Positions 1 to 64,000 of a DNA stretch of 64,000 nucleotides are shown here, piece by piece. The stretch spans positions 1 through 64,000 of the forward strand of contig NZ_FOQH01000002.1 of NCBI RefSeq assembly GCF_900113695.1, written 5' to 3'. Both the position numbers and the translations under genes were made by a program. The number at the start of each line of letters is the position of its first letter. Position 1 is the first letter of the stretch. The notes under the pieces are model-generated. The model was given only the letters and a program-made list of their open reading frames with translations, searched no databases and had not been told where the DNA came from. Source of the stretch: Albimonas pacifica. GTDB lineage: Bacteria; Pseudomonadota; Alphaproteobacteria; Rhodobacterales; Rhodobacteraceae.

Positions 1-39
<39 letters not shown>

Positions 40-65
40 GTTTGACCAATATTGCCAAACGCTTG

Positions 66-89
66 AACGCCGCCCTCCAGGGCGGCGTT
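66..89 (+). terminator. Hairpin terminator after tRNA-fMet
   Basis: A perfect 11-bp inverted repeat (AACGCCGCCCT / AGGGCGGCGTT) with a CC loop lies 26 bp after the tRNA. Only a weak T-containing tail follows, so this is a plausible rather than canonical intrinsic terminator. It could also serve the convergent gene that ends at 141. Confidence 0.6.
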
Positions 90-140
90 CGCGTTCGTGC
101 CGCATGCTCCCGACGACCGCTCCCGCCAGACCCGGACCCC

Positions 141-2141
141 TCAGGCGCCCGCATTCGCAAGGTCAAGGGCGGTGAGTTCGCCGCGGCCGCGGGCCCAGCT
201 GTCGCGGACGCGCCGGGCGATGGCGGCGATCTCGTCGTCGGAAGGCTCGGCCTCCGGCTCGGGGTGCAGAGGGTCGACGTGGAACAGGTAGAGCCGCGCC
301 GCGAACTGGTCGATGGGCAGCGACGCCTCGCCGTGGCGCTCGCCCTTGCCCTGGGTGGAGACCACGATCCCGCCGCCCCAGTCCTGGCCGCTGTCGTTGT
401 TGGGATTGTAGAAATAGACCCGCATCGCCCCCTCGACGTCCGCGGCCATGCGCAGGATCGCGATCGCGTGCCAGCCCACGAAGCGGCCGGTCGCGTCGGT
501 CACGGCGATGCCGGCGGGCTGGGGGTGGATCACCGGCTGGCCGCCGTTGAAGCGCGGGTGATAGGCCGCGTAGAAGCGGCGCAGGAAGCCCTCGATGTCC
601 GCGAGACGGCCTGTCGGCACGTCCACCGCGATGGCGCAGTCGCGGCCGACCCACCAGCCATGGAACTCGGGGTTGATCCAGATGTGCGGGTCGTCGCCGC
701 GGTCCCCGCACAGGCGCCCCATCTCCGCGTAGATCCGGTCGAGATGCGGCACCACGGTCAGCGACACCGGATCGGCGTCCAGCGGCGCCCAGGCGGCGAG
801 CCCGGCGGGCAGGTCGGCGGAGTTGATCGGCCGGCCCTCGAAATGCATCAGGACGGTGTCGTGATGGGCCGCATTGGCGACGACGTGGAGCAGGAAGTCC
901 GGGTCGTTCAGCGCCCACATGGCGATGGCCCGCGCGGACTGGCAGGTGGGGTTGGCCCCCTGGCCCACGCCCAGCGGCTGGCCCAGCACCTGCAGCACCC
1001 CGGCCACGAGCACCGAGCGCGGCGAGGCCGCCGGGCCGTAGGCCTGGGCGAGGCGGCGCTCCGCCTCCGGCGACAGGGTCAGGGAGAGCTGACGGCGCAG
1101 CGCCGGCGGGATCGCGGGGTGATGCAGGATCCCCCGCTCCAGCAGTTCGGCGAGGCCCAGCACCGCCTGCGGCATCCCCGAGGTCACGGCCACGGCCAGC
1201 AGGTCCTCGGCCAGCGCCTGGTGGCGCCGCCAGCAGTCGAGGCCGACGCTGGTCAGCCCCAGCGCCTCCGGCGCGAAGCCCGCGAGCCCGCCCGACAGCG
1301 CCCGGTCGAGGAAGGCCGCGTGGTAGTCGGAGACGAGGCCGGTGTCGTGCATCGCCCGCGCCAGCGTCCGCGCCTCCTGGGTCAGGGCCCATTCGTCCAT
1401 CGCCTCGAGCCGGGCGCGATAGACCGCGAGCCCGGGGTCGTCGCGGCAGGCCTCCGTCGGGCCGAACAGCGCAGAGATCAGCCGGTCCGCGCCCAGGCGG
1501 GCGTCCCCCGCCTGGGCCGGGCGGGAGGCGAGCGTCACCGAGATCTGGGCGATCATCTCCTTGACCGCGTTCACCTGGATCGGCCGCTGGGCGAGGATCC
1601 GCCAGATCTCGGCCACCAGCACCCCGAGGACGTCCTGGAGGCCGATGCGGTCGGCGAGATGCTTCAGGAGCGCGCGGACCGCGGGTTCCATCCGCCGCTC
1701 CCGCGCCGCCTCGTCCGGGGGGGAGAACAGGCGCCGCAGGTTCAGCGCGAGGACCTGCGCCAGGTGGTGGCGGGCCCGGTCGGCGTGCAGGCCGGGATGC
1801 GACGCCTCCCCCAGCGCGACCTTGAGCAGGCGCAGCAGGCTGACCGCCTCCAGCGTCACGGTGGCCGGGGGGGCGGCGTCGAAGGTGGCGGGCACGAGCT
1901 GGGCCGACAGCGCCTCCGGCCGGTCCCAGTCGGAGCCGGCGAAGAGGCCGGCCGCGTCCAGGCGGGGGGCCATCGCCTCCAGCCGCTCGAGCCCGCCGGG
2001 CGCGGCCAGCAGGCGCTGCGCGAGGTCGAGGACCATGTGCTGGTGGCGCGACTTCGCGAACGGCCGCGCCGCCTCGAGCCGGTCCGTGGCCGCCTCCAGC
2101 ATCGACTGGAGGCGGTCCGCGGCTTCGGGATCAGATGTCAT
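141..2141 (-). CDS. Large protein with papain-like cysteine peptidase signature in its C-terminal third
   Basis: No known name is recognised for this 666-aa protein. The first ~370 residues look helical and soluble, with no signal peptide or membrane span. The last ~280 residues carry a possible papain-type set: Gln394 in GQGANPTC, Cys400, His558 in VGWHAIAI and Asn579 in FYNPNN. The Gln lies six residues before the Cys, the spacing of the papain oxyanion Gln and nucleophile. The gene starts 39 bp after the ATP-grasp gene on the same strand, so the two are probably one operon. This suggests peptide or amide-bond processing linked to amide-bond formation. Fold and activity are inferred from motif order only. 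A transglutaminase or acyltransferase of the same fold is an alternative. Confidence 0.72.
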   Translation of the reverse strand: MTSDPEAADRLQSMLEAATDRLEAARPFAKSRHQHMVLDLAQRLLAAPGGLERLEAMAPRLDAAGLFAGSDWDRPEALSAQLVPATFDAAPPATVTLEAVSLLRLLKVALGEASHPGLHADRARHHLAQVLALNLRRLFSPPDEAARERRMEPAVRALLKHLADRIGLQDVLGVLVAEIWRILAQRPIQVNAVKEMIAQISVTLASRPAQAGDARLGADRLISALFGPTEACRDDPGLAVYRARLEAMDEWALTQEARTLARAMHDTGLVSDYHAAFLDRALSGGLAGFAPEALGLTSVGLDCWRRHQALAEDLLAVAVTSGMPQAVLGLAELLERGILHHPAIPPALRRQLSLTLSPEAERRLAQAYGPAASPRSVLVAGVLQVLGQPLGVGQGANPTCQSARAIAMWALNDPDFLLHVVANAAHHDTVLMHFEGRPINSADLPAGLAAWAPLDADPVSLTVVPHLDRIYAEMGRLCGDRGDDPHIWINPEFHGWWVGRDCAIAVDVPTGRLADIEGFLRRFYAAYHPRFNGGQPVIHPQPAGIAVTDATGRFVGWHAIAILRMAADVEGAMRVYFYNPNNDSGQDWGGGIVVSTQGKGERHGEASLPIDQFAARLYLFHVDPLHPEPEAEPSDDEIAAIARRVRDSWARGRGELTALDLANAGA

Positions 2142-2180
2142 GCGGCGTTTGGGCTCCGACGGGACGGGCGGACGGGCGGA

Positions 2181-3404
2181 TCACACGTAGAAATCCAGGT
2201 CCTCCTGCGCTTTCAGGAGATCCCGGAGCTGGTGAGGATTATCGCCGAAAAAGTAAACCAGACCCCAATGGGTTCCGAAAGCCGTCCGTTTGGTCACCTT
2301 CTGCTCCATCGGCTGGGCGAGCTCGTGGGACTCGAAATAGGGGTGGTTCTGCGTCTCGTCGGGGATCCGCAGCTCGCTGACCACCCGCCGGCGCGGATAG
2401 GCGCCGAAGCAGCCGGCATGGCCGCGGGCGTCCTTGACCGGCTCGGGGAACATCGCGTCGAGCTCCTCCTGCGTGGTCTTGGGATCGAAGCAGGCGACGA
2501 TGCCCTGGTAGCCGTTGAAGCCGTAGGCGCGCTCGATCAGCTCCAGCGCGTTGAAGCCGGGGGGGCGGTAGGCGATCTCTCCGAAGTACATGGTGCCGTC
2601 GGAGGTCACGAAATACTCCGGGTGGATGAAGCCGAAATCGATGTCGAAGGCCTCGATCAGCTTCTCGATCTCCTGGGTGATCTTGGCGCGCCAGCTCTCG
2701 AGCTCGGGCGTCGCCGGCACGAAGACCGAGTAGCCCAGGGTCACGTATTCCGAGATGTTGAGGAACTGGATCTTGCGGTCCTTGATCCAGCATTCCACCG
2801 CGAACTCCCAGCCGTCGAGGTGGCTCTCCAGCAGGGCGGGGAACTCGTCGGCGGAGATCGAGTCGACGTCCTCCACCGTGCGGATCGTGCGGTGGCCGAG
2901 GCAGCCGGCCTTGTCGAAGGCCTTGAAATGGATCGGGTCGTTCACGTCGCCGTCGAGCTTCAGCAGCGTCTGGTTGACGCGCTTGAGGAAGCGGATCACG
3001 TCGGCGTGGTTGTCGGCCTCCTCGAAGATGCCGACGCGGATGCCCGCGAGCTGGGCGCGCCGCTTCATCAGCGACTTGTCGCGGAACAGCATCGACTGGC
3101 CGAGCAGGCGCGGGTTGCCCAGCAGCACGGAGTTGATGGCGCCCGCCCACTCCACCGTCTCTTCGAAGAGCGGGATGGCGACGTCGCAGCCCTCGTCCTT
3201 GAGGATATGGGCGATCTCGTGGGAGCGCTCGTTGAGGCGGTCGAAGTCCCAGGCGATGAACGGGATGCCGTGTTCGCGGGCGTAGGGTTCGGCCCAGTAG
3301 GGGGCCACGATCACATATCGCCTGTCGAACCGGTCGATCGCGTCGATCGCGCCGAGGCTCCATCCGAGGATCGCGACGTAGCCTTTGTCGGGGTTCTTCT
3401 CCAT
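2181..3404 (-). CDS. ATP-grasp domain enzyme
   Basis: A 407-aa cytoplasmic protein of the ATP-grasp superfamily, which couples ATP hydrolysis to a carboxylate via an acyl phosphate to join it to an amine or thiol. Residues ~1-110 form a pre-ATP-grasp Rossmann-like lobe. The segment DKSLMKRRAQLAGI is the usual hinge before the nucleotide domain. PIHFKAF supplies a likely ATP-binding Lys, and MYFGEIAYRPPG holds the Mg-binding acidic and basic residues near the end. The start is supported by AAGGAG about 11 nt upstream. It precedes the cysteine-peptidase-like gene by 39 bp. No LysX, ddl or purK assignment is justified, so the substrate is unknown. Confidence 0.85.
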   Translation of the reverse strand: MEKNPDKGYVAILGWSLGAIDAIDRFDRRYVIVAPYWAEPYAREHGIPFIAWDFDRLNERSHEIAHILKDEGCDVAIPLFEETVEWAGAINSVLLGNPRLLGQSMLFRDKSLMKRRAQLAGIRVGIFEEADNHADVIRFLKRVNQTLLKLDGDVNDPIHFKAFDKAGCLGHRTIRTVEDVDSISADEFPALLESHLDGWEFAVECWIKDRKIQFLNISEYVTLGYSVFVPATPELESWRAKITQEIEKLIEAFDIDFGFIHPEYFVTSDGTMYFGEIAYRPPGFNALELIERAYGFNGYQGIVACFDPKTTQEELDAMFPEPVKDARGHAGCFGAYPRRRVVSELRIPDETQNHPYFESHELAQPMEQKVTKRTAFGTHWGLVYFFGDNPHQLRDLLKAQEDLDFYV

Positions 3405-3652
3405 GTCGAGACGAGCTCCTTTTGGTTCATAGGCGCCGCCGCCCGTCCATCCGCAGGGCAGGGATGAAGGCGCGACAGACCGGCCGCTGCGGAGCAGCGG
3501 CGACGGTCAGGCCAAGTCTGGTGATGGGGTTATCCTAGGGCGAAAGGCCCGTCGGGCAAATCCGGGCGGGGCCGCGGGGGCCCGCGGCGCGGCGTCCGGC
3601 GCCCCCTTGCGGGCCCCGGAAGGGGGGGCGGACGGGCGCGCGCCGGCGCCTC
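3405..3652. other. Intergenic region upstream of the ATP-grasp gene
   Basis: About 250 bp of GC-rich sequence without a convincing gene. It contains a perfect 8-bp stem (GCCGCTGC, GGA loop, GCAGCGGC) at 3483-3501, within the leader of the minus-strand ATP-grasp gene. This could be an attenuator-like element or the end of an upstream transcript. No small precursor-peptide ORF with a credible ribosome binding site was found. Confidence 0.4.
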
Positions 3653-3678
3653 GGGCCGGCCGTTTCGACGGCCGGCCC
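3653..3678 (-). terminator. Hairpin after the minus-strand membrane protein gene
   Basis: A perfect 10-bp stem (GGGCCGGCCG / CGGCCGGCCC) with a TTTCGA loop lies 14 bp beyond the stop of the gene ending at 3692. There is no clear U tract, which is common in such GC-rich genomes. Confidence 0.55.
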
Positions 3679-3691
3679 GGGCGGGCGGGCG

Positions 3692-4477
3692 TCAGTCGAA
3701 GACGGCCGCGAGGTCGCTGGTCGTCGCGCCCTCCTTGATCTCCCGCAGCCGCGCATAGATCAGCACGACCGTGACGGCGGTCAGTCCGTAGGCGATGCCG
3801 CTGAAGAAGGCGTTGGCCAGCGCCGTCGCGGCGACGACCCAGCCGCCGCCGGTCTCGCCCAGCGCCTGCATGCCGAACCCTGCGGCCAGCAACAGGCCAT
3901 AGGCGCAGATCCCGATGACGAAGAGGACGCCCGCGATCGGCCAGCGATATCCCTTCGTCAGCCTTGCGCTGCGCCTCAGCGCGCCGAAGCCCGCGCGCTC
4001 GATCGCCACGGCCGGGAAGGTGACGGAGAGGACGGCGTAGACCCACATCCCCGGCACGATCAACAGGATGAAGCCGACGCCGATCAGCAGCGTGGTCGCC
4101 ATGGCCAGCACGACGAGCGGCACGATGCAGCGCAGCGTCGCCGCGAGATAGCCGGCCACAGGGCGCGTGCGCCCCTGTTTGAGGTCGTAGGCGAACAGCA
4201 CGAGCAGGCCCGCGGTCAGCCCGAACAGGGCCATATTGACCGCCAGCCCGGACAGGTAGACGAAGACCCCCTCCGGCGTGCCGAACGCCGGCAGCTCCCG
4301 GCCGAGCGCCACGTCGAACCCGCCGATGGCGGCGACCAGCAGGATCCCCGCCAGGCTGGGCAGGCCGGCGATCGCGATCATCTTCGGAACGTTCCGGAAA
4401 AAGATCGAAAAGCTCTCGGCCAGGAGGCGGCCCACGCCCAGCGGCGTGCGACGGCCCGATGCATATTGGTGACTCAA
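3692..4477 (-). CDS. Polytopic membrane protein, about six transmembrane segments
   Basis: A 261-aa inner-membrane protein with hydrophobic segments near residues 33-53, 80-100, 115-140, 143-160, 183-205 and 215-240. It has a soluble N-terminus (PLGVGRLLAESFSIFFRN) typical of poorly characterised YciC/DUF7847-like or glycerophosphodiesterase-membrane-domain proteins. No catalytic motif is visible. The start used is TTG at 4477, preceded by AGAGGGA. It lies 94 bp after the RDD-protein gene and may be the last gene of that cluster or independent. Function unknown. Confidence 0.7.
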   Translation of the reverse strand: MSHQYASGRRTPLGVGRLLAESFSIFFRNVPKMIAIAGLPSLAGILLVAAIGGFDVALGRELPAFGTPEGVFVYLSGLAVNMALFGLTAGLLVLFAYDLKQGRTRPVAGYLAATLRCIVPLVVLAMATTLLIGVGFILLIVPGMWVYAVLSVTFPAVAIERAGFGALRRSARLTKGYRWPIAGVLFVIGICAYGLLLAAGFGMQALGETGGGWVVAATALANAFFSGIAYGLTAVTVVLIYARLREIKEGATTSDLAAVFD

Positions 4478-4571
4478 GGTCTTGTCCCTCTTGAAATCGG
4501 CCCTGCGGCCGTTGCGGGTTCCCGCCCGGACCAGGCCCCGCAGCTTCGGGGGCGGCGTGCGACCGCGCCCG

Positions 4572-5465
4572 TCACCGCCTGGTCTCCCGGTGGAACTTGT
4601 CTGCGCGCGCCTCGCCCAGGATCCGTCTCTGCTCGAGATGGGCGCGCTGGGCGGTGTAGAAGGCGCGCAGGAAGCTCAGGTGCGCCGAGGGCGGCGTCGC
4701 CTCGGCGTAGTCGATCCTGGCGCGGATCCGCTCGACGATGGCCGCGCGCACCTGCCGGCGGCGGTCGATCTCGGCCGCGGTCGCCGGCGCCTGCTCCTCG
4801 ACGCGCAGCACCCTCTCCAGGGTCTGCAGCTCGTAGGCGCCGTAGTGCTCGAGGTGGCGGGTCATGAAGCCGAACGCGTCCGCCCCCGAGGCCGTCGCCG
4901 TCGCCGGGGCGGTGGAGGAGAGGTCGCTCGGCAGAACGGGCTCGGGCAGGTGGACCACGCAGGTCCCCGCCATGAGGTCGCCCAGCCGCCGGCGCCGCCG
5001 GTTCGAGAGCACGATCGCCACGGCGCCCGTCGTCCAGGCGAGCGCGATCAGCGAGGGCGCGAGCCGCTCGGCGTCCAGGGACAGGACCAGCGTCGCGGGA
5101 AGGAAGACCTCGGCCTCCTTCATCAGGTTGCGCAGCACCAGCGCATGGGGGGTCAGCGGCCCGCCGTCATGGGCCACGACCTTGATCTTCATCATCTTCT
5201 TGCCCAGCGTCTGCCCGTTCCAGGCAAGCTCGCTCAGCACGTAGTAGGGGACGCGCACGATCAGGAACAGCGCCGCGCCGATCCCTGCGAGCCAGATCGG
5301 CGCGACCGCGCCGGTCACGACGAGCAGCAGGATCGCCGCCGCGGCCGCGAGCCCGGAGATGGCGATGTCGGCGATCTGGGCGCCGACGTGCACCCCGAAG
5401 CCGGCCACCGGGAAGCGCAGCGGCACGCCCTCGGGGGGCGTGAGGATGTCGGGATCGGCGCTCAC
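4572..5465 (-). CDS. RDD-family membrane protein
   Basis: A 297-aa protein read from GTG at 5465, which overlaps the preceding stop as GTGA and so is probably translationally coupled. An RDD domain occupies roughly residues 15-170. It has two or three membrane helices, the family-typical GQTLGKKMMKIKVV loop, and RRRRRLGDLMAGTCVV near the domain end. The C-terminal ~110 residues are charged and helical, and probably cytoplasmic. RDD proteins commonly sit next to SpoIIM and DUF58 genes, as here. The family's biochemical role is not settled. Confidence 0.85.
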   Translation of the reverse strand: MSADPDILTPPEGVPLRFPVAGFGVHVGAQIADIAISGLAAAAAILLLVVTGAVAPIWLAGIGAALFLIVRVPYYVLSELAWNGQTLGKKMMKIKVVAHDGGPLTPHALVLRNLMKEAEVFLPATLVLSLDAERLAPSLIALAWTTGAVAIVLSNRRRRRLGDLMAGTCVVHLPEPVLPSDLSSTAPATATASGADAFGFMTRHLEHYGAYELQTLERVLRVEEQAPATAAEIDRRRQVRAAIVERIRARIDYAEATPPSAHLSFLRAFYTAQRAHLEQRRILGEARADKFHRETRR

Positions 5466-6460
5466 GCCGCGCCCCGCCCCGCCAGGCGGACCCACGCCAG
5501 CCAGAGCCCGCCGATCGTCCAGCCGATCAGCACGCGGAACCGCAGGTCCTGGACGAGCTGGCGGCCGAACCCCTCCAGCAGCGCCGCCGCGAGCAGCATC
5601 AGCGCGGCGACCAGCGCCAGCTTCGCGGCGTCGCGGCCGGCGAGGCGGATCGCCTCGGCCCGCGACCGGTCGCCGGGAAACAGCACGGCGGTCCCCAGCT
5701 GGAGCCCGCCCGCGCAGGCGATGCAGATCGCCGACAGCTCGGTCACGCCATGGATCGACAGCCAGCCGAACACGTCCCAGCCGAGGCCGCGGTCGATGTG
5801 CAGCGCCACGAAGGCGCCCAGGATCAGGCCGTTGTAGAAGGTCAGCAGGAGCGCCGGCGCGCAGGCGAACACGCCCAGCCCGAAGATGAAGATCGCGATG
5901 CGCGTGTTGTGCGAGAACAGGTAGGTCGCGAAGGCCGCGAGCCCCCCGCCGTCCGGCGGCCCGTAGATGGCCGCGCGCAGCTCGGCGGCGGAGGAGCCCG
6001 GTCCGCGGCCGTCCGCCAGCTCGGTCGGCATGAACACGGAATACCACGACGGGTCGTCGAAATAGAGCGTCCCGCCCGCCAGGGCGCCGAGCGCCATCGT
6101 CGCGACGCCGACGAGGACGAACGCCCAGGCCCGGCGCATCGCGGCCGGGGCCGAGACGGCGAGGAAGCGGCGGAACAGCCCGCCGATCCGCTCCTGCGGC
6201 GCGTAGACCGACAGGTAGGCGCGCGCCGTCGGCGCCTCGAGATAGTCGAGCAGCGCCCGGTCGAGCGAGATCTCCCGCGCCACGGCGAGGGAGGTGGCCG
6301 CCTGCCGGTAGAGCTCGGCCAGGTCGCGCGCCTCGGCGAAGTCCATGCGGTGGACGCCGCGGCGCTCGGCCAGCGCGACCAGCGCCTCGAGCCGCCGCCA
6401 GTCGGCTTCGCGCTCGGCGCGGAAGCGGCTCGAGCGGATGAGATCCGGGGTTCCCTGCAT
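5462..6460 (-). CDS. Stage II sporulation protein M-like (SpoIIM/DUF95) membrane protein
   Basis: A 332-aa integral membrane protein. A cytoplasmic helical N-terminus (~110 residues, containing DFAEARDLAELYRQAATSLA) is followed by several membrane spans. Features include FSHNTRIAIFIFGLG and LTFYNGLILGAFVALH, the conserved core of the SpoIIM family outside sporulating bacteria. The start ATG at 6460 overlaps the upstream stop as TGATG, and the end overlaps the RDD gene by four bases. In non-sporulating bacteria this family accompanies MoxR/DUF58 envelope-stress or aerotolerance-type clusters. The precise role is unknown. Confidence 0.85.
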   Translation of the reverse strand: MQGTPDLIRSSRFRAEREADWRRLEALVALAERRGVHRMDFAEARDLAELYRQAATSLAVAREISLDRALLDYLEAPTARAYLSVYAPQERIGGLFRRFLAVSAPAAMRRAWAFVLVGVATMALGALAGGTLYFDDPSWYSVFMPTELADGRGPGSSAAELRAAIYGPPDGGGLAAFATYLFSHNTRIAIFIFGLGVFACAPALLLTFYNGLILGAFVALHIDRGLGWDVFGWLSIHGVTELSAICIACAGGLQLGTAVLFPGDRSRAEAIRLAGRDAAKLALVAALMLLAAALLEGFGRQLVQDLRFRVLIGWTIGGLWLAWVRLAGRGAA

Positions 6461-7725
6461 CAGAGCATCTTCCGCGCCTTGATCTCGAGATAGGCCGCCA
6501 CCAGCCGCCCCGTGGTCTCGCCGGGGCGCACGTCGAGCACGCTCACGCCCAGCCGCGCCAGCCGCTCGAACACGATGCGGCGGTCCTGGAGGAGCTGGCC
6601 GGCGGCGATCAGCTCCACGGCGCCGTCGAGGCTGGCGGGCGGGGTCTCGGCGATGCGCTCCAGCTCCGGATCGCGGATCGCGACGAAGATCACGAGATGC
6701 GTCTTCGAGATGAGCGCCGCCGCCTCGACGACCAGCTCGGCCGAGGCGGCGTCGACGAAGTCGGCGAAGACCACGACCAGGCTGCGCTTGGGGGTGCGGG
6801 CCTTCAGCGTGCCGAGCCCCAGCACGTGGTTCGTCGCGCGCGGGGCGTAGGCGAGCCCGGCGGCCCAGCGCCGCATGCGGGCGAAGGCGAGCCGGCCGGG
6901 CGCGGGGGCCACGAAGCTGGTGGGGCGCGCCTCGTAGGCGAAGAAGCCCACGAGGCCGCCCCCGACCGCCGCCGCCCAGGCCGTCGCCAGCGCGGCGTTG
7001 ATGGCGTGGTCGATCTTGGGCAGGCCGGCGACCTCCTCGCGCATCAGGTGGCCGGTGTCGAGCGCGAGGATCACGTGGTGGTTGCGCTCCGCCCGCAGCT
7101 CCTTCGAGAGCAGGGTGCGCCGCCGGGCCGAGCGCTTCCAGTCGATCGCCTTGACGTCCATGCCCGGGGCGAACTCGCGGAGCTGGTGGAACTCCGACCC
7201 CTCGCCGACCGCGCGGTTCTCCTTGATGCCGTGAAGGGTCGACAGGACCGTGGTCGCGATCGCGCCCGACTGCACGGGCCGGATGTTGGGGACCACGGCG
7301 ATCCGGGCGCCCAGCCTGCGGCGGGCCACGACCTCGAACAGGCCCAGGCGCGACGGCCAGGTCAGCCACAGCCGCTCGAGCGTCCATTCCCCGCGGCGCG
7401 CGGCGCGCATCGGCGCCGTCGCGCACAAGCGCCCGGCCGCAGTCCCGAAGGCGAAGGCCGCCGGGCCGGAGAGGCCGGCCGGCCACTCCACCGCCCCCGT
7501 CAGGCCGGCGACGGCCGCGCTCGGCGACAGCCGCAGGTCGGCGGTCTCGCCCACGAAGATCTCGTCCGGCGCCGTCGCCTCGACCCGCAGTCCGCGGCGG
7601 GCGGAGAGCACGGCGTCGCCCGCCGCGGCCAGGGCGAGGATCGCCCACGGCGTCGCCGCGAGGTCCGGGGCGAGCAGCGTCCCGGCCAGCGTCAGGACCA
7701 GGGCGGCGAGCCCCAGCATCAGCAA
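6460..7725 (-). CDS. DUF58 domain protein (MoxR-associated)
   Basis: A 421-aa protein with two N-terminal membrane helices (residues ~3-40) and a large soluble region. The DUF58 hallmark is present as [29 protein letters not shown], followed by a VWA-like fold with [11 protein letters not shown]. The start is TTG at 7725; an in-frame ATG at 7719 is equally possible. DUF58/VWA proteins are thought to be partners of MoxR AAA+ ATPases, and this gene follows moxR directly, which supports a MoxR-VWA chaperone-like pair. Confidence 0.88.
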
Positions 7726-7742
7726 TCTGCGCGTCGGACGGA

Positions 7743-8699
7743 TCAGTGCGGCGCCTCGATCTGGTCGAGGATGGTCTCCAGCGCCGTCCCCGCGTCGCGC
7801 CCCTCGATCTCGGCGGTGGGGCCCAGCACGATCCGGTGGCGCATCGCGGGCAGGTACAGGCGCTTCACGTCGTCGGGAATGGCGTAGTCGCGCCCGTCGA
7901 GCGCGGCGGCCGCGCGGGCGGCGCGGGCGAGCGAATCCGCGGCGCGGGTGGAGGCGCCGTGCGCGATCTCGGCCGTCTCGCGCGTGGCGCGGACCAGGCG
8001 CACGATGTAGCGCAGGATCTCGTCGCCGAGGATCACGCCGTCGACCAGCCGCCGGCTGTCGGCGAGCGTCGCGGCGTCCAGCACGGGCGCGAGCGCGGCG
8101 GTCTCCGACCCGGCGGCCAGAGGCGCGTCCGCGTGGCGGCGCAGGATCGAGAACTCGACGCTCTCGGGCGGGAAGTCGATCTCGAGCTTGAACAGGAACC
8201 GGTCGAGCTGCGCCTCGGGCAGGGGGTAGGTCCCCTGCTGCTCGATCGGGTTCTGGGTGGCGATCACCAGGAACGCGTCGCCGAGATCGTGGTCGGTCCC
8301 GTCGATGCTGACGGCGTTCTCGTTCATCGCCTGCAGCAGGGCGGCCTGGGTCTTCGGCGGCGCCCGGTTGATCTCGTCCGCGAGCAGGACCTGGCTGAAG
8401 ATCGGCCCCCTGGCGAGGGTGAACTCGTTGGTCTGGAAGTTGAAGATCGAGGCGCCCAGGATGTCGCCCGGCATCAGGTCCGGCGTGAACTGGATGCGCC
8501 CGAACCGCAGGTCGAGCGCCGCCGAGAAGCTGCGCGCTAGCAGCGTCTTCGCCGTCCCCGGCGGGCCTTCCAGCAGCACGTGGCCGCGGGCGAAGAGGGC
8601 GGTCAGGAGCAGGTCCACGGCCTCCTCCTGGCCCTGCACCCGCCGTCCGATCTCGGTGCGGAGCGCATCGGCCCGTCCGCGCAGCGCTTCAAGCGTCAT
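7743..8699 (-). CDS. MoxR-family AAA+ ATPase
   Basis: A 318-aa AAA+ ATPase. Walker A is EGPPGTAKT at ~44-52, Walker B with the DE pair is VLLADEIN at ~103-111, and sensor 1 lies in [24 protein letters not shown]. The C-terminal AAA lid follows. MoxR ATPases act as chaperones in assembly of cofactor enzymes and envelope complexes, working with VWA proteins. The start overlaps the end of the DUF4350 gene by 11 bp, and the DUF58 gene follows 17 bp later, so this is one transcription unit. Confidence 0.93.
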
Positions 8700-10020
8700 C
8701 GTTCAATCGCTCCAACAGGATCTCCAGTTCGTCCACGCAGGCGACGGCCGCCTCGGGCGGCAGATCAGGGGGCGCGGCGCGGATCCGCCCGAGCAGGGCG
8801 GCCAGCCGCTTGCCCAGGGCGGCATCGCGCCGCCGCGCGAGCCGCAGGACCGCGGTCTCGGCCGGCTCCGGGCCGCGGGGGCCGAGCAGCCGGCGCGCCG
8901 TCGAGCCGATCCGGGCCTGGGCGTAGGCTTGCACCAGCGCGCCGTCCTGGCCGGTCAGGCGCATGAGCCGCGCCCGCGCGCCCAGCATCGCCGCGCGGGA
9001 GGGCGGGCGCCTCGCCTCGCCGTCCGCCGCCGGACCGGCGCGGACCGCGCCCCGCCACACGAACAGCGCCAGCGTCGCCCCGGCTCCCAGCCACAGAAGG
9101 CTGAAGGGGAAGGCCAGGAACCGGGCGAGGTCGGCCCAGGTGCGCGCCGGGCTCCCGCGACCGCGCTCCGCCGTCAGCCAGGTCTCGAGGCTGTAGTCGA
9201 CGATCACCCGCCTTCCGTCCGCCAGCCGGCCGACGAGATCCCGGGCGATGCGCGCGTTGTCGCCGAGCCGCAGGCCGTGGTTGTTCAGCAGGTCGGGATC
9301 GGAGAGGACATGCACCCAGCCCTCGCCGTCCGCGAGCTCCGTCGGGCAGAGGCCGAGGATCATCGCGCCGGGCCGGCCGATCTCGGGGCGGCAGCCGGCG
9401 CCCTCGAAGGTCCGGGCGAGGGGGAGCCGCGCCGTCAGCGTCCGGCCGTCCGCGCCGCGATAGGCGAAGTCGGAGAAGGGCGCCGTCGCCTGCCCGATCG
9501 CGCCGGCGGCCGCGGCCGGCCGGCCGAGGACCCGCTCCAGCAGCCGGGAGACGTCGGCCGGGTCGATCAGCAGGTCGGGATGGGCGACGCCGGTCAGGCG
9601 CATGCCGCTGCGCCACTTCGGCAGGACGAGCAGCGCGGGCGCCATCCCGACCTTCTCGCGCAGCGTCCGCGCGTCCATGTCGATCTCGTCGCGCTGCAGG
9701 CGCAGCTCGGTCTCGGTGGCGGGCGCGACGCGGGCTTCGTCGAGCGCGGCGTCGTAGACCGGCAGGACGGTCAGCCCCACCTCCCGGGCGGGGATCGTCC
9801 AGCCGCCCCGGAAGGACTGCGCGTCGAGCCCCCCCTCCGCGAGCCAGATCGCCAGCCCGTCGAAGCCCGACGGCGCCTGGCGGAGCGGCTGGTCGCGCCC
9901 GGCGGCGAAGAGCAGCATCGCGCCCAGGGCGGCGGCGAGCGACACGAGGACGACGATGGCGTCCAGGGGCGTGGACGCGGCGCGGCCGGGCGTCGGGCGG
10001 GCCGGGGCCGGGGCGCTCAC
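8689..10020 (-). CDS. DUF4350 domain protein
   Basis: A 443-aa membrane-anchored protein starting at GTG 10020 (GTGA overlap with the upstream stop). One helix lies near the N-terminus (ending GAMLLFAA). A large extracytoplasmic DUF4350 region follows, containing GFDGLAIWLAEGG and later DNARIARDLVGRLADGRRVIVDY. A second helix (FSLLWLGAGATLALFVW) leads to a cytoplasmic helical tail. DUF4350 genes typically sit between a DUF4129 gene and moxR, as here. Function unknown; presumably an envelope part of the MoxR system. Confidence 0.82.
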   Translation of the reverse strand: MSAPAPARPTPGRAASTPLDAIVVLVSLAAALGAMLLFAAGRDQPLRQAPSGFDGLAIWLAEGGLDAQSFRGGWTIPAREVGLTVLPVYDAALDEARVAPATETELRLQRDEIDMDARTLREKVGMAPALLVLPKWRSGMRLTGVAHPDLLIDPADVSRLLERVLGRPAAAAGAIGQATAPFSDFAYRGADGRTLTARLPLARTFEGAGCRPEIGRPGAMILGLCPTELADGEGWVHVLSDPDLLNNHGLRLGDNARIARDLVGRLADGRRVIVDYSLETWLTAERGRGSPARTWADLARFLAFPFSLLWLGAGATLALFVWRGAVRAGPAADGEARRPPSRAAMLGARARLMRLTGQDGALVQAYAQARIGSTARRLLGPRGPEPAETAVLRLARRRDAALGKRLAALLGRIRAAPPDLPPEAAVACVDELEILLERLNDDA

Positions 10021-10721
10021 GCCGCCCGCCCGTCGAACAGCGGCGCGACGCTCCGGGCGAGGCGGGCGAACTCCGCCTCGCTCATCTCCCGGTCGCCGAA
10101 CTGGACATGTTCCGCGGCCCGCACCAGCGGGCGCAGGCCCCCGGCCGCGTCGCGGGGCAGGCGGGCCAGCAGCTCGCGCGCGGTCCAGCTCGACCGCCAG
10201 CGCATCCCATGGCGCTCCGCGGCCTGCAAGAGGGCGCTGCGCGCGAGGTCGACGACCGCGGCGCTCCAGTCGTCGCGGGCCATGATCTCGGCGAGGCTGG
10301 GCGGCGTCGTCTCGGTCGTTTCGGGGGGGCGGCCGCCCGTTCGCGCCGCCGCGGCCGCGTTGCGCGGCTGCGCCCGGAAGGAGGCCGAGACCGGCGCGCC
10401 GAAGCGCCGGACGTGAAGAGCCACGCCCGCCAGGACCAGGACCGCGATCGCGCCGAGGACGATCTTCAGCGACACGGCCGGGACCACGCCGCTCCAGTCG
10501 CGCCCGGGCCGCTGGGGCAGGCCGCGGGTCGCCCGTTCGGGCAGCGGCGCGTTCGGGTCGGCGTAGGTCACGTCGGCGTCCACGCGCCGCCCGACGGTCT
10601 CGAGATAGCTCCGCCCGCTCTCGGACACCGCCGACGGCGGCGTCTCCGCGCCCCGGGCGCTGGCGACGCCGGGTCCCGACGAAAGGATTAAGACAATGAG
10701 CGTGATGCAGAAATTTCTCAT
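10017..10721 (-). CDS. DUF4129-type secreted/membrane protein of the MoxR cluster
   Basis: A 234-aa protein with an N-terminal signal peptide (residues 1-~23, ending ASARG), a periplasmic stretch, one membrane helix near residues 85-103, and a cytoplasmic C-terminal domain. The domain includes SWTARELLARLP and RAAEHVQFGDREMSEAEFARL, which match the DUF4129 C-terminal pattern. It is the first gene of the MoxR set and starts 81 bp after the fused sensor/binding-protein gene on the same strand, so the clusters may be co-transcribed. No catalytic residues are evident. Confidence 0.78.
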   Translation of the reverse strand: MRNFCITLIVLILSSGPGVASARGAETPPSAVSESGRSYLETVGRRVDADVTYADPNAPLPERATRGLPQRPGRDWSGVVPAVSLKIVLGAIAVLVLAGVALHVRRFGAPVSASFRAQPRNAAAAARTGGRPPETTETTPPSLAEIMARDDWSAAVVDLARSALLQAAERHGMRWRSSWTARELLARLPRDAAGGLRPLVRAAEHVQFGDREMSEAEFARLARSVAPLFDGRAA

Positions 10722-10802
10722 CCGCCGCCACTCAAGCGCAGGATGCTCGGCGATGCAGTCGCTTCTCGGCGGGCGGCGCGGGGCCCCTCCGCCGTCTCCG
10801 CC

Positions 10803-13202
10803 TCAGCGCCCCAGCGAGGTCTCCCAGGCGTCGAGGAAGTCCTTGCGCTTGAGGGCGTCGAGGTAGGTCAGCAGGCCGGGGGCGAGGCGGATGGGCACGA
10901 AGGCGCCGAGGCGCTCGTGGATGCGGCGCTCGATCTCCCGCTCGGCGGGGGGCGACGGGACGAGGGAAAGCAGCGGGGTCTGCGCGGCGACGATCCGCTG
11001 GCCCTCTTCCGAGAGCAGGAAGGCCACGAACCGGTCCGCGAGCTCGGGGTTGCGCGCGCCCTTCGGGACGAAGGCGGTGCGCGACATCACCAGGTTGTAG
11101 TCGTCGAAGAAATGCAGGCCGAGGTGGGGCTCCGCCTCCGCCTGGGCGGCGGCGTAGGAGCCGATGGCGTTGAAGACGAAGGCGAGCTCGCCCCGCGCCG
11201 TCGCCGCGACCATCTCCGAGGTGCAGCAGAAGGTGCGCACATCCGCCCGGCCCAGCACCTCGAACAGCCGCAGCGCCTGGGGGCCCTGCAGGCTGTCCTG
11301 CGTCGCATAGAGATAGCCCACGCCCGAGAGCGCGATGTCGTAGGTCCCGATCCGCCCGCGGAAGCGGTCCTCGTTCTCGCGCACGAAGGTCGCGAGGTCG
11401 CGGTGGCTGGCGGGAAGCTCCTCGGGCGAGACCGCCTGCCGATCGTAGATCATCACCGCCGGCTCGAAGGTGAAGCCGAAGATCTCGGAGCGCCACGCCG
11501 CCCAGGGCGGCGGCACGATCTGGGGCGGCAGCTCGATGCGCCGCGCGAGGCCCCGGTTGACCAGGTCCACCTGCAGGTCCATCGCCGAGGAGATCACCAC
11601 GTCCGGCGGCGCCGCGTCGCCGAGATCGAGCATCGCGCGGTGCAGGTCGAGGGTCTGGAACTCCACATAGTCGACCGCGACGCCGGGGGTGCGGGCCTCG
11701 AACGCCTCGATCAGGGGCCGGATGGCGGGCGCGTCGGTGGCGCTGTGCACGACAAGCGTCTGCGCGCGCGCCCCGCCCGCCGCGAGCGGCAGGCAGGCCG
11801 CGAGCAGCAGCGCCGCGAGAATCCGCCTGAAGATCAAGGTCGCCTCCAGTCCTCCCAGCCGCGAGCGGGCGAGCGTCAGCTCCGCCCCGTGCCCGTCGGC
11901 CACCGCCTTGACGATCGAGAGCCCGAGGCCCGAGCCGGCGCTGGCCTGCGAGAGCGAGGTGAAGCGCTCGGTCGCGCGGGGCAGGTCCGCCTCCGCGATG
12001 CCGGGGCCGGCGTCCTCGACGCGCAGGCGGATGCGGTCGCCCGCGCCCTCCAGCGTGATGGCGACGGCGGTGTCGGGCGGCCCGTGGCGCACGGCGTTCT
12101 CGATCAGGTTTCGCAGCGCCTCGCGGATCGAGACGCTGTCGCCCTCGATCACGTCCTCGCCCTCGGCGACGGCCTCGCCCACGAAGGACAGCGAGACCCG
12201 CCGCATCCGGCTGTCGCGCAGGCTCTCGGCCAGGACGTCGCGCACCAGCGGCTTGAGGGCGGTGGGCCGCAGGCTGGCGCGGTCGGAGCGGTGGATGACC
12301 ATGGCGTTGGCCAGCAGCTGGTTGGTCAGCCGCACCGTGCGCGCCGCCTGCCGGTCGGCCTTCAGCACGCGCGAGCGCATCTTCTCGTAGTCCTCGGCGT
12401 CGACGGCCAGCGACAGGTGCCCCTGCAGCGCCGACAGCGAGGTGCGGGTCTGGTGGGCGACGTCGGCGATGAAGGTCTCGGTCAGGCTCCGGCTGCGGCG
12501 CAGGCTGCGGATGAAGCCGTTGATCGCGTCGAACAGGCCCCGGATCTCGCGCGGGGGGGCGCCCTCGACCTCGCGCAGGTCGGAGGGCTCGCGCTGCGCG
12601 AGGTCGGCCGCGATCTGGCGCAGCGGCGAGAGCGAGGTGCGGATCGCCACCCACACGAAGCCGAGCCCGATCAGCGACAGCACCGCCAGCCCCGCGAGGC
12701 CGGTCGCGAAGAACGAGAGCTGCTGCGCGCGCCGCCGCTCGACCGTCTGGCCGATCTGCACCGCCACCCACTGCCGCCCGCCCGAGCCGGCGAGCTGCCG
12801 GCCCTGGAGGACGAAGCGGAAGAGGGCGCCGCGGTAGTCCCGCTCGAAGAACGCCGGCGTCGCCTCGGGCTCGGCGCCGGGCGGGACGGGCAGGTCGCCG
12901 GCGCCGGTGATCTCGCGCTCGCCGGGGATGAAGATCCGGTACTGCACCCGGTCGACGGGGTTGAGCGACAGGATCTCCATCGCCGAGGTCGGCAGGTCCA
13001 CCGTGACGCCCTCGGGCCCCTCGGAGACGCGCTCGAGGATGGCGAGCGCGGCGCCGGCCAGCAGCAGGTCATGGGTGCGGTCGGCGGCGTTGCGCGCGTA
13101 GCTCCACAGCAGCGCCGAGATCAGGATCAGCAGGATCGCGAAGGCCGCCGCCATCGACACCAGCAGCCGGCGCTGGAGCGAATGGCCGGCGGGGTCACTC
13201 AT
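10803..13202 (-). CDS. TctE-type histidine kinase fused in frame to a periplasmic solute-binding protein
   Basis: A 799-aa reading frame joining two normally separate proteins. Residues 1-~455 form a sensor kinase: membrane helices at ~13-33 and ~165-187 flanking a periplasmic domain, HAMP, H-box with His250 (DVAHQTRTSL), N-box LRNLIENAVRHG, and G-boxes DAGPGIAEAD and GSGLGLSIVKAV. The kinase ends at GGLEATLIF, the usual C-terminus. The frame then runs into ILAALLLAACLPLAAGGARA, a signal-peptide or third membrane helix, and a ~320-residue binding protein of the ABC Fe(III)/PgtC-like type. An in-frame TTG at 11837 has a strong GGAGG five bases upstream, so a free binding protein (344 aa) may also be made. 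Signalling linked to the divergent transporter is likely. Confidence 0.85.
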   Translation of the reverse strand: MSDPAGHSLQRRLLVSMAAAFAILLILISALLWSYARNAADRTHDLLLAGAALAILERVSEGPEGVTVDLPTSAMEILSLNPVDRVQYRIFIPGEREITGAGDLPVPPGAEPEATPAFFERDYRGALFRFVLQGRQLAGSGGRQWVAVQIGQTVERRRAQQLSFFATGLAGLAVLSLIGLGFVWVAIRTSLSPLRQIAADLAQREPSDLREVEGAPPREIRGLFDAINGFIRSLRRSRSLTETFIADVAHQTRTSLSALQGHLSLAVDAEDYEKMRSRVLKADRQAARTVRLTNQLLANAMVIHRSDRASLRPTALKPLVRDVLAESLRDSRMRRVSLSFVGEAVAEGEDVIEGDSVSIREALRNLIENAVRHGPPDTAVAITLEGAGDRIRLRVEDAGPGIAEADLPRATERFTSLSQASAGSGLGLSIVKAVADGHGAELTLARSRLGGLEATLIFRRILAALLLAACLPLAAGGARAQTLVVHSATDAPAIRPLIEAFEARTPGVAVDYVEFQTLDLHRAMLDLGDAAPPDVVISSAMDLQVDLVNRGLARRIELPPQIVPPPWAAWRSEIFGFTFEPAVMIYDRQAVSPEELPASHRDLATFVRENEDRFRGRIGTYDIALSGVGYLYATQDSLQGPQALRLFEVLGRADVRTFCCTSEMVAATARGELAFVFNAIGSYAAAQAEAEPHLGLHFFDDYNLVMSRTAFVPKGARNPELADRFVAFLLSEEGQRIVAAQTPLLSLVPSPPAEREIERRIHERLGAFVPIRLAPGLLTYLDALKRKDFLDAWETSLGR

Positions 13203-13869
13203 CGTCCGACAGATAGGCGATGTAGCCCAGGCCCCGCGCCGTCTTGATGACCAGGGGCGTGCCCTCGAGCTTGCGCCGCAGGCGGGTGACGAGCTGCTCG
13301 ACCGCGTTCAGGCTCGGCGCCTCCTCGAAGGTGTAGAGGCGGTCGGCCACGTCCTCCTTGGTCAGCATCCGGCCCATGTTGTCGATCATGATCTCGAGGA
13401 GCTGGACCTCCCGCGCGCGCATCTGGGCGTCGCGGCCGTCGACGGTGGCGCGCTTCGCCGCCCGGTCGAAGACCAGCGAGCCGGCGGCGAAGACGTTGCT
13501 CGCCGCCCCCGCCCGCCGCCGCGCCAGCACCCGGCAGCGGGCCGAGAGCTCGCGGAAGTCGACGGGCTTGATCATGTAGTCGTCGGCCCCCGCATCCAGC
13601 CCGATCACCCGGTCGTCGATCTGGCTGCGGGCGGTGAGGATGATCACCGGCGTCTCGTCGGCGCGGTTGCGCAGCGAGCGCAGGACCTCGTAGCCGCTGC
13701 GCCCGGGCAGGTTCACGTCGAGCAGCACGATGTCGAACTTGAAGTGGCGCAGCAGCTCGTTGGCCTCGTCGCCGTCGCGCTCGCGGTCCACGGAATGCCC
13801 CTCGGCGCGGAGCCGATCGATGATCGTCTCGGCCAGGTCGTCGTTGTCTTCCACGAGCAGCATTCTCAT
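13195..13869 (-). CDS. OmpR/TctD-type response regulator
   Basis: A 224-aa transcription factor. The receiver domain spans residues 1-~115, with the acidic pocket VEDND, phospho-acceptor Asp51 in VLLDVNLPG, Thr in ILTARS and Lys in MIKPVDF. A winged-helix DNA-binding domain follows, with NAVEQLVTRLRRKLEG and a wing ending KTARGLGYIAYL. It overlaps the kinase gene by 8 bp and is divergent from tctC. It is the natural candidate to bind the phased repeats at 13931-13974 and control the tripartite tricarboxylate transporter. Confidence 0.92.
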   Translation of the reverse strand: MRMLLVEDNDDLAETIIDRLRAEGHSVDRERDGDEANELLRHFKFDIVLLDVNLPGRSGYEVLRSLRNRADETPVIILTARSQIDDRVIGLDAGADDYMIKPVDFRELSARCRVLARRRAGAASNVFAAGSLVFDRAAKRATVDGRDAQMRAREVQLLEIMIDNMGRMLTKEDVADRLYTFEEAPSLNAVEQLVTRLRRKLEGTPLVIKTARGLGYIAYLSDDE

Positions 13870-13930
13870 GCCCGGAAATTAGCAGCGGGCGGGCGCCCCG
13901 CAAAGCGCAGGGTGACGTAGGCGCCGCCGT

Positions 13931-13974
13931 GTCAGCGTCCGGTCAGCTTCACGTCAGGGAACGCTCAGGCCCCG
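13931..13974. promoter_or_regulatory. Four phased direct repeats, candidate response-regulator operator
   Basis: GTCAG occurs at 13931, 13942 and 13953, and CTCAG at 13964, each exactly 11 bp after the last. They lie on one face of the helix between the divergent response-regulator and tctC genes. Direct repeats at 11-bp pitch are typical of OmpR-family binding sites. The site ends 58 bp before the tctC start codon. Confidence 0.65.
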
Positions 13975-14032
13975 CGGCGATACACGCACGACCGGGGGAG
14001 GACCCGGAGAAAATCCGCTTGGGAGGATATCC

Positions 14033-15010
14033 ATGTCGTTCGCACGCCTCGGCGCGGCCGCTTTCGCCGCCGCCGCCGTCTTCGCCGCGCCCGCCGTCGG
14101 CCAGAGCCGGATCGACGACCCCGAATGCGTCGCGCCCGCCAACCCGGGCGGCGGCTTCGACCTGACCTGCCGCGTCGCCCAGACCGGCCTCGCCCCCCAT
14201 GTCGACGAGCCGATCCAGGTGACCTTCATGCCCGGCGGCATCGGCGCCGTGGCCTACAACCTGTTCAACACCACCCGCACCGAGGACGGCTCGGCCATCG
14301 TCGCCTTCTCGACCGGGTCGCTGCTCAACATCGTCACCGGCAAATACGGCGCCTTCACCGAGAAGGACGTGCGCTGGGTGGGGACCGCGGGCGCCGACTT
14401 CGGCGCCGTGGTGGTGCGCGCCGACAGCGATTACCGCGAGCTCGGGCAGCTGATGGACGACTTCTCCGCCGACCCGGCCTCGGTCGTGGTGGGCGCCGGC
14501 GGCTCGGTCGGCTCGCAGGACTGGATGAAGGGCGCGCTGCTGCTGCGCGAGGCCGGCGCCTCGCCGATGGCGATGCGCTACGTGGCCTTCGACGGCGGCG
14601 GCGACGCGATCGCGGCGCTGCTGGGCGGCTCGATCGAGGTCTACATGGGCGACGTGGGCGAGATGGTCTCGCATCTCGAGTCCGGCCAGATGCGCATCCT
14701 CGCCGTGATGGCCCCCGAGCGGCTGGAAGCCCCCTTCGCCGAGATCCCCACGGCGATGGAGCTGGGCTACGACGTCGAGTGGACGATCCTGCGCGGCTTC
14801 TACATGGGCGGCGGGGCCTCGGACGCCGAGTACCAGGCCTGGGTCGACGCCTTCCAGGCCGCCTACGCGACCCCCGAATTCGCCGCCGTCCAGAAGGAGC
14901 GGGGCCTGCTGCCCCTGAACCTCGCGGGCGCGGAGCTCCAGGCCTCGATCGAGCAGCGCGTGCAGACGCTGCGCGAGATCGCGGCCGAGGCGGGCCTGAT
15001 CGCCAACTGA
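14033..15010 (+). CDS. tctC: Tripartite tricarboxylate transporter substrate-binding protein (Bug family)
   Basis: A 325-aa periplasmic protein with a signal peptide (cleavage near residues 22-24, AVGQS). The Bug-family ligand pocket APANPGGGFDLTCR is followed by TFMPGGIGAVAYN and a second-domain segment GGSVGSQDW. It delivers a carboxylate ligand to the TctA/TctB membrane complex. The start is supported by GGGAGGA six bases upstream. It is first in tctC-tctB-tctA and is divergent from the two-component genes. The substrate cannot be read from sequence. Confidence 0.92.
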   Translation: MSFARLGAAAFAAAAVFAAPAVGQSRIDDPECVAPANPGGGFDLTCRVAQTGLAPHVDEPIQVTFMPGGIGAVAYNLFNTTRTEDGSAIVAFSTGSLLNIVTGKYGAFTEKDVRWVGTAGADFGAVVVRADSDYRELGQLMDDFSADPASVVVGAGGSVGSQDWMKGALLLREAGASPMAMRYVAFDGGGDAIAALLGGSIEVYMGDVGEMVSHLESGQMRILAVMAPERLEAPFAEIPTAMELGYDVEWTILRGFYMGGGASDAEYQAWVDAFQAAYATPEFAAVQKERGLLPLNLAGAELQASIEQRVQTLREIAAEAGLIAN

Positions 15011-15025
15011 TCCGGGCGCCCGCCT

Positions 15026-15060
15026 GCCGGCCCGCCGCCGCCCCAGGGCGGCGGGCCGGC
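15026..15060 (+). promoter_or_regulatory. Intercistronic hairpin between tctC and tctB
   Basis: A perfect 14-bp stem (5' arm 15026-15039, 3' arm 15047-15060) with a short loop follows the tctC stop. Such hairpins after binding-protein genes commonly protect the upstream mRNA or partly stop transcription, so that the binding protein outnumbers the membrane subunits. Confidence 0.6.
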
Positions 15061-15100
15061 TCCCCCCTCCATGCCCGCCCCAAGTTTCGAGGAGACCGTC

Positions 15101-15571
15101 ATGGTCGACCGCCTGTTCGCGGGGGTGCTGCTGGTCGCGACGCTGGCCTATGCGGTCATCGCCTTCACCGCCATCAAAGCCCCGTTCCAATACGATCCGC
15201 TCGGCCCCGAGAGCTGGCCGCGGATCCTGTCGCTGGTCGCGATCGCCTGCCTGCTGTGGATCTTCTGGCGCCCCGACGCGTCCGCGATGGGCGTCGCCCG
15301 CCGGACCTGGTTCCGCCTCGGCGCCACGGTCGCGATGCTGATCGCCTATTCCGAGCTCTACGAGCCGCTGGGCTTCGTGCTCTCCACCCTGCTGTTCGGC
15401 ACGGCGCTCTGCGCCATGCTCGGGGGCGGGATCGTGCGGGCGCTGGCCTTCGGGACGGCCGCCGGCGTGGCGGGCTACCTGCTGTGCGCGGTCCTGCTCG
15501 ACCTCAACCTGCCCGCGGGCGAGCTGATCGAGCGGGCCATGCAGTCTTCCGACGAGAAAGGAGCGTCGTGA
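15101..15571 (+). CDS. tctB: Tripartite tricarboxylate transporter small membrane subunit
   Basis: A 156-aa protein with four predicted membrane helices and a short first periplasmic segment (YDPLGPESWPRILS) typical of TctB. An ATG at 15101 preceded by GAGGAG at 15089-15094 is a better start than the in-frame ATG at 15071. The stop overlaps the tctA start (TGATG), so the two subunits are translationally coupled. Family role: small subunit of the sodium- or proton-driven TctABC transporter. Confidence 0.88.
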   Translation: MVDRLFAGVLLVATLAYAVIAFTAIKAPFQYDPLGPESWPRILSLVAIACLLWIFWRPDASAMGVARRTWFRLGATVAMLIAYSELYEPLGFVLSTLLFGTALCAMLGGGIVRALAFGTAAGVAGYLLCAVLLDLNLPAGELIERAMQSSDEKGAS

Positions 15572-17091
15572 TGGACGCCGTGCTTTCCGGCCTCGCGACC
15601 GGCTTCGGCGTCGCGCTCGATCCGTTCAACCTGTTCCTGGTGCTGGCGGGCTGCTTCGCCGGCACGCTGATCGGCGCGCTGCCGGGGCTGGGCCCGATCA
15701 ACGGCGTGGCGATTCTGCTGCCCATCGCCTACGGGCTGGGCTTCGGGCCCGAGTCCGCGCTGATCCTGCTCGCCGGGATCTACTACGGTGCGGAATACGG
15801 GGGGCGGATCTCCTCGATCCTGCTCAACGTGCCGGGTGACGCGGGCGCGGTGATGACCACGCTCGACGGCAACCCGATGGCGCGGGCGGGCGAGGCGGGG
15901 CGGGCGCTGTCGCTCTCGGCCGTCGCCTCCTTCGTGGGCGGCACCTTCGCGGTGGTGCTGATGACGATGTTCGCGCCGATGCTGGCGAGCTTCGCCGTCA
16001 CCTTCTCGCCGGCCGACTACGTGGCGCTGATGGTCTTCGCCTTCGCGTCGCTGGCGTCCCTGGTGGGCAGGAGCACGGTGAAGACCCTGCTCGGCGCCAC
16101 CCTCGGGCTGATGCTGGCCACCATCGGCATCGACGCCAACACCGGCGTCGCGCGCTACACCTTCGGCATTCCCGACATCCTGGCGGGCATCGACTTCCTG
16201 ATCGTGGTGGTGGGCCTGTTCGGCATGGCCGAGCTGCTGACCCTGGTCGAGCACCAGGTCGCGGGCCGGCTGAAGTCGCTGCCGGTGGACAAGAGCTTCG
16301 TGCGCATGGCCGACCTTGCGAAGTGCAGGTGGACCATCGTCCGGGCCTCGGTGATCGGCTTCTTCATCGGCATCCTGCCGGGCACCGGCGCCTCGGTCGC
16401 CTCGGCGGTGGCCTACGGGACCGAGAAGCGGATCTCGGACGGCGGCAAGACCTTCGGGACCGGCGACGTCCGCGGGCTGGCGGCGCCCGAGGCCGCCAAC
16501 AACGCCGCCGCCGGCGGGGCGATGGTGCCGATGCTGACGCTGGGCATCCCCGGGTCGGGGACCACGGCGATCCTGCTGGGCGCGCTCCTGATGTTCAACA
16601 TCCAGCCGGGCCCGATGATGTTCACCCAGCGGCCGGAGGTGGCCTGGGGGCTGATCGCGTCGATGTACATCGGCAACGTCGCGCTGCTGGTCATCAACCT
16701 GCCTCTGGTGGGCCTTTTCGCGCGGATGCTGACGATCCCCCAGCACTACCTGACGCCCCTGATCGCGATCCTCGCCTTCATCGGCATCTACACCATCGTC
16801 GGCAACCCCTTCGACCTGCTGCTGATCACCGGCCTCGGCGTCTTCGGGTGGTTCCTGCGCAAGCTCGACTTCTCGCTGGCGCCGGTGATCCTTGGCTTCG
16901 TGCTGGGCAGCCTGTTCGAGAACAACCTGCGCCGGGCGCTGTCGATCTCCGGCGGCGACTGGGGGATCCTGGTCGAGGACTACAAGAGCCTGACGCTCTA
17001 CGCGCTGGCGGTGCTGGTGGTGCTCGCCCCGGTCTGGCTGGCCCGGCGGGCGCGGCGGATGGACGGCGAGGCCGCCGCCGACCGGGGCTGA
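15571..17091 (+). CDS. tctA: Tripartite tricarboxylate transporter large membrane subunit
   Basis: A 506-aa polytopic transporter with about 11-12 helices. Family motifs are seen twice, consistent with an internal repeat: IGALPGLGPINGVAILLP near residues 37-54 and IGILPGTGASVASAVAYG near residue 270. AAPEAANNAAAGGAMVPMLTLGIPGSGTTAILLG-type sequence follows. This is the channel of the TctABC system. The start is ATG 15571, overlapping the tctB stop. Confidence 0.94.
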   Translation: MDAVLSGLATGFGVALDPFNLFLVLAGCFAGTLIGALPGLGPINGVAILLPIAYGLGFGPESALILLAGIYYGAEYGGRISSILLNVPGDAGAVMTTLDGNPMARAGEAGRALSLSAVASFVGGTFAVVLMTMFAPMLASFAVTFSPADYVALMVFAFASLASLVGRSTVKTLLGATLGLMLATIGIDANTGVARYTFGIPDILAGIDFLIVVVGLFGMAELLTLVEHQVAGRLKSLPVDKSFVRMADLAKCRWTIVRASVIGFFIGILPGTGASVASAVAYGTEKRISDGGKTFGTGDVRGLAAPEAANNAAAGGAMVPMLTLGIPGSGTTAILLGALLMFNIQPGPMMFTQRPEVAWGLIASMYIGNVALLVINLPLVGLFARMLTIPQHYLTPLIAILAFIGIYTIVGNPFDLLLITGLGVFGWFLRKLDFSLAPVILGFVLGSLFENNLRRALSISGGDWGILVEDYKSLTLYALAVLVVLAPVWLARRARRMDGEAAADRG

Positions 17092-17095
17092 GGCG

Positions 17096-18109
17096 ATGGC
17101 GCGCGACCTGCGGTCCTGGGCGGTCACGCTCGCGGCCGGCTTCGCGGGGGCGGCCCTGGCCGCCCTCGCGGGCGTTCCGGCGGGGGCGCTGATCGGCAGC
17201 ACGCTGGGCGTGCTCGCCCTTGCGGCGAGCGGGCGCGGCGTGGGCCTGCCGACGCAGCTTCGCGACCTCGCCTTCGCGACCATCGGCGTCTCGCTCGGCT
17301 CGGGCGTCGACGAGCGGCTGTTGGCGCAGTTCGACGCCTGGGCGGTCAGCCTCTCCATCCTGGTGCTGTCGCTGGTAGCCACGCTGGCCGCGGGGCGGTG
17401 GATCCTGACGCGGGGCTTCGGCCTCGACGCGCGGACCGCGACGCTGGCGAGCTCCCCGGGCACGATGTCGAACGCCATCGCCATGGCCGCGCAGGGGCAT
17501 GGCGACGCGACGGCGGTGATGTTCCTGCAGGGGGGGCGCCTGCTGGTCCTGGTGATCGCCGTGCCGCCGCTGGCCGTGGCGCTGGAGGGCTCGGCCCAGG
17601 CCGCGCCCGGGGGCGGGGCGGCGATGGCGCCCGCGGCCTTCGCGGCGCTGCTGGCGCTCTCCCTCGGGCTGGGGCTGGCGGGCGGACGGGCGGGGATGCC
17701 GGCGGCGAGCCTTCTCGCCGGCATGGCGCTCAGCGCCGCGGGCCATGCCGCGGGGCTGGTCCATGGCGCGGCGCCGGCCTGGGCGATCTTCGCGGCCTTC
17801 GCGACCACCGGCGCCGTCGTCAGCACGCGGATGAGCCGGGTGACCGCCGCGCAGGCGCGCCGCCACGCGCTGGCCGGGGCCTCGGTGGTGGCGGCGACCC
17901 TGGCGCTGTCGCTGGTCTTCGCGCTGGCCGCGCAGGCCGCGACCGGCCTCCCCTTCGCGCAGGTCTGGATCGCCTATGCGCCGGGCGGGGTCGAGGCGAT
18001 GGCCGCCATCGGCCTCTCGCTGGGCTACGACCCGGCCTATGTCGCGGTGCACCACTTCGTGCGGATCTTCGCGCTGGTCCTGATCGTGCCGGTCGCGCTG
18101 CGCCTCTGA
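17096..18109 (+). CDS. AbrB-family (AmoA-like) membrane protein
   Basis: A 337-aa membrane protein with about ten helices and the duplicated architecture of the AbrB/putative ammonia-monooxygenase family. This family (COG3180) is unrelated to the AbrB transition regulator. Family-type segments include DLAFATIGVSLGSGVD, ASSPGTMSNAIAMAAQGHGDATAVMFLQGGR and YAPGGVEAMAAIGLSLGYDPAYVAVHHFVRI. It begins 4 bp after the tctA stop and probably shares its transcript. The biochemical role of the family is unclear. It may affect transport or export of the same carboxylate. Confidence 0.82.
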   Translation: MARDLRSWAVTLAAGFAGAALAALAGVPAGALIGSTLGVLALAASGRGVGLPTQLRDLAFATIGVSLGSGVDERLLAQFDAWAVSLSILVLSLVATLAAGRWILTRGFGLDARTATLASSPGTMSNAIAMAAQGHGDATAVMFLQGGRLLVLVIAVPPLAVALEGSAQAAPGGGAAMAPAAFAALLALSLGLGLAGGRAGMPAASLLAGMALSAAGHAAGLVHGAAPAWAIFAAFATTGAVVSTRMSRVTAAQARRHALAGASVVAATLALSLVFALAAQAATGLPFAQVWIAYAPGGVEAMAAIGLSLGYDPAYVAVHHFVRIFALVLIVPVALRL

Positions 18110-18112
18110 GCC

Positions 18113-18700
18113 TCAGCCGGCGCCGGGCGCCGTGCGGCTGGCGCAGGTCCGCCGCAGGCGCTGCCGCGCGAGCGCATCCTGCTTGGGGGCGACGCCGAAT
18201 TCGCGCGCGTATTCGCGGCTGAACTGCGAGACGCTCTCCTAGCCCTCTCGGCAGGCGGCGGCGCCGACGGTCGCCGCCTCGAACACCCTCAGCCGGCGCG
18301 CCTCTAGCAGGCGGGGCCGCTTCCGGAACCGCAGCGGCGTCGTCGCGGTCCGCGCCTTGAAATGCCGGTGGAAGGACGAGGGGCTCCTCCCCGCGATGGC
18401 GGCCAGCCGCTCGACCGGCCGCTTGCGCGAATAGTCGAGAGGCAGGGCTGGGATCGCCCGGGCGACGCGTTGCGCGTTCGACTCCGGCAGCGCCCGCCTG
18501 CGCAGCTCCCCGCCGCCCTGCAGCCCCTTGAAACCGCCCTCGAGCGCTTCCTCGCCGAAGGCGACGGCCAGCCCGCCGTGATGCTCGACCTCCTGCGCTT
18601 CCGGCCCGGCGGCCGGGGCGGCGGACCGCGCCTGCCGCGAGACGGCCGGCCCGATGCGCAAGGCGGCGCTGGCGGAGGCGGCGCTGCAGGCGCTCCGCAC
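18113..18700 (-). pseudogene. Decayed AraC-family regulator
   Basis: The C-terminal AraC DNA-binding domain is recognisable: RVARAIPALPLDYSRKRPVE, LAAIAGRSPSSFHRHFKART, then LRFRKRPRLLEARRLRVF. Reading is broken by TAG at 18239-18241 and continues in the same frame as ESVSQFSREYAREFGVAP to TGA at 18113. The stop sits where the family has Tyr in GYES, so it is a point nonsense mutation. The N-terminal half is unrecognisable. The divergent SDR relic next door matches a common AraC/SDR gene pair. The 5' limit is approximate. Confidence 0.75.
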
Positions 18701-18735
18701 CGCCTCCGCCTGATCCCGGCGAAAGGCGCCTGCGG

Positions 18736-19125
18736 ATGCGCAGCCCATGGACCCCGCGGGACAGGCCGTCCCGGCACGGACGCCTCGTCGTCGTCACCGG
18801 GACGGGAGGCCGTCGCCCGCATCCGGCGGGAGGCGCCACAGGGGCGGGCGAGCTTCGAGCCGCTCGACCTCGCCTCGGCCGCGGCCTTCGGGCGGCGGCT
18901 GGGCGCGGCGCGGGAGCGCGTCGACGTCCTGCTCAAAAACCCCGGGGCGATGACGCCGCCCCGGCGCCTGACGATGCGTGACGCGTTCGAGCTTCGGTTC
19001 GGCGTCGACCACCTGGGCCATTTCGCGCTGACCGCGCGCCGGCTGCCGCTGCTCCGGCGGGGGCGGGACCCGCGGGTGGTCGCGCTGTCCAGCATCGCGG
19101 CACGGCCTGCGACGGCGACGACCGC
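18736..19125 (+). pseudogene. Decayed short-chain dehydrogenase/reductase
   Basis: One frame gives GRLVVVTGTGG, the start of an SDR nucleotide-binding fold. After a frameshift and internal deletion a second frame gives EAVARIRREAPQG, FEPLDLASAAAFGRRL, RVDVLLKNPGAMTPPRRL and FGVDHLGHFALTARRLPLL. The invariant NNAG reads KNPG, and the catalytic Tyr-x-x-x-Lys region is missing. The gene is divergent from the AraC relic that probably controlled it. Boundaries are approximate. Confidence 0.75.
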
Positions 19126-19191
19126 CCCGCCGCGGCGGGCGTGGCGGCGAGAGTCCGGACCCGGGGGACGCCGCCCGCGCCCCCTTGCGCG

Positions 19192-19400
19192 TCACGGCCC
19201 GAAATCGAGCCGGCCGAAGCGCCCGTCGCCGGTGTCGCGCATCCGCAGCAGCAGCGCCGGGTCGAAGAGGCGGTCGCGGGCCGCGCCCTCCTCTCCGGGG
19301 AAGAAGAGCTGCGTGGTCAGGACGCGCCCGCCGGGCCGCTGGAGGCGGAAAGGGACGTGGCGGGCGCGGCCCGAGCCAGCGCCCGCATCGTCGCGCCCTG
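19192..19400 (-). pseudogene. C-terminal fragment of an intradiol ring-cleavage dioxygenase
   Basis: Minus-strand reading ends at TGA 19194-19192 and carries HVPFRLQRPGGRVLTTQLFFPGEEG followed by LFDPALLLRMRD and GRFGRLDFGP (given here in pieces). The TQLFFPG...D..LFDPALL pattern is the C-terminal part of catechol/protocatechuate-type intradiol dioxygenases. No N-terminal catalytic portion (Tyr/His ligands) is present upstream. Instead the sequence passes into the aldo/keto-reductase relic, suggesting a deletion junction near 19400-19430. Confidence 0.6.
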
Positions 19401-19419
19401 CAGGAGGGGCAGGGCCAGG

Positions 19420-19695
19420 AACGTCGTCGGCAGCGCGCGTCGGGCGGCGGCCCGGCCATCGCCTGGACGGCGTCGCTCATGTGCTCGGGGTCGGAGACGC
19501 CGCAGAGCACGCGGCTCACCGCCGGATGCCGGGACCGGCGGAAGCCGTCCCGCGCGTGGCCGACGTCGCCGAGGTGGTCGCCCGTGGCCCGGATCTTGTC
19601 GGCGAGGAACCTCTCCCCGGGGCGCGCGGCGTCGCCCGGGAACGGGCCGACGCGGACCTCGGCCGAGCCGCAGAGCGGCGAGGTCTCGCCCCCCC
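19420..19695 (-). pseudogene. Internally deleted aldo/keto reductase relic
   Basis: A single minus-strand frame reads ETSPLCGSAEVRVGPFPGDA, FLADKIRATGD, ARDGFRRSRHPAVS and then directly RVLCGVSDPEHMSDAVQAMAGP. The first pieces match the early aldo/keto reductase strands (ET/SP-YGSAE, ATK, R-SFRRL-P). The last matches the C-terminal nucleotide-binding segment (IPG-SNP-HM-DNL-A--GPLP). The middle ~150 residues, including the catalytic Lys/His, are absent. Boundaries are approximate. Confidence 0.55.
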
Positions 19696-19769
19696 GCCCG
19701 CCCGCGGCGCCGAGGACGCGGCGTCCGTCGAGCGTCGGGGTCCTCGCGTCTCTCCTGCGTCGCGGGCCG

Positions 19770-20762
19770 TCAGAGCTGCCAGCCGGCGGGCGCCCAGGCG
19801 TAGCCGCCCTCGGTCCGCCGCATGTGACCGAGGCCGGGGAAGGGAAAATGGAAGCCCAGCACCGGGATCCGGTCGACGGCGGCGCGGTCGAAGATCCGCC
19901 GGCGGGAGGCGAGGGCCGCCTCCTTGTCGCGGTCGGGCCCCGGCAGCCACGGCCGCTCGACGTTGACCACCGGGTGATAGGCGAGGTCCGAGGTCAGCAG
20001 GAGCTGGTCGTCGCCCGAATGGACCAGGAACGCCGCCATCCCCGGGGTGTGGCCGGGGGCGGCGATCGTGGCCAGGCCCGGCACGATCTCGTCCCCGCCT
20101 TCGTAGAGCGCGACGTGACCCTGCACCGGCTCCAGGCTGCGCCTGATCGCGGCCGCGAAGCGGAGGCGGAAGTCCTGCGGGACCGGCATGTAGGAGAGAT
20201 CGGGATCGGCGCGCACGAAGAACTCCCAGTCGGCCCTCGGCACATGGACCGTGGCCCGCGGGAAGGCCCGGCCGCCGTCGGCCGCGCGCAGGTTGCCCAC
20301 GTGGTCGGGGTGGGCGTGCGAGATCACCACCGCGTCGATGTCCGCCGGGCCGAGGCCGAGGGCCGCGAGGTTCGCGAACAGGCGCCCCCCGTCCGGGCCC
20401 ATCGTCCGCCCGGCGCCGGCGTCGAGCAGGATCCGCCGGCCGCCGGTCTCGATCAGCAGCGTGTTGAGGTTCAGGGTCAGGCGGTCGGTCGGCAGGAACG
20501 CCTCGCGCAGCGCCGCCTGCAGCTCCGCCTCGGGGGCGTCGCTGGCGTAGATGCGCGGCGGTCCGCCGATGCGCCCGTCGCTGATCACGGTCGCGTCGAT
20601 CTCGCCGACGCGGAACCGGTAGAGCCCGAGGTTGCCCTCCGGCGCGGGAGAGAGCCGGGCGCGCGCGCCGCGCAGGTCCGGGACGGCGATCCCGGCGATC
20701 CCGGCGGCGCCGGCGAGGGCGGAGAGCATCGCGGCGCGGCGGTTCAGGGCGAAGGCGGTCAT
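19770..20762 (-). CDS. Exported metallo-beta-lactamase-fold hydrolase
   Basis: A 330-aa protein with an N-terminal twin-arginine-like signal (NRRAAMLSALAGAAG). An MBL fold follows: metal motif SHAHPDHVGN, later GHTPGMAAFLV and DLAYHP. The start ATG at 20762 gives the signal its usual length; longer upstream readings are not supported. The closest type is the generic MBL-fold metallohydrolases of Alphaproteobacteria that sit next to LysR genes, possibly lactonases or thioesterases. The gene is divergent from the LysR gene at 20930 and is probably controlled by it. Substrate unknown. Confidence 0.88.
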   Translation of the reverse strand: MTAFALNRRAAMLSALAGAAGIAGIAVPDLRGARARLSPAPEGNLGLYRFRVGEIDATVISDGRIGGPPRIYASDAPEAELQAALREAFLPTDRLTLNLNTLLIETGGRRILLDAGAGRTMGPDGGRLFANLAALGLGPADIDAVVISHAHPDHVGNLRAADGGRAFPRATVHVPRADWEFFVRADPDLSYMPVPQDFRLRFAAAIRRSLEPVQGHVALYEGGDEIVPGLATIAAPGHTPGMAAFLVHSGDDQLLLTSDLAYHPVVNVERPWLPGPDRDKEAALASRRRIFDRAAVDRIPVLGFHFPFPGLGHMRRTEGGYAWAPAGWQL

Positions 20763-20929
20763 CGGGGCGTCGTCTCCTTGCAGGCGCGCCCGGGCCGGCG
20801 CGGCGCGGGAAGGCTCCGGCGGGGCGGCGGCGGGCGGGCGCGGCGGTGGCCTCTGGGTGGAACATGACACCGCGCGATTGGGCGGATAAGCTGTTGAGGA
20901 TCGATCAGCGTGGTAAGCCCAGCTTCGCA

Positions 20930-21856
20930 ATGGCCCCTCTTCGTCTCGACAGTCTCGACGTCTTCGTCGCCATCGTGCGCTGCGGCGGCTTCCGCGCGGC
21001 GGCGCTGGAGCGGGGGGTCTCCTCCTCCGCCCTCAGCCAGACGATGAGCGCGCTGGAGGAGGCGCTGGGCATCCGCCTGCTCAACCGCACCACCCGCAGC
21101 GTCTCGCCGACCGAGGCGGGGCAGCGCCTGCTCGACCGGCTGGACCCGGCGCTGGGCGACATCCGCCTCGCCATCGCCGAGGTCGACGCGCTGCGCGACA
21201 GCCCCTCGGGCACGCTCCGGATCAACGCGCCGGCGCCGGCGGTGGATCACCTGCTGTGCCCGCTCGCCTTCGACTTCATGGCGGCCTATCCGCAGGTGAA
21301 CCTCGAGCTGGTCGGCGACGCGGCGGTGATCGACATCGTCGCGCAGGGCTTCGACGCCGGGGTCCGCTTCGGCCGCCAGATCGCGCAGGACATGATCGCG
21401 CTGCCGCTGGGCCCGGCGCTGCGCTACGCGATCGTCGCCTCGCCCGGCTACATCGCGGCGCATGGCCGGCCGGCGACGCCGTACGACCTCGTGGGGCACG
21501 ACTGCGTCAAGCGCCGGTTCCCGGGGGGCGCGCTGGTCTCCTGGCGGTTCGAGAAGGGCGGCGAGTCGCTCGAGATCCCGCCGCCGGGCCGCCTGACCGT
21601 CAGCGCCGCGCGCAACGAGCTGCAGGCGGCGCTGGCGGGCCGCGGGATCGCCCATGTCTTCGAGGACTACGCGAGGCCCCATCTGCAGGCGGGCCGGCTG
21701 GTGGAGCTGCTCGCCGACTGGAGCCCGGTGCTGCCGCACTGGTTCCTCTACTACCCCAACCGCCGCCTGCCGAGCGCGGCCATGCGCGCCTTCCTCGACT
21801 TCATGCGGCGCTACGACTGGTCGGCGCAGGCGCGCCTCGACGCCGCCGGGGCGTGA
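20930..21856 (+). CDS. LysR-family regulator (divergent from MBL hydrolase)
   Basis: A 308-aa LTTR with N-terminal winged helix (FVAIVRCGGFRAAALERGVSSSALSQTMSALEE in the first ~50 residues, HTH QTMSALEEALGIRLLNRTTR) and a type-2 periplasmic-binding effector domain. ATG 20930 aligns with the normal LTTR N-terminus; an in-frame upstream extension to 20846 has no homology-like content. The 167-bp divergent gap to the MBL gene holds an AT-richer patch with GATCGATC at its centre, a plausible but unproven operator. Confidence 0.9.
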   Translation: MAPLRLDSLDVFVAIVRCGGFRAAALERGVSSSALSQTMSALEEALGIRLLNRTTRSVSPTEAGQRLLDRLDPALGDIRLAIAEVDALRDSPSGTLRINAPAPAVDHLLCPLAFDFMAAYPQVNLELVGDAAVIDIVAQGFDAGVRFGRQIAQDMIALPLGPALRYAIVASPGYIAAHGRPATPYDLVGHDCVKRRFPGGALVSWRFEKGGESLEIPPPGRLTVSAARNELQAALAGRGIAHVFEDYARPHLQAGRLVELLADWSPVLPHWFLYYPNRRLPSAAMRAFLDFMRRYDWSAQARLDAAGA

Positions 21857-22036
21857 TCCCGCGCCCCGGGGCTGCCGGGCCCGGCAGGCCCGCAGCAGGG
21901 CGCGGCCGGCGGGGCGCGCCCACGAGGCCGGCGGCGCCGGCGATCGGCGCCGTCATCCGCTCGGTCCGTTCGCTCCCTTGCGATCGTCCCCGGGGTCGCG
22001 ACCCAATCGAGAGGGGCGGGCGCCCCGGCCCGCGCC
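21857..22036. other. Convergent intergenic region between LysR and nadC
   Basis: About 180 bp between converging genes. It contains several GC stem-forming sequences (for example around 21870-21890) and no gene. It probably serves transcription termination in both directions. Confidence 0.35.
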
Positions 22037-22897
22037 TCAGAAATCCAGGCCCAGGTCGAGGGTCGAGGCGGAGTGGGTCAGCGCCCCGACGGAGATGTAG
22101 TCGACCCCGGTCGCCGCCGTCTCGGCCACCCGCTCGAGGCGCATCGAGCCCGAGGCCTCCAGCGTCAGCCGCCCGGCGGTCATCGCCACGGCCTGCCTCA
22201 TCGCGGCGGCGTCCATGTTGTCGAGCAGCGCCACGTCCGCGCCGCCCTCGTCCAGCGCCTCGGCGAGCTGGTCGAGCGTGTCGACCTCGATCTCGATGCG
22301 CAGCATGTGCGAGGCGCCGGCCTTCGCCGCGCGCAGGGCGGCGCGCACCCCGCCCGCGGCGGCGACGTGGTTGTCCTTGATCAGCACCGCGTCCGACAGC
22401 GAGAAGCGGTGGTTGAAGCCGCCCCCGTGCAGCACCGCCTGCTTCTCGACCAGCCGCAGGCCCGGCGTGGTCTTGCGCGTGCAGGTGATGCGCGCGCGCG
22501 TGCCCCGGGTTTCCGCCGCATAGGCCGCGGTCGTCGTGGCGACGCCCGCGAGGCGGCCCGCGAAGTTCAGCGCCACCCGCTCGGCCGAGAGGACCGAGGC
22601 GGCGGGGCCCTCGATCTCCATCGCCGTCTCGCCGGCCGCGACGACCGCGCCGTCGGGCGCCAGCGTGCGCAGCTTCAGCGCGGGATCGACCAGCCGGAAG
22701 GCGAGGGCGGCGACCTGCATCCCCGAGAGCACCCCCGCCTCGCGCGCCCGCAGGCGGGCCCGGCAGGTCGCGCCGGGCGGGATCACCAGGCGCGTGGTCA
22801 CGTCGCCGCCGGCGCCCAGGTCCTCGAGCAGGGCGGCGCGCACCAGCGGCTCGAGCAGCAGCTCGGGCAGGGGGGCAGGCGGGAATTCGGGGGTCAT
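22037..22897 (-). CDS. nadC: Nicotinate-nucleotide pyrophosphorylase (carboxylating)
   Basis: A 286-aa enzyme converting quinolinate and PRPP to nicotinate mononucleotide, CO2 and PPi, the third step of de novo NAD synthesis. Family motifs: EDLGAGGDVTTRLVIP near residue 25, the PRPP/quinolinate-binding TRKTTPGLR, EKQAVLHGGGFNHRFSL, LIKDNH, EIEVDTLDQL and EASGSM...DYISVGALTHS. Its start overlaps the nadB stop by four bases (ATGA), coupling the last two genes of nadA-nadB-nadC. Confidence 0.95.
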   Translation of the reverse strand: MTPEFPPAPLPELLLEPLVRAALLEDLGAGGDVTTRLVIPPGATCRARLRAREAGVLSGMQVAALAFRLVDPALKLRTLAPDGAVVAAGETAMEIEGPAASVLSAERVALNFAGRLAGVATTTAAYAAETRGTRARITCTRKTTPGLRLVEKQAVLHGGGFNHRFSLSDAVLIKDNHVAAAGGVRAALRAAKAGASHMLRIEIEVDTLDQLAEALDEGGADVALLDNMDAAAMRQAVAMTAGRLTLEASGSMRLERVAETAATGVDYISVGALTHSASTLDLGLDF

Positions 22898-24459
22898 GCG
22901 TCGGTCTCCCTGGCGGCTTCGGCGCGGATCTCCAGCGCGCGGTCGAGCGTCAGGCGGCTGCGCCGCCCCTCGCCCGTCGGCGCCTCTGGGCGGTCGGCTC
23001 GGAAATGGGCGCCCCGGCTCTCCCCCCGCGCGAGGGCGGCGGCGGCGATCAGGGTCGCGGCGGCGGTCATGTCGGCGAGGGCGGGGCCGGCCCCGGCCTC
23101 GATCCCCGCGATCTCGCGCAGGGCGGCGCGCAGGCCGGGCGCGTCGCGCACCACGCCCGCGCCCGCGGTCATCGCCCGGCGCAGCCGGGCGAGACGGGCG
23201 GGATCGGGCCCTTCGGGCGCCGCGCCGCGGGGCGGGGCGACCGGCGCGGCGGGGACCGCGGGGGGCAGCGCGGCGTCGATGTCGCGCGCGCAGCGCGCCG
23301 CGTAGACCAGCGCCTCCAGCAGCCCGTTGGAGGCCAGCCGGTTGGCGCCGTGCAGGCCGGTCGAGGCGGCCTCGCCGCAGGCCCACAGGCCGGGCAGGGA
23401 GCTGCGCCCGGCGGCGTCGGTCTCGATCCCGCCCATGTGGTAGTGGGCGGCGGCGGCCACCGGGATCGGCTGGCGGGCGGGGTCGAGCCCGGCCCGCCGG
23501 CAGGCGGCGGCGACGGCGGGGAAGGCCGCGTCGATGCGTGGCCCCAGCGCGGCGCGCGTATCCAGCATCGGCCGCCCGCCGGCCCGGGCGCAGGCGTAGA
23601 CGGCGCGGGCCACCACGTCGCGCGGCGCAAGCTCGAGGTCCGGGTGCAGGCCGGCCATGATCCGCCGGCCGTGGCGGTCGACCAGCGTCGCGCCCTCGCC
23701 CCGCAGCGCCTCGGTCGCGAGCGGCGCGGGGTCGAGGCCGACGTCGAGCGCGGTGGGGTGGAACTGCACGAATTCCGCATCGGCGATCGCGGCGCCCGCC
23801 CGCGCGGCCATGCCCAGCGCCTGCCCGCGGATCCGCGCGGGGTTGGTGGTCAGCGCGAAGAGCCCGCCCGCCCCGCCGGCCGCCAGCAGCACCGCCGGCG
23901 CCTCGATCGACGCGGGCCCCGGGCCGCCGGGGCGGGCGGGGGCGATGCGCACGCCGGTCACGCGCCCGTCCGCGACCTCCAGCCCGGCGGCGCAGGCGCC
24001 CTCCAGCACCTGGATCGAGGGCGTCTCGCGGACCCGCTCGACGAGGGCGCGCATGATGCCGGCGCCGGCCCCGTCGCCGCCGATGCGGGCCACGCGGGCG
24101 AAGCTGTGCGCCGCCTCGCGCGAGAGCACGTAGCCGCCCCCCGCCGTGCGGTCGAAGGGCGCGCCCAGCCGGGTCAGCTCCAGCACATGGGCGCGGGCCT
24201 CGGCGGTCACGGCCTGCGCCACCGCGGCGTCCACCAGCCCTGCGCCCGCGCGCAGCGTGTCGGCGGCATGGGCGGCGGCGTCGTCGGGCGGCGCCAGGGC
24301 CGCGGCCACCCCGCCCTGCGCCCAGGCCGAGCTCGCGCCCTCGCCCAGGGGCTCGGGGGAGATCACCAGCACCGGGCGCGGGGCCAGCGCCAGCGCAGCG
24401 TAAAGCCCGGCCAGCCCCGCGCCGACGATCACCGCGCGCGGGGTCGCGATCCGCTCCAT
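22894..24459 (-). CDS. nadB: L-aspartate oxidase
   Basis: A 521-aa FAD enzyme oxidising L-aspartate to iminoaspartate for quinolinate synthesis. FAD-binding Rossmann motif VIVGAGLAGLYAALAL lies at ~8-24. Also seen are SSAWAQGGVAAAL, the flavoprotein GGIETDAAGRSSLPGLWACGEAASTGLHGANRLASNGLLE region (read in pieces), and a helical C-terminal domain with the family Arg-rich segment. The length is normal for NadB. It starts 7 bp after the nadA stop and overlaps nadC by four bases. Confidence 0.95.
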   Translation of the reverse strand: MERIATPRAVIVGAGLAGLYAALALAPRPVLVISPEPLGEGASSAWAQGGVAAALAPPDDAAAHAADTLRAGAGLVDAAVAQAVTAEARAHVLELTRLGAPFDRTAGGGYVLSREAAHSFARVARIGGDGAGAGIMRALVERVRETPSIQVLEGACAAGLEVADGRVTGVRIAPARPGGPGPASIEAPAVLLAAGGAGGLFALTTNPARIRGQALGMAARAGAAIADAEFVQFHPTALDVGLDPAPLATEALRGEGATLVDRHGRRIMAGLHPDLELAPRDVVARAVYACARAGGRPMLDTRAALGPRIDAAFPAVAAACRRAGLDPARQPIPVAAAAHYHMGGIETDAAGRSSLPGLWACGEAASTGLHGANRLASNGLLEALVYAARCARDIDAALPPAVPAAPVAPPRGAAPEGPDPARLARLRRAMTAGAGVVRDAPGLRAALREIAGIEAGAGPALADMTAAATLIAAAALARGESRGAHFRADRPEAPTGEGRRSRLTLDRALEIRAEAARETDA

Positions 24460-24466
24460 CCGCGCC

Positions 24467-25516
24467 TCAGGCCTTCGGGCGCGAGAGGGCGATCATCCGC
24501 TCGATCGGCAGGCGCGCCTTCGCGGCGATCCCGGCCGGGACCTCCACCGCCCCCTCCATCGCGTGCAGCGACCACAGGATCTTCTCCAGCGTGATGGTCT
24601 TCATGTAGGGGCACATGTTGCAGGGGCCGACGAACTCGACCTCCGGCAGCTCGTCGGAGATGTTGGAGGCCATCGAGCATTCGGTGACCAGCATCGCCTC
24701 GCGCGGCCGCTCGCGCCGCACGAAGTCGATGATGCCGCTGGTGGAGCCGGAGAAATCCGCCTCCGCCACCACGTCGGTGGGGCATTCGGGATGGGCGATG
24801 ATCAGGGCGTCGGGCCGCCCCTCGCGGAACTGGCGCAGGTCGGCGGCGGTGAAGCGCTCGTGCACCACGCAGGCGCCGTCCCACCAGACGATATTCTTGT
24901 GGGGCACCTGCTTCGCCACGTTGCGCGCGAGGTGCTTGTCGGGGGCCATGATCACCGTCTCCGACTCCATCGCCGCCACGATCTGCGCGGCGTTCGAGGA
25001 GGTGCAGCAGACGTCGGAGACCGCCTTCACCTCGGCCGAGGTGTTCACGTAGGTCACCACCGGCGCGCCGGGGTGGCGGACGCGCATCGCCTCGATGTCC
25101 GCCGGCGTGACGCTCTCGGCCAGCGAGCAGCCGGCCTCGCGGTCGGGGATCAGCACGGTCTTGGCGGGGTTCAGGATCTTCGAGGTCTCGGCCATGAAGT
25201 GCACGCCGCACTGCACGATCACCTCGGCGTCGACCTCGCTGGCGCGGATCGCCAGCTGCAGGCTGTCGCCGACGAAATCCGCGACGCCGTGGTAGATCTC
25301 GGGCGTCATGTAGTTGTGCGCCAGGATCACCGCGTTGCGCTCGGCCTTCAGGCGGTTGATCGCCTCGACATAGGGGGCGTGGATCGCCCAGTCGAAGGGG
25401 GTCACCACGCGGCTCATCCGGGTGTAGGCGTCATGCGTCCGGGCGGCGGTCTCGGTCGAGGGCGCCAGGTCGTAGCGCCGGGCCAGCGCCTGGCGGTCGA
25501 GGGTCGGGGCGGTCAT
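24467..25516 (-). CDS. nadA: Quinolinate synthase A ([4Fe-4S])
   Basis: A 349-aa enzyme condensing iminoaspartate with dihydroxyacetone phosphate to quinolinate. The three cluster Cys regions are visible as QCGVHFMAETSKILNP, SDVCCTSSNAAQIV and GPCNMCPYMKTITLEKI. Also present are ILAHNYMTPEI near residue 60 and HPECPTDV. ATG 25516, with GGAAGGAG eight bases upstream, is preferred over an in-frame ATG 51 bases further upstream. It is first in the nadABC operon and divergent from the thiamine operon. Confidence 0.95.
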   Translation of the reverse strand: MTAPTLDRQALARRYDLAPSTETAARTHDAYTRMSRVVTPFDWAIHAPYVEAINRLKAERNAVILAHNYMTPEIYHGVADFVGDSLQLAIRASEVDAEVIVQCGVHFMAETSKILNPAKTVLIPDREAGCSLAESVTPADIEAMRVRHPGAPVVTYVNTSAEVKAVSDVCCTSSNAAQIVAAMESETVIMAPDKHLARNVAKQVPHKNIVWWDGACVVHERFTAADLRQFREGRPDALIIAHPECPTDVVAEADFSGSTSGIIDFVRRERPREAMLVTECSMASNISDELPEVEFVGPCNMCPYMKTITLEKILWSLHAMEGAVEVPAGIAAKARLPIERMIALSRPKA

Positions 25517-25549
25517 CGGCGGGCTCCTTCCACGGGCATCGAATGCACG

Positions 25550-25567
25550 CAAATGTTTGTGCCACAA
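25550..25567 (-). promoter_or_regulatory. Overlapping palindromes upstream of nadA, candidate operator
   Basis: Just upstream of nadA, in an AT-richer patch, lie CAAATGTTTG (25550-25559) and the perfect 5-1-5 dyad TTGTGCCACAA (25557-25567). Alphaproteobacterial nad genes are often controlled by dedicated repressors such as NadQ or NrtR. I cannot match this site to a known consensus, so the assignment is inference. Confidence 0.4.
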
Positions 25568-25732
25568 CGGTTTTTCGACTCAGAAGGGTCGAGCGGCGGG
25601 GTGTAGCCCCACGCCTGCCGCGCGGCAAGTTCATAATCGCGGCGCCGCCCGCCCTCCCGGGGCCGCGCACCGCGCCCGGCGCGGCGCGGCGAGGTTTGCA
25701 ACCCGGCGCGCCGGCTGCTACCGCTGGACCAT

Positions 25733-25814
25733 CCGTTGGGGCGCCCCGTCCGGGGCTGAGAGGCGCGAGCCGACCCATCGAACCTGATCCGGGCAATGCC
25801 GGCGTAGGGAACGG
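25733..25814 (+). promoter_or_regulatory. TPP riboswitch (THI element)
   Basis: Classic thiamine pyrophosphate aptamer. The closing stem CCGTT (25733-25737) pairs with AACGG (25810-25814). The conserved pyrimidine-sensor core contains GGGGCTGAGAGG. The pyrophosphate-sensor part reads GACCCATCGAACCTGATCCGGG followed by GCCGGCGTAGGGAA (given in pieces). It lies 69 bp before the leader ORF and thiO, so it controls the thiOSGEF operon, shutting it off when TPP is plentiful. Confidence 0.96.
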
Positions 25815-25856
25815 AGCACGACCCCGGCCGAGGTTCCGGCCTCCCGCGGTCCCTGC

Positions 25857-25877
25857 CTCCTCCCGCCGTCGGGGGAG
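25857..25877 (+). promoter_or_regulatory. Shine-Dalgarno-sequestering hairpin of the TPP riboswitch
   Basis: CTCCTCCCG (25857-25865) can pair with CGGGGGAG (25870-25877) with one mismatch. The 3' arm is the ribosome binding site of the leader ORF at 25884. This fits translational control, the usual mode for TPP riboswitches in proteobacteria. Confidence 0.55.
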
Positions 25878-25883
25878 ACTGAC

Positions 25884-25946
25884 ATGACCCCTCGCCGACC
25901 CATCGCGATCTCCATGGCCGCGGCCCGACCCGGGCGCCGGACGTGA
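25884..25946 (+). CDS. 20-codon leader ORF coupled to thiO; possible thiD vestige
   Basis: ATG 25884 follows the GGGGGAG ribosome binding site by seven bases. The 20-residue product is [20 protein letters not shown]. Its stop overlaps the thiO start as GTGA, so thiO translation probably depends on it. The first ten residues resemble a ThiD (HMP-P kinase) N-terminus (M-P-R-IAIS-IAGSD), which often opens such operons. The rest is missing, so it may be a thiD gene reduced by deletion to a leader peptide. Vestige status is inference; the coupling is seen. Confidence 0.5.
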   Translation: MTPRRPIAISMAAARPGRRT

Positions 25947-26938
25947 GACGCGCGACCGTCCTGGGCGCCGGCGTCGCGGGCCTCTGCGTCGCGGCCGAAC
26001 TGGCGGCGCGGGGCTGCGAGGTCACGGTGCTCGATCCCGCCCCCGCCCCCGGGCCGCACGGCTGCTCGTGGTGGGCGGGCGGGATGCTCGCGCCTTTCTG
26101 CGAGGGCGAGACGGCGGAGGAGCCGGTGGTGCGCCTCGGCCGCCAGGCCGCCGACTGGTGGCAGGCGCAGGGCGCGACGGTGGAGCGGCGCGGCACGCTG
26201 GTGGTGACGCCCGGCCGGGACCGCCGCGAGCTCGACCGCTTCGCCCGCCGCGTGGAGGGCTGCGAGCGGCTCGACGCAGACGGGGTCGCGGCGCTGGAGC
26301 CCGACCTCGCCGGCCGCTTCGACCGCGGCCTGCTGGTGCGCGGGGAGGCCCATCTCGACCCCCGCGCCGCCCTCGCCGGCCTGCGCGCGCGGCTGGAGGG
26401 CGAGGGCGTGCGCTTCGTCGCCGGCCGCGGCGCCGGCAGGGGCCCCGGGCGCCCCGAGGGGACGGTCTTCGACTGCCGCGGCCTCGCCGCGCGCGACGTG
26501 CTGGCGGACCTGCGCGGGGTGAAGGGCGAGATGGTGGTGCTGCGCAGCGCCGAGCTGCGCCTCTCGCGCCCGGTGCGCCTGCTGCACCCGCGCTTCCCCC
26601 TCTACGTCGTCCCCCGCGACGGGGGCCTGTTCATGCTCGGCGCCACCCAGATCGAGAGCGAGGACCGACGGCGCAGCGTGCGCGCGGCGCTGGAGCTGCT
26701 CTCGGCCGCCTACGCGCTCCACCCCGCCTTCGCCGAGGCGGAGCTGGTCGAGCATGGCGCCGACGCGCGCCCCGCCTTTCCCGACAACCTGCCGCGGCTG
26801 CGGCGGCAGGGCGACACGATCCTCGTCAACGGCCTGTTCCGCCACGGCTTCCTGCTGGCCCCCGCGCTGGCGGCCCAGGCGGTGCAAGCGGCCTGCGACG
26901 GCAGCCGACCGGAGTTGATGGATGAAGATCATGCTTAA
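25943..26938 (+). CDS. thiO: Glycine oxidase ThiO (FAD)
   Basis: A 331-aa DAO-family flavoprotein oxidising glycine to the imine used by ThiG for thiazole formation. It has N-terminal FAD motif [33 protein letters not shown], and a C-terminal [14 protein letters not shown] typical of ThiO. The start is GTG 25943, overlapping the leader stop. Its presence indicates the aerobic glycine-oxidase route rather than the anaerobic tyrosine lyase ThiH. Confidence 0.92.
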
Positions 26939-27119
26939 CGGCGCCCCCGCCGAAGTGCAGGCCGAAACGCTCGCGGCCGCGCTGGAGGAGCTGGGCTACG
27001 GCGAGGCCAGGGTCGCCACCGCGCTCAACGAGGATTTCGTGCCCGCCGGCGCGCGCGCGGCCACGCGCCTCGCCCCCGGCGACCGGGTCGAGATCGTCGC
27101 CCCGCGGCAGGGGGGCTGA
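26922..27119 (+). CDS. thiS: Sulfur carrier protein ThiS
   Basis: A 65-aa ubiquitin-fold protein with the essential C-terminal Gly-Gly (PRQGG), which is adenylated by ThiF and thiocarboxylated as sulfur donor. [28 protein letters not shown] matches the family end. ATG 26922 lies inside the last codons of thiO (17-bp overlap). thiG follows one base after its stop. Confidence 0.93.
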
Positions 27120-27120
27120 G

Positions 27121-27891
27121 ATGGAGGTCTATGGAACCGCCGTCGCCTCGCGCCTGATGCTGGGCACGGCGCAGTATCCCTCGCCCCAGGTGCTGGCCGA
27201 GGCCTTCCGCCGCTCTGGCGCCGGCATCGCCACCGTCTCGGTGCGCCGCGAATCCGGGGGCGAGAAGGCGGGCGCCGCGTTCTGGGAGCTCGCCCGGGGC
27301 CTGGGCGTCGCGATCCTGCCCAACACCGCCGGCTGCCACTCGGTCAAGGAGGCGGTGACCACCGCCCACATGGCGCGCGAGCTGTTCGACACGCCCTGGA
27401 TCAAGCTGGAGGTGATCGGTCACGCCGACACCCTGCAGCCCGACCCGTTCGGCCTGGTCGAGGCCGCGCGGATCCTGGTCGAGGACGGCTTCCAGGTGTT
27501 CCCCTACACGACCGAGGACGTGGTGCTCGCCGACCGTCTGCTCTCGGCGGGCTGCGAGGTGCTGATGCCCTGGGGCGCGCCGATCGGCACCGGGCTGGGC
27601 CTGACCAACGTCTACGGCCTGCGCACCCTGCGCGCCCAGTTCCCCGACGTGCCGATGGTGGTGGACGCAGGGCTGGGCCTGCCCAGCCAGGCGGCGCAGG
27701 CGATGGAGATGGGCTTCGACGCCGTGCTCCTGAACACCGCCGTGGCCAAGGCCGGCGACCCCGCGGCGATGGCCGACGGCTTCGCCCGCGCGGTGGAGGC
27801 CGGGCGCCTCGCCTTCGAGGCCGACCCGATGGAGCCGCGCGACATGGCCGCCCCCTCCACCCCCGTGATCGGAAAGGCGTTCCTGGAATGA
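27121..27891 (+). CDS. thiG: Thiazole synthase ThiG
   Basis: A 256-aa TIM-barrel enzyme making the thiazole phosphate of thiamine from deoxyxylulose 5-phosphate, the glycine imine and ThiS thiocarboxylate. Markers: [87 protein letters not shown] (in pieces). It is coupled downstream to thiE by a four-base overlap. Confidence 0.95.
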
Positions 27892-28484
27892 GCCTCGACC
27901 GGTTCTACCCGATCTTCGACGGGCTGCCCTGGCTGGAGCGGATGCTGCCGCTGGGCGTGAAGCTGGTGCAGCTTCGCATCAAGGACACGCCCGAGGACGC
28001 GCTGCGCCGGATCGTGCCGCAGGCCCTGGCCCTCTGCCGCGCCCATGGCGCGACGCTGGTGGTCAACGACCACTGGCGGGTCGCCATCGACGCCGGCTGC
28101 GACTGGCTGCACCTCGGCCAGGAGGACCTCGACGAGGCCGACCTGCCCGCCATCCGCCGCGCCGGCCTGAAGCTGGGCGTCAGCACCCATGACGAGGCGG
28201 AGCTGGAGCGCGCCCTGGCCCTCTCCCCCGACTACGTGGCGCTGGGCCCGGTCTACCCCACGATCCTCAAGAAGATGAAATGGGAGCGGCAGGGTCTCGA
28301 GCGGGTGACGGAGTGGAAGGCCCGGATCGGCGACCTGCCCCTGGTCGCCATCGGCGGCATGAGCGTCGAGCGCGCGGCGGGCGCCTTCGCGGCGGGGGCG
28401 GACGTGGTCTCGGCCGTCACCGACATCACCCTGAACGCGGACCCCGAGGCGCGCCTGCGTGCATGGATCGGGGCGACGCGATGA
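27888..28484 (+). CDS. thiE: Thiamine-phosphate synthase ThiE
   Basis: A 198-aa TIM-barrel enzyme joining the pyrimidine pyrophosphate and thiazole phosphate. Seen: [64 protein letters not shown] and [12 protein letters not shown], the standard substrate- and phosphate-binding motifs. It starts within the end of thiG and overlaps thiF by ATGA. Confidence 0.94.
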
Positions 28485-29461
28485 GCCGCTACGCCCGCCA
28501 GATCGCGGTGCCCGAGTTCGGCCCCGCCGGCCAGGCGCGCCTGCGCGCGGCGCAGGTGCTGGTGGTGGGCGCGGGGGGGCTGGCGGCGCCGGTGCTGCAG
28601 TATCTCGGCGGCGCCGGGGTCGGGCGCATCCGGCTGGTCGACCCCGACCGCGTGGACGCGAGCAACCTCCACCGCCAGACCCTGTTCCGCGAGGCCGACG
28701 TCGGCCGCCCCAAGGCCGAGGCCGCCGCCGAAGCGATCGCCGCCCTCAACCCCGAGTGCCGGGTCGAGCCGGTGGTCGGCGCCCTCGACCCCGCCAACGC
28801 CGCGGCGCTGTGCGAGGGCATGGACCTCGCGCTCGACTGCGCCGACGTGTTCGCGGCGAGCTACGTGCTCTCCGACGCCTGCTTCGCGGCCGGGCGGCCG
28901 CTGGTCAGCGCCTCGGCGCTGGGGCTGGAGGGCTATGCGGGCGCCTTCTGCGCCGGCGCCCCCAGCCTGCGGGCGGTGTTCCCCGACCTGCCCCAGCAGG
29001 CGGGCTCCTGCGCCGAGGACGGCGTGCTGGGGCCGGTGGTGGGCGTGATCGGCGCGCTGCAGGCGCAGATGGCCGCGGCGATCCTGGCGGGGATCGCGCC
29101 CTCGCCGCTGGGGCGGCTCGTCACCTTCGACGCGCGGCCGTTCCGCTTCGGAGGCTTCCGCTTCGACGGCGCGGCGGAGCCCGAGCGCCCGCCCCGCTTC
29201 ATCGCCCGCGCCGAGATCGCGGAGGCCGACTTCCTGGTGGACCTGCGCGAGGCCGACGAGGCGCCGCTGGTGCGCCCCGACGCCCGGCGGCTGCCGGTCT
29301 CGGCCTTCGGCCCCGACGGGCCCCGGCCCGCGCCCGGCCAGCGCGCGGTCCTGTGCTGCCGCTCGGGCCTGCGCGCCTGGCGCGCGGCGGAGCGGCTGGC
29401 CGGGGTCTGGGACGGCGAGATCGTGCTCGCGGCCCTCGGCGACCCGACCGCGGAGGGCTGA
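28481..29461 (+). CDS. thiF: ThiF/MoeB-type adenylyltransferase fused to a rhodanese domain
   Basis: A 326-aa E1-like enzyme activating the ThiS C-terminus. The nucleotide-binding motif [23 protein letters not shown] lies at ~23-45, followed by [18 protein letters not shown]. The C-terminal ~100 residues form a rhodanese-like domain ([10 protein letters not shown], then [10 protein letters not shown] with a candidate active-site Cys), which could deliver the sulfur. A typical Zn CxxC pair is not evident. It is last in thiO-S-G-E-F and overlaps thiE by four bases. Confidence 0.88.
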
Positions 29462-29498
29462 GGCGAGGGTCTGCGCGGGGGGGGCCGGAACCGGGGGC

Positions 29499-30401
29499 TC
29501 AAGCCCCCGCGAGCTGGGGGATGCGCCGCAGCCGGCGGGCGGCGAAGTCGACGAAGGCGCGGATCTTGGGCGCGGTGCGGCGGCCCTCGACATGCACCAC
29601 GTGGACCGGCAGCGGCTCGGGCGCATGGTCCTCGAGCACGCAGACGAGGCGCCCGGCCTCCACGTCGTCGTCCACCTGGTAGGAGAGCGCCCGGCACAGG
29701 CCCCAGCCGCTGCGCGCGATCTCGATCGAGGCGGCGACGCTGGTCACCGTCAGGCCCGCGGCGCAGCGCACCGCCTCGCGCTCCCCCGGGCCGAAGCGCC
29801 AGACCGGCCCGCCGCCGCCGGCATGGGTCGCGACGATCCGGTGGCCGGGGAGGTCGCGGGGCGCCTGCGGGGTCCCGTGGCGCGCGAAATAGGCCGGCGC
29901 CCCGCAGACCACCCGGCGCACCGCGCCCACCCGCACCGCCGCCAGGTCCGAGGCGGGCAGGGGCCCGATGCGGATCGCCACGTCCACCCCCTCCTCGACC
30001 AGGTTCACCACGCGGTCGACCATCAGCGCCTCGACCGTCACGCGGGGGTGGAGGTCCAGGAACTCGGTCAGCAGGGCCGCCACGTGGATGCGCCCGAACT
30101 CCTGCGGGCAGGTGAGGCGCACGCGGCCCGCGGGGCTGCCGCCGGCGCCGGCCGCGGCCTCGTCGGCGGCCTGCAGGCGGGCCAGCACCTCCTGCACCTC
30201 GGCGAGGTAGGCGCGCCCGACGTCGGTCAGCCGCACCCGGCGCGTGGTGCGGGTGAAGAGCCGCGCGCCCAGCTGCGCCTCCAGCTCGTTCACCCCGCGC
30301 GTGGCCGAGGGCGCGCTGAGCCCCACCGCCCGGGCGCCGGCGGCGAAGCCGCCCGCCTCGGCGACTGCGGCGAAGATCCTCAGCGACTGCAGGCGGTCCA
30401 T
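29499..30401 (-). CDS. LysR-family regulator (divergent from glutathione transferase)
   Basis: A 300-aa LTTR of the DNA-binding type LRIFAAVAEAGGFAAGARAVGLSAPSATRGVNELEAQLGARLFTRTTRRVRLT (residues ~7-60, in pieces), with the common PBP2 effector domain (QEFGRIHVAALLTEFLDLHP). It is divergent from the GST and flavoprotein genes, which it probably controls through the dyad at 30417-30435. Confidence 0.92.
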   Translation of the reverse strand: MDRLQSLRIFAAVAEAGGFAAGARAVGLSAPSATRGVNELEAQLGARLFTRTTRRVRLTDVGRAYLAEVQEVLARLQAADEAAAGAGGSPAGRVRLTCPQEFGRIHVAALLTEFLDLHPRVTVEALMVDRVVNLVEEGVDVAIRIGPLPASDLAAVRVGAVRRVVCGAPAYFARHGTPQAPRDLPGHRIVATHAGGGGPVWRFGPGEREAVRCAAGLTVTSVAASIEIARSGWGLCRALSYQVDDDVEAGRLVCVLEDHAPEPLPVHVVHVEGRRTAPKIRAFVDFAARRLRRIPQLAGA

Positions 30402-30416
30402 GCCGCGCCTCCCGAT

Positions 30417-30435
30417 CCTTTCAGATCCCGAAAGG
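30417..30435. promoter_or_regulatory. Perfect dyad CCTTTC-N7-GAAAGG, candidate LysR operator
   Basis: A 6-7-6 inverted repeat begins 16 bp from the LysR start codon in the divergent promoter region. An AT-richer promoter-like stretch (TTTACG to TATTTC) lies toward the GST gene. Position and symmetry fit LTTR autoregulation; the binding is inferred. Confidence 0.5.
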
Positions 30436-30528
30436 GTGCGCTTTGGTTTACGCGCATTATTTCACGATGCAGTCATGGCTAGGTCTCGTCCCGAACGCAA
30501 GCGCAACGCCATCGCAAGGAGCCGCGCC

Positions 30529-31170
30529 ATGACCGACCCCCGCACCGGGACCGCCGAGCCCGTGATCCTCCACCGCACGCCGAAGTCCGGGCACTGCCAC
30601 CGGGTGGAGCTGATGTTGCGCTTCCTGGAGATCCCCTACCGGACCCACGACCTCGACATGGCGGGCGGGGAGCACAAGGCCCCCGCGCATCTGGCGATCA
30701 GCCCGCTGGGGCAGGTCCCCGCCATCGAGCAGGGCGCGGTCGCGCTGTCGGATTCGAACGCCATCTGCACCTACCTGATCCAGCGCCACGGCGACGCCGG
30801 CCAGTGGCTGGGCCGCGATCCGCTGGAGGCGGCGCAGGTGCAGCGCTGGCTCTCGGTCGCGGCGGGCGAGATCGCGGCGGGCCCCTGCGCGGCGCGGCTG
30901 GTCAAGGTGTTCGGCGCGCGGCTCGACCACGCGGCGGCCGTGGCGGCGTCGCACCGGCTCTTCGCCATGATCGAGGCGCATCTCGACGGGCGGGCCTGGC
31001 TCGCCGCCGATCGCCCGACCCTCGCCGACGTCGCGGGCTACAGCTACATCGCCCACGCGCCGGAGGGCGCCGTCTCGCTCGCGCCCTATCCCCGGATCCG
31101 CGCCTGGCTGGGCCGGATCGAGGCCCTGCCGAACTTCATCCCCATGCCGCGCTCGCCGGAGCTGGCCTGA
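30529..31170 (+). CDS. Glutathione S-transferase family protein
   Basis: A 213-aa cytoplasmic protein with an N-terminal thioredoxin-like domain (VILHRTPKSGHCHRVELMLRFLEIPY; SPLGQVPAIE; LSDSNAICTYL with the Ser-Asn glutathione-binding pair). A helical C-terminal domain follows (WLAADRPTLADVAGYSYIAHAPEG). The likely catalytic Ser sits in PKSGHCH. The start ATG 30529 has AAGGA nine bases upstream. It is probably co-transcribed with the flavoprotein 40 bp downstream in a LysR-controlled detoxification unit. Confidence 0.9.
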   Translation: MTDPRTGTAEPVILHRTPKSGHCHRVELMLRFLEIPYRTHDLDMAGGEHKAPAHLAISPLGQVPAIEQGAVALSDSNAICTYLIQRHGDAGQWLGRDPLEAAQVQRWLSVAAGEIAAGPCAARLVKVFGARLDHAAAVAASHRLFAMIEAHLDGRAWLAADRPTLADVAGYSYIAHAPEGAVSLAPYPRIRAWLGRIEALPNFIPMPRSPELA

Positions 31171-31210
31171 GGCCGGCGCCGCGCGGGCGTCCCCAGAGAG
31201 GAGGCGCGCC

Positions 31211-32818
31211 ATGTCCCCCTTCCATGACGGCGAACGCGAGGCGCAGACCCGCGCCGGCGTCGCCGAGGCGGCCGCCGCCGGCGGCGCCTTCATCCGCGAG
31301 CGCATGCCCGACCAGCACCGCGCCTTCTTCGCGGGGCTGCCGTTCCTGGTCGTCGCCGGCGGCGACGCGCAGGGGCGGACCTGGGCCTCGGTGATCGAGG
31401 GGCCGGAGGGCTTCGCGACCTCCCCCCACCCGGGCCGGCTGGACCTGGCCCGGGGCCCGGGCGCGGACGACCCCCTGGCCGCGCGCTTCGCCGCCGGGGG
31501 CGAGATCGGCCTGCTGGGCATCGAGCTCGCCACCCGCCGCCGCAACCGCGTCAACGGCCGGCTGCGCCGCGAGGGCGGGGGCTTTGCGCTCGAGGTCCGC
31601 CAGAGCTTCGGCAACTGCCCCAGCCACATCCGCCCGCGCGAGCGGCGCCGCGAGGCGGCCGCGCGCCCGGGGCCGGCGCGCGTCTCGGACGCGCTGAGCG
31701 CGGCGCAGGCGGCGTGGATCGGGCGGGCCGACACGATGTTCCTCGCCTCCGGCTGGTCGGGGGAGGCGGCGGGGGAGGCCGCGGGGGGCTACGACGCCTC
31801 CCACCGCGGGGGGCCTGCGGGCTTCGTGCGGGTGGAGGGCGCGCGCGCGCTGAGCTTCCCCGACTACGCCGGCAACAACTACTTCAACACGCTGGGCAAC
31901 CTGCTGCGCGACCCCCGCGTGGGCCTGGTCTTCGTGGATTTCGCGACCGGGAGCCTGCTGCACCTGACCGGCCGCGCCGAGATCGACTGGCACGCGCAGG
32001 CGAGCGCCGATCCCGACGCCCGCCGCCTGGTGCGCATCGCCGTCGAGCAGGTGATCGAGCGGCCGGGCGCCCTCTCGCTGCGCTGGCGGGCGGAGGAGGG
32101 GCTGCGCCTGCGGGTGACCGGGCGCACGCGGGAGAGCGCGGACGTGGTCTCCTTCCATCTCGCGCCCGCCGACGGCGCCGCGCCGCCGCCGTTCCGCCCG
32201 GGCCAGCACCTGCCGGTGGCGCTGTCGATCCCCGGGCAGGCGGCGCCGGCGCGGCGCAGCTACTCGCTCTCCGGCCCCGGGCCGGAGCTGCGGATCAGCG
32301 TCAAGCGGGAGGCGCGGGGCCTCGTCTCGCGGTTCCTGCACGACCGCGTGGCGGTGGGCGACGTGATCGAGGCGGGCCAGCCCGCGGGCGACTTCGTCCT
32401 GCCCGACGGCGAAGGGCCGCTGGTGCTGGCGGGGGCTGGCGTGGGGGCGACGCCGCTGCTGGCGATGCTCCACGCCGCGGTGCGCGAGGGGCGCCGGCCG
32501 GTGCGCTTCGTGCACGGCGTCCGCGCGGGGCGCGACCATGCCTTCCGCGCCGAGGTGGCGGCGCTGGTCGGGCAGGGCGGCGACGTCGCCGCCCGCACGC
32601 TCTACAGCCGCCCGGAACCCGAGGACCGCCGCGCGGGCGCCTTCGACGCCGAGGGCCGGATCACGGCCGCCGATCTGCTGGCGGCGGCGCCCGAGGGGGC
32701 GGCGGAGTTCCTGCTCTGCGGCCCCGCGGGCTTCCTCGCCGACCTGCGCGCGGGGCTGGAGGCCGCGGGCGTCCCCGCCGCGCGGATCCACGAGGAAAGC
32801 TTCGGCCCCGCGGGCTGA
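31211..32818 (+). CDS. PNPOx-like / ferredoxin-reductase-like fusion flavoprotein
   Basis: A 535-aa two-part flavoprotein. Residues ~40-290 form a pyridoxamine-phosphate-oxidase-like split barrel (FFAGLPFLVVAGGDAQG; DYAGNNYFNTLGNLLRDPRVGLVFVDF), likely FMN or heme binding. Residues ~300-535 form an FNR-like domain: RRSYSLSGPG for FAD, GAGVGATPLLAML for NAD(P)H, and LLCGPAGFL. Relatives often carry a third, plant-type [2Fe-2S] ferredoxin domain. Here the protein ends at ESFGPAG and no CxxxxCxxC is found. It follows the GST gene; function is probably redox detoxification. Confidence 0.85.
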   Translation: MSPFHDGEREAQTRAGVAEAAAAGGAFIRERMPDQHRAFFAGLPFLVVAGGDAQGRTWASVIEGPEGFATSPHPGRLDLARGPGADDPLAARFAAGGEIGLLGIELATRRRNRVNGRLRREGGGFALEVRQSFGNCPSHIRPRERRREAAARPGPARVSDALSAAQAAWIGRADTMFLASGWSGEAAGEAAGGYDASHRGGPAGFVRVEGARALSFPDYAGNNYFNTLGNLLRDPRVGLVFVDFATGSLLHLTGRAEIDWHAQASADPDARRLVRIAVEQVIERPGALSLRWRAEEGLRLRVTGRTRESADVVSFHLAPADGAAPPPFRPGQHLPVALSIPGQAAPARRSYSLSGPGPELRISVKREARGLVSRFLHDRVAVGDVIEAGQPAGDFVLPDGEGPLVLAGAGVGATPLLAMLHAAVREGRRPVRFVHGVRAGRDHAFRAEVAALVGQGGDVAARTLYSRPEPEDRRAGAFDAEGRITAADLLAAAPEGAAEFLLCGPAGFLADLRAGLEAAGVPAARIHEESFGPAG

Positions 32819-32823
32819 GGCGG

Positions 32824-32845
32824 GGCCGGGCGGCGACGCCCGGCC
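32824..32845 (+). terminator. Stem-loop terminator after the flavoprotein gene
   Basis: A perfect 9-bp stem GGCCGGGCG / CGCCCGGCC with a GCGA tetraloop, five bases after the stop. No U tract follows. The remaining ~230 bp to the next gene hold only GC-rich repeats and, near 32990-33010, an AT-richer patch that could be the promoter of the KASIII operon. Confidence 0.6.
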
Positions 32846-33093
32846 TCCGGCGCGCGGCGGTCGCGCGCCGACTCGCCCGGCCGCGGCGATGCGGCGGGCG
32901 GGCGGCGCGCGGACGCGTCGCATCCGCGGGGCGTGACGCCTGCGCGCCGCGGCCGGGGGTTGTGCGGGCGGCGGGCGACGAACCGCCCTTGCCTGTTGCG
33001 TCGGAGTTGAATAACCCCTGAAGTCGACTGGAGGCAGCCGGCGCGGCTTCGCCAGGTTTGGCGGACGCCGGGGATTTTCAGGAGGGCGGAGCA

Positions 33094-33669
33094 GTGGGCG
33101 AACAGCCCTTCCAGGTCGACTTTCCCTTTCGCGGGAGCCGGGATTACGTCCACAGCGCAAGCCTTTGCAACGAGATCGACCGCCGGTTCCCTCAACGTGA
33201 GCGCCTCGAGCTGGTGCTGCGCAGCTGGATGCGCGGGCGCGTCGCCTTCACGCCCCTGGGCGCGGGCGAGCGGGGCGAGGGCGCCGGCCAGGCGAAGCTG
33301 AGGATCGGCGGCGAGGACCGGATCTGGACCCTCGCCGAGGTCCCCTCCGAGCCCGGCGAGACCCGCGTGCCCTACGACGAGGACGGGCTCGTCGCCCAGG
33401 ATCCGGTGACCGACGGGCGCATCACCTGCCGTCCGCATGGCGCGGGCAGCTTCTTCGACCGGCTGATCGCGGCCAACAAGAAGCTGATCAACCACACGCT
33501 GAACCCCGGGGTGAAGCTGATCGCGGCCAAGGTCGTGGTCGACGGCGCGCCCGGCCCCGACGCCCCCTTCACCCTGGTCCTCGCGTCCCACATGGGCGTG
33601 AAGATCTTCAAGAGCCGGATCCTGATCGGGGATTCGCCAATCGGGGAGCTTGTCTACTATGGCGGCTGA
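33094..33669 (+). CDS. Unrecognised protein, first gene of the KASIII-ACP operon
   Basis: A 191-aa soluble protein starting at GTG 33094, with a consensus AGGAGG at 33080-33085 eight bases before it. No signal peptide or membrane helix. I do not recognise a family. Distinctive pieces are VDFPFRGSRDYVHSASLCNEIDRRFP, WTLAEVPSEPGETRVPYDEDG and KLIAAKVVVDG...FTLVLASHMGVKIFKSRI. The alternating strands and size would fit a hot-dog-like acyl-thioester protein, but that is a guess. It overlaps the ketosynthase gene by 11 bp, so a role in the same acyl pathway is likely. Confidence 0.7.
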   Translation: MGEQPFQVDFPFRGSRDYVHSASLCNEIDRRFPQRERLELVLRSWMRGRVAFTPLGAGERGEGAGQAKLRIGGEDRIWTLAEVPSEPGETRVPYDEDGLVAQDPVTDGRITCRPHGAGSFFDRLIAANKKLINHTLNPGVKLIAAKVVVDGAPGPDAPFTLVLASHMGVKIFKSRILIGDSPIGELVYYGG

Positions 33670-34624
33670 GAACCCTTTCTGCCTGCGCGCGATCGGCGTG
33701 CACCTGCCCGAGCGGCGGGTGGACAACACCGTACGGGCGGAGCGTTTCGACTACGACCTCGACAGCCTGCGCAGCAAGATCGGCATCGCCGCCACCGCGC
33801 GGATGGACGAGGGGCAGGAGACCTCGGACCTCTGCGTCGCCGCGGTGCGCGACCTCGAGGCGCGGCTCGAGGCGGCGGGCGAGGGGGGGCTCGACCTCGG
33901 CTCGATCGACCTGCTGGTGGTGGTCACCCAGCACCCCGACGGGCACGGGCTGCCGCACACCTCGGCGATCGTGCACGGCAAGCTGGGCCTGCCGGACGGG
34001 TGCTTCGCCTTCGACATCTCGCTGGGCTGCTCGGGCTACGTGGCGGCGCTGGCCACCGTCTCGGGCCACCTGATGGCGACGGGGGGCGAGCGGGCGTTGC
34101 TGGTCACCGCCGACCCCTACTCCAAGTCGCTGAGCGAGGACGACAAGAACACCTCGATGATCTTCGGCGACGCGGCCACCGCGACCCTGATCGAGAAGGG
34201 CGAGGGCTGGCGCATCGGCGCCTTCGACTTCGGCACCAAGGGCGCGCGCCACGACGCCCTGCGCCGGGACGAGGAGGGGGTGCTGCAGATGAACGGGCGC
34301 GCCGTCTTCGACTTCTGCGCCCTCAACGTGCCCAAGAGCCTGAAGCGCGCGATGGAGGCGAACGGCGTCACGCTCGACGACGTCGACGCCTACGCGCTGC
34401 ACCCCGGCTCGAAATACATCGTCGACACGGTCTGCAAGCGCGCCGGGCTGACCGCGCCCGAGCGGCTGGACTGCGCCGACTACGGCAATACCGTTTCCTC
34501 CTCCATCCCCATGATCCTGGCGGGCCTGAACCGCGAGGCGGCGGGCACGGTCCTGATCTCCGGATTCGGCGTGGGTCTGGGATGGGCCACCACCGTTTTG
34601 ACCACGAAAGGATCCCAGGCGTGA
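33659..34624 (+). CDS. 3-oxoacyl-ACP synthase III (FabH-like)
   Basis: A 321-aa thiolase-fold condensing enzyme. The active-site Cys is in FDISLGCSGYVAAL, the His in AYALHPGSKYI and the Asn in DYGNTVSSSIP, completing the Cys-His-Asn triad of KAS III. The His motif is HPGSK rather than the housekeeping FabH HQAN, so this is probably a specialised paralogue. Its start overlaps the upstream gene by 11 bp, and its stop overlaps the ACP start (GTGA). It likely condenses an acyl-CoA starter with an acyl-ACP. Confidence 0.9.
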   Translation: MAAENPFCLRAIGVHLPERRVDNTVRAERFDYDLDSLRSKIGIAATARMDEGQETSDLCVAAVRDLEARLEAAGEGGLDLGSIDLLVVVTQHPDGHGLPHTSAIVHGKLGLPDGCFAFDISLGCSGYVAALATVSGHLMATGGERALLVTADPYSKSLSEDDKNTSMIFGDAATATLIEKGEGWRIGAFDFGTKGARHDALRRDEEGVLQMNGRAVFDFCALNVPKSLKRAMEANGVTLDDVDAYALHPGSKYIVDTVCKRAGLTAPERLDCADYGNTVSSSIPMILAGLNREAAGTVLISGFGVGLGWATTVLTTKGSQA

Positions 34625-34866
34625 CCCGAGCCGACACCGAACAGCTGATCCGCGACCTGATCTCCGAGAACGTCGACGGCTTCGACGGCCACCAGCTCAA
34701 GGCCGACGCGCGCTTCATCGACGCCGGCATGGACAGCCTCGACCTGGCCACCGTGCTGCTCGAGGTGCAGGAGGCCACCGGCGTCACCTTCCCCGACGGC
34801 GAGGAAGAGAAATACGACAGCCTGACCAAGCTGCTCGACTACATCGAGAAGGCGCAGTCGGAATGA
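34621..34866 (+). CDS. Acyl carrier protein
   Basis: An 81-aa acidic protein read from GTG 34621. The phosphopantetheine attachment Ser lies in AGMDSLDLATVLLEVQ (DSL motif), and the four-helix ACP pattern is complete. It is coupled on both sides: GTGA with the KAS III gene and ATGA with the hydrolase gene. This strongly suggests a dedicated carrier for the operon's acyl chain rather than the fatty-acid ACP. Confidence 0.92.
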   Translation: MTRADTEQLIRDLISENVDGFDGHQLKADARFIDAGMDSLDLATVLLEVQEATGVTFPDGEEEKYDSLTKLLDYIEKAQSE

Positions 34867-35915
34867 AGGCGGCCGTCGCGGGGCAGGACGCCCCTCGCTG
34901 GCGGCGGATCGTCGACGCGGCCACGCCGGTGCTCTACGCCGAGGACGCGCCCCGCGCCGCGGTCGAGAAAGAGCTGCGCCGGATGGACGACTTCGCGGCC
35001 GCCGGCCCCAAGGGGGCGGCCCGGCCCGAGTTCCGGATCATGCACGACCTCGCCCGCTGGCGGCTGTCGGGCGAGTACGCGCCCGGCTACGAGAGCCTCA
35101 ACGAGGCGCGGCTGCAATTCTGGCACCTGGAGAAGTTCTGCCCGGTGCTCGACTTCCAGAAGCGCGTGCTGGAGGCCACCGTCGCCGACTATCCCGGGGC
35201 GGAGGGGCCGGCGAAGTTCCTGAGCATCTACCGCGGCGTCACGGGCCCGGTGGATCCGCGCTTCGACGACGTGACCCGGGACATCGTGATCTTCCGCCGG
35301 CCCGGCGCGACGCTGACGGTGATCGCCTTCTCCGGCCTGCAGGGCATGATCTCGGGCGTCGGCTTCACCATGTACGACCGGGCGGTGACCCAGAAGCTGG
35401 GCGCCAACCTGATCGTGGTGCGCGACCTCAACCGGCTGTTCTACCTCGGCGGGCTGCGCTGCTTCGGCCCGCTGGAGCAGTCGATCGAGGGCCTGCGCGG
35501 CGTGCTGGCCGAGTTCGCGGGCACCCGCATCGTCGCCGCCGGCGGCTCGGCGGGGGTGTTCGGCGCCCTTCTGATGTCGCCCGCCCTGGGCATCCGCCAC
35601 GTGGTTGCGAGCTCGGGCCCCACCTCGCTCGACATCGGCCTGAACGAGGGCGACCGCCAGCGCTACATGGCGGTGAAGGAGGCGCACGAGCGGGGCGAGG
35701 CGGCCTATCCGGACCTCGTCGCCGACGTCGTAGCCTCTGACATCGAGCGCATCGAGTTCTTCGTGGGCGGCGACCACGACTACGACCTGCGCCAGATGCG
35801 CAACATCGAGGCGAAATGCCCGGCCGTCCGTCCGCATGTGGTGGCGGGCGAGGCCTCCCACAGCGTGCTCGACAAGGTGATCGCCGACGGCTCGTATCTC
35901 GCCGCCTTCGACTGA
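34863..35915 (+). CDS. Alpha/beta-hydrolase-like protein of the KASIII-ACP operon
   Basis: A 350-aa soluble protein. The second half has an alpha/beta-hydrolase core: nucleophile elbow GGSAGVFGALLMSPALG (Ser of GxSxG-like GGSAG), a possible Asp in GGDHDYD, and a late His in AGEASHSVLDKV, in the correct order. The first ~130 residues are a helical extension I do not recognise. It is the last gene of the operon and overlaps the ACP gene by four bases. It may release or transfer the acyl chain (thioesterase or acyltransferase); this is inferred. Confidence 0.78.
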   Translation: MKAAVAGQDAPRWRRIVDAATPVLYAEDAPRAAVEKELRRMDDFAAAGPKGAARPEFRIMHDLARWRLSGEYAPGYESLNEARLQFWHLEKFCPVLDFQKRVLEATVADYPGAEGPAKFLSIYRGVTGPVDPRFDDVTRDIVIFRRPGATLTVIAFSGLQGMISGVGFTMYDRAVTQKLGANLIVVRDLNRLFYLGGLRCFGPLEQSIEGLRGVLAEFAGTRIVAAGGSAGVFGALLMSPALGIRHVVASSGPTSLDIGLNEGDRQRYMAVKEAHERGEAAYPDLVADVVASDIERIEFFVGGDHDYDLRQMRNIEAKCPAVRPHVVAGEASHSVLDKVIADGSYLAAFD

Positions 35916-35931
35916 GCCCGCCCGCGGGCGC

Positions 35932-35967
35932 GGCGCGGCCTTCGCCCCGGGGGGCGGAGGCCGCGCC
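35932..35967. terminator. Bidirectional hairpin terminator
   Basis: GGCGCGGCCT (35932-35941) pairs with AGGCCGCGCC (35958-35967), extended inward by TCGCCCC/GGGGCGG with small bulges. It lies between the converging hydrolase and M20 peptidase genes and can end transcription from both. Confidence 0.7.
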
Positions 35968-35981
35968 GGCCCGCTCCGCGC

Positions 35982-37238
35982 CTAGCCCTCCAGGAACCGC
36001 GCCCCCGAGGCCGCGATCGCGGCCGCAAGCTCGGCGAGCTCGGCGATCTCCAGCGCCTCGTCCGGGCCGCCGAGATTGCGGGGCGTGAGGCCCATGGCCA
36101 CCGTCTCGAACCCCGCCCGCCGCCACAGCCGCGCGTCCGAGCCGCCGATGCGCCCGTCGTGCCAGGCCTCGCCCAGCGCCGCGGCGGTCCCCGCGAGGCA
36201 GGCGCGCGCGATGGGGCTGCCGGCGGGGGTCCAGGTCGGCTCGTAGCGGCGCACGATCTCCATTTCCACGCCGAAGGGGGCGAGCAGGCGGCGCGCCTCC
36301 GCCTCGACCTCGGCCGTGCTCAGGCCCACGGGGATGCGCACGTCGCAGGCCGCGCGGGCGGCGTCGGGCACGAGGTTGGCCGAGATCCCCGCCTCGATCC
36401 GGCCGAGGTTCACGGTCAGGCGGCGCATGGTGCGGCGCGGCTCGGGCCCGTCTGCGCCGGCATGGGCTGCGGCCTCGTCCATCAGCCGGGCGGCCTCGGC
36501 CGGCTCCTGCAGCGCGCTCGCCTCCAGCCCGCGCAGGGCGGTCAGGGCGTCGAGCAGCCGGTCGGCGGCGTTGTCGCCGGCGTGGACATGGGCGCCGTGG
36601 GCCGAGCGGCCCTGCGCCGAGAGCTCCAGCCACAGCATCCCCTTCTCGCCCAGCCGCACGGCGCGGGGGCCGCCGGCGTCGGCCACGATCACCCCGTCCC
36701 CGCGCACCCGGGGCAGGTCGTCGATCATCGCCTGGGTTCCCAGCTCGCCCATCCGCTCCTCGTCGCCGCCGAAGGCGAGCACGATCTCGCCCGCGAAGGG
36801 GCGGGCGGCGAGCAGGCGGGCGGCCTCGATCATCGCGACCAGCCCGCCCTTCATGTCGGCCGAGCCGCGGCCGTAGAGGAGCCCGTCCGCGATCTCGCCG
36901 CCCAGGGCTGCGCGGGTCCAGCGGGCGGCGTCGCCGACGGGGTAGGTGTCGAGATGGCCGTTCAGCACCAGCCGCCGGCCGGGGCGGGCGCCGGGGATCG
37001 CGACCATCAGGTTGGTCACCGGCGCCACGGCCTCATGGAACGCGATCTCGGCGCCTGGCAGGTCGGCGAGCAGCGCGGCGCAGGCCTCGGCCATCGGGCG
37101 GGTGGCCGAGGGCGGGGTCTGGCTGTCGATGCGCACCAGCTCGGCGGTGCGGGCGGCCATGCCCTCGGCGCGGGCCGCCATCCAGGCGCGGGTCGCGGCG
37201 CCGTCGCGAGGGTCGGGGCGGGGGTCGGGGACGCTCAT
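35982..37238 (-). CDS. M20-family deacylase/peptidase (ArgE/DapE-like)
   Basis: A 418-aa dinuclear zinc amidohydrolase. Metal-site motifs are NGHLDTYPVG, GRGSADMKGG and GGDEERMGELG. The dimerisation domain lies around residues 190-310. The C-terminal ligand region reads TPRNLGGPDEALE, where many relatives have a His before the Pro-x-Glu. The start overlaps the ureohydrolase stop (ATGA), so the two are coupled. It is the last gene of the ABC-transporter operon and probably removes an acyl or amino-acyl group from the imported compound. Confidence 0.88.
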   Translation of the reverse strand: MSVPDPRPDPRDGAATRAWMAARAEGMAARTAELVRIDSQTPPSATRPMAEACAALLADLPGAEIAFHEAVAPVTNLMVAIPGARPGRRLVLNGHLDTYPVGDAARWTRAALGGEIADGLLYGRGSADMKGGLVAMIEAARLLAARPFAGEIVLAFGGDEERMGELGTQAMIDDLPRVRGDGVIVADAGGPRAVRLGEKGMLWLELSAQGRSAHGAHVHAGDNAADRLLDALTALRGLEASALQEPAEAARLMDEAAAHAGADGPEPRRTMRRLTVNLGRIEAGISANLVPDAARAACDVRIPVGLSTAEVEAEARRLLAPFGVEMEIVRRYEPTWTPAGSPIARACLAGTAAALGEAWHDGRIGGSDARLWRRAGFETVAMGLTPRNLGGPDEALEIAELAELAAAIAASGARFLEG

Positions 37239-38194
37239 GCCTCGGCCCGGGGCAGGCGGGCGCGGGCGGAGCGGATCAGCATCAGGATCTCGAAGGTCAC
37301 CGCGGCCGCGAGGAAGGCGGTCATCCCGTTCACGTCCTGCGGCGGGCTGACGGTGTTCACGTCGGCCGCCACCACGTTCAGCCCGTCCAGCGCCTTGAGC
37401 AGGTCCAGCCCCTCGCGCGAGCTCAGGCCCCCCCAGACCGGCGTGCACACTCCCGGCGCGCAGGAGGGGTCGAAGACGTCCATGTCCCACGAGAGATAGA
37501 CCGGCCGGTCGCCCAGCGTCGCCTTCAGCTCGGCCGTCACGTCGTCCTGCCCCCGCTCCAGGAACTGGGCGAGCGTGAGGGTGTTGTAGCCCAGCTCGCG
37601 CGCATGCTCGTGCACGCCCGCGCGCATCGTCGTGCCGCGCAGGCCCAGGTGCCACGAGAGCCCGGTCAGCGCCCGCTGCTCCAGCGCCACGTGGGTGAAC
37701 TGGGTCGAGGCGTCGACGGGATGGGCGGGGTCCGGGGGATAGGCGTCGGTATGGCTGTCGATGTGCAGCACCGCCAGGCCCGGATGCACCCGCGAGGCCG
37801 CGCGCACCAGCGGCAGCGAGACCGAGCCGTCGCCCCCGAAGCCCACCGGCGCCGCGCCGCGGGAGGCGAGGCGGAAGGCCGCCTCCTCGATCGCCGCGAA
37901 GCTCTCCTCGATGCGCGAGGGCGTCAGGATCACGTCTCCCGCGTCGATCACGCCCATGTCGGCGATCACGTCGAGGTCGGCGCGCTCGCTGTCGAAGCGG
38001 CGGATCAGGCCGGACTGGGCGCGGATCGCCTCCGGCCCCTGGCGCGAGCCGATGCGGAACGGGTGGATGCCGCAGTCGAAGGGGCAGCCCAGGATCGCGG
38101 CCTGCGCGCCGCGGGCGTCGGTGGAGAAGGGGGCGGACATGAAGGTCGGCGGCCCGCGGAACAGGTCGGCGTCGGGCAGGTCTTCGGGGGACAT
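37235..38194 (-). CDS. Ureohydrolase (arginase/agmatinase family)
   Basis: A 319-aa Mn-dependent ureohydrolase fold that hydrolyses guanidino compounds to urea and an amine in characterised members. Metal motifs: GGDGS (canonical GGDHS), LHIDSHTDAYPPD, and SWDMDVFDPSCAPGVCTPVWGGLS; late NTVSPPQDVNGMTAFLAA replaces the usual E-NPP. The His of the first motif is Gly here. It lies 91 bp after the permease gene and is coupled to the M20 gene, pointing to catabolism of a guanidino amino compound. Confidence 0.88.
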   Translation of the reverse strand: MSPEDLPDADLFRGPPTFMSAPFSTDARGAQAAILGCPFDCGIHPFRIGSRQGPEAIRAQSGLIRRFDSERADLDVIADMGVIDAGDVILTPSRIEESFAAIEEAAFRLASRGAAPVGFGGDGSVSLPLVRAASRVHPGLAVLHIDSHTDAYPPDPAHPVDASTQFTHVALEQRALTGLSWHLGLRGTTMRAGVHEHARELGYNTLTLAQFLERGQDDVTAELKATLGDRPVYLSWDMDVFDPSCAPGVCTPVWGGLSSREGLDLLKALDGLNVVAADVNTVSPPQDVNGMTAFLAAAVTFEILMLIRSARARLPRAEA

Positions 38195-38285
38195 GGTCGG
38201 GGCTCCGGGGCGGATCGGGAGAGGGCGGCCGGGCGCGCGCCCCGGTGCGGGGCGCGTCGCCGGGCGGCGGGCCGGCAGGGGCGGT

Positions 38286-38951
38286 TCAGCGGCGCGAGAG
38301 GCGACGCTCCCAGATGCGGATGCCCATGGCCAGCGGCCAGCAGATCAGGAAGTAGACCACCGCGATGAAGGTGAAGATCTCCAGCGGGCGGAAGATCGAG
38401 GACGACAGCTCCATGCCGCGCCGGGTGATCTCGCCGACCGAGATGACCGAGCCGAGCGAGGAATACTTGATCAGCTGCACGAAGTTGGCGGCCAGCGGCG
38501 GCAGGATCGTTCGCACCGCCTGCGGCAGGGTGATGCGCACGAAGGTCTGGAACGGCGAGAGGCCCAGCACCTGCGCCGCCTCGCGATGGCCGACGGGGAC
38601 CGACTGGATGCCGGCGCGATAGGCCTCGGCGATGAAGGCGGAGGAATAGAGCGACAGCCCGATCACCAGCGCCGTCCAGGCGTCGAGGTTGATGCCCAGC
38701 GTGATGGGCATGACGTAGTAGACCCACAGCAGCTGCACCAGGATCGGGGTGTTGCGGATCACCTCGCCCACGCTCAGCCCGATCAGGCGCAGGATCCGCC
38801 AGGGCGAGAGGTCCAGCAGCGCGATCACCAGCCCGCCCACCAGCGCCAGCGCCAGCGTGATGGCCGAGATCAGCAGCGTCTGCTGCAGGCCGCTCATCAG
38901 GAAGTCGATGTTGGCGGGAATGACGTCCCACCGGAAACTGTAGTCGCCCAT
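38286..38951 (-). CDS. Amino-acid ABC transporter permease (HisMQ type)
   Basis: A 221-aa inner-membrane protein with about five helices and the ABC EAA loop (YRAGIQSVPVGHREAAQVLGLSPFQTFVRITLPQAVRTILPPLA, in pieces), which contacts the ATPase. ISAITLALALVGGLVIALL and RNTPILVQLLWVYYVMP are typical of polar amino-acid permeases. Only one permease gene is present, so a homodimer is implied. It lies 100 bp after the binding-protein gene. Confidence 0.93.
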   Translation of the reverse strand: MGDYSFRWDVIPANIDFLMSGLQQTLLISAITLALALVGGLVIALLDLSPWRILRLIGLSVGEVIRNTPILVQLLWVYYVMPITLGINLDAWTALVIGLSLYSSAFIAEAYRAGIQSVPVGHREAAQVLGLSPFQTFVRITLPQAVRTILPPLAANFVQLIKYSSLGSVISVGEITRRGMELSSSIFRPLEIFTFIAVVYFLICWPLAMGIRIWERRLSRR

Positions 38952-39051
38952 GCGGCGGCCTCTCCGGGTTCGGGGTTCGCCGCGAGGGGCGCGGCGGTCG
39001 CGGGGCGAGGAAGGGGGGGGCGGGCGGCCTCGGCCGCCCGCCCGGCCTGCG

Positions 39052-39858
39052 TCAGGGGGCCACGATCGGGCCCAGCGCGTTCTTCTCGGCGAACTGCTGC
39101 AGCCGGCCGTCGAGCTTGATCGTCGAGACGAACAGGTTGACGTAGTTCAGCCAGATCTGGTCGCCCTGCGGCACCACGTAGGAATAGGGCGTCGGGCGCA
39201 GCGAGCCCTCGGGCTCCAGCGTGTTCACCCAGTCGAACAGCGAGGCGAGCTTCACCGAGGTCGGGTAGTCCGTCATCAGCACGTCGGCGCGCCCGGCGAT
39301 CACCTCCCCCTCGCGCGAGGCGGGCGGGGCCACGGTGATCAGCTCGGCCTTCTTGAGATAGCCGCGCATGAACGGCTCGATGTAGGAGCCCAGCGTGACC
39401 ACGACGCGCACGCCGTCCTGGTCGATGTCCTCCCAGGCCTTGATCTCGCTGTCCTTGGTGGTGACCGCGTAGATCGAGGAGACCAGGTAGGGGTCCGAGA
39501 AGGCCACCGCCTGCGCGCGCTGCAGGGTGGCGCCGATGCCGAACATGCCGATCTCGCACTTGTCGGCCTGCAGGTCGGCGATGAAGGTGCCGAAGGAGCT
39601 CTCCACGATCTCCAGCTCGACGCCCAGCTCCTTCGCCAGCTCCTTCGAGAGATCGGCGTCGATGCCCTCGATCTCGCTGGTCTGCGGGTTGCGGTAGGAG
39701 ATCGCGTAGTAGTTCGGGTACTGGCACACGCGCAGCGTCCCCGAGGAGGTGACGCGGTAGAGGCGCGAGTCCGTCTGCTGCGCGGCGGCGGGCTGCGCGG
39801 CGGCGAACCCGCCGGCGGCGACGAGGGCGGCCAGCGCCGTCTTCAGGATCTGCTTCAT
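39052..39858 (-). CDS. Amino-acid ABC transporter periplasmic binding protein (family 3)
   Basis: A 268-aa secreted protein with a signal peptide (residues 1-~26, ending PAAAQ). Ligand-pocket strands include LRVCQYPNYYAISYRNPQT, IEGIDADLSKELAKELGVELE and FGTFIADLQADKCEIGMFGIGATLQRAQAVAFSDPYL, the family-3 pattern for polar amino acids. It lies between the ATPase (49 bp upstream) and permease genes. Confidence 0.93.
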   Translation of the reverse strand: MKQILKTALAALVAAGGFAAAQPAAAQQTDSRLYRVTSSGTLRVCQYPNYYAISYRNPQTSEIEGIDADLSKELAKELGVELEIVESSFGTFIADLQADKCEIGMFGIGATLQRAQAVAFSDPYLVSSIYAVTTKDSEIKAWEDIDQDGVRVVVTLGSYIEPFMRGYLKKAELITVAPPASREGEVIAGRADVLMTDYPTSVKLASLFDWVNTLEPEGSLRPTPYSYVVPQGDQIWLNYVNLFVSTIKLDGRLQQFAEKNALGPIVAP

Positions 39859-39907
39859 GGGTCGGCTCCGTTGCGGTGGTCGGGAGGAGGAGGAGGGAGG
39901 CTTCGGC

Positions 39908-40714
39908 TCAATCCTCGAGCCGGGCGAGGAAGCGGGCGGCGCGCTCGGTCGTGGGGGCGTCGAAGAAGCTTTTCGGGGCGCCTTCCTCGACGATCTCGCC
40001 GGCGTCCATGAAGATCACGCGGGTGCAGGCGCGGCGCGCGAAGCTCATCTCGTGGGTGACGGCGAGCATGGTCATGCCCTCCTCCGCCAACTGGCGCATC
40101 ACCGCCAGGACCTCGGCCTTCAGCTCGGGGTCGAGGGCTGAGGTCGCCTCGTCGAACAGCATCAGGCGCGGCTTCATCGCCAGCGCCCGGGCGATGGCGA
40201 CGCGCTGCTGCTGACCGCCGGAGAGGCGCCCCGGGCTCGCGTCTCGCTTGTCGGAGAGACCGACCTTGGCCAGCAGCGCCTCGGCCTCGGCCACCGCCTG
40301 GTCGCGGGGCAGGCCGCGGACCCGGACCGGGGCCTCGATCACGTTGCCCAGCACGCTCATGTGCGGCCACAGGTTGAAGTGCTGGAAGACCATGCCGATG
40401 TCCGAGCGCACCGCCCGGGCCGCCCGGCGCACCGCGCCCGTCGACGCGCCCGCGGCGATGATCGTCCCGTCCATCCGGATCTCGCCGCCCGTGGGCGCCT
40501 CGAGCAGGGCGAGGCTGCGCAGCAGCGTGGTCTTGCCCGAGCCGGAGGGGCCGACGACGCAGACCACCTCGCCCGAGCGCACCCCCATCGAGACGTCGCG
40601 CAGGACCGTGTTCTCGCCGAACCGCTTGGTCAGAGCCCGCGTTTCGATCAGGGGGCCGGAGGATGCTTCAGCCGGGGGCATTCGGGCGGAACTCGCTGCT
40701 GATTCATTGGTCAT
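39908..40714 (-). CDS. Amino-acid ABC transporter ATPase (GlnQ/HisP type)
   Basis: A 268-aa ATPase. Walker A GPSGSGKTTLL, Q-loop MVFQHFNLWPHMSVLGN, signature LSGGQQQRVAIARAL, Walker B LMLFDEATSALDPEL and switch His in AVTHEMSFARR are all intact. The start is ATG 40714 (a GTG three bases earlier is also in frame). It is first in the ATPase-binding protein-permease-ureohydrolase-M20 operon and divergent from LysR. Confidence 0.94.
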   Translation of the reverse strand: MTNESAASSARMPPAEASSGPLIETRALTKRFGENTVLRDVSMGVRSGEVVCVVGPSGSGKTTLLRSLALLEAPTGGEIRMDGTIIAAGASTGAVRRAARAVRSDIGMVFQHFNLWPHMSVLGNVIEAPVRVRGLPRDQAVAEAEALLAKVGLSDKRDASPGRLSGGQQQRVAIARALAMKPRLMLFDEATSALDPELKAEVLAVMRQLAEEGMTMLAVTHEMSFARRACTRVIFMDAGEIVEEGAPKSFFDAPTTERAARFLARLED

Positions 40715-40757
40715 CACGAGTCGTTATGCATTGACCCATTCATGCCATCAAGGATAA

Positions 40758-40776
40758 ATTCTCTCCTGTCAGGAAT
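40758..40776. promoter_or_regulatory. Candidate LysR box ATTC-N11-GAAT with TCCTG-T-CAGGA inside
   Basis: In the 87-bp divergent region an outer ATTC/GAAT repeat (40758-40761 and 40773-40776) surrounds the perfect dyad TCCTGTCAGGA (40764-40774). The region is clearly more AT-rich than its surroundings. This fits a shared LTTR operator for the ABC operon and the LysR-peptidase-amidohydrolase operon. Confidence 0.5.
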
Positions 40777-40801
40777 GACGTTCCAGCCATAAGGAATTTC
40801 G

Positions 40802-41743
40802 ATGACCCTTGATCCCCGCTTGCTGGAGGCGTTCCGCACCGTGGTCGAGGCCGGCTCGGTCACCGGCGCCGCCCGGCTGCTGGGCGTCACCCAGCCCGCG
40901 GTCAGCGCCCAGATCGCGCGGCTGGAGACCCATGCCGGGTTCGAGCTGTTCGAGCGCTCCGGCGGGCGCCTGGCGATCACCTTCCGCGGCCGCCGCTTCT
41001 ACGAGGAGATCCGCACGGCGCTCGGCGCGCTGGAGCGGCTGGAGCAGGCCGCCCGCGACATCCGCTCGGGCGAGACCGAGACGCTGGTGGTCGCGGGCCA
41101 TCCCTCCGCCTCGATCTCGCTGCTGCCCGAGGTGGTGGCCCAGTTGCGCGCCCGCCGGCCGGACGCGCGCATCGTGATGCTCAACCGCACCTCCGAGGAG
41201 GTCGCCGCCGCCTTCGAGGCGGGCGCCGTGGACATCGCGGTGGCCGAATGGCCGATCCATGTGCAGGGCGTCGAGATCCGCCGTCATGCCGCCGACTGCG
41301 TGGCGATCGTCCCCGCCGGCCACCCCCTGGCCGGGGCCAAGGCGCTCGGCCCCGCCGACCTCGCCGGCCACCCGCTGGTTGGCATGTCCGAGCGCCGGCT
41401 GATCGGCCACCGGGTGCGGGAGCTGTTCGTGGAATGCGGCCTCGACTACGCCCCCGCGATCGAGAGCGAGTTCTTCGCCGCGATCTGCGGGCTGGTCGCC
41501 GCCGGCGCCGGCGTGGGCGTGGTCGACGCCTGGTCGGCGCGCACCTTCGCCTCGCTGGGGCTGGTCGCGCGCCCCTTCCGCCCGGCGCTGCGCTACGAGA
41601 TCGGCGTGTTCCGCCGCGCCTCCACCTCGCCAACCCCGCTCGCCGAGGAGCTGATGGCGCTGATCGAGCGCCGGCTGACCGGCGAGGCGCCCGCCCCCGA
41701 AGACATTCCCGAAGACATTCCCGACCCGGAGACCCCTGCATGA
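40802..41743 (+). CDS. LysR-family regulator (NocR/OccR-like context)
   Basis: A 313-aa LTTR with HTH in FRTVVEAGSVTGAARLLGVTQPAVSAQIARLETHAGFELFERSGGRL (residues ~10-57, in pieces) and a PBP2 effector domain. The C-terminus carries a tandem 12-bp duplication (GAAGACATTCCC twice, 41700-41723), giving EDIPEDIP. Divergence from an amino-acid ABC operon and its general sequence type recall regulators of opine or arginine catabolism. It overlaps the M28 peptidase gene by four bases. Confidence 0.92.
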   Translation: MTLDPRLLEAFRTVVEAGSVTGAARLLGVTQPAVSAQIARLETHAGFELFERSGGRLAITFRGRRFYEEIRTALGALERLEQAARDIRSGETETLVVAGHPSASISLLPEVVAQLRARRPDARIVMLNRTSEEVAAAFEAGAVDIAVAEWPIHVQGVEIRRHAADCVAIVPAGHPLAGAKALGPADLAGHPLVGMSERRLIGHRVRELFVECGLDYAPAIESEFFAAICGLVAAGAGVGVVDAWSARTFASLGLVARPFRPALRYEIGVFRRASTSPTPLAEELMALIERRLTGEAPAPEDIPEDIPDPETPA

Positions 41744-43017
41744 CCGACGCCCCCTTCCTCGACCGCGCCTTCGCGGCGATCTGCGACACCGGGGGCCGTC
41801 TGTGCGGATCGCCGTCCGAGCGTGCCGCGACCGCGCTGCTCAAGTCGCTGGGGCAGGAGGCGACCGGCGTCGCCGCGCGCGCCGAGCCCTTCGAATACGG
41901 CGGCTGGCGCCCGCTCGCCTGCGCCCTGACCGGCCCCGACGGCGCGCCCCTTCCGGCCCATCCGCTGGTGCGCAGCGCGCCGGGCGAGGTCGAGGCGGAG
42001 GTCATCGACCTCGGCCGTGGCGAGCCGGAGGCCTTCGCCGCCCACGCGGGCGAGATCGCCGGCCGCATCGTCCTCGTGCGCCACGAGCTGATGTTCAACC
42101 CCGGCACCATCCACCGCCGCCTCAAGTACCGCGCCGCGGTCGAGGCCGGCGCCGTGGGCTTCCTGATCGCCGGCCCCGTCGCGGGCGGCTGCGTCGCCGG
42201 CTCCTCCGGCCGGGCCCCGCAGGAGGCGGGCATCCCGGCCTTCGGCATCTCGCCCGAGGCCGCGCAGGCGCTGGCCCGCCGCGCCGCCGGCCGCCCCCGC
42301 GCGCGCCTGTCCCTGACCACCGAGGAAAGCCCCGCGACGGCCGAGAACCTGTTCTTCGACCTCCCCGGCCGGACCGACGCGCGGGTGATCCTGACCGCCC
42401 ATATCGACGGCCACGACCTGGGCGAGAGCGCCATCGACAACGCCTCCGGCCTCGCCGCCGCGCTGGAGGTCGCCCGCCGCCTGACCGCGGACCGCCCCGC
42501 GGGCGGCTGGCGGCGCGGGCTGACGCTGGCCTTCTTCAACGCCGAGGAATGGGCGCTGACCGGCTCGGCCCTGCATGTCGAGGCGATGTCGGCGGCGGAG
42601 CGGGCGCGCGTCTCGCTGGTGGCGAACCTGGATTCGCCGGTGGGGGGCATGGGCCCCGACGGCGGCCTCGCCGCCCTGACCTGCGGCATGGCGGGGATCG
42701 AGCCGATGCTGCTGGCGGCGGCCGAGGCCGAGGGCCTCGCCCTGCGCCTGCACCGGCCGTTCCAGGCGAACTCCGACCACGCCAACTTCGCGCGCGCCGG
42801 CATCCCCGCCTTCCGGCTGGTCGCGGGCTTCGGCCAGCACGAGGCGCCCGCCCGCCTGGTGCTGACCCCCCGCGACCGCCGCGACCTGGTGGACCCCGCC
42901 GAGCTGACGCGCGCCGCGGGCCTCGCCGAGCGCATCGTGCGCCACGCCCTCGACGCCCCGGCCGAGGATGCCGCCGCCTGGCGCGCCGCGGCGCCCGCGC
43001 CCGCCCCTGCGCTCTGA
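41740..43017 (+). CDS. M28-family zinc peptidase/amidohydrolase
   Basis: A 425-aa protein without a signal peptide, so cytoplasmic. A PA-like insert (residues ~100-180) is followed by the M28 catalytic domain: AHIDGHDLGESAIDNASG (His and bridging Asp), FFNAEEWALTGS (catalytic Glu and ligand Glu), ANLDSPVGG (Asp ligand) and NSDHANFARAGIPA (His ligand). It is co-expressed with LysR through an ATGA overlap and with the amidohydrolase downstream. It probably cleaves a conjugate taken up by the divergent ABC system. Confidence 0.88.
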   Translation: MTDAPFLDRAFAAICDTGGRLCGSPSERAATALLKSLGQEATGVAARAEPFEYGGWRPLACALTGPDGAPLPAHPLVRSAPGEVEAEVIDLGRGEPEAFAAHAGEIAGRIVLVRHELMFNPGTIHRRLKYRAAVEAGAVGFLIAGPVAGGCVAGSSGRAPQEAGIPAFGISPEAAQALARRAAGRPRARLSLTTEESPATAENLFFDLPGRTDARVILTAHIDGHDLGESAIDNASGLAAALEVARRLTADRPAGGWRRGLTLAFFNAEEWALTGSALHVEAMSAAERARVSLVANLDSPVGGMGPDGGLAALTCGMAGIEPMLLAAAEAEGLALRLHRPFQANSDHANFARAGIPAFRLVAGFGQHEAPARLVLTPRDRRDLVDPAELTRAAGLAERIVRHALDAPAEDAAAWRAAAPAPAPAL

Positions 43018-43117
43018 CGTCCGCCGGGCCCATCGGCCCTTGATCGGCGGCGGCGGGCGGGGACCATGGGTCCGACGCCCGCCCCATCCCCCGCATCCCC
43101 CCCGAAGGAGACCGCCC

Positions 43118-44536
43118 ATGACCGACGCCCCCCGGCCGCCCGAGCCCGTCGACCTGCTGGTCTCCGCCGGCTTCATGTACCCGGGGGCCGCAGACCCGGG
43201 CGCGGAGGCGGAGGTGGTGACCGGGGCCGAGGTCGCGGTGCGCGACGGCCGCATCCTCTATGCCGGCCCGGCCTGCGATCCCGGCCGCTGGGCCCCGGCC
43301 GAGCGGCTGGGCGGGCCCGGCCTCGCGCTGCTGCCGGGCTTCGTGAACGCCCACTGCCACGCCGCCTCGACCGTGTTCCGCGGCCAGTTCGACGACGGCA
43401 TCGGGCAGAAGGGCCTCTACACCGTCTCCTTCCGGGGCGAGAGCCGGGTGACGCCCGAGGACTGGCGGATCCTGGCGCGCCTCGGCGTCGCCGAGATGAT
43501 CCTGGCCGGCTACACCACGCTCAACGACTTCTGGTATTGCCCCGACGCGATGGCCGAGCTGGCGCTGGAGACGGGCCTGCGCCTGCAGGTCTCGACCGAG
43601 ATCTTCGACGTCGACAAGCCCAGCCTGGCGGACGGCGACTACACCCGCCACGCCGCCGTCGGCGAGGCCCGCCTGCGCGAGGGCGTGCGGGTGGCCGAGA
43701 CCTGGCACGGCGCCGGCGACGGGCTGATCACCGCGCGCATCGGGCCGCACGCCGCCGACACCTGCTCGGGCGGCCTGCACCTCGACTGCGCGGCCGAGGC
43801 GCGCCGGCTGGGCGTCGGCCTGCACTGCCACGTCGCCCAGTCCCCGCAGGAGGTCGCCCAGGTCCAGGCCGAAAACAACGGCATGGGCCCGGCCGAGTGG
43901 TTGGCCGAGATCGGCGCCCTGGGCCCCGACTGGGTGCTGGCGCATCTGACCCGGGCGGGGCCGCGGGACCTCGCCGCCGTGGCGCAGACCGGGGCGGGCT
44001 ACGCCCATTGCTCGACGATCTATCCCCGGCGCGGCCACTACCCCGACCTGGCGGCGATCCGCGCGGCGGGGATCCGCACCGGCTTCGGCTCCGACTGGAT
44101 GATGAACGATCCGTTCGAGGGGATGCGCTACGCGATGAACGCCCTGCGCCTGCGCGAGGGCCGCAGCGAGGCCCTGCGCTCGGACGAGGCGCTGCACCAC
44201 GCGACCGCCGGCGCGGCCGAGGTCCTGGGCCTGGGCGGGCGCGTCGGCCGGCTCGTCCCGGGGCTCGAGGCGGACCTGATCCTGGTCGACCTCGAGACGC
44301 CGCACATGCAGCCCTACTACGGCGTGCCGTCCTCGCTGATCTTCTACGCGCGGGCGAGCGACGTGCGCCACGCGGTGATCCGGGGGCGGGTGGCGATGCG
44401 CGACCGCAAGGTGGCGGGGATCGACGTCGACGCCGCCCTGCGCGCCGTGCAGGCGCGCGCCCCCGCCCTCGCCGCGCTGATCGCCGAGCTGGGCGGCGCC
44501 CATCGCCTCGGCGCCTGTCCCTGCGGGATGCACTGA
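43118..44536 (+). CDS. Metal-dependent amidohydrolase (ATZ/TRZ-like)
   Basis: A 472-aa amidohydrolase-superfamily protein. HxH motif is in LLPGFVNAHCHAAST, the further His in GVGLHCHVAQS, a late His in YAHCSTIYPRRGH and the metal Asp in GFGSDWMMNDPF. It ends with an unusual GACPCGMH tail. The start ATG 43118 has GAAGGAG upstream. Family members deaminate or dechlorinate N-heterocycles or guanine-type substrates; the actual one is unknown. It is the third gene of the LysR-M28-amidohydrolase unit. Confidence 0.9.
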   Translation: MTDAPRPPEPVDLLVSAGFMYPGAADPGAEAEVVTGAEVAVRDGRILYAGPACDPGRWAPAERLGGPGLALLPGFVNAHCHAASTVFRGQFDDGIGQKGLYTVSFRGESRVTPEDWRILARLGVAEMILAGYTTLNDFWYCPDAMAELALETGLRLQVSTEIFDVDKPSLADGDYTRHAAVGEARLREGVRVAETWHGAGDGLITARIGPHAADTCSGGLHLDCAAEARRLGVGLHCHVAQSPQEVAQVQAENNGMGPAEWLAEIGALGPDWVLAHLTRAGPRDLAAVAQTGAGYAHCSTIYPRRGHYPDLAAIRAAGIRTGFGSDWMMNDPFEGMRYAMNALRLREGRSEALRSDEALHHATAGAAEVLGLGGRVGRLVPGLEADLILVDLETPHMQPYYGVPSSLIFYARASDVRHAVIRGRVAMRDRKVAGIDVDAALRAVQARAPALAALIAELGGAHRLGACPCGMH

Positions 44537-44545
44537 GGGGCCGTG

Positions 44546-44569
44546 GCCGGGCGGGCAGGGGCGCCCGGC
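44546..44569. terminator. Hairpin between converging genes
   Basis: An 8-bp stem GCCGGGCG / CGCCCGGC with an eight-base loop lies ten bases after the amidohydrolase stop and twelve bases beyond the stop of the converging HPP gene. It is placed to serve both. Confidence 0.6.
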
Positions 44570-44581
44570 GGGGGCCGCGCC

Positions 44582-45751
44582 TCAGCCGCGCAGGGCGCCG
44601 CGGGCGAGGGCGGCGATCATGTCGGTGCGGGTGACGATGCCCACCAGCCGCCCCGCGTGCAGGATCGGCACGGCGTCGGTCCCGCCCTCGGCGAGCATCG
44701 GCAGCAGGGCGCCCAGCGGCGTCGCGGTGGTGGCGCGGGGCGCGCCCACCGCCATCACGTCGCCGGCGCGGGCCGGCGCGCTCCACCCCCGGTCCAGCAG
44801 CCGCGACAGCGCCGCGGGAAAGCCGCGCCCCAGCCGCATGCGGTCCGCGACCGCCCGCCGGATCAGGTGGAGCTGGAAGATCACGCCCAGGAACGAACCG
44901 TCCGGCGCCGTGACGGGCAGGGAGGTGAAGCCGTGCCGGTCGAAGAGGTCGGCCACCGTCTCCAGCGGCGTGTCGGGGCCGACCGTCACCAGGTCGCGCG
45001 ACATGATCTGGGCGGCGGTCGCGGGACCCGCGCGGCGGCCGGCGGCCTGGATCTCGGCCGCGCCGATCAGGCGGGCGAGGTCCTCGACCCCGAGGTTGAG
45101 GGACTGGCGGTAGCGCTCCAGGATCTCCGAGAGCTCGGCCTCGCTCAGGCCCAGGCGCTGGGCGGCGGGGGCGTCGGCGGTGCCGTGGGCGTTGGGCTCG
45201 CCGAACTGGCGGTGGGGATAGCGCCGGCCGGTGGCGCGGGCGTAGACCATCGCCAGCGCCACCAGCAGGGCCGTGCCCAGCGCCACCGGCACGAGGGCGA
45301 AGCCGAAGCCCAGCGCGCGGATCGCCTCGGGGCCCATCGCCGCGGTCATCGCCACCGCGCCGCCGGGCGGGTGCATGGCGCGCAGCAGGCCCATGACCAC
45401 GATCGCGCCCCCCACCGCGACGGCGATGCGCAGCGCGGGATCGGGCACGAACAGGCAGGCCGCGACCCCGACCAGCGCCGAGGCGGCGTTGCCCGCCACC
45501 GCCGACCAGGGCTGCGCCAGCGGGCTGTTGGGCACGGCGAAGATCAGCACCGAGGTCGCCCCGAAGGGCGCCACCAGGTAGAGCCCCGACTCGAGGTCGA
45601 TGGCGGGCGAGAGCACGAAGGCCCCCGCGACCAGCAGCCCCAGGAAGGCGCCCAGGCCCGCCCGCAGCGCCTCGCGCGCCGGCGTCGGGGCGACGGCGGG
45701 CGCGAGCCCGCGCAGCCAGCCGCGAAGCGCCGTCCTCGTCCTCCTGCGCAT
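44582..45751 (-). CDS. HPP-family membrane protein with C-terminal CBS pair
   Basis: A 389-aa protein. An N-terminal HPP domain has four helices and the name-giving motif in LLRAMHPPGGAVAM. A helical linker follows, then two CBS domains (IMSRDLVTVGPDTPLETVADLFDRHGFTSLPV and AVPILHAGRLVGIVTRTDMI, in pieces) that would bind adenine nucleotides. HPP proteins have been linked to nitrite transport in some organisms; the CBS pair suggests energy-dependent gating. The role here is unproven. Confidence 0.9.
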   Translation of the reverse strand: MRRRTRTALRGWLRGLAPAVAPTPAREALRAGLGAFLGLLVAGAFVLSPAIDLESGLYLVAPFGATSVLIFAVPNSPLAQPWSAVAGNAASALVGVAACLFVPDPALRIAVAVGGAIVVMGLLRAMHPPGGAVAMTAAMGPEAIRALGFGFALVPVALGTALLVALAMVYARATGRRYPHRQFGEPNAHGTADAPAAQRLGLSEAELSEILERYRQSLNLGVEDLARLIGAAEIQAAGRRAGPATAAQIMSRDLVTVGPDTPLETVADLFDRHGFTSLPVTAPDGSFLGVIFQLHLIRRAVADRMRLGRGFPAALSRLLDRGWSAPARAGDVMAVGAPRATTATPLGALLPMLAEGGTDAVPILHAGRLVGIVTRTDMIAALARGALRG

Positions 45752-45842
45752 GGCCCCCCTCCCGTCGTGCCGGCGGTCCGCCCCCGGCGCCTAGCGCGCC
45801 GGGGCCCGGGCCGCAAGCGCGCCGCGACGTCGGCGCCCGCGC

Positions 45843-47063
45843 CTACAGGAGCACGTCGTCGAGGATCTGGCGCAGCTTCACCCCCTCCAGCGTCACCTCG
45901 CCGCCGCCGCCCAGGTTGATCACCAGGTCCCCGTCCTCGACGGAGGTCAGCGCCTTGAACGCGGCCTTGTTCGCGATCTCGTAGGCCGAGAGGTCCAGCA
46001 GGTCGACGTCGTTCTGGAAGTCGAACACGCGGTCGATCCCCTCGCCCGGCTCGAACACGAAGCGGTCGGCGCCCTCGCCCCCGAACAGCCGGTCGCGCCC
46101 GCCGTCGCCGTCGAGCACGTCGTCGCCGGCCCCGCCGCGCAGCACGTCGTTGGCCGCGCCCCCCTGCAGCAGGTCGTCGCCGCCGCCGCCGGCGAGCTCG
46201 TCGCGGTCGTCGCCGCCGTCGAGCGCGTCCTCCCCGCCGCGGCCCCGCAGCAGGTCCGCGCCGGCCCCGCCCGAGAACGCGTCCTCGGCCGAGGCGCCGG
46301 TCAGCCGGTCGGCGCCGTCGCCGCCCGTCACGGTCCCGTCGACGAAGCCGCCGCGCACGGCGACGTAGACGTCGTCGCCGGCGTCGAGGATCACGTCGCC
46401 CATCAGGCCGCCGGCGTTGCGCACGACGTCGGCCTCGTTCGAGGCGTCGACCGACGTGCCGCCGCGCCCGACGATGACGCCGCTGTTGAACAGCGTGCCG
46501 GCGCCGTCGGTGAAGATCACCCCCACCTGCGCGGCGGAGATCGTGCCGGTGTTGGCGATGGTCGCGCCCTGGCCGACCTCGATGCCGAGGCCGAAGCCCA
46601 GCACATCGCCCGTCGCCTCGATCAGGCCGGCGTTCGAGATGTCGGCGCCCGCGCCCGAGATCGAGATCCCGCGCTGGCCGGAGAGGACGCCGGTGTTGGA
46701 CACCACGCCCCCGTCGCCCAGGAGCTGGACCGCGGCGTCCCCGAAGCCGCGGATCAGGCCGGCGTTGGCGACCTCGTGGTCGTCGCCGTTCAGCTCGACG
46801 CCGTCGCTGCCCGCGATGATCGAGCCGCCGACGTCCACCGTCACCCGCAGCGAGCTGGAGCCGGAGTCCGAGCTCACGGCGTCGCTGTCCTCGGCGAAGA
46901 TCGCGCCCTGCACCACCAGGTGCACGGCGCTCAGGGCGGCGAAGTCGAAGGCGTCGCCGAAGTTGGGCGTCGACAGGCGGCCGGTGGCCGTGACCACGAC
47001 CATGTCGCCCGCCGCGACCGCGTCGAAGCCGTCGATGTCCGTGCCGATGAAAGTCAGCGTCAT
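45843..47063 (-). CDS. RTX calcium-binding protein, probably secreted
   Basis: A 406-aa acidic protein. Residues ~70-240 show repeated short beta strands of the type -NTG-ISA-- / SNAGLI-A-GD, resembling a right-handed beta-helix. Residues ~255-340 carry Ca-binding RTX nonapeptides (GGAGADLLRGRGGEDALDGG and following GG-GDD-L copies). The C-terminal ~65 residues (DRVFDFQNDVDLLDLSAYEI, LEGVKLRQILDDVLL) look like a type I secretion signal region. No T1SS genes are in the window. It is an isolated gene, possibly a surface or adhesive protein. Confidence 0.87.
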   Translation of the reverse strand: MTLTFIGTDIDGFDAVAAGDMVVVTATGRLSTPNFGDAFDFAALSAVHLVVQGAIFAEDSDAVSSDSGSSSLRVTVDVGGSIIAGSDGVELNGDDHEVANAGLIRGFGDAAVQLLGDGGVVSNTGVLSGQRGISISGAGADISNAGLIEATGDVLGFGLGIEVGQGATIANTGTISAAQVGVIFTDGAGTLFNSGVIVGRGGTSVDASNEADVVRNAGGLMGDVILDAGDDVYVAVRGGFVDGTVTGGDGADRLTGASAEDAFSGGAGADLLRGRGGEDALDGGDDRDELAGGGGDDLLQGGAANDVLRGGAGDDVLDGDGGRDRLFGGEGADRFVFEPGEGIDRVFDFQNDVDLLDLSAYEIANKAAFKALTSVEDGDLVINLGGGGEVTLEGVKLRQILDDVLL

Positions 47064-47410
47064 CGAAGATCATCCTGATCCAGGGAGATGCGCACGCCCG
47101 CCGCGGCCATCCCCGCCGCGGCCCGGGCCGGCGCGCGCGCCTGCGGCGCGCGGCGCATGTTGCCGCCACGGCGATTGAACCGGGGATGAACCGCTCGGGC
47201 GCGCCGCCTGCGTCGCCGCGCGGGCGGCGCGGGCTCCGATCCGGCACGCGCCGCGGGCGCCCGGCGCCGTCGCCGGCCGGGGCGCCGGAAGGCGCCCCTG
47301 CGCCGCGCCCCCGCTCCGGGTCCGCGCCGACCGGAGCGCCGGAGGCGGGGGCGCCTCGCCGGCCCCGCGGCGCGGCCCCGCCCGGGCGGGGCGAGCGGGC
47401 GGGGCGGCGG
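47064..47410. other. Gene-poor GC-rich spacer
   Basis: About 350 bp with no supported gene. The left end contains the RTX gene's upstream region. The rest is dominated by GC-rich inverted elements (for example GCGCCGGAAGGCGC near 47280) that may end the AbgB-like gene's transcript. No promoter motif is clear. Confidence 0.4.
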
Positions 47411-48826
47411 TCAGGCCATCGCGGCGATCGGCGGTTCCGCGTCCTCGGGCAGGGGGCTGACGTAGCCGCGCGGGCCGACGCGGCGCGCGAGGTCGGCCTT
47501 CGCCCGCGCGCGCAGCTCCGCGTCGCGCATCGCGTCGGCGCCGGTCGCGGCCATCACCGCCGCGGCGTGGACCATGCCGGCCAGCGCCGGGCGGCTCTTG
47601 CCCTGCGCCACCACCTGCCAGCTGTGGAGCTGCGTGCCGATGGCGTGGTTGGCGCCCCACATCTGCACCGTGGGCACCACCCAGCTCACGTCCGCCACGT
47701 CGGTCGAGCCGCCCAGCGGCGTCGCCGGCGCCTCGGCGGGCACGATGAAGTCGGCGAGCGGCATCCGCCGCGTCTCGCTCATCCCCACCCCGCGATAGGC
47801 GGCGGCGATGTCCTCCTCGCCCAGCGTCTCCTGGAAGCGGGCGGCATAGGCGCGGTCGGCGTCGGTGAAGGCGGGCGGCCCGAGCCGCTCGAGGTTGCGC
47901 TGCATCGCCTCGCCCAGCGGCTGGTTGTAGATCAGGTTGGAGACGGCCGAGAGCACCCGGTCGGTGACCGTCGTCTCGGTCATCATCGCCGCTCCGGCCG
48001 CGACCTTGCGCACCCGCTCCAGCAGCGCCGTCATCTCGGGCGCCGTGCCCGCGCGCACCGTGTAGCGCAGCTTGGCCTGCGCCTGCACGACGTTGGGCGA
48101 GATCCCGCCCGCGTCGATGAAGGCGTAGTGGATGCGGGCCTCGTCGGGCATGTGCTCGCGCAGGAAGTTGGCGCCGATGTTCATCAGCTCGGCCGCGTCC
48201 AGCGCGCTGCGCCCCAGGTGCGGCGCGCCGGCGGCGTGGGCGGCGCGGCCCTCGAAGGCGAAGTCGATACGCGCGTTGGCGAGCGAGCCGCCTTTCAGCA
48301 CGCCCGGGATGGCGCCGGGATGCCAGGTGATCGCCACGTCCACGTCGTCGAAGGCCCCGTCGCGCACCATGAAGGCCTTGGCCGCGCCCCCCTCCTCGGC
48401 CGGGCAGCCGTAGTAGCGCACCCGGCCCGGGGTCCCCGTCGCCTCGAGCCACGCCTTCACCGCGACGGCGGCGAGCATCGAGGCCGAGCCCAGCAGGTTG
48501 TGCCCGCAGCCATGGCCGTTGGCGCCGGGCTCGAGCGGCTCGCGCCGGAACACGTCGGCCTTCTGGCTGAGGCCGGCCAGCGCGTCGAACTCGCCGAGGA
48601 AGGCGATCACCGGCCCGCCCTCGCCGGCCTCGCCGATCATCGCGGTGGGGATGCCGGCGACCGGCGCCTGCACCCGGAAGCCCTGGGCGGTCAGCTCCTC
48701 GAGATGGGCGGCGGCCGAGGCGGTCTCGGCGTAGCAGGTCTCGGGCGTGGCCCAGACCCGGTCGCTCAGCGCCTCGAACCGGGGCCTCGCCGCCTCCACG
48801 AAGGGCCAGAGCGGATGTGCGTTCAT
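47411..48826 (-). CDS. AbgB-like M20 amidohydrolase
   Basis: A 471-aa cytoplasmic metal-dependent amidohydrolase of the AbgB/p-aminobenzoyl-glutamate hydrolase type. Metal-site motifs: GHGCGHNLLGSASMLAAVAVK, CPAEEGGAAKAFMVRDGAFDDVDVAITWHPG and later GGSTDVADVSWVVP with MWGANHAIGTQLHSWQ (in pieces). The dimerisation lid lies at ~190-310. Family members cleave N-acyl amino acids. It is downstream of, and on the same strand as, the LysR gene at 48989, separated by a 7-bp repeat tract. Confidence 0.9.
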   Translation of the reverse strand: MNAHPLWPFVEAARPRFEALSDRVWATPETCYAETASAAAHLEELTAQGFRVQAPVAGIPTAMIGEAGEGGPVIAFLGEFDALAGLSQKADVFRREPLEPGANGHGCGHNLLGSASMLAAVAVKAWLEATGTPGRVRYYGCPAEEGGAAKAFMVRDGAFDDVDVAITWHPGAIPGVLKGGSLANARIDFAFEGRAAHAAGAPHLGRSALDAAELMNIGANFLREHMPDEARIHYAFIDAGGISPNVVQAQAKLRYTVRAGTAPEMTALLERVRKVAAGAAMMTETTVTDRVLSAVSNLIYNQPLGEAMQRNLERLGPPAFTDADRAYAARFQETLGEEDIAAAYRGVGMSETRRMPLADFIVPAEAPATPLGGSTDVADVSWVVPTVQMWGANHAIGTQLHSWQVVAQGKSRPALAGMVHAAAVMAATGADAMRDAELRARAKADLARRVGPRGYVSPLPEDAEPPIAAMA

Positions 48827-48922
48827 GGGGGCTCCTGCGGTCAGGCGCGCGCGGGGGCGCGGCGCGTCGGGGGACGAGACTATGCGGCCCGGTTTCGGAT
48901 CGGCAAGCGGCGCCTGCCGCCG

Positions 48923-48986
48923 GCAGGCCGCAGGTCGCAGGTCGCAGGTCGCAGGTCGCAGGGCGGGGGGCCGGGGGCCGGGGGCC
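48923..48986. repeat. Two adjacent 7-bp tandem repeat tracts
   Basis: Four exact copies of GCAGGTC (48930-48957) flanked by one variant on each side (GCAGGCC, GCAGGGC) run into three copies of GGGGGCC (48966-48986). The tract lies between the LysR stop at 48989 and the AbgB-like gene start at 48826. The unit is too short and spacer-free for CRISPR. It looks like slippage-prone simple repeats. Confidence 0.85.
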
Positions 48987-48988
48987 GC

Positions 48989-49900
48989 TCAGCGCGGGGC
49001 GCCGCCGGCGGAGGCGAGGAAGCGCGCGGCGAAATAGTCGCGGAAGGCCTTCATGGCGGGCGTGAACTCCACCCCCCGCCGCCAGACCAGCCCCACGTCC
49101 ATCGGCGGCGCCGCGTCGGCGAGGTTCACCTGCTCCAGCCGCCGCCCCTCCAGCGACCACGGACGATAGACCATGTCGGAGAGGATGGTGACGCCCAGCC
49201 CGTTCGCCACCATCGAGCGCACCGCCTCCACCGAGGAGGTGCGCAGCACGATCCGCGGCTGGCGGCCGGTCGGGGCCCAGTAGCGCATCGCGGTATGGGC
49301 GGCCTCGTCCACCGTGAGCATCACGTAGGGGTGCTCGGCCACGTCCGCGAGCCCGACCGAGCCGCGCTCCAGCAGCGGATGGCGCGACGGGGTCCAGAGC
49401 CGCCGCTGCGAGCCGAGCAGCGTCTGCGAGGCGAGCTCGGGGTTGGAGATGTTCGAGGTCAGCGCCACGGCGATGTCGACGCGGCCCGCCAGCAGCCCCT
49501 CCTCGATCAGTTCGCGCGGCATCTCGTGGATGGTGACGTCGAGGCCGGGCTGCGCCCTCGCCAGCCGCTCGAGATGCACGGGCAGGAAGTAGCCGATCAC
49601 CGTGTAGGTCGCCGCGATGGTCAGCCGGCCGGAGACCTCGGGCCCCTCGCGCACCTGCATCGCCTCCTCGACCTTGGTCAGGATCTCGTAGGCCGAGGAC
49701 AGGAACCGCTGTCCCGCCCGGGTCAGGGCCATCCCCTTGGCGGAGCGCTGGAAAAGCGCGGCGCCCACGACGCCCTCCAGCTCCTTGATCGCCGCGGTGA
49801 CCGCCGACTGGGAGACCGAGAGCTCGATCGCCGCGCGGCTGACCTGGCCCAGCTCGGCGGTGGCGACGAAGTATTTCAGGTGGCGCAGGTTGAAGGACAT
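48989..49900 (-). CDS. LysR-family regulator (divergent from pxpA)
   Basis: A 303-aa LTTR with HTH in LKYFVATAELGQVSRAAIELSVSQSAVTAAIKELEGVVGAALFQRSAKGMALT (in pieces, residues ~8-60) and effector domain LTIAATYTVIGYFLPVHLERLARAQPG. It is divergent from the pxpA-biotin operon and precedes the AbgB-like gene on its own strand, so it may control either or both. ATTCTGAT half-sites lie at both ends of the 235-bp divergent region. Confidence 0.92.
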   Translation of the reverse strand: MSFNLRHLKYFVATAELGQVSRAAIELSVSQSAVTAAIKELEGVVGAALFQRSAKGMALTRAGQRFLSSAYEILTKVEEAMQVREGPEVSGRLTIAATYTVIGYFLPVHLERLARAQPGLDVTIHEMPRELIEEGLLAGRVDIAVALTSNISNPELASQTLLGSQRRLWTPSRHPLLERGSVGLADVAEHPYVMLTVDEAAHTAMRYWAPTGRQPRIVLRTSSVEAVRSMVANGLGVTILSDMVYRPWSLEGRRLEQVNLADAAPPMDVGLVWRRGVEFTPAMKAFRDYFAARFLASAGGAPR

Positions 49901-49914
49901 GTCCGGTCCTTGAG

Positions 49915-50024
49915 ATCAGAATAACGAAGGTCGTTCCATCGAGAAATCCGATACCGTCCCGGCAGACGGGCCGGCCGGGCGCCCCGGCCTGGCTTCGCCG
50001 TCAGCGTGTATCTGAAATTCTGAT
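49915..50024. promoter_or_regulatory. Paired ATTCTGAT half-sites and ATC-N9-GAT box in the LysR/pxpA promoter region
   Basis: ATCAGAAT lies at 49915-49922 near the LysR start. Its inverse, ATTCTGAT, lies at 50017-50024, inside ATC-TGAAATTCT-GAT (50010-50024), an LTTR-type box in an AT-rich promoter patch before pxpA. Spacing of about 100 bp would suit looping or autoregulation. Binding is inferred. Confidence 0.45.
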
Positions 50025-50135
50025 ATTGCAAGCGCACGAAATTGTTCTGGTTCATGTCCGCCGGCAGGGACAGGCTGCGAGTCGTCCAGACAGGCGCGCG
50101 CCCCCCGCGTCCCCCAGAGCCGAAAGGAAGCGCCG

Positions 50136-50918
50136 ATGTACCGTTCCGCCGTCGATCTCAACTGCGACATGGGCGAGGGCTTCGGCCACTGGAGCTACGG
50201 CGAGGCGCCCGACGAGGAGCTGATGAAGATCATCTCCTCGGCCAACGTCGCCTGCGGCTTCCACGCGGGCGATCCCACGATCATGGACCGCATGGCCCGG
50301 ATGTGCGCCGAGCACGGCGTCGGCCTGGGCGCCCACCCCGCCTACAACGACCTGCAGGGCTTCGGCCGCCGCGCCATCGACGCGAGCCACGAGGAGCTGG
50401 TCAACGACATCCTCTACCAGGTGGGCGCGCTCCGCGAATTCGGGCGGCGCCACGGCGTGCGCCTGCAGCACGTCAAACCCCACGGCGCGCTCTACATGAC
50501 GGCTGCGCGGGACGCCGAGTTCTCCCGCCGGATCTGCGACGCGCTGGGCCGGTCGGCGCCGGACGTGTTCCTCTACTGCATGCAGGCCTCCGAGACCCGG
50601 CGCGTGGCGCAGGAGTCCGGCCGCCCGGTGATCCGCGAGTTCTATGCCGACCGCGACTATGGCGACGACGGGCTGATCGTCTTCGCCCGCAAGATGCGCA
50701 GGCTCGACCCGCAGGAGATGGCGCAGAAGTGCCTGCGCGCCTGCCGCGAAGGCAAGGTGACCACCGTCACCGGCAAGGAGCTGACGGTCGAGTTCGAGTC
50801 GATCTGCTTCCACTCCGACACCCCCGGCGCGCTCGAGATCGGGACCGCGGTGCGCGCGGCGCTGACCGGCGCGGGCGTGACCATCGCGCCGCCCTCGACC
50901 CTCGACGTCGCCGCCTGA
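50136..50918 (+). CDS. pxpA: 5-oxoprolinase subunit A (LamB/YcsF family)
   Basis: A 260-aa cytoplasmic protein with the family hallmark VDLNCDMGEGFGHW at the N-terminus, ANVACGFHAGDPTIM, GAHPAYNDLQGFGRR, VKPHGALY and late CFHSDTPGA. In E. coli and B. subtilis PxpA works with PxpBC to open 5-oxoproline with ATP. Here it heads an operon that also contains biotin carrier and biotin carboxylase genes. The start has AAAGGA upstream. Confidence 0.94.
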   Translation: MYRSAVDLNCDMGEGFGHWSYGEAPDEELMKIISSANVACGFHAGDPTIMDRMARMCAEHGVGLGAHPAYNDLQGFGRRAIDASHEELVNDILYQVGALREFGRRHGVRLQHVKPHGALYMTAARDAEFSRRICDALGRSAPDVFLYCMQASETRRVAQESGRPVIREFYADRDYGDDGLIVFARKMRRLDPQEMAQKCLRACREGKVTTVTGKELTVEFESICFHSDTPGALEIGTAVRAALTGAGVTIAPPSTLDVAA

Positions 50919-50938
50919 GCCCTGAAAGGACCGCCCCC

Positions 50939-51175
50939 ATGGCCAAGGAAATCCGCTCGCCGCTGCCCGGCACCTTCTACCGCAAGCCCTCGCCCGAGGC
51001 CGCGCCCTTCGTCGAGGACGGCGCCTCGGTCGCCGTGGGCGACGTGATCGGGCTGGTGGAAGTGATGAAATCCTTCCACGAGGTGAAGGCCGAGATCGCC
51101 GGCGCGAACATCGCCTTCAAGATCGAGAACGAGGACGCGGTGACCGCCGGCGCGCTCCTCGCGGAGCTCGAGTAA
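50939..51175 (+). CDS. Biotin carboxyl carrier protein, small
   Basis: A 78-aa biotinyl domain with no N-terminal extension. The attachment site is EVMKSFHEV; Lys is kept, but the common Ala-Met-Lys-Met reads Val-Met-Lys-Ser. Flanking strands (IRSPLPGTFYRKPSPEAAPFVEDGASVAVGD, in pieces) match BCCPs. It is 20 bp after pxpA and is followed directly by the biotin carboxylase start. It is a dedicated carrier rather than the fatty-acid AccB, which is about twice as long. Confidence 0.9.
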   Translation: MAKEIRSPLPGTFYRKPSPEAAPFVEDGASVAVGDVIGLVEVMKSFHEVKAEIAGANIAFKIENEDAVTAGALLAELE

Positions 51176-52531
51176 GTGGCGGATCCCGCCGGCAAATCCC
51201 TCTTCGTCGCCAACCGCGGCGAGATCGCGGTGCGCGTCGGCCGCGCCGCGAAGGCGCTGGGCATGGAGTGGATCCAGGCCCACTCCGCCGCCGACGCCGA
51301 CATGCTCGCCGTGCGCGAGGCCGACCGCGCCGTCGAGATCGGCCCCGCGCAGGCCGCCAAATCCTACCTCGACGCCGACCGCGTGGTGGCGGCGGCCAGG
51401 GAGGCCGGCGCCCACGCCGTCCACCCCGGCTACGGGTTCCTGTCGGAAAACGCCGCCTTCGCCCGCAAGGTCGAGGAGGCCGGCATGATCTTCGTCGGCC
51501 CGTCGGCCGACACCATCGCGCGCATGGGCGACAAGGTCGCCGCCCGCGAGGCCGCCGTCGCCGCCGGCGTGCCGGTGGCCCAGGGCTCGCAAGGCCGGGT
51601 GCCGGACGTCGCCGCGGCGAAGGAGATCGCCGCCGGGATCGGCTACCCCGTCATGGTCAAGGCCGCCGCCGGCGGCGGCGGCCGCGGCATCCGGGTGGCG
51701 GAATCGGAAGACGACCTCGCCCGCCTGTTCCCCCAGGCCGCCCAGGAGGCCCAGGCCGCCTTCGGCGACGGCGGCCTCTATATCGAGCAGTTCATCCGCG
51801 ACGCCCGCCATGTCGAGGTCCAGATCATGGGCGACGGCGCCCAGGCGGTGCATTTCTATGAGCGCGAATGCTCCCTCCAGCGCCGCCGCCAGAAGGTGTG
51901 GGAGGAAGCCCCCGCCGCCTGCCTGACGCCGGAACAGCGCGCCCATGTCTGCGAGGCCTCCGTGCGCCTGGCCGAGGCCGTCTCCTATCGCGGCGCCGGC
52001 ACGCTGGAATATCTCTTCGACCCCGCCCGCGGGACCTTCGCCTTCCTCGAGATGAACACCCGCATCCAGGTCGAGCACCCGGTGACCGAGATGATCACCG
52101 GCCACGACCTGGTCGCCGAGATGATCCGCGTGGCCTTCGGCGCCCCCCTCTCGGTCGCCCAACCCGACATCGCCATGTCCGGCCACTCCATCGAGGTCCG
52201 CGTCAACGCCGAGGACCCGTTCAACGCCTTCATGCCCTTCCCCGGCGTGGTGTCGGGCCTCTCGGTCCCCGAGGGCGTGCGCTTCGACACCCTCCTCTAC
52301 GAGGGCTACGCGATCCCGCCCTTCTACGACTCCCTGATCGGCAAGCTGATCGTGAAGGGCGAGGACCGCGCCGCCGCCATCGCCGCCCTGGCGCAGGCCA
52401 TCGAAGGCATGAAGATCGAGGGCCTCAAGACCACCCTCCCCCTGCACGCGGCGCTGGCCGCCGACCCGCAGGTCCAGGCCGGCGAGGCGCATACCGGCTG
52501 GCTCGAAGACTGGCTCGCGAAGCGCGCCTGA
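51176..52531 (+). CDS. Biotin carboxylase (AccC-like)
   Basis: A 451-aa ATP-grasp enzyme that carboxylates biotin with bicarbonate and ATP. Motifs: FVANRGEIAVRV, HPGYGFLSENAAFA, KAAAGGGGRGIRV, EQFIRDARHVEVQIMGDG, ERECSLQRRRQKV and EMNTRIQVEHPVTEM. The start is GTG 51176, immediately after the BCCP stop. No alpha/beta carboxyltransferase genes of the AccAD kind follow; the next genes are pxpB and pxpC. Confidence 0.93.
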   Translation: MADPAGKSLFVANRGEIAVRVGRAAKALGMEWIQAHSAADADMLAVREADRAVEIGPAQAAKSYLDADRVVAAAREAGAHAVHPGYGFLSENAAFARKVEEAGMIFVGPSADTIARMGDKVAAREAAVAAGVPVAQGSQGRVPDVAAAKEIAAGIGYPVMVKAAAGGGGRGIRVAESEDDLARLFPQAAQEAQAAFGDGGLYIEQFIRDARHVEVQIMGDGAQAVHFYERECSLQRRRQKVWEEAPAACLTPEQRAHVCEASVRLAEAVSYRGAGTLEYLFDPARGTFAFLEMNTRIQVEHPVTEMITGHDLVAEMIRVAFGAPLSVAQPDIAMSGHSIEVRVNAEDPFNAFMPFPGVVSGLSVPEGVRFDTLLYEGYAIPPFYDSLIGKLIVKGEDRAAAIAALAQAIEGMKIEGLKTTLPLHAALAADPQVQAGEAHTGWLEDWLAKRA

Positions 52532-52542
52532 AGACCCCACCC

Positions 52543-52565
52543 GTCGCCCCCGGCCGGGGGGCGAC
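52543..52565 (+). promoter_or_regulatory. Intercistronic hairpin between biotin carboxylase and pxpB genes
   Basis: A 9-bp stem GTCGCCCCC / GGGGGCGAC with a five-base loop lies in the 81-bp gap. It could attenuate or stabilise the mRNA. A closely similar palindrome occurs at 54514-54535. Confidence 0.5.
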
Positions 52566-52612
52566 GCCCCCCTGACCAGCCGCCCCCCGGCGCGGCACGG
52601 AGGCGAGACCCG

Positions 52613-53488
52613 ATGAAGACACGCTATTCCTTCGGAGGCGACGAGCACATTTTCGTCGAGGTGGACGAGGAGATGTCCCTCGACGCCTTCTTCAAGGCGA
52701 TCTCGATCACCACCGCGCTGCGCGAGAAGAACCTCGCCGGCGTCGCCGAGATCTGCCCCGCCAACGCCTCGTTCCAGGTCAAGTACGACCCCGACGTGAT
52801 CGCGCCGGACAAGATGCTGGAGGAGCTCAAGGCCCTGGAATCCAGGGCCGAGTCCGCCGCCAAGACCATCACCACCCGGATCGTCGAGGTCCCCGTCTAC
52901 TTCCAGGACCCCTGGACCCACGAGACCCTGATGCGCTTCCGCGAGCGCCACCAGGACCCGTCCGGCTCCGACCTCGACTACGCCGCCCGGATCAACGGCT
53001 ACGACAGCGCCGAGGCTTTCGTGGAAGCCTTCCACTCCCAACCGTGGTTCGTCTCCATGGTGGGCTTCGTGGCGGGCCTCCCCTTCATGTATCAGCTCGT
53101 GGAACGGGAAAAGCAGCTTCAGGTTCCCAAATACCTGCGCCCCCGCACCGACACCCCCAAGCAGACGGTGGGCTACGGCGGCTGCTTCTCCTGCATCTAT
53201 TCGGTGCGCGGCGCCGGCGGCTACCAGATGTTCGGCATCACCCCGATGCCGATCTTCGATCCGACCGAGACGATCAGCTACCTCTCCGACTTCATGGTCT
53301 TCTTCAACCCCGGCGACATCGTGAAGTTCACCCCCATCGGGCGCGAGGAGCACGACCGCATCGAGGCCGACGTGAAGACCGGCGCCTGGCGGCCCCGCAT
53401 CGCCGAGGTCTCCTTCGACCTCGCCGCCTGGACCGCCGACCCCGCCGGGACCAACGCCAAGCTGATGGAGGCGCTCGATGCCGCTTAA
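52613..53488 (+). CDS. pxpB: 5-oxoprolinase subunit B-like / urea-carboxylase-type AHS1 domain
   Basis: A 291-aa protein, longer than typical PxpB/KipI (about 220-240 aa). The first ~85 residues contain a KipI-like strand set (YSFGGDEHIFVEVDE). The middle part (VPVYFQDPWTHETLMRFRER, DLDYAARINGYDSAEAFVEAF) resembles the carboxyltransferase half of urea carboxylase. The end carries TVGYGGCFSCIYSVRGAGGYQMFGITPM, the AHS1 signature (in pieces). It overlaps pxpC by 11 bp. It would form one half of a PxpBC-like catalytic unit. Confidence 0.86.
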   Translation: MKTRYSFGGDEHIFVEVDEEMSLDAFFKAISITTALREKNLAGVAEICPANASFQVKYDPDVIAPDKMLEELKALESRAESAAKTITTRIVEVPVYFQDPWTHETLMRFRERHQDPSGSDLDYAARINGYDSAEAFVEAFHSQPWFVSMVGFVAGLPFMYQLVEREKQLQVPKYLRPRTDTPKQTVGYGGCFSCIYSVRGAGGYQMFGITPMPIFDPTETISYLSDFMVFFNPGDIVKFTPIGREEHDRIEADVKTGAWRPRIAEVSFDLAAWTADPAGTNAKLMEALDAA

Positions 53489-54449
53489 GGTTCTCAAGCC
53501 CGGCCTGCTGACCACGGTCCAGGACCTCGGCCGCCCCGGCTATTTCCACCTCGGCATCCCGATGGGCGGCGCCATGGACCGCCTGTCGCTGCGGGCCGCC
53601 AACCTCCTCGTCGGCAACCCCGAGGACGCCGCCGCGCTCGAAGCCGTCTTCCTCGGCCCCGAGCTGGAATTCCTCTCCGACGGCCTCGTCGCCGTCACCG
53701 GCGCCGACCTGCCGATCCTGCTCGACGGCGAGGAACAGCCCGGCTGGACCGCGATCCCGGTGAAGGCCGGCCAGGTCCTCTCCTTCGGCTACCTGCGCTC
53801 CGGCGCCCGCATCGTCATCGCCGTCTCCGGCGGCATCGCGACCGAGGCCGCGCTCGGCTCCCGCTCCACCTACGCCATCGGCGCGCTGGGGGGCGTCGAC
53901 GGCCGCGCCATCGCCGCCGGCGACGTGATCCCCACCGGCGAACCCGGCGCGGGCAAACCCGGCGCCACCGTCCCCGAGGCCCTGCGCCGCGGCCCCGGCT
54001 CCCCCGCCGAGCTGCGCGTCCTCCCCGGCCTCTTCTGGCACTGGATCACCCCCGACGCGCAGAAGCATTTCTTCGCCGACGAGTGGAAGGTCGCCCCCGA
54101 GGCAGACCGCATGGGCTACCGCTTCAAGGGCGGCCGGCCGATGGAGTTCGAGCCGCGCGAGCGTCCCTTCGGCGCCGGCTCCGACCCCTCCAACATCGTC
54201 GACGGCTGCTATCCCTACGGCTCCGTCCAGGTGCCCGGCGGGACCGAGCCGATCGTGCTCCACCGCGACGCCGTCTCCGGCGGCGGCTACTTCATGGTCG
54301 GCACGGTGATCTCGGCCGACATGGACCTGATCGGCCAGCTCCAGCCCCACATGCCGGTGCGGTTCGTCGAGGCGACCATGGACGGCGCGCTCGCCGCCCG
54401 GGCGGAGCGCAAGGCCGTCGTGGCCAGGATCCGCGAGGCTCTGGCCTGA
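53478..54449 (+). CDS. pxpC: 5-oxoprolinase subunit C / AHS2 (biotin-dependent carboxyltransferase family)
   Basis: A 323-aa AHS2-domain protein: VLKPGLLTTVQDLGRPGYFHLGIPMGGAMDRLSLRAANLLVGN at the N-terminus (in pieces), ALEAVFLGPELEF, AVTGADLPILLDGE and IVLHRDAVSGGGYFMVGTVISADMDLIGQLQPH near the end. AHS2 partners AHS1 in KipAI/PxpBC and in urea carboxylase. With the carrier and biotin carboxylase genes it completes the parts list of a multi-subunit biotin-dependent enzyme. Confidence 0.92.
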   Translation: MPLKVLKPGLLTTVQDLGRPGYFHLGIPMGGAMDRLSLRAANLLVGNPEDAAALEAVFLGPELEFLSDGLVAVTGADLPILLDGEEQPGWTAIPVKAGQVLSFGYLRSGARIVIAVSGGIATEAALGSRSTYAIGALGGVDGRAIAAGDVIPTGEPGAGKPGATVPEALRRGPGSPAELRVLPGLFWHWITPDAQKHFFADEWKVAPEADRMGYRFKGGRPMEFEPRERPFGAGSDPSNIVDGCYPYGSVQVPGGTEPIVLHRDAVSGGGYFMVGTVISADMDLIGQLQPHMPVRFVEATMDGALAARAERKAVVARIREALA

Positions 54450-54450
54450 G

Positions 54451-55734
54451 ATGGCCGCCCGCGCGGACAGCCTCGATGCGGGCCTGACCGCCCCCGGGGG
54501 CCGCGCCCCCCGCCGCGCCCCCGGCCGGGGGCGCGCGCAGCCCTCGCCCTCGGCCCCCGCGGTCCGGCGCCCGCGGGAGCCCCTGCGCGTGCTCGGCACC
54601 TCGGTCACCCAGATCGAGCCGATCCGCAAACTGGCCGAGGCCGACCTCGGCCTGCCGCTCGAGCTCATCACCCTCGACGGCGCCTCCGCCCAGCGGCGCG
54701 GGGCGCTCTTCCCCTCCAGCTTCGACGTCTACGACCAGTGGTTCCACGACCTGGACCTGATCTGGCCCGCCGGCTCGATCCAGCCGCTGGACGTCCGCCG
54801 CATCGCCGCCTGGGACGCGGTCGGCGAGCTCCCCCTGACGGGCCGCATCGCCCCCGGCCGCGCGGCGCCGGGCGGAGACCCCTCGCGCCTGCTCTGGGTG
54901 CAACCCGACGGGTCGCTCGGCCCCAAACCCTCCGACCGCATCTCGATGGTCCCCACCGTCCACAACGCTGACGCCTTCGCCGTGGTCGGCATGGACCCCG
55001 CGAAAGTCGACAGCTGGGCCGCCCTGCTGGACCCCGAGCGCGCCGGCCAGGTGCTGGTGCAATCCGACGCCGCCATCGGCTGCTTCGACCTCCTGCTGGC
55101 GCTCCGCGCCCGCGGCGACATGGCCCCCGCCGACCTCGGCGACCTGGCCCTTGAAGAGATCGACGACCTCGTCTCCCGCCTCCGCGCCTTCCACGCCGCC
55201 GCCCATTTCCGCGCCGTGTGGACCGACGAGGCCGAGGCCATCGCAGCCCTGCGCGCCGCCCGGCGCGAGGGCCGCCCGATGATCGGCTCCCTGTGGTGGT
55301 CCGGCCTGATCGCCCTGCGGGCCGAGGGCGTCCCCGTCGCCATGGCCACCCCGCGCGAGGGCTACCGCGGCTGGTTCGGCGGCCTCGCCCTTTCGGCCCG
55401 GGCGAAGGGCTGGGCGCAGGACGCGGCCTACGACTACATCAACTGGTGGCTCGACGGCGCGCCCGGCGCGATCCTCGCCCGCAACGGCGCCTACATGGCC
55501 AACCCGGAAGCGGTCCGCCGCCGCCTCACCGCCGCCGAATGGGCCTTCTGGTATGGCGGCGAGCCCGCCCGCACCGAGATCCGCGACGCCCACGGCCGCA
55601 TCATCTTCGCCCCCGGAGAGCGGCGCGAGGGCGGCGCCTACGCCGAGCGCATGTCCCGCATCGCCGTCTGGAACACGGTGATGACCGAGCACAACTACCT
55701 CGTCCGCCGCTGGGACGACGCGCTGGACGTCTAG
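54451..55734 (+). CDS. ABC-type solute-binding protein lacking a signal peptide
   Basis: A homologue of the Tat-exported binding protein at 61398, sharing EGYRGW and AEWAFWYGGEPA-like segments. It begins with an Arg/Pro-rich stretch and no signal peptide. A perfect 22-bp palindrome (54514-54535) lies in that stretch. GTG 54589 (GGGAG nine bases upstream) just before LGTSVTQIEPIRKL is a good alternative start, giving ~381 aa; either way no export signal is visible. The conserved ligand-fold parts are MVPTVHNADAFAVVG, SLWWSGLIAL and WWLDGAPGAILARNGAYMANP. It may be a cytosolic or regulatory relative. Its stop shares CTAG with the convergent GntR gene. Confidence 0.8.
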   Translation: MAARADSLDAGLTAPGGRAPRRAPGRGRAQPSPSAPAVRRPREPLRVLGTSVTQIEPIRKLAEADLGLPLELITLDGASAQRRGALFPSSFDVYDQWFHDLDLIWPAGSIQPLDVRRIAAWDAVGELPLTGRIAPGRAAPGGDPSRLLWVQPDGSLGPKPSDRISMVPTVHNADAFAVVGMDPAKVDSWAALLDPERAGQVLVQSDAAIGCFDLLLALRARGDMAPADLGDLALEEIDDLVSRLRAFHAAAHFRAVWTDEAEAIAALRAARREGRPMIGSLWWSGLIALRAEGVPVAMATPREGYRGWFGGLALSARAKGWAQDAAYDYINWWLDGAPGAILARNGAYMANPEAVRRRLTAAEWAFWYGGEPARTEIRDAHGRIIFAPGERREGGAYAERMSRIAVWNTVMTEHNYLVRRWDDALDV

Positions 55735-56750
55735 TTGCTCTCCCGGATCAGGTAGCCCGGCAGCTCCGGCTGCGGGAACACCGAGACCGCCATCAGCCGC
55801 CGCCGCGTCCGCTCCGCCGACAGCCGCATATGCTCGGCCATCGCATCCGCCCCGGCCTGCCACGAGCCGCGGGTCAGAAACTCCAGCACGATCCGATGCT
55901 CCCCCATCGCCAGCGCGAAGGGCCGCGAGCCGACGAACTCCGCGAACACCCGGTTCACCACCAGCGCGATCTGGCTCTGCCGGATCATCCGCAGCAGGTG
56001 GGGGTTCGGGCTCGCGGCCAGCAGGCGCACGTGCAGGTCGCTCTCCAGCTCCTCGATCACCGGCGGGGGCAGGTCGTCGGGCTCCTCCTGCGCCGCGACC
56101 ACCCGCTCCAGCATGTCCGCCAGCTCCCGCCCCGGCAGGCGCGGCGCGCTCTCGGCCAGCGCCAGCGGCTCCAGCGCCTCGCGGATCGCGAAGTAATGGG
56201 CCACGTCGCGGGCGGTCAGCGGGCCGATCATCCAGTGGCTGCGCGGGTTCTTCTGCACCAGCCCCCGGTCCTGCAGCCGCGACAGCAGCTCCCGGATCAC
56301 GTTGCGCGAGACGTCGTAGTGGTCCGCCGCCGCCTGCTCGTGAACCCGGAACAGCCCGAAGGGCAGGGCGCGGGCGACCGAGCCCTCGAAGTCCCGCGCG
56401 ATCCGCTCCGCCGCCCCCATCTGCGGCTCCGGCGCGCCCTCCTCCAGCCCCAGCATGGCCGGCGTCAGCTTCACCCGCCGAGGGGCCTCGCCCCCGGGCA
56501 CCAGGAACCCGCGCCCGGCGAAGCGCTCCAGCATCCCGCGGGCCGCCAGCTCCCCCATCGCCGTCCGCACCGGCGTGCGGGAGGAGCCGAACAGCGCCGC
56601 CACCGGCCCCTCGGTCAGCACCGTTCCCGGCGCCAGCCGCCCGCCCGCGATCGCCTGCTCCAGCGTCCGCTCCACCGCGGCGTAGAGGGGCGCGGGGCGA
56701 CCGGGGTCGACCGTGCGGGTCTCGAGCCTCTCGGGGTCGTCTTCGCTCAC
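55731..56750 (-). CDS. GntR-family regulator with two winged-helix domains (FCD type)
   Basis: A 339-aa regulator starting at GTG 56750. The first winged helix lies at ~20-75 (LYAAVERTLEQAIAGGRLAPGTVL, SRTPVRTAMGELAARGMLERF). A second lies at ~110-175 (EQAAADHYDVSRNVIRELLSRLQDRGLVQKNPRSHWMI). An FCD effector domain follows, with YFAIREALEPLALAESAP and ELESDLHVRLLAASPN...H metal-type residues. Ordinary FadR-type GntR proteins (~230 aa) have one winged helix, so this is an extended form. It is divergent from the PotABC-like transporter and probably represses it through the palindrome at 56795-56810. Confidence 0.9.
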   Translation of the reverse strand: MSEDDPERLETRTVDPGRPAPLYAAVERTLEQAIAGGRLAPGTVLTEGPVAALFGSSRTPVRTAMGELAARGMLERFAGRGFLVPGGEAPRRVKLTPAMLGLEEGAPEPQMGAAERIARDFEGSVARALPFGLFRVHEQAAADHYDVSRNVIRELLSRLQDRGLVQKNPRSHWMIGPLTARDVAHYFAIREALEPLALAESAPRLPGRELADMLERVVAAQEEPDDLPPPVIEELESDLHVRLLAASPNPHLLRMIRQSQIALVVNRVFAEFVGSRPFALAMGEHRIVLEFLTRGSWQAGADAMAEHMRLSAERTRRRLMAVSVFPQPELPGYLIRESN

Positions 56751-56764
56751 GCCTGACCTCGTGT

Positions 56765-56810
56765 CGTTTCGGGAAACGCTACGCGCAAAATCGGCTTTCG
56801 TATACGAAAG
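56765..56810. promoter_or_regulatory. GntR operator candidates: CTTTCGTATACGAAAG and CGTTTC-GG-GAAACG
   Basis: A perfect 16-bp palindrome at 56795-56810 and an imperfect one at 56765-56778 lie in the AT-rich divergent region between the GntR gene and the transporter ATPase gene. They share the TTTCG/CGAAA or TTTC/GAAA half-site. Their centres are about 31 bp apart, three helical turns. Confidence 0.6.
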
Positions 56811-56884
56811 TCGCTTTCAGGGCGCCGCATATCTGGGCTTCCCTGCCCATTTCGCCGTCGTTCGCACGGAATGCACCCTGCCTC

Positions 56885-56915
56885 CACCAAAGAGTTTTGA
56901 CTTTTGTCACCAAAG
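56885..56915 (+). promoter_or_regulatory. Direct repeats CACCAAAG and putative promoter
   Basis: CACCAAAG occurs at 56885-56892 and 56908-56915, 23 bp apart, around TTTTGACTTTTG, which contains a consensus-like -35 TTGACT (56898-56903). The transporter start codon is at 56960, so this is probably its core promoter with an activator or RNA-polymerase-proximal repeat. The -10 is not clear. Confidence 0.4.
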
Positions 56916-56959
56916 TGCAATTCTGATCCGGCGAGTCGAACCAGGGAGGACGCGCCCAC

Positions 56960-58063
56960 ATGCTGGAGCTTCAGGGGCTCTCCAAGCGCTACGGGACCGA
57001 GGTCGCCCTCGACGACGTCTCCCTCGTCGTCCGCGACGACGAGTATCTGACGCTCCTCGGGCCCTCGGGCTCGGGCAAGTCCACGCTGCTGCGGGTGATC
57101 GCGGGGCTCGAGACGCCCGACGCCGGCCGCGTCCTGCTCGACGGCAGGGACATCGGCGCGCTGCCGACCCACCGCCGGGGCCTGGGGATCGTGCAGCAGA
57201 ACTACGCGCTCTTCCCCCACATGACGGTCTTCGACAACGTCGCCTTCGGCCTGCGCTTCCGCGAGACCGCGCCCGTCGCCGACCCCTCCGAAGTCGACCG
57301 CCGCACCCGCGCGACCCTCGACCTCGTCGGCCTGACCGGGTTCGAGACCCGCATGCCCGGCCAGCTCTCCGGCGGCCAGAAGCAGCGCGTCTCGCTGGCC
57401 CGCACCCTGGTCACCGAGCCCCGCATCTGCCTCCTCGACGAGCCGCTGGGCGCCCTCGACGCCAACCTGCGCGAGCGCATGACGGTCGAGCTCCGCCGCA
57501 TCCGCGAGGCGCTGGGCGTCACCTTCCTCCATGTCACCGGCAACGAGGCCGAGGCGCTGGCGATGGGCGACCGCATGATCGTCCTCGACCGCGGCCGCGC
57601 CCTGGCGGTGGCCCCGCCCGAGGAGATCTTCGCCGCCCCCGCCGACACCCGCGTGGCCCGCTTCCTCAACGCCTGGAACCTGATCCCCGGCCGCGCCGGC
57701 GCCGACGGCTTCGAGGTCGCGGGCGAAGCCCCCCTCGCCCTCCCCGCCCCCGCGCCCCAGGCGCAGACCTACGGCGTCCCCTACGACGCCGCCTGGATCA
57801 GCCGCGACCCCGCGCCGGCCCCCGGCGAGGGCGTCCTGCCCGCGCGCTACGTCGCCTCCGAGTTCCTGGGCTCGAAGGTCGTCTACCTGCTGCGCCGGGC
57901 CGACGGGAAAGTGTTCGAGGTGGAGCGCCATCTCAGCCGCGAGGACCCCGAGACCTACGCCCAGGACGAGACGCTGGCCGTCCGCTGGCGCCTCGCCGAC
58001 GTGCATCTCTTCGACGGCGCCGGCCGCCGCATTCCGCTCGCCCCTGCCGGAGCCCCTGCATGA
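56960..58063 (+). CDS. PotA-like ABC transporter ATPase (first copy)
   Basis: A 367-aa ATPase with all motifs: Walker A GPSGSGKSTLLRVI, Q-loop IVQQNYALFPHMTVFDNVAF, signature LSGGQKQRVSLARTL, Walker B ICLLDEPLGALD, and H-loop position reading HVTGNEAEAL. The C-terminal TOBE-type domain is from ~250. The switch His lies in FLHVTGNE rather than the usual VTHDQ, worth noting. It begins 209 bp from the GntR gene, with a GGAGG ribosome site, and is coupled to the permease by ATGA. Confidence 0.93.
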   Translation: MLELQGLSKRYGTEVALDDVSLVVRDDEYLTLLGPSGSGKSTLLRVIAGLETPDAGRVLLDGRDIGALPTHRRGLGIVQQNYALFPHMTVFDNVAFGLRFRETAPVADPSEVDRRTRATLDLVGLTGFETRMPGQLSGGQKQRVSLARTLVTEPRICLLDEPLGALDANLRERMTVELRRIREALGVTFLHVTGNEAEALAMGDRMIVLDRGRALAVAPPEEIFAAPADTRVARFLNAWNLIPGRAGADGFEVAGEAPLALPAPAPQAQTYGVPYDAAWISRDPAPAPGEGVLPARYVASEFLGSKVVYLLRRADGKVFEVERHLSREDPETYAQDETLAVRWRLADVHLFDGAGRRIPLAPAGAPA

Positions 58064-58971
58064 CGTCCTCCGAGACCCTGACGCGCCCCGCCCCCGCCGC
58101 CGCCGATCCGCGGGCCGAGGGCTGGTTCGCCCGCAACCGCAGCCTCGTGCTGGCGTCGCCGGGCGTGGCGTGGATGGTGCTGTTCCTGCTCGTGCCGCTG
58201 GGCATGATGATCTACGTCAGCTTCTGGACGCAGACCACCTTCGCGATCAACTCCACCCTGACCACGAAAAGCTGGGTCGCGTTCTTCTCCTCGGACACCT
58301 ACGTCGGCGCCCTGCTGCGCACCCTGCGCCTGTGGCTGACGGTCCTCGCCCTGACCTTCGTCATCGGCTACCCGACCGCGCTGTTCATCGGCCGCTTCGT
58401 GCGTTCGAAATCCATCCAGACGATCCTGCTGGTCGCCTGCGTGATCCCGTTCTGGACCTCGTTCCTGATCCGCGTCCTCGCCTGGCGCCCGATGCTGGGG
58501 CGCGAGGGCGCGGTGAACATCGTCCTCGAGAACCTCGGGATCATCTCCCAGCCCATCGAGACGCTGCTGTTCACCGAGACCTCGGTGATCATCGGCATGG
58601 TGCAGATCTACGTGGTGTTCATGGTCGGCCCCGTGGCCTTCATGCTGGCGCGCATCGACGACAGCCTGATCGAGGCCGCCCGCGATCTCGGCGCCTCCGC
58701 CTGGACGATCTTCTCGCGCATCATCTTCCCCCTCAGCCTGCCCGGCGTGGTGGTCGGCGCGATCTTCGTCTCGGTGATGGTGCTGGGCGAGTTCGCCACC
58801 GCCTCCGCCCTTTCGGGGCGCAAGGTGAACCTGCTGGGCAACATCATCGTCAGCCAGGTCGGCTCCCTGAAATGGGCCTTCGCCGCGGTGATCGGCGTGG
58901 TGCTGACCGTCTGCATCGGGGTGGTCGTCGCGGCCCTCCTGCGCCTCGTCAACCTGCGCAAGGAGCTCTGA
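58060..58971 (+). CDS. PotB-like ABC transporter permease
   Basis: A 303-aa inner-membrane permease with about six helices and a cytoplasmic N-terminus. The EAA loop IEAARDLGASAWTIFSRIIFPLSLPGVVVG is standard. The start ATG 58060 overlaps the ATPase stop. The family carries spermidine/putrescine or related cations; the substrate is not defined here. Confidence 0.93.
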   Translation: MTSSETLTRPAPAAADPRAEGWFARNRSLVLASPGVAWMVLFLLVPLGMMIYVSFWTQTTFAINSTLTTKSWVAFFSSDTYVGALLRTLRLWLTVLALTFVIGYPTALFIGRFVRSKSIQTILLVACVIPFWTSFLIRVLAWRPMLGREGAVNIVLENLGIISQPIETLLFTETSVIIGMVQIYVVFMVGPVAFMLARIDDSLIEAARDLGASAWTIFSRIIFPLSLPGVVVGAIFVSVMVLGEFATASALSGRKVNLLGNIIVSQVGSLKWAFAAVIGVVLTVCIGVVVAALLRLVNLRKEL

Positions 58972-58974
58972 GCC

Positions 58975-59832
58975 ATGGGCGACCTCCCGATCCTGAAGCG
59001 CACGCTGGCGGTCTACACCGGCCTCTTCATCGTCTTCCTCTACGGCCCCTTCGTGGTGATGGGGATCCTGAGCTTCCAGGCCGGCCCCGAGGGCGGCCCC
59101 CAGTTCCCGATCATCGAGTGGTCGACCTACTGGTATCGCCACCTCTTCGGCCTGACCGAGGCCACCCGCATCGCCCCCCTCCCGATCCGCGAGGCGCTGC
59201 TCCGCTCCCTGACCCTCGCCTTCGCCACCACCGTCGTCTCGACGGTCCTCGGCACCCTGACCGCGCAAGCCTTCCGGCGGAACTTCCGCGGCTCCGGCGT
59301 GATCTTCTACCTCGTGATCCTGGGCATGATGGTCCCCGGCCTGCTGCTGGGCCTGGGCCAGGCGCTGGTGGCGCAGAACCTCGGCATCGACCGCAGCTGG
59401 TGGGGCACGGCCTTCGTCCTGCACGTGGTCTACACCTACCCGTTCGCCTTCCTGGTGATGCTGGCGATCTTCAACCGCTTCGACCCCCGCGTGGAAGAGG
59501 CCGCCTGGAGCTTGGGCGTCTCCCCCGCCGTCACGTTCCGCAAAGTGACCTTCCCGATGGTCTTCCCCGGCGTGCTCTCGGCCATGCTCTTCGGCTTCAC
59601 GCTCAGCTACGACGAGTTCCCCCGCTCGCTCTTCACCGCCGGCTCCGACGTCACCCTGCCGCTGGCGATCTACGGAACCTTCGCGGTCGAGATCCACCCC
59701 AACATCTTCGCCTTCGGGGTCCTGTCGACGCTCTTCTCCTTCACCATCCTCGCCATCTACGGCCTGCTGATGGCGGCCTCCGTCCGCCGCGCCCGCATCA
59801 AGGCTTCCGGCATCCAGGAGGACGAGGCATGA
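58975..59832 (+). CDS. PotC-like ABC transporter permease
   Basis: A 285-aa permease with six helices and the EAA loop VEEAAWSLGVSPAVTFRKVTFPMVFPGVLS. It lies three bases after the PotB-like stop. Its own stop overlaps the first SDR gene as ATGA, so transporter and dehydrogenases are translationally linked. Confidence 0.93.
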   Translation: MGDLPILKRTLAVYTGLFIVFLYGPFVVMGILSFQAGPEGGPQFPIIEWSTYWYRHLFGLTEATRIAPLPIREALLRSLTLAFATTVVSTVLGTLTAQAFRRNFRGSGVIFYLVILGMMVPGLLLGLGQALVAQNLGIDRSWWGTAFVLHVVYTYPFAFLVMLAIFNRFDPRVEEAAWSLGVSPAVTFRKVTFPMVFPGVLSAMLFGFTLSYDEFPRSLFTAGSDVTLPLAIYGTFAVEIHPNIFAFGVLSTLFSFTILAIYGLLMAASVRRARIKASGIQEDEA

Positions 59833-60575
59833 CCCGCCTCGCCGCCCACACCGCCCTCGTCACCGGCGCCGGCGCCGGCATCGGCAAGGCCATCGCCCTC
59901 CGCCTCGCCGCAGAAGGCGCGAAAGTCGCCGTCAACGACCTCTCCGCGGAGCGCGCCGCCGAGACCGTGGCGCTGATCCAGAAAGCCGGAGGCGAAGCCC
60001 TCCCCACCCCCGGCGACGTCTCCGACCCCGAGGCGGTCGAGGCCATGTATTCCACCGCGGAATCCGCCTGGGGCCGCATCACCCTCGCCGTCAACAACGC
60101 CGGCATCGTCCACCAGGCCAGACTGGAAGACCTCGCCGTCGAGGACTTCGACCGCATGATCGCCGTGCACCTGCGCGGCTGCTTCCTCGGCTGCCGCCGC
60201 GCGATCAACCCGATGCTCGCGGCGGGGCAGGGGGTGATCGTCAACATCGCCTCCCAGCTCGGCCAGATCGGCGGCATCGAGCTCGCCCATTACTCCGCCG
60301 CCAAGGCCGGCATCATCGGCCTGACCAAGTCCCTCGCCCGCGAGGTCTCGTCCCGCGGCGTCCGCGTCAACGCCGTCGCCCCCGGCCCGATCGCGACCGA
60401 GCTGGTCATGGCCCTCTCCGACGACTGGCGCGCCGCCAAGACCGCCGAGCTCCCCCTGGGCCGCTTCGGCGCCCCCGAGGACGTGGCGGCCACCGTCGCC
60501 TTCCTCGCCTCGGACGACGCGAAAATCTACGTGGGCCAGACGCTTGGCCCGAATTCCGGCGACGTGATGCTGTGA
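59829..60575 (+). CDS. Short-chain dehydrogenase/reductase (first of two)
   Basis: A 248-aa classical SDR: NAD(P)-binding TGAGAGIGKAIAL, structural NNAGIV, catalytic Ser in VNIASQLG and Tyr/Lys in YSAAKAGIIGLTKSLA. The Asp in VAVNDLS at the end of the second strand suggests NAD preference. It is coupled to the permease gene and 10 bp from the second SDR, so it probably oxidises the imported substrate. Confidence 0.93.
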   Translation: MTRLAAHTALVTGAGAGIGKAIALRLAAEGAKVAVNDLSAERAAETVALIQKAGGEALPTPGDVSDPEAVEAMYSTAESAWGRITLAVNNAGIVHQARLEDLAVEDFDRMIAVHLRGCFLGCRRAINPMLAAGQGVIVNIASQLGQIGGIELAHYSAAKAGIIGLTKSLAREVSSRGVRVNAVAPGPIATELVMALSDDWRAAKTAELPLGRFGAPEDVAATVAFLASDDAKIYVGQTLGPNSGDVML

Positions 60576-60585
60576 GGGACCCCCG

Positions 60586-61350
60586 ATGACCGACGCCATG
60601 AAAACCGTCCTGATCACCGGCGCCGGCATCGGCATCGGCCGCGCCACCTCCCTCGCCTTCGCCGCCGCCGGCTGGCGCGTGATCGTCACCGACGTGCTCC
60701 CCGAGGAAGGCGCCTCCGTCGTCGCGGAGATCGAGGCCGCCGGCGGCACGGCCGAGTTCCACCCCCTCGACGTCACCTCCACCGAGGCCGCCGAGACCCT
60801 CGTCGCGAAGATCGAGCAAACCCACGGCGCAATCGACGCCCTGATCTGCAACGCCGGCATCGCCCACAAGGTCCCGCTGGCCGACCTCACGGACGCCAAA
60901 TGGGACCACACCATGGAGGTGGACCTGAAGGGCATGATCCGCCTCGTCCGCCCCGCCGTCCCGGGCATGAAGGCCAGGGGCGCCGGCGCCATCGTCTGCC
61001 TCAGCTCGATCATGGGCGTCGCCTACGGCTGGGACGAGCATGTCGCCTACTCCGCCGCCAAGTCCGGCGTCGTCGGCATGGTCCGCGCGCTGGCCGTCGA
61101 GCTCGCCCGCTCCGGCATCCGCGTCAACGGCGTCGCGCCGGGCTACATCCGCACCGCCCAGGCGCTCTCCGAAAAGCATTCCCTCGGGCCGGAGGGCCTC
61201 GAGAAGGCCGCCGACTTCATCCCGATGGGCCGGGTCGGAGAGCCCGAGGACATCGCCGACGTCATCCTTTTCCTCGTCTCGGACCAGGCCCGGTATCTCA
61301 CCGGCCAGGTGCTGACCGTCGACGGGGGTTTGCTGGTGGGCCGCTACTGA
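60586..61350 (+). CDS. Short-chain dehydrogenase/reductase (second of two)
   Basis: A 254-aa classical SDR: TGAGIGIGRATSLAFAAAGW, Asp in VIVTDVLP (NAD type), CNAGIAHKVPL (first Asn of NNAG replaced by Cys), Ser in VCLSSIMG, and YSAAKSGVVGMVRALA with catalytic Tyr and Lys. C-terminus DGGLLVGRY. It may act on the same substrate as its neighbour or on its product. A Tat-exported binding protein follows 47 bp downstream. Confidence 0.92.
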   Translation: MTDAMKTVLITGAGIGIGRATSLAFAAAGWRVIVTDVLPEEGASVVAEIEAAGGTAEFHPLDVTSTEAAETLVAKIEQTHGAIDALICNAGIAHKVPLADLTDAKWDHTMEVDLKGMIRLVRPAVPGMKARGAGAIVCLSSIMGVAYGWDEHVAYSAAKSGVVGMVRALAVELARSGIRVNGVAPGYIRTAQALSEKHSLGPEGLEKAADFIPMGRVGEPEDIADVILFLVSDQARYLTGQVLTVDGGLLVGRY

Positions 61351-61397
61351 CCGCCCGCGCGTCACGACCTCGACAGATCGTCAACAGGGAGACGACC

Positions 61398-62609
61398 ATG
61401 AGACCCATCCACCCCTCACGCCGCCGGTTCCTCGCCGGCGCCGGCGCGCTGGCCGGCTCCTCGGCGCTGATCCGCCCGAACCGCCTGTGGGCGCAGGGCC
61501 TCTCCAGCCAGGAGCTGCGCACCGTCGGCCTCTCGGTCACGGTGCAGGAGCGCATCCTGCAGGAGTTCAAGGAGAAATCCGGCGTCGGCGCGGTGTCGGG
61601 CAAGGCCGACATCTTCCCCAACACCCAGACCGAGCTGCTGTCGGGCTCCACGGCCTACGACTGCTGGGAGACCATCGGCGAGCGTCTGCCGGCGATGACC
61701 ATCACCAACACCATCGCCCCCATCGCCACCTCGGACCTTTCGAACTGGGGCGACATCCGCCCCATCTTCACCGAGGTCACGGGCGGGATGGAGCCCAAGG
61801 CTCATATCGCCGGCCAGATCTGGGCCGACGAGGCCAAGACCCGGCTGTGGATGGTCCCCACCGTCTTCAACTTCGACTCCATCGGCTACCGCCCCGACCT
61901 CGTGGAGGCCGAGGAGGCCAACACCTGGACCTGCCTCTTCGACGACAAGTTCAAGGGCAAGTCGGGCCTCAACGTGGACCCGCTGATCGCCTTCGGCCAG
62001 GCGATCCTGGCCATGAACAGCCTCGGCCTGCTGGAGGTCCCGAACCCCGGCAACCCCTCCGTCGAGGAGATCGACGAGGCCGCGGCCTTCCTGATCTCCA
62101 AGAAGAAGGGCGGCCAGTTCCGCGCGCTGTGGGGCGACTTCGGCGAGCTGGTGAACCTGCTGGCCTCGGGCGAGATGGTCGTCGCCGACGCCTGGCAGCC
62201 CGCCGTGATGGCGGTGAAGGCCCAGGGCATCCAGTGCGCCTACGCCATCCCCAAGGAGGGCTACCGCGGCTGGGCCATCGGCATCTCGATGATCGACGGC
62301 ACCCCCAACGCGGAGGCGGTGAAGGCCTACGCCGACTACTGGCTGTCGGGCCCGCCGGCGATCACGGTCTCCGAGCAGGGCTATTACTCGCCCACGACCA
62401 AGATCAAGGAGGTCATGGACCCCGCCAAGTACGCCTTCTGGTACGAGGGCCAGCCCTGGACCGGCGCGCCCGAGCGCGGGATCTCCGAGGGCGACCTGCG
62501 CGACGGCGGCTCGCTGGAGGAACGGTCCTCCCACGTCGCCTACTGGCACCAGTGGCCCGACGAATACGACCACCTGATGATGAAGTGGGACGAGTTCCTC
62601 TCGGCCTGA
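61398..62609 (+). CDS. Tat-exported ABC solute-binding protein (PotD-like)
   Basis: A 403-aa protein with a twin-arginine signal, SRRRFLAGAGALAGSSALI (residues ~7-25), so it is probably exported folded. The ligand-binding fold carries TQTELLSGSTAYDCWETIGERLP, MVPTVFNFDSIGY and IPKEGYRGWAIGISMIDGTPNAEAVKAYADYWLSGPPA (in pieces). It is the exported counterpart of the leaderless homologue at 54451 and presumably serves the permeases at 58060-59832. Confidence 0.92.
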   Translation: MRPIHPSRRRFLAGAGALAGSSALIRPNRLWAQGLSSQELRTVGLSVTVQERILQEFKEKSGVGAVSGKADIFPNTQTELLSGSTAYDCWETIGERLPAMTITNTIAPIATSDLSNWGDIRPIFTEVTGGMEPKAHIAGQIWADEAKTRLWMVPTVFNFDSIGYRPDLVEAEEANTWTCLFDDKFKGKSGLNVDPLIAFGQAILAMNSLGLLEVPNPGNPSVEEIDEAAAFLISKKKGGQFRALWGDFGELVNLLASGEMVVADAWQPAVMAVKAQGIQCAYAIPKEGYRGWAIGISMIDGTPNAEAVKAYADYWLSGPPAITVSEQGYYSPTTKIKEVMDPAKYAFWYEGQPWTGAPERGISEGDLRDGGSLEERSSHVAYWHQWPDEYDHLMMKWDEFLSA

Positions 62610-62619
62610 TCCCCCCCCC

Positions 62620-62645
62620 GCGGGGCGCCGTGCCGGGCGCCCCGC
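62620..62645 (+). promoter_or_regulatory. Intercistronic hairpin after the Tat-exported binding protein gene
   Basis: A 10-bp stem GCGGGGCGCC / GGCGCCCCGC with a six-base loop, ten bases after the stop. As after tctC, it may raise binding-protein mRNA relative to the ATPase gene downstream. Confidence 0.55.
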
Positions 62646-62699
62646 GCAGCCCTCGCCCGTCCCGGCGGGCGGGGGCCCCTCTGCCCCCCGGAGCGCCCG

Positions 62700-63806
62700 A
62701 TGACCCAATTCGACCTGGAGCTGGTGAAGCTGCGCAAGGTCTACGGCGGCGAGACCGTCGCGGTCGAGGATTTCGACCTTCAGGTCTCGAAGGGCGAGTT
62801 CATCTCCTTCGTCGGCCCGTCGGGCTGCGGAAAGACCACGACGCTGCGCATGATCGCGGGGCTGGAGGAGATCACGTCGGGCGACCTCCTGATCCGCGGC
62901 CGGAACTTCACCCGCATCCCGGCCGAGAAGCGCCCCACTGCCACGATCTTCCAGAACTACGCCCTGTTCCCCCACCTCACGGTGCGCGAGAACATCGAAT
63001 TCGGCCTGAAGGTCCGCGGCCTGTCCTCTGGGGACGTCAAACGCCGCACCGACGCGATCATCGACAAGCTGGAGCTAGGCGACGTCGCGGGATCGCGCGA
63101 AGGCGCCCTCTCCGGCGGCCAGAAGCAGCGCGTGGCCCTCGCCCGCGGCCTGGCGGTGGAGCCCGAGATCCTGCTGCTGGACGAGCCCCTCGGCGCCCTC
63201 GACGCCAACCTGCGCAAATCCATCCAGGAAGAACTGAAGATCCTCCAGCGCGAGGTCGGCATCACTTTCATCTTCGTCACCCATGCCCAGTCCGAGGCCC
63301 TCTCGATGGGCGACCGCGTCGTGGTGATGAACGCCGGGAAGGTCGAGCAGATCTCGCCCCCCTTCGAGCTCTACACCCGCCCCCGCTCCCCCTTCGTGGC
63401 CCGCTTCATCGGCCGCAACCTGCTGATCCCCGGAGACCTTTCCCAATGCACCGGGGATCGCGCGGTGGTCAGCACCCGTTTCGGCTCCCTCGCCGGCGCC
63501 CCCGTCTTCTCCGCCGCGGCCTCCGGCGCGAAAGTCACCGTCGTCGCCCCCTCCGAATACGTCGAGCTCCACGCCCCCGGCGCCCCGCCCCACGACGCCG
63601 AGGCCACCGAGGGCCTGACCGGCCGCATCACCGCCCTCGACCCCGTCGGCCACGTGATCTTCGCCACCGTGCAGCTGGACGAGACCCTCTCCGTCCGCCT
63701 CGAAACCCACCGTGAGCGCTTCGAGGGCCGCGGCCTCGCCCCCGGCGCCCCCGTCAACCTGCGCTGGCGCCCCGCCCGCGCCTCGGTGGTGCTCGACGCC
63801 GCCTGA
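62700..63806 (+). CDS. PotA-like ABC transporter ATPase (second copy)
   Basis: A 368-aa ATPase with Walker A GPSGCGKTTTLRMI, Q-loop IFQNYALFPHLTVRENIEF, signature LSGGQKQRVALARGL, Walker B ILLLDEPLGALD, H-loop FVTHAQSEAL and a C-terminal TOBE domain (residues ~260-368). Unlike the first ATPase it keeps the standard VTH. It is separated from the binding-protein gene by a hairpin and may belong with permease genes beyond the window edge. Confidence 0.93.
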   Translation: MTQFDLELVKLRKVYGGETVAVEDFDLQVSKGEFISFVGPSGCGKTTTLRMIAGLEEITSGDLLIRGRNFTRIPAEKRPTATIFQNYALFPHLTVRENIEFGLKVRGLSSGDVKRRTDAIIDKLELGDVAGSREGALSGGQKQRVALARGLAVEPEILLLDEPLGALDANLRKSIQEELKILQREVGITFIFVTHAQSEALSMGDRVVVMNAGKVEQISPPFELYTRPRSPFVARFIGRNLLIPGDLSQCTGDRAVVSTRFGSLAGAPVFSAAASGAKVTVVAPSEYVELHAPGAPPHDAEATEGLTGRITALDPVGHVIFATVQLDETLSVRLETHRERFEGRGLAPGAPVNLRWRPARASVVLDAA

Positions 63807-63997
63807 CAACGGGGGCGGCCCGCCCGCCCCCGACCGGACGGCCCCGCCCGTCCCGACCAGATCCGACGGCCCGCACGGCCGTCCCGACAGCCCGGCCGGC
63901 CCCGCGCCGACCGACCCCGCAACCGCCCTGGCGACCCCAGGCCCCGCGCGACCCCCCCGTTTCAGGAGGGAGTCGCGCGACGCTGGAGACGTGCCCG
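63807..63997 (+). other. Intergenic leader with two hairpins
   Basis: 190 bp without a gene. A 7-bp stem GACGGCC / GGCCGTC (63865-63883) may terminate the ATPase transcript. CGCGCGAC / GTCGCGCG (63945-63979) forms a second stem just before the final ATG. No promoter is evident. Confidence 0.45.
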
Positions 63998-64000
63998 ATG
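63998..64000 (+). CDS. Possible start codon of the next gene, cut by the window edge
   Basis: The window ends on ATG, with GGAG ten bases upstream (63984-63987). By operon logic this could be a further transporter gene, but only the start codon is visible. Confidence 0.3.

Follow-up and report, generated by a model that had tools for sequence, protein, structure and literature searches.

A four-gene operon of Albimonas pacifica combines an uncharacterised, predicted double hot-dog protein with a KAS III of the HxGS type, a private ACP and a putative acyltransferase

Many bacterial surface sugars bear unusual acyl groups, and the synthesis of these groups is poorly understood. Among the closest described systems is the viosamine island of P. 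syringae pv. tabaci, which comprises the KAS III VioS, an ACP, the reductase VioR and the acyltransferase VioB, and whose proposed product is N-(3-hydroxy-1-oxobutyl) viosamine (PMC3927599). Like the operon described here, this island (vioS, vioR, acp, vioB) has a dedicated KAS III and ACP, the proposed makers of a short acyl chain for transfer to an amino sugar by an acyltransferase (PMC3927599). It differs, however, in its ketoreductase, in the kind of transferase and in the sugar genes linked to it, and no description of P1, the first protein of our operon, is given there (PMC3927599), whereas our operon has P1 and P4 and is without linked reductase or sugar genes. Islands of Aeromonas were set aside as a precedent, as they contain an ACP, a reductase and a ligase while the available portion of the source does not mention a KAS III (PMC7874193). 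A dedicated KAS III-ACP acyl supply with a transferase is already known, and what is new here is the predicted double hot-dog P1 family.

The operon lies in a 64-kb window (the window being the whole stretch of A. pacifica DNA that was analysed) and is formed by four co-directional + strand genes spanning 33094-35915, with the following features:

33080..33085 (approximate), + strand: Shine-Dalgarno-like AGGAGG, a few bases 5' of the GTG start of P1
33094..33669, + strand: P1, 191 aa, GTG start; unnamed, predicted double hot-dog family with invariant Arg16, Tyr18 and Lys129
33659..34624, + strand: P2, 321 aa; KAS III of the HxGS type, triad Cys124-His248-Asn277
34621..34866, + strand: P3, 81 aa; acyl carrier protein with a DSL phosphopantetheine site
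34863..35915, + strand: P4, 350 aa; predicted helical N-terminal domain and alpha/beta-hydrolase-fold domain with Ser229-Asp308-His333; proposed acyltransferase

Re-reading of the coordinates gave overlaps of 11, 4 and 4 bp at the three junctions, exactly those reported by the initial annotation. The GTG start of P1 is consistent with the N-termini of its orthologues, while promoter and terminator scans yielded nothing informative. The KAS III alignment was scanned against 84,980 species genomes and the 80 closest loci were kept. Among these, the order P1-KAS III-ACP-P4 is found in three other alphaproteobacterial genomes, L063, L064 (Sinisalibacter aestuarii) and L065, where the KAS III is respectively 67%, 65% and 74% identical to that of the window, the P1 orthologues are 45-50% identical and the P4 orthologues 33-35%. 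The search for the four-gene set in other genomes that had been suggested at the outset was thus positive, and given this recurrence of an identical order the four-gene operon is real and more than chance. In the KAS III tree the window and these three loci form one fully supported clade. Further along the window, on the - strand at 45843-47063, lies a 406-aa frame which is repetitive, rich in Asp, Gly and Ser, and resembles a secreted repeat protein.

P2 carries Cys124 in GCSGY, His248 in HPGSK and Asn277 in GNTVSS; both the intact Cys-His-Asn triad and the HPGSK replacing HQAN, as read initially, are present. With FabH (beta-ketoacyl-ACP synthase III) it has in common the fold, the triad and the Pfam ACP_syn_III domains (PF08545/PF08541), but its score against the FabH subfamily TIGR00747 is 128 bits, far below the cut-off of 292. 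Moreover, in place of the HQAN of FabH the window KAS III and its relatives show an HxGS-like motif, and the HxGS-type KAS IIIs lie on a supported branch separate from FabH in the tree, in which the FabH row L024 was mis-read and its long branch is unreliable. Judged by these features, P2 is a member of the KAS III superfamily and not a FabH. That it might be the only housekeeping FabH, a possibility raised at the outset, was rejected, as a housekeeping-type FabH 29% identical to P2 is encoded on another contig of the genome (G000:C28:82464-83402). The ACP, P3, matches PF00550 with its DSL serine intact and has ACP P0010 as its orthologue in L065. Together, these observations support the earlier proposal of a private ACP, apart from fatty-acid synthesis, served by a dedicated, non-housekeeping KAS III.

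KAS IIIs related to P2 were also observed in other surroundings. In SAR324 and related bacteria, an HxGS-KAS III without P1 or ACP directly follows a nucleoside-type-looking ABC transporter (L079, 2793-3707), an arrangement also seen in L086, L099, L100, L106, L113, L114, L132 and L142; the transporter comprises a substrate-binding protein, an ATPase and two permeases, and this is a different use of HxGS-KAS III. On a plasmid of Pseudomonas veronii 1YdBTEX2 (L060, 10212-12921) a KAS III of the same type overlaps phbC, which encodes a polyhydroxybutyrate polymerase, and phbB is close by; on plasmid pAB510a of Azospirillum sp. B510 (L061, 787-11953) a long PKS-like frame is followed by a related KAS III and then by an ACP and an AMP-ligase-like gene, as read by eye.

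A P1 homologue is located directly upstream of an HxGS-KAS III, within about 40 bp of its start, in 40 of the 80 closest loci. Loci with P1 span at least 11 phyla (Pseudomonadota, Bacteroidota, Chlorobiota, Balneolota, Verrucomicrobiota, Aquificota, Campylobacterota, Thermodesulfobacteriota, Chloroflexota, Bacillota and Omnitrophota), many of the genomes being metagenome-assembled. Once near-duplicates were removed, a linked ACP was present in 37/38 P1 loci compared to 3/30 P1-less loci, and a linked acyltransferase in 35/38 compared to 3/30. Fisher values for both associations are tiny when kinship is ignored, and a kinship-corrected test of P1 and ACP, based on five independent pairs on well-supported branches, gave about 4:0 in direction (p = 0.125). 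The P1-ACP association is therefore strong, and not phylogenetically proven. The adjacency of P1 and KAS III and the counts of linked ACP rule out homologues scattered without co-occurrence, the outcome which the initial annotation had set against its own reading.

Closer to A. pacifica, a single-sequence P1 search, which is of low sensitivity, found none in 245 other genomes of the order nor in plasmids, homologues having surfaced by profile searches, and P4 was found in neither of two congeners searched; this indicates that the operon is rare locally. A phylum-wide search using a three-row P1 profile returned weak matches only, probably due to chance. Cassettes of P1-ACP-P4 lacking the KAS occur in the alphaproteobacterial loci L047, L050, L057 and L058, the ACP being read directly in L047 and L050. 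The L047 cassette (9376-12578) stands beside a glutathionylspermidine-synthase-type ATP-grasp gene (PF03738), which may mean an amine acceptor in that branch. In L068, an LbH-KAS III-ACP set is preceded by P1-like frames in short overlapping pieces (8486-10903), and downstream of it, on the opposite strand, another P1 homologue is found (13169-13750), possibly reflecting decay or duplication of P1.

The commonest cassette among the relatives is LbH acyltransferase-P1-KAS III-ACP. Indeed, the place of P4 is held by an LbH acyltransferase in 31/40 P1-KAS III loci, by an AAC(3)-like acyltransferase in three (L076, L098 and L133) and by a weak GNAT-like protein in L096. The window, L063, L064 and L065 all have P1 directly 5' of an HxGS-KAS III together with a linked ACP. 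The core is thus P1-KAS III-ACP with exchangeable acyltransferases, which was not visible to the initial annotation. DegT aminotransferase, epimerase, PseF, PseG and NeuB/PseI genes are frequent neighbours of the relatives, and the cassettes with LbH (LpxD-like) acyltransferases in pseudaminic-acid and amino-sugar clusters have the same core in the same order as the window; these cassettes have a left-handed beta-helix transferase and are mostly found amid sugar genes, whereas P4 replaces it in the window clade, which stands by itself. Furthermore, an exopolysaccharide-type plasmid of Pontibrevibacter displays the order ACP-LbH-P1-KAS III-FdtA-DegT, a P1-less KAS III of the HxGS type adjoins flagellin and pseudaminic-acid genes in Pseudomonas, and a more distant KAS III is found beside such genes in Azospirillum.

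As had been noted initially, P1 resembles nothing recognised: it has no family match in Pfam, NCBIfam or PHROGs, and none among PDB sequences. It represents an uncharacterised protein family and is the novel part of the operon. The comparison of its structure with hot-dog folds, proposed at the same time, was carried out, and the AlphaFold model (37-sequence alignment, pLDDT 94.6, pTM 0.90) is a compact double hot-dog of two repeats, each made of a helix and four strands. Foldseek matches it to FatA and TesB thioesterases and to PKS dehydratases (E about 1e-6), yet the superpositions show a high rmsd across the full length, so the likeness is at the level of fold and not of family. At 191 aa P1 is smaller than these proteins, resembles none of them in sequence and shows no conservation of the dehydratase His; the canonical position, His20, is His in 21/38 members, which argues against P1 being a standard dehydratase. 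In contrast, Arg16 and Tyr18 are invariant in 42/42 members, KAS-less ones included, and this suggests a retained active or acyl-binding site. All 38 members adjacent to KAS III have Lys129, a position occupied by Leu or Val in the four KAS-less members, which may be one lineage, so that this change is perhaps a single evolutionary event. It is quite possible, if short of probable, that P1 catalyses nothing itself and serves KAS III and ACP structurally, as a scaffold or as a gate for substrates, a role that would fit the overall model of the operon given below; the variability at the canonical His agrees with this, as does the invariance of Lys129 solely where KAS III adjoins, as expected of an interface residue, but the conservation of Arg16 and Tyr18 even in KAS-less members hints otherwise. 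We put forward only tentatively that P1 might instead found a new double hot-dog enzyme family, acting on the ACP-bound KAS III product through an Arg-Tyr-Lys set distinct from the known hot-dog catalytic pairs and making a new acyl decoration of surface glycans in many phyla, the window clade having swapped its transferase for an alpha/beta-hydrolase-fold acyltransferase. The idea of P1 as a substitute for a linked ketoreductase found no support, given that the roughly 6 kb around each of the 80 relatives, with or without P1, contained no FabG-like SDR.

For P4, the ordered Ser-Asp-His set described initially holds, as Ser229 (within a GGSAG elbow), Asp308 and His333 are conserved, and its alpha/beta-hydrolase nature is backed by structure prediction and distant relatives; a Pfam search gave no match, to hydrolases or otherwise, and an acyltransferase is favoured over a plain hydrolase. 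The model, obtained from a 4-sequence alignment (pLDDT 83.5), consists of a helical domain and an alpha/beta-hydrolase domain. Its top fold match in the PDB is CsaC, the capsule O-acetyltransferase of Neisseria meningitidis serogroup A, with assorted hydrolases and antigen 85 close behind and the type II thioesterase RifR and MenH among the other matches. CsaC acts via Ser-His-Asp through an acyl-enzyme, and this type of triad carries a Gln extension (PMC7501274). P4 has the same predicted fold with Ser-His-Asp, but differs in having no detectable sequence similarity to CsaC, an additional helical N-terminal domain and a link to an ACP rather than to acetyl-CoA; a profile search of PDB sequences with P4 did not find CsaC and gave no sequence-level match. 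Since CsaC outranks the hydrolases as a fold match by a small margin only, a thioesterase is an equally possible identity for P4. More distant domains of the P4 type, joined to long repeat-like N-termini, are found in L048 (1101-12756) and L152 (7551-16830), within exopolysaccharide-like clusters where acyl-AMP ligases, pyruvyltransferases and glycosyltransferases were read by eye.

Taking these results together, we consider it somewhat probable that the operon supplies acyl-ACP and, with a transferase of its own, decorates a sugar-like acceptor, in a manner comparable to the viosamine island of Pseudomonas. P2 would use a short acyl-CoA and malonyl-loaded P3, the private ACP, in a condensation that yields a 3-oxoacyl-ACP, and P1, encoded beside the KAS III, would act on or hold the ACP-bound intermediate. 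P4, as a serine acyltransferase of the alpha/beta-hydrolase fold, would form an acyl-enzyme and pass the chain on to an acceptor hydroxyl or amine, the acceptor being most probably a sugar or a glycan of the cell surface. The 3-oxo group may be reduced by P1 or by a borrowed FabG, or may be kept; a borrowed FabG is proposed because no ketoreductase is linked, neither in the operon, as stated initially, nor elsewhere in the window or near the 80 relatives. The single condensation followed by release or transfer which the initial annotation had put forward is supported by this analysis. The model is built on observed gene order, co-conservation and conserved residues and on predicted folds, from which we infer the substrates, the direction of transfer and the acceptor. 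Regarding the latter, no sugar, nucleotide-sugar or glycan gene was recognised in the 64-kb window read by eye and NeuB was not found in the genome, which counts against a sugar acceptor; a pseudaminic-acid role in this genome was rejected given the missing NeuB. Two strong DegT aminotransferase matches are present elsewhere in the genome. Among the three orthologue loci, L063 alone has a glycosyltransferase-looking neighbour, itself without Pfam match, and no linked glycan genes were found in L064 or L065.

These surroundings bear on two other explanations. In the one proposed initially, P4 is a thioesterase or hydrolase and the operon releases a diffusible metabolite or signal, namely a short 3-oxo or 3-hydroxy acid in free form or a derivative of such an acid. 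The full Ser-Asp-His set of P4, its resemblance to many hydrolases including RifR and MenH, the lack of acceptor-making genes near the operon in the window and the isolation of the operon in most of the four clade members all agree with such a release. We nonetheless regard it as unlikely, since known acyltransferase folds fill the position of P4 in most relatives, the best fold match of P4 is itself an acyltransferase, and no receptor, regulator or exporter is conserved alongside the operon in the window and orthologue loci. A free signal molecule in particular finds no support, the relatives being located in surface-glycan and amino-sugar clusters beside acyltransferases. Alternatively, P4 is a transferase and the chain is destined for a lipid, peptide or other small amine. 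The window, L064 and L065, all without linked glycan genes, are compatible with this, as is the ATP-grasp neighbour of the KAS-less cassette in L047, but every informative P1-KAS III-ACP relative with a recognisable acceptor pathway points to sugars, and a non-glycan acceptor seems to us distinctly improbable.

Through this analysis, an unnamed protein family found in no fewer than 11 phyla is linked to one particular type of KAS III and to a private ACP, with an exchangeable transferase. Glycan clusters that produce acyl groups other than acetyl can thereby be predicted directly, and three defined proteins become available as a system for probing what the double hot-dog protein does beside KAS III. 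Annotations that name HxGS-type KAS IIIs as FabH would be corrected as well.
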